From positions 1 to 21,540 of IMG/VR virus record IMGVR_UViG_3300018421_000260: a DNA stretch of 21,540 bases; one strand, written 5' to 3'. The notes beneath the pieces are model-generated. The model searched no databases and had not been told where the DNA came from. It was given only the letters and a program-made list of their open reading frames with translations. Each line of letters starts with the position of its first letter. Position 1 is the stretch's first letter. Below, piece by piece: positions 1 through 21,540 of the stretch. A program made the translations under genes and the position numbers. Source of the DNA: a virus.

Positions 1-149
1 AAGAAGATACAAGTTTCACAGTTGTTTTCTTTTGCTGTTTCTATAAACCAATAGATGAATTCTTCACAATCGTCGTTGTGTATTCTGGAATTTCCTTTAA
101 GGCCAAAGTGTATGTCCGTAAAACAGGCCACTTTTTTAAATGTTGTCAT
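1..149 (-). CDS. 47: gp47-type recombination nuclease subunit, N-terminal fragment (runs off the left edge)
   Basis: The first 49 codons are present; the rest lies beyond the left edge. The protein begins MTTFKKVACFTDIHFG, and DIHFG is the first metal-binding motif (DxH) of calcineurin-like phosphoesterases of the Mre11/SbcD group. The following GNSRIHNDDCEEF and ETCIF segments match my memory of gp47 from marine T4-like phages. In T4, gp47 pairs with the ATPase gp46 and resects DNA ends for recombination-dependent replication and repair, in the host cytoplasm. The ATG lies 3 nt beyond the gp55 stop codon (TAA at 155-153) and only a weak purine-rich SD precedes it, so translational coupling to gp55 is likely. 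A 55-47-46 cluster is normal for T4-like phages, which supports the call. The remaining catalytic motifs cannot be checked here. Confidence 0.85.
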   Translation of the reverse strand, partial: MTTFKKVACFTDIHFGLKGNSRIHNDDCEEFIYWFIETAKENNCETCIF

Positions 150-152
150 GTG

Positions 153-1160
153 TTACTTTCTTACTTTTTCAAAATCTTTCGCAGTCAGTGTACCCGACTT
201 TTTCATTTTCTTGTTTAGTTCAGCAATTGCTTTTTTAGTATACACTGTTACCGGAGAAGGTTCAACTGTTCTTTCTATCTTATCTCCGTTGCTGGTAATG
301 TAATAACTTTTCTTTATTTTCTTTTTCTTTAAAGCATTTTCTCTGTCTTCTCTCTCGGATTTTGCAATTTCTTCGTTTTTTGATTGTCTAGTATAACTAG
401 GCATCAAGTTATTCAGTTCCATTATGTCATCTCGAATATTTTGATTTTTTTTCTCGATGTTTAATATACGAGTGAATGAGTTTGTTATGGCCGCGGTGTA
501 ATAAGCAAAAGGATTGTCTGATTTGGACTCGTCGAATTGTAATCCTATCTGTGATAGTTGCATCAATGCCTGTGACTGCATCTCATCATTGTAAGTGTAA
601 CCTCTCCAGTTGCTTCTTGTACCATATCTTTCACACAGTTTCATGTACATCAAAGCCAACTTGTTGGTCATTTTTCCATGATCTATTGAAAACTGTCCGT
701 TAACCATTCCGCCAGTCCAGTGACTTTTTCCAACACATTTTGGTTTGCCTTTTTCGTCGATCCTGTAGTGTTGAAAAGGTGGAAAATTAATTTTCGTATG
801 ACTGTCTGCCTCGGTCTTCGGTCTCTTTTTTCTTTGCAAGTCTTCGGGTATGTGTTCAAAGGTCATCACACGAAAAACAATATCTGTCTTGGAAATTTTT
901 CTAGGAGAAACTTCAAAGTCGCTCATCTTAATTCTCTTGTTTCCACCAGACTTGGCCTGTTCCCAGGCTTCCTGTGTCAGTCTTTTTGCTTTGGCCTTAC
1001 GGGCCTTTGCGATGTTGGCACCGTTGATTTTTTTGATGTCAGGCACGATTATATCGTAGTTGCTATCATCGGGGGACACATACGAACAGTAACTATTTTT
1101 GCTCTTGTGTATCTCTGCCAATAAATCTTTATTGTTCAGGTAGTTTACTCTTTTAACCAC
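153..1160 (-). CDS. 55: Late-transcription sigma factor, gp55 type
   Basis: This 335-residue protein is a probable phage sigma factor that directs host RNA polymerase to late promoters, working in T4 with the gp45 clamp and gp33. Residues about 125-260 form the recognisable core. They include FPPFQHYRID, then NWRGYTYNDEMQSQALMQLS, LQFDESKSDNPFAYYTAA and FTRILNIEKKNQNIRDDI; the last two resemble sigma region 2. These segments match cyanophage gp55 as I remember it. T4 gp55 is about 185 residues, so this one is nearly twice as long. The extra parts are a basic N-terminal stretch (about 43-120, with AKARKAKAKR) and a lysine-rich C-terminal tail (about 260-335). I chose the GTG start because AGGAGA lies 5 nt upstream of it. 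gp47 follows after 3 nt. The gene is divergent from the late baseplate cluster, as expected for a gene needed before late genes are switched on. Confidence 0.85.
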   Translation of the reverse strand: MVKRVNYLNNKDLLAEIHKSKNSYCSYVSPDDSNYDIIVPDIKKINGANIAKARKAKAKRLTQEAWEQAKSGGNKRIKMSDFEVSPRKISKTDIVFRVMTFEHIPEDLQRKKRPKTEADSHTKINFPPFQHYRIDEKGKPKCVGKSHWTGGMVNGQFSIDHGKMTNKLALMYMKLCERYGTRSNWRGYTYNDEMQSQALMQLSQIGLQFDESKSDNPFAYYTAAITNSFTRILNIEKKNQNIRDDIMELNNLMPSYTRQSKNEEIAKSEREDRENALKKKKIKKSYYITSNGDKIERTVEPSPVTVYTKKAIAELNKKMKKSGTLTAKDFEKVRK

Positions 1161-1165
1161 TAAAT

Positions 1166-1171
1166 TCTCCT
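1166..1171 (-). promoter_or_regulatory. Strong ribosome binding site fixing the GTG start of gp55
   Basis: Read on the minus strand, AGGAGA is followed by AATTT... spacing of 5 nt and then GTG at 1160-1158. This near-perfect Shine-Dalgarno sequence is the reason for choosing the GTG start rather than an internal ATG. Confidence 0.8.
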
Positions 1172-1241
1172 AACTAATTAATTAACGTAAATTGATGTAA
1201 AACCTTGCCGTATGTGAATAATATGCGCCTATTAAAATGCC

Positions 1242-1249
1242 TATAAATA
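1242..1249 (+). promoter_or_regulatory. T4-type late promoter (TATAAATA) for the baseplate cluster
   Basis: An exact match to the TATAAATA octamer that T4 gp55-RNA polymerase uses in place of a normal -10 element; late promoters need no -35. The expected transcription start is about 11-13 nt downstream, near 1260, leaving a leader of about 30 nt that contains AAAGGAAGA (1272-1280) before the ATG at 1294. I found no other exact octamer positioned ahead of a gene in the window. This site probably drives much or all of the 1294-to-end cluster. Confidence 0.85.
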
Positions 1250-1293
1250 TTGTTTAGTATACAAGAAATTTAAAGGAAGAGCAACCAAATAAA

Positions 1294-2196
1294 ATGGCCG
1301 GAATTATAGAAACAGGTAAAAAAATAGGCACCACTATTTTCAATAAAACTCTGGGTAGACTGACCGGTGCAGGATTACCTGCAGGAGCAGAAGCCAACAA
1401 CAAACTTAGATCCAATGCTTCGTGGTCTGTGAGGGACAAAGCGGCAGATCAGCGTATTAAGGTAATTTTACCTCCCGGCAGTATCATATATGAAAAATTT
1501 TTCGGAGTACCGCAACAAAATGCAATTCAGGTAGATCCGGGCGACCCGGCCGGAGCCTTTAATGCATCGACAAATAATATTTTGGCACCCTTGGCAAATG
1601 AAGGGGGAGTTATTTTTCCTTTAACACCCTCTGTGATTATCAGCCATACAGCAAATTACAATCCAATGACAGCCACTCATAGCAATTATCCTTTTTACGC
1701 ATATCAAAACAGTGAGTTACCAAGTTTTACCTTGGTTGGCGAATTTCCTGTACAGAACCAAACAGATGCTCAGTATTGGATAGCCATGCTACATTTCTTC
1801 AGATCAGCGACAAAAATGTTTTTTGGAGACAGTGTTGATGACACGGGAAAAACAGACGGAATGAGAGGAAATCCTCCGCCGATATTACAATTGAATGGAT
1901 ATGGAAATTATGTCTTCAACAAAGTACCTGTTGTAGTCACAAACTTTACTGTCGATCTAAGAAACGATGTTGATTATATTTGTACCGAACAACAAACGGA
2001 TAGAAGAGGACTGTTGCCAACATCATCAACGGTAGTAGATCCAAGTTCTAATAAATCGTGGGCACCTACGCTGTCACAGGTAACACTACAATTACAACCT
2101 GTTTATTCTAGAGAGTCTGTGAAGAAATTTAATATGAAAGACTTTGTGAACGGTAACCTAAACGGAAACAATGGTTCAGGAATAGGATATATTTAA
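1294..2196 (+). CDS. 48: Baseplate tail-tube cap protein, gp48 type
   Basis: A 300-residue protein, close in length to T4 gp48 (364) and gp54 (320). These proteins sit on the baseplate hub and start polymerisation of the tail tube. The N-terminus (1-35) is glycine-rich and amphipathic. The middle has GGVIFPLTPSVIISHTANY (about 104-122) and ELPSFTLVGEFP followed by YWIAMLHFFRSATKMFF (about 141-177). The pattern of a beta strand, then an aromatic helix, then VPVVVTNFTVDLRNDVDY (211-228), is typical of tube and tube-cap proteins. It ends with SQVTLQLQPVYSRES and a Gly/Asn-rich tail. The gene is first in the plus-strand cluster, 44 nt downstream of the late promoter, and one base separates it from gp53. 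It could equally be the gp54 counterpart; T4 needs both and only one is seen here. Confidence 0.72.
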   Translation: MAGIIETGKKIGTTIFNKTLGRLTGAGLPAGAEANNKLRSNASWSVRDKAADQRIKVILPPGSIIYEKFFGVPQQNAIQVDPGDPAGAFNASTNNILAPLANEGGVIFPLTPSVIISHTANYNPMTATHSNYPFYAYQNSELPSFTLVGEFPVQNQTDAQYWIAMLHFFRSATKMFFGDSVDDTGKTDGMRGNPPPILQLNGYGNYVFNKVPVVVTNFTVDLRNDVDYICTEQQTDRRGLLPTSSTVVDPSSNKSWAPTLSQVTLQLQPVYSRESVKKFNMKDFVNGNLNGNNGSGIGYI

Positions 2197-2197
2197 T

Positions 2198-2497
2198 ATG
2201 GCAAAATATAGTACAACATCACCTTATTTCGCAACACCTGAAAATAATATAAGTTTAGATTTTCTTGTTGCGAGAGCAATCACAGCCGAACAAGACGATA
2301 TAGAATATACAATTGATAGAATATATGCATATCGTCCAGACTTGTTGGCATATGACTTATACGGTACTCCTCGACTATGGTGGGTGTTTGCTCAAAGAAA
2401 TCCAGATTACATCGAAGACCCAATTTATGATTTTGCTCCAGGAGTTACGATTCGATTGCCGAAGTTAAGCAATCTTAAAACTGACCTAGGGTTATAA
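2198..2497 (+). CDS. 53: Baseplate wedge protein gp53
   Basis: A 99-residue protein whose core, YRPDLLAYDLYGTPRLWWVF at residues 45-64, is the hallmark of the gp53 baseplate wedge family. The end, PGVTIRLPKL, has the look of a LysM-like fold edge. In T4, gp53 joins neighbouring wedges around the hub. This version is about half the T4 length (196 residues) and consists almost only of the conserved core. AGGA lies 10 nt upstream of the ATG. The gene starts one base after the tube-cap stop and ends one base before the next start, so translation is probably coupled. Confidence 0.85.
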   Translation: MAKYSTTSPYFATPENNISLDFLVARAITAEQDDIEYTIDRIYAYRPDLLAYDLYGTPRLWWVFAQRNPDYIEDPIYDFAPGVTIRLPKLSNLKTDLGL

Positions 2498-2498
2498 C

Positions 2499-4718
2499 AT
2501 GGCTAAGATAACCAAAGGAAAACCTATCACTATAAGGGCGTCTAGGAATTACAATGCCAGAGGGAACGATGGAGAATATTTAGACGTGGAAAGTTTTTTA
2601 AAAAATTCCGCAATGGACGGGGTAACACAAAAAATTACATCACTAAACTACAACAAACAATCAGGGCAAGGCACAGAATACGAATTGCCTTCTCCTAACA
2701 CGTTAAACAAATTTGCAACATACAATTACCTTTTCACTTTGTCTGCTTTATCTTCAAGTGATTTAGAAAATCCCGAAGATATTTTAACAAATTCTCCACA
2801 TGATGTTATTGCTAGATCGGGTGGAATAGGGGACAAAGAATCTTTCACAGCATTTAAAACGAGCACACCCGATTCGATTAGAAACATAGATGGAAAAATT
2901 ACAACAAGAAAATTTAGCGAAAGTGAAACAGAAGGGTTACTAGATAGACTCAGACAGTCGGATAATGTATTAAGAAGGGGACACGATATATTTTTTGAAA
3001 GGGTGATCATAGACAGCACAAATAGACCAAACGAGCAAAGAAAATTAATGAACTACAATAAAATTGAAATAGAGTTAGTTGAACCCCACGGCATAACACT
3101 TTTTGAAAAATTAAAAGCGGCTTCTTGGAATAACGGATTTCAGGATCATATAGATGCTCCGTACCTGTTGACATTAGAATTCAAAGGCACAGATGAGTTA
3201 GGTAGAGAAATATCTATACCTGATAGCAAAAGAGTAATGCCAATAAAGATCACAAATGCACCCATGACTTTTAATAACGGAGTCACTAGTTACAATTTAA
3301 CGGCTGTGCCGTGGACAGAGTTCGCCATGACCGATAGGTTTTTATATACTAGAAGCACATACACAATAGTGGACAAAATTAAAAACTTTTTTTCGGCCGC
3401 ACATCCGACGTTACAGTCAGCACTGGATCACCTTGCAAATCAATTGACAGTGGCACAAGATGACGAAATAGAAAAACAACTTAGAGCAACAAGAGATGCA
3501 TATGTTATTAAAATCGATCCACGTGTGGCCAATCCGGAAGATGGTACACCTTTAAAGAACCAAGGAAGTTCTAATTATAATATAAATCAAACAGGTGGAT
3601 TCAAAGCAACAGTAAGGCCTGGTATGAGTATAGCAAAAATTATTACCGATTTAGTAAAACAGGCCGACTACTATAAAAACATAACAGATCTTGTTTTGAG
3701 AAAATGGAAAACCACAACAAATGTTGATACAGGAGATACCGCAGATACAGATTTCATGGTTCCTTGGTTCAAGGTCATCACAAATGTGAGAACATTAAAC
3801 AATCAATTAGATTCAATAACCAAGATGCATCCAAAAATTATAGAGTTCCACGTGGTGCCTTTCAAAGTTCATGTTATGAATTTTGTTATACCTGGAATGA
3901 GTTTGCCATTGGCAAAATTTGCGAGAGTAAAAAAAGTTTACGACTATGTATTCACAGGCAACAACACAGAAGTTTTAGATTTATCGATAGATTACAAATA
4001 CGGATATTTTCAAGCAAGACTATCAAATAATTTGCCGGGTGTGGCACAAGATAAAATGAATCTCAGCATAGGTGATAAATTTGCAAGACTGGTAGCTCAG
4101 TCTAACACACCGTATCCGGATGGCCTTTTACCCTTGAGAAGTTATCCGTCAATACAATCTTCAGCGAAAGGTTATCAGCGTGACCTCGATGGTTCTCCGG
4201 TATTGGACGAATACTTTGAATATCTAACAAATCCCAGAGGAGATATGGTAAACGTAAATTTAAAGATAATGGGAGATCCAGCATGGTGTGGACAAGATCA
4301 TTTTTTACCAGTCAAAAGATCCGGTCTTGATTCTTACGAAATGGTAGGTAATCTAGGCAATTATGCATGGGACGAAAAAAGACAATGTTTTAATTTTGAT
4401 CAGGCAGAGGCATTAATGAATCTCAATTTTAGATTTCCAACAGATATCAATGAAATAAAAGGAGTAATGGATTTTTCCAATTTAGAAAATATACAGTTCA
4501 CCGGATTATATAAAGTGCCTCGTGTTGTCAGTACTTTTGAAAAAGGCCAGTTTACTCAAGAGCTCACTTGCGTTCGTTTAAATAATCAAGGAACGGAGAT
4601 CAAAGTGCCAACGAAAGCAGAATTAACGGAAGATAAAAAAACCAATAAAAATACAATTGATTACGCCCCGATAGACTTACCAAAAGACGGTGGCAACTAC
4701 GGAGAGGGAGGCGCATAA
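2499..4718 (+). CDS. Large structural protein, probable baseplate hub (gp27-like role)
   Basis: A 739-residue protein with no signal peptide or membrane segment. I recognise it as a conserved marine T4-like structural protein but cannot assign a T4 gene from motifs alone. Segments that look like phage hub/tail-tube-fold proteins include YNKIEIELVEPHGITLFEKL (186-205), PYLLTLEFKGTDELG (221-235), MPIKITNAPMTFNNGVTSYN (247-266), YDYVFTGNNTEVLDLSIDY (481-499) and a C-terminal GLYKVPRVVSTFEKGQFTQ. The MGDPAWCGQDHF segment (591-602) also recalls hub proteins. It lies directly before the gp5-like spike gene, and in T4 the trimeric gp27 hub binds gp5, so a hub role is the best inference. It is nearly twice the length of T4 gp27 (391). 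The start has TAGGG 7 nt upstream and follows the gp53 stop by one base. Confidence 0.55.
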   Translation: MAKITKGKPITIRASRNYNARGNDGEYLDVESFLKNSAMDGVTQKITSLNYNKQSGQGTEYELPSPNTLNKFATYNYLFTLSALSSSDLENPEDILTNSPHDVIARSGGIGDKESFTAFKTSTPDSIRNIDGKITTRKFSESETEGLLDRLRQSDNVLRRGHDIFFERVIIDSTNRPNEQRKLMNYNKIEIELVEPHGITLFEKLKAASWNNGFQDHIDAPYLLTLEFKGTDELGREISIPDSKRVMPIKITNAPMTFNNGVTSYNLTAVPWTEFAMTDRFLYTRSTYTIVDKIKNFFSAAHPTLQSALDHLANQLTVAQDDEIEKQLRATRDAYVIKIDPRVANPEDGTPLKNQGSSNYNINQTGGFKATVRPGMSIAKIITDLVKQADYYKNITDLVLRKWKTTTNVDTGDTADTDFMVPWFKVITNVRTLNNQLDSITKMHPKIIEFHVVPFKVHVMNFVIPGMSLPLAKFARVKKVYDYVFTGNNTEVLDLSIDYKYGYFQARLSNNLPGVAQDKMNLSIGDKFARLVAQSNTPYPDGLLPLRSYPSIQSSAKGYQRDLDGSPVLDEYFEYLTNPRGDMVNVNLKIMGDPAWCGQDHFLPVKRSGLDSYEMVGNLGNYAWDEKRQCFNFDQAEALMNLNFRFPTDINEIKGVMDFSNLENIQFTGLYKVPRVVSTFEKGQFTQELTCVRLNNQGTEIKVPTKAELTEDKKTNKNTIDYAPIDLPKDGGNYGEGGA
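4701..4711 (+). promoter_or_regulatory. Ribosome binding site choosing the ATG at 4723 for the spike gene
   Basis: The purine run GGAGAGGGAGG, inside the last codons of the hub gene, ends 11 nt before ATG 4723. It favours that ATG over the in-frame GTG at 4690, which would add 11 residues overlapping the hub gene and has no SD at a suitable distance. Confidence 0.7.
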
Positions 4719-4722
4719 AATT

Positions 4723-6855
4723 ATGGCATTCAATCAAGGTGATACTTCTACTCCTAATTTACACATCAACAGTACATCTTATACACAAATAAATCCAGGA
4801 CCTTACATAGGTATAATAAAATCAAACGATGATCCTTCTCGAATGGGAACTTTAAAAGTGGCTATCCCTTCATTGTCGAACACAAACAACCCTTCAACGG
4901 ATCAATTATACATTGTAAAATATCTACCTCATTTCTATGGTATAAAAAGTACAAACGGTGTTGATGCTACCGATATAACAAAATATGATTCTTCTCAACA
5001 TTCTTATGGAATGTGGATGAATCCACCAGACATCGACACAAGGGTAATGGTCATATTTGTTGAAGGAAATGTTTCTGAAGGATATTGGATAGGATGTGTT
5101 CCGGAACCTTATATGAACAATATGATTCCGGGTATTGCCGCGGACAAAACTTATGATGAAGTACAAGCAAATGAGTTATCAGGAACTCCTAGCCAAACAG
5201 GAGGATTTAATCGTATACGAGATTACGGAACAGATGTGCTTCCTACAGGAGAAGCCAACAGGGGAGACTTTGCATCTGCATCGGCGTTGGGTATAGATAA
5301 ATTAAAAAAACCAATGCATCCTTTTGCAGATATTTTAAGGAAACAAGGACTGACACAGGATACTGTCAGGGGAACAACCACATCAACCGTCAGAAGAGAA
5401 TCACCCAGCAGTGTGTTTGGTATCAGCACTCCGGGTAGAGTCAATCAGCGATCTAAAGGTAAAAAAACTCCAGTAGGTCCTTCGGACAAAAAAGAAATTA
5501 AGCAATTGGCAAGAGGACCCGGACACACTTTTGTCTTAGATGACGGAGATGTAGACGGAAACAATCAATTAGTACGATTAAGATCGGCATCAGGTCATCA
5601 ATTATTAATGAACGACACGGCAGGCGTGGTATATCTGGCCAATGCCGACGGAAGTGTATGGATGGAATTTTCTAAATCTGGTATGGTCGACATTTATGCT
5701 CAATTAGGATATAACATAAGGTCAGGCGGAAACATAAATTTTCACGCAGAGGGCGATATCAATATGTATGCCAACAACAACATCAAGATAAAAGCCAACG
5801 AAAAAACAGGTAGGTTATCGCTGGACGCTGATGTGTTAAGGGGGATAGGTAGAAGTGCAGTGCAACTGGATTCAGACGAGGGTATTTTAACCTTGAGAGC
5901 CAAACATAGTTTATTGACACAATCAGTACAAGGAAATCAAATACATCAAGCCGCAGGAAGGGTGGATCTAGTGGGAGATCAAATACATTTTAACAGTATT
6001 GGAAAAACTGATCTAGTCCCAGGATTAACCAGAACAAGTTTTGCACAACCCACAGGCACAGGAACACAAACAGTAGGACATCAAGATGTCACTCCTAGAT
6101 TTATAGGAGAGATGCACAAGATTGACAGAGAACTTACAGGACTGACTGGAATGAGAGTTCCAACTCACGAGCCATATTGGGGACATCTAGACAGGACCCC
6201 GATCTTTAGTTCTGTTGGCGGAGCATCAACAGCCACAGGAACAGTGGGAGCATTAGAAAACGCCAATAGAAATTCTAATTTATTTTCGATAAGATTTGCA
6301 CAAGCGGAAGCAGATCTAAATGCCGAAATAGAAAAAAATATAACAACACCGATCAATTCAATAGCAAATATTTTTAAAGCAGATTATTCTAAAAAAATTG
6401 GATTGCCGGATTCCATAACTGGAGTTTTCAATGATTACAAATCTTTGGGAAAGGGTGAGATGGAATTGTTTAACAGATTAGTAGAATCAACAGGAGTCAC
6501 AAACACAGGCAATATAAGACAGGTGCTCGCAACTTCTTCCGGTATAATATATGCCAAAGGAACCGAAGCCGCGGTTTCTGTTATTGACAAAGCAACAAAA
6601 GGTGCATTGGGTAAAGCACAAACAGTGATCAAATCAGCAGGTTCTGTATTGAACACAGTCAACAGTGCAATAGATTCGGTCAACCAAGTGGATACAGCAA
6701 TCAAGTCAGTGAGTAAAATAACTGAAACTTACACAAATGTTATCGGTAGCCAAGTCACCCAAGTCACACAGGTTTCTGATGTAATAAGTAATATTGGAAA
6801 CAAAATTGCTTCCGTGGCGAGAAGCATAGGAGATAAATTTAAATTTAAATTTTAA
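4723..6855 (+). CDS. 5: Baseplate central spike protein, gp5-like, without a recognisable lysozyme domain
   Basis: A 710-residue spike protein. Residues about 26-140 form an OB-fold-like domain (GPYIGIIKSNDDPSRMGTLK, VMVIFVEGNVSEGYWIGC, then PYMNNMIPGIAA). A polar linker follows (141-262, with HPFADILRKQGL and VFGISTPGR). Residues about 263-430 are a VgrG-like beta-helical spike, with GHTFVLDDG, LVRLRSASGHQLLMND and the repetitive GNINFHAEGDINMYANNNIKI. MRVPTHEPYW (477-486) is a segment I know from cyanophage gp5. The last about 190 residues are helical and rich in Ala, Ser, Val and Thr, ending in KFKFKF. T4 gp5 carries a lysozyme between OB fold and spike; here only the polar linker lies there. 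Role: membrane-puncturing tip of the tail tube. It lies next to the likely hub gene and is followed by gp25 after 2 nt. Confidence 0.8.
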   Translation: MAFNQGDTSTPNLHINSTSYTQINPGPYIGIIKSNDDPSRMGTLKVAIPSLSNTNNPSTDQLYIVKYLPHFYGIKSTNGVDATDITKYDSSQHSYGMWMNPPDIDTRVMVIFVEGNVSEGYWIGCVPEPYMNNMIPGIAADKTYDEVQANELSGTPSQTGGFNRIRDYGTDVLPTGEANRGDFASASALGIDKLKKPMHPFADILRKQGLTQDTVRGTTTSTVRRESPSSVFGISTPGRVNQRSKGKKTPVGPSDKKEIKQLARGPGHTFVLDDGDVDGNNQLVRLRSASGHQLLMNDTAGVVYLANADGSVWMEFSKSGMVDIYAQLGYNIRSGGNINFHAEGDINMYANNNIKIKANEKTGRLSLDADVLRGIGRSAVQLDSDEGILTLRAKHSLLTQSVQGNQIHQAAGRVDLVGDQIHFNSIGKTDLVPGLTRTSFAQPTGTGTQTVGHQDVTPRFIGEMHKIDRELTGLTGMRVPTHEPYWGHLDRTPIFSSVGGASTATGTVGALENANRNSNLFSIRFAQAEADLNAEIEKNITTPINSIANIFKADYSKKIGLPDSITGVFNDYKSLGKGEMELFNRLVESTGVTNTGNIRQVLATSSGIIYAKGTEAAVSVIDKATKGALGKAQTVIKSAGSVLNTVNSAIDSVNQVDTAIKSVSKITETYTNVIGSQVTQVTQVSDVISNIGNKIASVARSIGDKFKFKF

Positions 6856-6857
6856 AT
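6828..6857 (+). promoter_or_regulatory. Split ribosome binding site of gp25: distant SD plus A/T palindrome
   Basis: AGGAG (6828-6832) is 25 nt from the gp25 ATG at 6858, and nothing closer resembles an SD. Between them, 6835-6852 is AAATTT repeated three times, a perfect 18-nt palindrome that could fold into a 7-bp A/U stem with an AAUU loop. Folding would leave 7 nt between SD and ATG. The stem is made only of A-U pairs and is therefore weak. The palindrome also encodes the KFKFKF end of the spike protein. Confidence 0.5.
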
Positions 6858-7268
6858 ATGGCATACTCAAATAACCCATCAAACAAACAACAAAATCAAA
6901 CTCTATTCAAGGGTTTTAGTTCTAAAGCAGAGCAGAGCAATTATAAATTATATGATTTTGCTTTGATCAAACAAAATCTTATGAATAGATTGTCGATCAG
7001 AAAAGGCGAGCGTGTGGAAAATCCAGAATTTGGCACAATTATATACGATATGTTGTTTGAACCTCTAACAAATGCCACAAAAGAATTGATTGCCAACGAT
7101 ATATCCGAAAATTTAAACGCAGATCCTAGAGTGAGCACATCCGACATAGTTGTAAGCGAAAACGGGCAAGGAATAAGTGTACAAGCAACACTAACATACA
7201 TACCATATAATATTACCGAGAAATTGTCTTTTAATTTTGATCAAAATTCAACATTTAATCTTTCTTAA
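6858..7268 (+). CDS. 25: Baseplate wedge protein gp25 (GPW/gp25 family)
   Basis: A 136-residue protein, almost the same length as T4 gp25 (132). Residues 42-69 carry the family signature: NRLSIRKGERVENPEFGT, with the conserved Arg-x-Gly-Glu and Pro-x-Phe-Gly, then IIYDMLFEPL. The remainder (ANDISENLNADPRVSTSDI, then a beta hairpin) fits the alpha/beta fold. gp25 sits in the inner baseplate with gp6 and gp53 and contacts the first sheath ring, which triggers contraction. The first about 25 residues are Asn/Gln/Ser-rich and probably flexible. The spike gene's stop is two bases upstream, so coupling with the split ribosome binding site described separately is possible. In T4, gene 25 lies away from genes 5 and 6; here it is between them. 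Confidence 0.92.
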   Translation: MAYSNNPSNKQQNQTLFKGFSSKAEQSNYKLYDFALIKQNLMNRLSIRKGERVENPEFGTIIYDMLFEPLTNATKELIANDISENLNADPRVSTSDIVVSENGQGISVQATLTYIPYNITEKLSFNFDQNSTFNLS

Positions 7269-7288
7269 TATACGTACATAATTAAAAC

Positions 7289-7296
7289 AATAAATA
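7289..7296 (+). promoter_or_regulatory. Possible variant late promoter (AATAAATA) before gp6
   Basis: In the only sizeable gap of the plus-strand cluster (7269-7312, 44 nt), AATAAATA differs from the late octamer at its first base. A start 11-13 nt downstream would fall within about 8 nt of the gp6 ATG, making the transcript nearly leaderless. A second partial match, TATAAATG (7304-7311), abuts the start codon. The assignment is weak because A/T-rich gaps produce such matches by chance. Confidence 0.3.
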
Positions 7297-7312
7297 CTCG
7301 TAATATAAATGT

Positions 7313-10300
7313 ATGGCCACTACAGATAGACAAAACAGATTACTCGTTGCGGAAGATTGGACAAAGATCTATACGGCTTTTCAACAGGCAGATTTTAAAT
7401 CGTATGATTTTGAGACATTGCGTAGAACAATGGTTTCTTATCTCAAAGAAAATTATCCAGATGATTTTAATGATTTTGTTGAATCATCGGAATATATCGC
7501 ACTAATTGATCTAATTGCCTATATCGCACAGAGTTTAAGTTTTAGAGTTGACTTAAATGCTCGAGAAAACTTTCTTGAAACGGCCAGCAGAAGAAATTCA
7601 GTTTTAAGATTAGCGAGATTAATCAACTACAATGCCAAACGAAACAAATCTGCGATTGGATTATTAAAATATACATCAGTGTCAACGACACAAGATATCA
7701 GAGACAGTGCAGGAAACAGTTTGTCTAATGTCACAGTTGGATGGAACGATGCTACCAATCCTAATTTCAAAGAACAGTTCACCGCAATATTAAGTGCAGT
7801 CAATCAGTCTTCACAAAAGTTTGGCAAACCGTTGGAATCAGATAATGTGGGAGGAATCAAAACTGAAGTTTATGTAGTTAATTCATCAAATAATGACTTA
7901 CCAATTTTTACGTTTAACAGAGCAGTGAGTGGAGTAGCAAGAAATTTTGAGATTGTTCCAGCAACGATTTCAGGACAGGAAGCCATTTATGAATTTCCAC
8001 CAACACCGGGAACAGGATTTAGATATGTTTATAGAAACGATGGTGCTGGCGACAACAGTCCCAACACTGGATTTTTTTGTTTATTCAAACAGGGCTCATT
8101 GGCCAGCGAACAGTTTACAATTTCACAACCAACAACTAATTTTGTAAAAACGATTGCAACAAACAACATAAACAACGATGACGTGTGGTTATATAAATTA
8201 GATGACTTCAATCAATTGGAATCATTGTGGACACAGATACCTTCGTTGACAGGAAACAATGTAATCTACAACAGTTTATCAAAAGATATTAGAAATATCT
8301 ACAATGTCATTACAAAAAATAATGATCAGATTGATTTAGTATTTGGTGACGGAAACTTTTCTAATATTCCATCGGGAGCATTTAGATGTTATTATAGAAC
8401 ATCGGACAATGCGAGATACAACATACAACCAAATGATATGGCAGACATATCTTTTTCAATTCCATATGTTGATCAGTTTGGTGCTAATCAGTTATTAACT
8501 GTGACGGCTTCGTTACAACAAAGCATTTACAATGCATCAGCAACAGAATCGAATGATTCTATCAAACAAAAAGCATCGCAAGTTTATTATTCTCAAAACA
8601 GAATGATAACAGCAGAAGATTACAATGTTGTACCTTTATCAGTATCACAGGAAATTATAAAAGTAAAATCAGTCAACAGATCTGCATCTGGTATATCTAG
8701 AACAAAGGAAGTGATTGATCCAACGGGTGCGTACTCCAATGTGTCAACTTTTGCTGATGACGGAATAATTTATAGAGAAGAGTCCATACCACAATTTACT
8801 TTTACATTTACCAACAGGAACGAAATTTTAGATGTGATCAATAGCAAAATTGAAAGCAAATTATCTGATGCATATTCTCGACAGTTTTATTATCAAAAAT
8901 ATGGAACACAAGATTTATCAACATTATCGGCAAGTTGGGTATCAACAACAACCAGCACTAATACAAATACTGGATATTTTGTAGCAGGCGGTCCATTGAC
9001 TGTGGGATCATTTTCAACCAGTAACTTAAAACACGCAAAACCGGGAGCATTGATAAAATTTGTTTCACCCGACACAAGAAAATTTTTAAATGGTGTATTG
9101 GTATCGTCGACGACCGATGTAGCAGAAGATAGGGCATGGGCAAAGATTTCGAATGTGGTGGGAGATGGTGCAAATTCCGGTCTAGGAAATTTAGAATCAG
9201 GAGTTGGACCTATAACGTTAAATGATATCATTCCTTCGAATGCAGTTTTATCAGCAGTGATTCCTCCTTTCACAACCCTGTTACCTACAGAGTTGAAAGA
9301 AGACATACAGAATAGAATTGAAACCTACGAAGAGTTTGGATTAAGGTTCGACGAACAAGACGGAGAATGGAAAGTAATTACTTCGTCAAATTTAGGTTCA
9401 TCCAACACATTCTCTTTAAACAATGCGGGCACAAACACATTGACCAATTCAGATGATAGTTGGTGGTTTAAACTTACTAACGATGGTAACACTTATACCG
9501 TGCAGTATAGATCATTGGATTATGTTTTTGAATCGGTATCGGAAAATAAATTTCATTATGATAAAACAGATAAAATCTACGATTATGTTTCAGGACAAAC
9601 AGTAAAAGATACAGTAAAAATTCTTAAAAGTAATACTGTTCCAAGTTCCGGTACAGTGATAGGTTATCCAATCAATTGGCAAGTGGTTGACACAATCACC
9701 GAATCGGATGGTTATCAAGATAATAGAAAAGTTAAGGTTGGTTTTTTTGATCAAGACGACGATGGGGTAGTTGATAATCCGGAAATTTTTGATATTATTG
9801 TGGAACCATCACAAAATGTTGCTTCCAAGTATGTATTTTTTGAAAAATATATCAGTTATGATAATATTGAAAGATACAGACCCAAAGATGCAACCAGTTT
9901 TATTGTGACGGAAAACGAATCAAGCATAATATTACCTGGAAATTACGCAGACAAACAGTTATTTTATTTTTATTCCAATGACTCGATTAAACATTTCGAT
10001 TCAGCAACGACATCTTTGGTAACGAACACAAATTATATTGCGAGAATTGGAAGAAGTTCTATAGAATTCCAATACAAACATTTTGTTGGACAGTCAACTA
10101 GAGTAGATCCTGCACAAACAAATATTATGGATATCTATTTGTTGGAGAGATCGTATGATCAATTATTTAGAACATGGTTAAGAGAAGGTGGAACACAACC
10201 AAAACCTTCAACATCGGACCAATTACGAATTTCTTATTCGAATTCACTTAATTCGTTGAAAGGATTATCTGATCAAATAATTTATCACCCGGTCAAATAT

Positions 10301-10786
10301 AAAATTTTATTTGGATCACAAGCAGATGAGGCCTTCCAAGCAACATTTAAAGTGGTCAAGAATGCAAGTTCAAACATTACAAATGCCATAATCAAAACCA
10401 AAGTTATACAAGCAATCAATGAATTTTTTGCTTTAAATAATTTTGATTTTGGCGACACTTTTTATTTTACAGAATTAGCGGCTTACATACACAATCAACT
10501 CGCTCCAGATTTATTAACAGTTATCATAGTTCCAAATCAAGCAGGACAATCGTTTGGATCTTTATTTCAAATTAGCGGAGCGTCCGACGAAATTTTTATA
10601 AGCGGAGCAACAGTGGATGATGTGGTTATAATTGATGCCATCGGAGCAAATCAAATATCAGCATCTGGAACAGTTGTCACTAGCACTACCGGAACAACCA
10701 CCAGCGGTAATTCAACATCGGCAGTAACCTCAGTTACTACTTCGACCTCAGGTACTGGCAGTTCGGGTAGTGGCACAGGGTACTAA
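7313..10786 (+). CDS. 6: Baseplate wedge protein gp6 (baseplate J-like), enlarged
   Basis: A 1,157-residue protein; T4 gp6 has 660. Residues about 25-110 are the gp6-type N-terminal helical region, with YDFETLRRTMVSYLKENYPD, EYIALIDLIAYIAQSLSFRV and RENFLETASRRNSVLRLARL. Residues about 343-465 form the baseplate J-like core: LVFGDGNFSNIPSGAFRCYY, then SNDSIKQKASQVYYSQNRMI and TAEDYNVVPL. Residues about 973-1110 look like the C-terminal gp6 dimerisation region (YHPVKYKILFGSQADEAF). Between them is an insert that includes an EF-hand-like loop at 813-824. The last about 40 residues are almost all Thr, Ser and Gly. In T4, gp6 dimers form the iris ring that joins the six wedges. No SD precedes the ATG, whose upstream 40 nt are nearly all A/T. 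The giant gene starts 2 nt after the stop. Confidence 0.88.
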   Translation: MATTDRQNRLLVAEDWTKIYTAFQQADFKSYDFETLRRTMVSYLKENYPDDFNDFVESSEYIALIDLIAYIAQSLSFRVDLNARENFLETASRRNSVLRLARLINYNAKRNKSAIGLLKYTSVSTTQDIRDSAGNSLSNVTVGWNDATNPNFKEQFTAILSAVNQSSQKFGKPLESDNVGGIKTEVYVVNSSNNDLPIFTFNRAVSGVARNFEIVPATISGQEAIYEFPPTPGTGFRYVYRNDGAGDNSPNTGFFCLFKQGSLASEQFTISQPTTNFVKTIATNNINNDDVWLYKLDDFNQLESLWTQIPSLTGNNVIYNSLSKDIRNIYNVITKNNDQIDLVFGDGNFSNIPSGAFRCYYRTSDNARYNIQPNDMADISFSIPYVDQFGANQLLTVTASLQQSIYNASATESNDSIKQKASQVYYSQNRMITAEDYNVVPLSVSQEIIKVKSVNRSASGISRTKEVIDPTGAYSNVSTFADDGIIYREESIPQFTFTFTNRNEILDVINSKIESKLSDAYSRQFYYQKYGTQDLSTLSASWVSTTTSTNTNTGYFVAGGPLTVGSFSTSNLKHAKPGALIKFVSPDTRKFLNGVLVSSTTDVAEDRAWAKISNVVGDGANSGLGNLESGVGPITLNDIIPSNAVLSAVIPPFTTLLPTELKEDIQNRIETYEEFGLRFDEQDGEWKVITSSNLGSSNTFSLNNAGTNTLTNSDDSWWFKLTNDGNTYTVQYRSLDYVFESVSENKFHYDKTDKIYDYVSGQTVKDTVKILKSNTVPSSGTVIGYPINWQVVDTITESDGYQDNRKVKVGFFDQDDDGVVDNPEIFDIIVEPSQNVASKYVFFEKYISYDNIERYRPKDATSFIVTENESSIILPGNYADKQLFYFYSNDSIKHFDSATTSLVTNTNYIARIGRSSIEFQYKHFVGQSTRVDPAQTNIMDIYLLERSYDQLFRTWLREGGTQPKPSTSDQLRISYSNSLNSLKGLSDQIIYHPVKYKILFGSQADEAFQATFKVVKNASSNITNAIIKTKVIQAINEFFALNNFDFGDTFYFTELAAYIHNQLAPDLLTVIIVPNQAGQSFGSLFQISGASDEIFISGATVDDVVIIDAIGANQISASGTVVTSTTGTTTSGNSTSAVTSVTTSTSGTGSSGSGTGY
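9749..9784 (+). other. EF-hand-like calcium-binding loop inside gp6
   Basis: Codons for residues 813-824 of gp6 read DQDDDGVVDNPE. This fits the canonical 12-residue EF-hand loop: Asp at positions 1, 3, 5 and 9, Gly at 6, a hydrophobic residue at 8 and Glu at 12. No paired second loop is seen, so it is more like the single loops of dockerins or FG-GAP proteins than a full EF-hand pair. Confidence 0.55.
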
Positions 10787-10788
10787 AG

Positions 10789-13700
10789 ATGGCAGATTCT
10801 CCAATTAATAGTGTAAAAAATTCTGAAGTTGTTGTTGACAAACAAGGCATCAGTTATAGAAGATCTATTGCTCATCTTCCAGCATTTTATAGAACAGACA
10901 CAAACCATAGATTTTTATCTAGCACAGTTGATCAATTAATACAGCCGGGAAAACTTGAAAGGCTCGACGGTTTTATCGGAAGAGATTATTCATATACCAG
11001 AGAAGCAACGGACAGTTATATAGAAGCATCAAGCAACGATAGACAAAATTATCAACTTGAACCAACAGTAACATACACAGATAAAGATACATCATCTATC
11101 AATCCAGAGGATCAAGTAAAATTTACTGGAACATATGACGATTATATTAATCAAATAAAATATCTAGGTGGAAATACTTCAGATCATAGCAGACTAAACA
11201 GTGAGGATGTGTATGCATGGAATCCAGCAATTGACTATGATAAACTTATCAATTACAGAGAGTATTATTGGTTGCCCGAAGGACCAAATCCAATCACAAT
11301 ATCAACCACCGGACCAAACGCAGTTATAGATCTAATAGTATCTCGAAATGGAAAATCGGGTTTTGTATTTCAAAATCTTTCAAATACAGAACTAAATCCA
11401 ACAATAACATTGTATAAGGGTAATACCTATAAGTTTCATGTGGATAATCCGGGTCATCCTTTTTACATAATGACCGAACCTTTCAAGGGAGGAATCTCAG
11501 TAGACGGTAGCACTTCTCTACTTTATAACAATGGAGTTGGAAATAACGGCATAGATGCCGGAACATTGACATTTACTATTCCTTCTAATGCACCAGATAT
11601 CTTACATTATCAGTGTGGAAATCACAGTGCCATGCATGGCATTATAAAAATTCAGGCAGTAGAGGAAACAACTAAAATAGATCCGGAAAAAGAGATCATA
11701 GGTACAAAAAATTATACAACACATTCGAATGTAAAATTATCAAATGGAATGAAAATTAAGTTTGGTAGCAATGTGATTGACACTACTTTAAAACCGTATG
11801 CCAATAGAGAATTTTATGTTGAAGGAGTAGGACAGTCTATCACACTAACAGACACCACAGACTTATTGCCAACAGGTTCTTATTCTTCTGAAGTGACAGA
11901 GTTGTATGATGAAGTTGCATATGCAGATAGACCGTATGCGGTAAGTTTTTTTAGAGCAGAAACTCCAGATTATATAACAATCAAAAGAAGTTCTATTGAC
12001 GGCAACTCGTGGTCCAGATACAACAGATGGTTCCATAAATCTGTCATAGAAGACACGGCCACTGCATTGGGTTATACAGCATCTCTAGATCAAGATAGCA
12101 GAGCAAAAAGACCAATCATAGAGTTCGACTCGGGATTGATTTTATATAACCATGGAACCAAAGCAAAAAAATCGGTTTCGTTGGTCGACACAGTGACAAC
12201 TGACGTGTTTTCAGAGATAGTTAACAAATTAGGATATGTCATCGACGGTGTAGAGATACAGGAAGGAATGAGAATACTGATAGCCAATGATAAAGATCCC
12301 TTAATTAATAACAAGATTTATAAAGTTTCATTCGTGAAAGTACAAGGTCAAGACGTGACCAGTTTAAATTTAACCGAAGATTCAGACACAAATCCTATCG
12401 ACGGTGAAGCAGTAACAGCCGAGTATGGCAGAAACCATCAAGGAAAAACATTTTTTTATAGCAGTTCAACGAAAAAATGGCAAACTGGACAAAACAAAAC
12501 CAAATTAAATCAATCTCCTTTGTTTGACCTCTATGATAGTAATCATGTTTCTTTTTCGAACACAACAACATATCCCAATTCAACATTTTCTGGTGCAACA
12601 TTATTTTCTTATAAAACAAGTGATTCTGCGGTGTTGGATTCTGTGCTGGGATTAAAAGTAAAATACAAAACAATTAACAATGTCGGAGACATACTTTTCA
12701 CATCAGATCTAGCGACTAATAGTTTTGATTACAATATAAACAACACAATTTACACTAAATCTTTTAAGACAGGACACACACACGTACAGAACGAATATAA
12801 CAAACATCGTAGTCAAACCAATTGGAAGAAATTAAAAGCAAAAAGTAAACAGCGTGTGGTGAGAACTTTTGTAGTGACACCGGAAGAAAAAGTTTTCTTT
12901 CCTATAGATTTTTACAAGAATAGTAATTCGTTAGTCGACCTTGAAGTCACAGTCTCAGTGAATAACAATGTTAAAAAAATAACATCTGATTTCACTTTGG
13001 TAAATGGTACAACAAACAAATATATTAAATTCAACAATGCTTTGAATGTGAACGATATCGTGTTGGTTCATGCGTCGAGCTCAGCAAAAAAAATTGATGG
13101 AAAAGGTTTATATGAGATTCCCGAAAATATTTCGATAAATCCACTCAACGAGCAGATATCTGATTTTACATACGGACAGATATTATATCATTTAAATGAT
13201 ATAAATGAAAAAAATAATGAGATCATTGGACAAACTCCGGGATCGAGCAATCTTAGAGATCTTCCAGGTTTTAGAGCGTTGGGAGGATCGATTATCCAAC
13301 ACCAATCGCCTTTGCCGCAGGCTGTCTTTTCTCTCATAGACGAAAACTCAAACGCTATCAGAGCCATAGAATATTGTTCTCGAGAATATCAAAGTTTCAA
13401 AGAAAATTTTCTTACATTCAATGTTGGAACAACATATAATCAAAATGCCGCAGATAGAGTAGATGAAATTTTAAAAGGGATGGCCGGCGAAAAAAACAAT
13501 TCGTTTCCTTTCTTTTATGAGGACATGGTGGGTTATGGAGCAAATGTTTCAACAAGAACTTATACAGTCAACGATCCCACAATTGTGGATTACGCCATTG
13601 ATTCTCTTTTTGATATTTCAAAAACTAGTAATAGGGCAGTGTATCTGTATAAAAATGATACACAATTATTAGTGGGAACAGACTACACTTTCAGCACAAC

Positions 13701-16700
13701 CGACGATAGTGTTAAAATTTTAACAACACTTTCAACAGGTGATGTTATCAAAATAAAAGATTACACTGATACAACAGGAAGTTTTATACCTCCAACACCG
13801 ACAAAACTTGGAATGTATCCAAAATACAAACCAGAGATCATACAAGATAACACATATATTGAAACAAAAAATGTGATAGTGGGACATGATGGTTCAAAAA
13901 CTATTGCTTATAATGATTACAGAGATGATATTTTGCTAGAACTAGAAAAAAGAATATACAATAATTGCAAAATAAATCACAATAATAATTTACTTAAAGA
14001 AACAGATGTAAGGCCTTCAGCCTTTATGTCAACTAGTGAATATACCACAAAAGAAATTGATGATATCATGAGCAGAGATTTTTTTGCTTGGGCAGGTAAA
14101 AATTCAGTTGATTATCAAAAAAATAATTTTTACGACAATTCAAATCAATTTACATGGAATTACAGTCAGTCGAAAGATACAATCAATGAACAATTCCTTC
14201 CAGGACACTGGAGAGGTATTTTCAAACTATTTTATGACACAGATAGACCACATATTGCTCCATGGGAAATGTTGGGTTACAGTGAAAAACCTACGTGGTG
14301 GGAAGAAACATATGGACCAGCACCATATACATCAGGAAATACATTGCTGTGGACCGACCTAGCAAACGGGTTTGACAATTCGAACAATTCCGCGAATGCT
14401 CGATTTATTAGATCTAACTTGTTAAATTATCTACCGGTCGATGATACTGGAGCATTAAAATCTCCAGTCGCTATAGGATTAGTTTCTGAGTATACCTACA
14501 ACGGAACAACTTCCAAATGGAAATTTGGTGACCAGGCACCTGGAGAAACAGCATGGAGAAGAAGTTCTCAGTATCCTTTCTCTATTATAAAAATGTTGGC
14601 ATTGACAAAACCTGCTAAATTTTTTGGAAATTATTTAGACAACAGTAGATTAATCGCCACAGTGGAAGGTAATTTATATAATTCCGAAACAGAAACAATC
14701 CAAACTCTTAAAAATGTAAAATATCATTTAGAAACAATTACAGATACGATAACTGGAACCACGACAAGATATAGCACGGCTGGTTATCAACCTCTTGTCG
14801 TAAACTATTTGATTAGTCAAAATTTAGACCCTGCAAAGTTCTTTTATGATAAAATGAAAAACTTAAATGTTCAGTTAGGATACAAACTAGGAGGATTCAC
14901 TGACAAAGATAATTTAAAAATATTGACAGACAGTATAAGTCCAGGATCAACTGCGGGGTCTCAGTTTATACCTGAGGAAAACTATAAACTCTTGTTTAGA
15001 TCCAGTAATCCGGTAGAGTCCTATGATTATTCAGGCGTTCTTGTGGAACTCAATAGTGCAACAGGCATTGACGGAAGCACACTTGAAGGGGGGTATAAAG
15101 TTATAGGTTACAATACTGCCAAACCGTACTTCGATGTTTTTCTTCCGGTAAAAAATGGCAAAAAATATTTATTATCGTCTGAAAATGAACAAGTGGTTGC
15201 CTATCAGATATTCGATAATAAGAAAACTATTATACCTTATGGAACAGTGTTCAAAAACAAACAAGAAGTTGTTGATTTTTTATTAGGATATGGAAAATAT
15301 TTAGAGTCTCGAGGATTTATTTTTGATAAGTTTTCAAATGAATTAAAAGAGATATCCAATTGGGAATTATCGGCAAAAGAATTTTTATATTGGACCACGC
15401 AAGGATGGGCACCCGGTTCTGCCATCACATTAAGTCCGGGAGCAGACGGTTTCAGCCTCGAAACCAACAACAGCGTAATCAACAAATTAAACGACACCAC
15501 TGGAGAATACAGTGTATTGAATTCTGCTGGTAAGAAAATACCAAAATCATTTATCAGTACAAAACGTATAGGTAACACATTTGAAATGTCAACAAAAGGA
15601 ACGTTAGATGGAATATACAATGTGTCTATGAATGCTGTTCAGAAAGAACACATACTGTTATTTGATAACATTACAGTATTTTCTGATATAATTTTTCAAC
15701 TACAAACAGGTTTCCGACAACAGCGTTTAAAATTAATTGGTTGGAAAACAGCCAATTGGAATGGAGATTATTACGCACCGGGGTTTGTTTTTGATGAGGC
15801 CTATGTAAGTATGTGGACAGCAAATACCGATTATCAAATCGGAGACACTGTCGAGTACAATGCAGGCTTCTATGTTGCCAAGAGCAATCATAATGCAGGT
15901 AATGAATTCACAGCAGAGTATTGGATCAAAAAAGATGAAAAACCTGCTCCACAATTAATTCCCAACTTTGATTATAAAATTTCTCAATTTAATGACTTCT
16001 ATAATTTGGAAACAAACAATTTTGATGAGTCACAACAGGGATTGGCACAACACTTAATAGGATATCAATCAAGAACGTATCTAGACAATCTATTCACAAA
16101 CGATATCTCACAATATAAATTTTATCAAGGGTTCATCAAAGAAAAAGGTACACAAAACGCAATCAATAAATTAACAAAGGCGAAGTTTTATGATGAAAAT
16201 ATTGATCTAAATGTGTATCCGGAATGGATGATCAAGTCTGGAGAATTTGGTAATCTTAATGCGACACAAAGTTTGCAGATCTCAATGCCACAAAATACAT
16301 TTAAAAATAACATACAAAGTATAGAGTTCACAAATAACAGTTTAGAAAACCTGAACTGGACTAAATCTGCCAGAGTAAATAGAAATGAGTTTTATTCTAC
16401 TCCTATAGAGTACGAGGTAGCAAACACATTTGATTATTTCGATTACAATCAAGAAGGTTACGACAGAAAAACAGTACAAAAATTTCCAGTTGCAGGATTT
16501 CCTAGATTGTCCGATGTGCAACATACTGCTTTTAGCATAAACGATCTTTTTAATCTGGATATAACACAAATCAACAACAATGATTTGGTTTGGATAGCGA
16601 AAAAACAAAACAACGATTGGGACGTACAACGAATTACTTTCGCAAATCTAAAAATAGTGGCAGTCAGAGCAGTCAATGATAATACAGAATTAGAAATAAC

Positions 16701-19700
16701 GTTTGATAAAACTCATACATTTAGCGTGAATGACATACTGGCCATCAAAAACAGTTCACGTGACACAATGAATGGTATCTATGCTGTGTCCACAATTCCA
16801 GCAAATAATAAACTAACTTTTGCATTCGATACTCCTGAACAATTTATATCTACAGATATATTGGCAGACGAATCAACGTTGTCAATTTTTGGACTTGTTT
16901 ATAAATTTATCAGTGTCAGAATATCAAGCATGGACAATGTTAACTCGTTGATCTCTTATGATGAATACAGAGACGATGATGTGACAAACGAACGACCAGG
17001 CGACATTGTATTCGTAGACAACGAAAATTCAAAATGGAAAATATATGAAAAAACTGATCCTTACAGTTCGAATGTTTTATCATCACCGACAGTGTCAGCA
17101 AATCAGGAGTTCGGCCACAGAATAGTTTCACGTGAAGATGGAAGATATATTGCCGTGTCTGCTCCTCAATCCGGACAAGGTACTGTGAATTTCTTTGTGA
17201 GAAGAGAATCAAATTCTACGTCGACATTTAATTTAACAAGTAGTTTTACAACGACACAAGGTGCAGATAATACCACAAGGCTGGGTGATAGTTTAACTAT
17301 GAGTTCTGATGAGAACTTTGTTGTCGCAGGTGCACCACAAGCCAATATTAGACACATAAGTGACAGTAGCATTTATAATGATGCTGGATTAATATCAATT
17401 TATAATTGGAACACAACAACAAAAGTATACGAAGAACAATTAACGATAACACCGGAGCAAGAAGGTAGTACCAGCATTGCCAATTGGAATTTTGGTTGGG
17501 CAACAGCATTGGCAGAACCGATAGAAAATTCTACGTTATCAACAACTCCTAAATATCTTTTTGTAACTGTTCCAGGGCATGACCTTGACACAGGATCAGT
17601 ATTTTTATATAAATGGCAAAACACAGATGACAGCACCTCATGGACATTAACAACAACATTGACCAGTACAGATGCCGATGCAGGCCAAAGATTTGGACAC
17701 AGTATTGCGGTAAACGACAATGCCGACATAATTGCTATAGGATCTAAAAATCCAGAAACTGCAGGTAAAGTTGAAATATTCAAAAGAACTTCAGAAAATA
17801 CATTTATTCATAGACAAACATTGACAGGAGTCAGTGCTGACGGTAGCAGTAATGATACTCAATTTGGAGATTCGTTGGAGATGAGCAGTGACGGGACTAC
17901 TTTGATTGTGTCGGCTCCCGGCATAGACGATGGTGTTGTGGCAAACACAGGCGCAGTTTATTATTATAAATGGAACGATCAGTCGTCATCAGAAACTTAT
18001 ACTTTAAAACAAACCATTAAATTGCCTAACACAGGTATAAACAATGTGAGTTTTGGATCAACTGTTAAAATCAATAAAACAGGTGACCGATTATTGATTG
18101 GTGCTGAAAGTTTTAGTACACCTACTGAAATGAAATTTGATTTTGGTGCAACTACATTTGATTTACAGGACACGGCCATCGTTGAAAAGAATAGATCATC
18201 CGGAGCAACATTTACGGCAACAAAATATGATTCGGAATTTGTTATTGATGATAAATTAACGACCACAACATTGAGCAGTGATGATCGTTTTGGCAGTGGA
18301 TTGGTCATAAACGACAATGTAATTTTGGTTGGATCTTCTCATGATGATGCATTATCGACAGATGGTTCAACGGTACAAGTTGATAGAGGTACAGTAACAG
18401 TTTACGATTATAAAACCAAGGGATCTTACGCTTGGAAAGTTTTAGAAACAGAAAGCACACTCATAGATAATAGAAAAATACAATCGTCTTTTATTTTTGA
18501 TAGTTCCACAAACAAAATAATTGATTATTTGAATTACTATGATCCGGTAAAAGGCAGAATTCTAGGTGTCGCCGACAGAGAAATAAATTTCAAATCTGAA
18601 TGGGATCCAGCAACATATAATATTGAATCAACAGAACAATTGATTAGTGTTGATAGGAAACAAGCATGGGGAGAAGAACACATAGGCGAAGTATGGTGGG
18701 ATTTATCTAAAGTAAGATGGATATGGTACGAGCAAGGTAGCCAGGAATATAAATCTAAAAACTGGGGAAGAATGTTTCCGAACAGCAGTATTGATATTTA
18801 CGAATGGGTAGAGTCAACATTGTTACCATCGGAATGGTCTGTAAGAGCAGACACACCAGCAGGCTTGGCATTGGGCATATCAGGACAGCCTTTAGATAAC
18901 AATGACCAGCGTGTGACTTTGAAACAAAAATACAATCCTCAGTCAGAAACTTTTGTGAACTATTATTATTATTGGGTAAGGAATTCGGTATTTTTACCAG
19001 AGTTAAACAAACAGGTCACGGAAAGAAAAAATTCAACAGCATATATTTCGAGAGTCATAGCAGATCCTTTATCATCTGGAATAAAATATTTTGGAATAAC
19101 TTCTTCCAACTCGTTGGTTACTTTGAACGTAAAAAACAGTCTGGTACTTAATAACACAGTCTTGAACATCAATTATAAAAATAATTTAAATGATGGAGAC
19201 AATCACACGGTATGGAAATTATTTAAAGAGGGAGATAAATTAGATAGACCAACAGAGGAAATTGAAAGAAAATGGTGGGATAGTTTAACAGGATCTGATA
19301 TCTATGGAAACCAAATTCCTGATCTATCGTTACCTTTGAGTCAGAGATACGGAAATTCTATAAGACCTAGACAAAGTTGGTATGTCAACAGATTAAATGC
19401 TGTGCAGGAAATAATACAATATACAAATTCAATATTAACACAATATCAAATTGCCAACAGTATCAATTATAAAAATCTAGATTCGCAAGATCCGGAACCT
19501 ACTAGTACTTCGGGAGAATGGGATACGGCAGTCGATACATATGCAGATTTAACTTACATCAATACCAATGACATCAGCGGAATATTGAATGTGTTGGTAA
19601 GAAGCGATGAAGTCAACAGTAAAAATCTTTGGGCGGTTTATCAATGGTCGGGAACTGAGTGGAACAGAAACAAAGTTCAAACTTATAAAACAAGCAACTA

Positions 19701-21540
19701 TTACAGTTATGTAGATTGGTATGCTTCTGGTTATTCGGTTGATAGCATTATTGATCAAACTGTCACGTATCAATATCAATTAGACACTCTATCGGTAGAT
19801 GTGGGAAAAATTATTAAAGTCACTCTAGCAGATACCGGAGGATGGAAACTTTTTGTAAAAACAAATACAGGATGGGATAATATCGCTACCCAAAACGGAA
19901 CAATACAATTTTCTAGAGCTCTGTATGACTACACAGTTGAAGCATCGGGATTTGCTGGTTTGGACACATATGATGGAAACTTCTTTGACGATGAACCAAC
20001 AATAGAATTAAGAAAAATATTACAGGCATTGAGAGATGATATTTTCATAGGTGATTTATTAGTTGAGTACAATAACATATTTTTTATAGGTTTAAGAAAA
20101 GTTTTAGAAGAACAAATATATGTTGATTGGTTGGCAAAAACATCATTTATAAATGTAACTAACTTTTTAAGACCGTTAGATCAAAGAAAAACTTACAAAA
20201 TTGGAACAGAGAATTATGTGGAATCATACATCAATGAAGTCAAACCTTTCCACACAAAAATTCGAGAATATAAATTGGGTTACACAAAGTTAGACACACA
20301 ACAAGGAACAAATACCGACTTTGATTTACCAGCAATTTATGATGGTTCTGTCATAAGAAACTTATCATTGACAAATGAAGCAGATCTGACATTGTTAAAT
20401 TCTTATCCATACAACGAATGGAAAAACAATTATAAAAAATATGTCAGTTCTATAAGAGTTATCAATGGCGGTTCGGGTTATATAACTGCCCCAACAATCA
20501 CATTGGTGGGCGGCGCGACAACAACCACAGGACCTTTCCAAGTGAACGGATTGAGCCTGTCAGGACCAACATCAGGAACATCAGGATATTTCTATCCGGC
20601 CTATACCGCGGTGGCAGATGCCAATCTAGCAGACTCACAATCGGGTGGCACAGGATTAAGTGATGAATTTACATTCCAGGAATACCCAGGTATAAAATTT
20701 TACATTCCTCAAACTGGTCGATCGGTTTCACAGGCATCAGCGAGTTCTTTATACAACACATATGCGACAGCGGACACACTACAAGCGACTGCTAGGGCAG
20801 TCATATCCGGAGGAAAAGTGACAAGGATCGATGTTTTAACACCGGGATCAAATTACACAGCAACACCAACAGTGGTGATCACCGGCGGCGGCACGAACAA
20901 CAACACTCCGTCATCATCAGCAAAAGCATATGCAGTATTAAAAAATGATGCAGTGAGAGATATAGAAACAACAATTAAATTTGACAGGGTACAAAGAACA
21001 GGAAATGTTTTGATTTGGACCAAGGATACAAGTTATTCTGTTGGTGATCTATTAAGGTATGAGAATGATTTTTACAAAGTTGAAACAGCCTTTACAAGTT
21101 CTATAAAATTTAGCGAAGGATTAAACAACTTAATAAAACTCAGAGGAGATGAATCATACATCACAGCGGCAGAAAGAACATTAGGTCTATACGCACCACA
21201 ATCAGGAATGCCAGGAAACGAGTTATCTCAGGTCATGACAGGAGTGGATTATGGTGGAGTGATGGTCACAGGTTTAGCATTTGACAAATCACAAGGATGG
21301 GACGTTGACGACTGGTATAATCAAACCTGGGACACTTACGGATTGGCACAGAGTGTTAGATTCTACGGTGATGGCAGTACAATCGTATTCAATTTTGAAA
21401 TGGCACCACAACCAACTGATGTCTACACAGTGTATTTCACTGACATCAGTGATTCCACAGTGGGAACTGGTTCTATTATTGCTCAAGCAAATAAAAAACG
21501 TGTGAGACAATTCAAGACAGTGATCAGAGGTGATGGTTCA
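10789..21540 (+). CDS. Giant baseplate/virion structural protein, at least 3,584 residues (runs off the right edge)
   Basis: Hand translation from ATG 10789 stays open to the last base, 3,584 codons with no stop; the C-terminus is outside. AGGG lies 8 nt upstream, inside the gp6 tail, and the start is 2 nt past the gp6 stop. I recognise it as the very large structural protein of marine T4-like phages, from segments such as YREYYWLPEG, RDDILLELEKRIYNN, NWELSAKEFLYWTTQGWAPG, EVWWDLSKVRWIWYEQG and ESYINEVKPFHTKIREY. Parts in order: a cupredoxin-like domain (188-291); a long Tyr/Trp-rich backbone; a WT-GD module (1676-1712); seven FG-GAP repeats (about 2095-2545); more backbone; two Gly-Gly-x-Tyr-Pro repeats (3221-3368); a second WT-GD module (3410-3441). 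It has no signal peptide, and I count only three cysteines. Following gp6, it occupies the position of T4 gene 7 (1,032 residues, wedge initiator), so a gp7-like wedge role with added surface domains is the best inference. Confidence 0.85.
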   Translation, partial: MADSPINSVKNSEVVVDKQGISYRRSIAHLPAFYRTDTNHRFLSSTVDQLIQPGKLERLDGFIGRDYSYTREATDSYIEASSNDRQNYQLEPTVTYTDKDTSSINPEDQVKFTGTYDDYINQIKYLGGNTSDHSRLNSEDVYAWNPAIDYDKLINYREYYWLPEGPNPITISTTGPNAVIDLIVSRNGKSGFVFQNLSNTELNPTITLYKGNTYKFHVDNPGHPFYIMTEPFKGGISVDGSTSLLYNNGVGNNGIDAGTLTFTIPSNAPDILHYQCGNHSAMHGIIKIQAVEETTKIDPEKEIIGTKNYTTHSNVKLSNGMKIKFGSNVIDTTLKPYANREFYVEGVGQSITLTDTTDLLPTGSYSSEVTELYDEVAYADRPYAVSFFRAETPDYITIKRSSIDGNSWSRYNRWFHKSVIEDTATALGYTASLDQDSRAKRPIIEFDSGLILYNHGTKAKKSVSLVDTVTTDVFSEIVNKLGYVIDGVEIQEGMRILIANDKDPLINNKIYKVSFVKVQGQDVTSLNLTEDSDTNPIDGEAVTAEYGRNHQGKTFFYSSSTKKWQTGQNKTKLNQSPLFDLYDSNHVSFSNTTTYPNSTFSGATLFSYKTSDSAVLDSVLGLKVKYKTINNVGDILFTSDLATNSFDYNINNTIYTKSFKTGHTHVQNEYNKHRSQTNWKKLKAKSKQRVVRTFVVTPEEKVFFPIDFYKNSNSLVDLEVTVSVNNNVKKITSDFTLVNGTTNKYIKFNNALNVNDIVLVHASSSAKKIDGKGLYEIPENISINPLNEQISDFTYGQILYHLNDINEKNNEIIGQTPGSSNLRDLPGFRALGGSIIQHQSPLPQAVFSLIDENSNAIRAIEYCSREYQSFKENFLTFNVGTTYNQNAADRVDEILKGMAGEKNNSFPFFYEDMVGYGANVSTRTYTVNDPTIVDYAIDSLFDISKTSNRAVYLYKNDTQLLVGTDYTFSTTDDSVKILTTLSTGDVIKIKDYTDTTGSFIPPTPTKLGMYPKYKPEIIQDNTYIETKNVIVGHDGSKTIAYNDYRDDILLELEKRIYNNCKINHNNNLLKETDVRPSAFMSTSEYTTKEIDDIMSRDFFAWAGKNSVDYQKNNFYDNSNQFTWNYSQSKDTINEQFLPGHWRGIFKLFYDTDRPHIAPWEMLGYSEKPTWWEETYGPAPYTSGNTLLWTDLANGFDNSNNSANARFIRSNLLNYLPVDDTGALKSPVAIGLVSEYTYNGTTSKWKFGDQAPGETAWRRSSQYPFSIIKMLALTKPAKFFGNYLDNSRLIATVEGNLYNSETETIQTLKNVKYHLETITDTITGTTTRYSTAGYQPLVVNYLISQNLDPAKFFYDKMKNLNVQLGYKLGGFTDKDNLKILTDSISPGSTAGSQFIPEENYKLLFRSSNPVESYDYSGVLVELNSATGIDGSTLEGGYKVIGYNTAKPYFDVFLPVKNGKKYLLSSENEQVVAYQIFDNKKTIIPYGTVFKNKQEVVDFLLGYGKYLESRGFIFDKFSNELKEISNWELSAKEFLYWTTQGWAPGSAITLSPGADGFSLETNNSVINKLNDTTGEYSVLNSAGKKIPKSFISTKRIGNTFEMSTKGTLDGIYNVSMNAVQKEHILLFDNITVFSDIIFQLQTGFRQQRLKLIGWKTANWNGDYYAPGFVFDEAYVSMWTANTDYQIGDTVEYNAGFYVAKSNHNAGNEFTAEYWIKKDEKPAPQLIPNFDYKISQFNDFYNLETNNFDESQQGLAQHLIGYQSRTYLDNLFTNDISQYKFYQGFIKEKGTQNAINKLTKAKFYDENIDLNVYPEWMIKSGEFGNLNATQSLQISMPQNTFKNNIQSIEFTNNSLENLNWTKSARVNRNEFYSTPIEYEVANTFDYFDYNQEGYDRKTVQKFPVAGFPRLSDVQHTAFSINDLFNLDITQINNNDLVWIAKKQNNDWDVQRITFANLKIVAVRAVNDNTELEITFDKTHTFSVNDILAIKNSSRDTMNGIYAVSTIPANNKLTFAFDTPEQFISTDILADESTLSIFGLVYKFISVRISSMDNVNSLISYDEYRDDDVTNERPGDIVFVDNENSKWKIYEKTDPYSSNVLSSPTVSANQEFGHRIVSREDGRYIAVSAPQSGQGTVNFFVRRESNSTSTFNLTSSFTTTQGADNTTRLGDSLTMSSDENFVVAGAPQANIRHISDSSIYNDAGLISIYNWNTTTKVYEEQLTITPEQEGSTSIANWNFGWATALAEPIENSTLSTTPKYLFVTVPGHDLDTGSVFLYKWQNTDDSTSWTLTTTLTSTDADAGQRFGHSIAVNDNADIIAIGSKNPETAGKVEIFKRTSENTFIHRQTLTGVSADGSSNDTQFGDSLEMSSDGTTLIVSAPGIDDGVVANTGAVYYYKWNDQSSSETYTLKQTIKLPNTGINNVSFGSTVKINKTGDRLLIGAESFSTPTEMKFDFGATTFDLQDTAIVEKNRSSGATFTATKYDSEFVIDDKLTTTTLSSDDRFGSGLVINDNVILVGSSHDDALSTDGSTVQVDRGTVTVYDYKTKGSYAWKVLETESTLIDNRKIQSSFIFDSSTNKIIDYLNYYDPVKGRILGVADREINFKSEWDPATYNIESTEQLISVDRKQAWGEEHIGEVWWDLSKVRWIWYEQGSQEYKSKNWGRMFPNSSIDIYEWVESTLLPSEWSVRADTPAGLALGISGQPLDNNDQRVTLKQKYNPQSETFVNYYYYWVRNSVFLPELNKQVTERKNSTAYISRVIADPLSSGIKYFGITSSNSLVTLNVKNSLVLNNTVLNINYKNNLNDGDNHTVWKLFKEGDKLDRPTEEIERKWWDSLTGSDIYGNQIPDLSLPLSQRYGNSIRPRQSWYVNRLNAVQEIIQYTNSILTQYQIANSINYKNLDSQDPEPTSTSGEWDTAVDTYADLTYINTNDISGILNVLVRSDEVNSKNLWAVYQWSGTEWNRNKVQTYKTSNYYSYVDWYASGYSVDSIIDQTVTYQYQLDTLSVDVGKIIKVTLADTGGWKLFVKTNTGWDNIATQNGTIQFSRALYDYTVEASGFAGLDTYDGNFFDDEPTIELRKILQALRDDIFIGDLLVEYNNIFFIGLRKVLEEQIYVDWLAKTSFINVTNFLRPLDQRKTYKIGTENYVESYINEVKPFHTKIREYKLGYTKLDTQQGTNTDFDLPAIYDGSVIRNLSLTNEADLTLLNSYPYNEWKNNYKKYVSSIRVINGGSGYITAPTITLVGGATTTTGPFQVNGLSLSGPTSGTSGYFYPAYTAVADANLADSQSGGTGLSDEFTFQEYPGIKFYIPQTGRSVSQASASSLYNTYATADTLQATARAVISGGKVTRIDVLTPGSNYTATPTVVITGGGTNNNTPSSSAKAYAVLKNDAVRDIETTIKFDRVQRTGNVLIWTKDTSYSVGDLLRYENDFYKVETAFTSSIKFSEGLNNLIKLRGDESYITAAERTLGLYAPQSGMPGNELSQVMTGVDYGGVMVTGLAFDKSQGWDVDDWYNQTWDTYGLAQSVRFYGDGSTIVFNFEMAPQPTDVYTVYFTDISDSTVGTGSIIAQANKKRVRQFKTVIRGDGS
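11350..11661 (+). other. Cupredoxin-like domain with type-1 copper ligand set, inside the giant protein
   Basis: Residues about 188-291 read as an eight-strand cupredoxin fold: FVFQNLSN, NPTITLYKGNTYKFHV, GHPFYIMTEP, GTLTFTIPSNAPDILHYQC and HGIIKIQAV. The candidate ligands are His223 (GHPF), then Cys276, His279 and Met282 within YQCGNHSAMHG. Their order and the C-x2-H spacing match plastocyanin-like proteins; the H-x2-M spacing is shorter than plastocyanin's. This is one of only three cysteines in the readable protein. Copper binding and redox activity are inferred; the fold may be purely structural. Confidence 0.65.
15814..15924 (+). other. WT-T-Y-GD module 1 (carbohydrate-binding-like) in the giant protein
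   Basis: Residues 1676-1712 begin WTANTDYQIGDTVEYNAGFY and end with an F-x4-W pair. The arrangement of Trp, Tyr, Gly-Asp, Tyr and a closing Trp resembles small chitin/cellulose-binding domains (CBM5/12 type). The first 20 columns align without gaps to module 2 at 21016-21111. Sugar binding is inferred from pattern only. Confidence 0.45.
17071..18423 (+). repeat. Seven FG-GAP-type protein repeats (predicted seven-bladed beta-propeller)
   Basis: Residues about 2095-2545 of the giant protein contain seven degenerate copies of the FG-GAP pattern (FG-x-S-hydrophobic strand, then SAP/GAP-like turn, then a strand ending xYxW). The leading FG or LG pairs are at residues 2108, 2165, 2235, 2302, 2359, 2422 and 2501, so the spacing is 57-79. 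Clear examples are FGHRIVSREDGRYIAVSAP, LGDSLTMSSDENFVVAGAP and FGDSLEMSSDGTTLIVSAP. Seven copies make a closed integrin-alpha-like propeller. Repeats are seen at protein level only; the DNA has diverged. Confidence 0.75.
20449..20892 (+). repeat. Pair of Gly-x-Gly-Tyr / Pro-Thr repeats flanking an insert in the giant protein
   Basis: Copy 1 (20449-20514, residues 3221-3242) reads SIRVINGGSGYITAPTITLV followed by GG. Copy 2 (20800-20892, residues 3338-3368) has GGKVTRIDVLTPGSNYTATP, then TVVITGGG. Such GSGY-x3-PTV repeats are common in marine phage tail-fibre and structural proteins. The about 95 residues between them are a separate insert containing FTFQEYPGIKFYIPQTG. Confidence 0.55.
21016..21111 (+). 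other. WT-T-Y-GD module 2 (carbohydrate-binding-like) in the giant protein
   Basis: Residues 3410-3441 begin WTKDTSYSVGDLLRYENDFY and share W, T, T, Y, I/V, GD, V/L, Y and FY with module 1 without a gap. The end differs: FTSSIKF follows in place of the closing F-x4-W pair. It lies about 1,730 residues downstream of module 1. Confidence 0.45.

Follow-up and report, generated by a model that had tools for sequence, protein, structure and literature searches.

A cupredoxin-like domain with a conserved type-1-like ligand set in a giant structural protein of marine jumbo-type phages

The window analyzed here, a stretch of 21,540 nucleotides from an uncultured marine phage, is organized as a T4-like late operon. 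The minus strand encodes a late sigma factor of the gp55 type (153-1160), and the plus strand carries a gp53-like baseplate wedge protein (2198-2497; phrog_7145, E = 1.2e-29; PF11246), a gp5-like baseplate hub protein (4690-6855; phrog_13211; PF04717), a gp25-like wedge protein (6858-7268; PF04965, E = 4.1e-9) and a gp6-like wedge subunit (7313-10786; phrog_10646, E = 1.2e-291). The gp5-like frame is listed from a GTG overlapping the preceding gene (4690-4725), and the ATG at 4723 is the likelier start. Directly 3' of gp6, a giant frame on the same strand (10789-21540) encodes a phrog_10938-like structural protein. It is open throughout its 3584 readable residues and runs off the window, and in longer contigs the frames of its homologues stay open for 4204-4663 residues. 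The nearest named phages by gp6 are the jumbo phages Phosso, SCTP-2, Atu_ph07 and XaC1 and those of the PA5oct group. An earlier sequence-only reading of this DNA had spoken of marine T4-like phages, a label that needs refining toward the named jumbo phages that are closest by gp6. It had also called the giant protein a baseplate protein, a location that is read only from gene order, with gp53, the gp5-like protein, gp25 and gp6 upstream. The N-terminal 175 residues of the giant protein matched no solved structure, so a placement in the T4 baseplate was not obtained.

Elsewhere in the giant protein, FG-GAP_2 repeats, probably part of a beta-propeller, occur in two stretches at 17833-17961 (PF14312, E = 3.7e-13), and a weak match to a CBM_5_12 carbohydrate-binding domain lies at 15814-15903 (E = 0.0054, below the cut-off). 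In a Porticoccaceae metagenome-assembled genome (MAG), one contig belongs to this phage group and encodes the giant protein; the contig may be contamination or come from an infected cell, and is a possible hint of the host. None of 13 long contigs from the group has the gene psbA; as all of them are fragments, this gives no more than a hint of non-cyanobacterial hosts.

Near the N-terminus of the giant protein, residues about 180-293 (11326-11667, plus strand) make up a cupredoxin-like domain, as delimited by alignment, AlphaFold, Foldseek and a match to the C-terminus of phrog_677 (E = 5.5e-19). It is present as a single copy per contig in the 13 long contigs. The sequence-only reading had the position right, with a span (11350-11661) slightly too narrow. 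The four residues that it named as copper ligands are found in the translated frame where it put them: His223, the candidate first ligand, in an HPF motif in the loop before a strand (11455-11457), Cys276 as putative thiolate ligand (11614-11616), His279 as second His ligand (11623-11625) and Met282 as axial ligand (11632-11634). Cysteine is indeed rare, with three in 3584 residues (276, 863 and 1060), and the CxxHxxM motif is found once in the giant ORF (3584 residues).

The domain was modeled with AlphaFold from 44 sequences of the window and viral contigs, which gave a confident beta-sandwich of eight strands (pLDDT 87.1); its ends are of low confidence, and the loop around residues 232-241 is weak. 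In a joint fold of residues 1-418, about 171-360, the domain included, were confident and the first 160 were not. In the model, H223 lies in a short loop preceding a strand, C276 directly follows the penultimate strand and M282 immediately precedes the final one, and these predicted ligand positions are those of the cupredoxin layout. Among the 50 best Foldseek matches in the PDB, 49 are titled pseudoazurin, cupredoxin AcoP, rusticyanin, copper nitrite reductase or laccase, and the remaining one is 3cvd, whose title does not name the molecule. The top match is a pseudoazurin carrying the amicyanin loop, and the probability is 1.00 for pseudoazurin, nitrite reductase, rusticyanin and laccase, with moderate TM-scores (0.39-0.52). 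The spacing of the amicyanin loop is CxxHxxM. The predicted structure thus supports the cupredoxin-like fold that had been proposed from the letters. Fold matches in BFVD include small "beta-sandwich" proteins of pithovirus- or marseillevirus-like metagenomic viruses (A0A481Z6J5, A0A481Z7Q7 and A0A481YVH3).

Similarity to known copper proteins at the level of sequence profiles is marginal. A 16-row profile of the domain found 25 PDB sequences at E up to 10, 23 of them copper proteins (best E = 0.003), and also picked up, in a bacterial genome, a cupredoxin whose N-terminus resembles an export signal (E = 6e-4). Aligned with hhalign, the phage H, C, H and M are paired with the H, C, H and M of this exported bacterial cupredoxin, and the type-1 ligand set is thus in the order claimed and in register with a classical cupredoxin. 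The similarity is weaker with a broader 44-row profile, for which a GB1 fusion and a cerato-platanin entry come first and azurins follow at E = 0.05-0.26; the cupredoxin assignment relies on fold and register rather than on this list. A single-sequence PDB search of the domain gave nothing useful. The window domain matches neither PF00127 (Copper-bind) nor PF13473 (Cupredoxin_1); among 16 domain members, two weakly match the former (best E = 0.018) and one the latter (best E = 0.015). The At5g54830-like family PF25489 scores 19.5-21 bits, under its curated cut-off of 27 bits, and this profile is uninformative over 60 genomes, where it had zero matches, controls included. For the cupredoxin (type-1 copper) superfamily, a Greek-key beta-sandwich, the ligand set and detectable profile similarity were all found, the first of these in the predicted model. 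The domain looks like a cupredoxin by fold, ligands and conservation, yet it misses the curated Pfam cut-off for plastocyanin and azurin.

We sought homologues in such a way that the motif itself was not selected for, by fetching 80 loci through the 175 residues upstream of the domain, and all 80 carry the domain. When domain-seeded and upstream-seeded loci are combined, H223 is kept in 85, C276 in 83, H279 in 84 and M282 in 85 of the 85 giant-protein rows; loci fetched with a Cys-containing pattern are left out of these conservation counts. Homologues of gp9, a baseplate wedge tail fibre connector of cyanophages, were likewise fetched through the gp9 N-terminus, and all 57 unique domains keep the four ligands; the single one of 80 gp9 ORFs that lacks the domain stops at a contig edge. 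Synonymous codons differ at the His and Cys positions while the residue is unchanged. Among 20 divergent copies (named phages including S-B43, a single-cell virus and one MAG) with a mean pairwise identity of 40%, the ligands are kept in 19, 19, 19 and 20 copies, and all four positions rank within the top 13 of 114 columns by conservation (hypergeometric P about 1e-4). The invariant columns of the 16-row alignment, which leaves out S-B43, were not counted. The four residues are jointly conserved in homologues. The free variation of Cys276, His279 or Met282 that would have spoken against the sequence-only reading is not seen, nor does the model, read by secondary-structure position, set the four residues far apart. 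The ligand site is under selection.

The exceptions are few. In the tail fibre of Synechococcus phage S-B43, H, C and H are replaced by F, A and V and the Met is kept, and in one further copy (L093) C276 and H279 are lost together, whereas single ligands are lost in L012 (C to G) and L222 (H to M). Because such natural copies exist, the site is not always needed, and because the ligand-less S-B43 retains its Met, the conservation of Met282 may be partly structural. In sum, the observation made from the sequence is confirmed, and its interpretation is supported in part, for the fold, the ligands and their joint conservation, with the baseplate assigned by gene order and the T4-like label refined as above.

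Alignment with jumbo phages places the domain in a variable loop between a Trp-containing segment (residues 159-165) and a DYI-x-I-x-R segment near residue 394. This loop is essentially empty in 121Q and XaC1. Phosso, Atu_ph07, SCTP-2 and Cassandra carry a different insert there, and the insert of the marine group is longer and includes the cupredoxin. Since the loop is empty or otherwise filled in relatives, the comparison of sequences suggests that the domain is a peripheral inserted module. The domain also ends gp9 of cyanomyoviruses and occurs in cyanophage tail fibres and podoviral structural genes, and 324 phage records, nearly all of cyanophages, match it. Five viral proteins of about 1400-2100 aa (L252, L253, L255, L257 and L260) have two copies each. 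A gene of Synechococcus phage S-SCSM2R annotated as PetE (L166, 1303-1809) was considered as a link to plastocyanin and rejected; its product has the phage-type domain after an N-terminal part in which no signal peptide is evident, and it is probably not a photosynthetic plastocyanin.

The closest described counterpart is cyanophage gp9 (phrog_677), whose C-terminal domain is the same, with the same four residues at about 30-40% identity. In gp9 the domain terminates a short connector, whereas in the giant protein it is inserted. Only profile positions 262-409 of 412 align to the giant protein, and the N-terminal part and size of gp9 differ, hence the giant protein is not a member of phrog_677 as a whole. 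The gp9 domain has no cupredoxin or metal annotation in PHROG or in record names. With amicyanin, pseudoazurin and plastocyanin, the phage domain shares the predicted fold and, in register, the H and C-x2-H-x2-M set. It differs from these type-1 blue copper proteins by the His-Pro-Phe after the first ligand, by an extra loop and by scores below the Pfam cut-offs; moreover, blue copper proteins are exported electron carriers, whereas the phage domain is part of a virion protein made in the cytoplasm. Two adjacent small bacterial genes (L264 and L266), in one of 299 genomes searched, encode a signal-like N-terminus followed by the domain with the four ligands; they share 44% identity with the window domain over 86 columns and, unlike the giant phage protein, are single-domain. 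Metal sites on marine phage tails are also represented by the HxH iron sites of T4 gp37-type fibres (PMC11705849) and by YHYH domains (PMC7824862), which differ from the cupredoxin-like domain in fold, ligands and predicted metals (Fe, Zn).

From the computed fold, ligand set, joint conservation and loss, modular insertion and spread in tail proteins, we infer that the domain is probably a cupredoxin module displayed on the tail, with a mononuclear metal site maintained by selection, the metal probably being copper, and that it serves tail stability or adsorption. In a marine jumbo-type myophage, the module would occupy a variable and peripheral loop not far from the giant protein's N-terminus, and its type-1-like site would be formed by His223 before a strand and by Cys-x2-His-x2-Met on the last loop, with the metal joining the loops at one end of the barrel. 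The gene order argues for display at the baseplate, and a role in stability or adsorption is proposed because the domain keeps company with gp9, tail fibres, FG-GAP repeats and the weak carbohydrate-binding match. The related domains that terminate gp9 and occur in cyanophage tail fibres would be displayed in the same role. Copper would most likely be held in the virion, acquired either inside the lysing cell or once in sea water. Free copper is scarce in the reducing cytoplasm, where the protein folds, and this counts against the copper reading.

A site that takes up zinc or another non-redox metal from the cytoplasm, purely structural like other metal sites of phage tails, is unlikely, though it has some chance of being correct. 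Expression of azurin in E. coli is known to yield the zinc form as a by-product, and the azurin fold is preserved with zinc bound (PMC12071310); the HxH-type iron sites of tail fibres show that tails carry metals (PMC11705849). In zinc azurin, however, the Met no longer coordinates the metal (PMC12071310), yet Met282 is the most strictly kept ligand of the phage domain, and copper is favored over zinc on this ground.

It is decidedly improbable that the domain is an adhesin derived from a cupredoxin, with metal binding lost and the four residues retained for packing and hydrogen bonds. Such a reading would accommodate the persistence of the ligand-less copies L093 and S-B43 and the fact that G211, Y214, F216, P269, Y274 and G284 are conserved as strictly as the ligands. 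It does not account for the retention of the Cys and the two His at 40% mean identity despite synonymous codon change, and the joint loss of ligands in S-B43 and L093 is predicted by a metal site and not by packing.

The copper-loaded domain might also engage a copper-uptake receptor in the outer membrane of the host, a copper version of the iron Trojan Horse, which we regard as very unlikely. Its presence in gp9, tail fibres and the giant protein would suit such a function, azurin secreted by a type VI system has been reported to bind the copper receptor OprC (PMC6907878), and tail-fibre iron has been proposed to act likewise (PMC11705849). The azurin-OprC complex was, however, not reproduced by others (PMC8610252). 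Receptor-binding parts, moreover, usually differ between hosts, whereas almost all members of the families concerned carry the domain. That the site is a functioning redox centre, sensing an event of adsorption or setting one off, is hardly credible: its ligand set is that of electron-transfer cupredoxins, but the giant protein has neither a redox partner nor a second metal centre nor a further Cys in its vicinity. Mimicry of plastocyanin in a cyanobacterial host is not favored, and it is weakened by the missing psbA in the 13 contigs.

Beyond the displayed metal-bearing module that we prefer, a broader claim, that virions of marine tailed phages widely carry type-1-like copper centres and use the copper-loaded domain in host recognition or tail triggering, is doubtful and quite unlikely as it stands. 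We could not find a description of a tail copper centre of this kind, or any of this phage domain, in the open-access literature, to which the search was confined; this negative result is weak evidence of novelty. The natural ligand-less copies in S-B43 and L093 are built-in controls for the proposed site. Should copper occupy the site, a metal centre would be present on the tail of a large proportion of ocean phages, comprising the 324 records and the jumbo group, and phage adsorption or tail stability would be tied to copper chemistry. Phages would then join the marine pool of copper ligands, much as they have been suggested to do for iron, and the domain, which at present has no name in the hundreds of gp9 and tail-fibre annotations that include it, would acquire a testable meaning.
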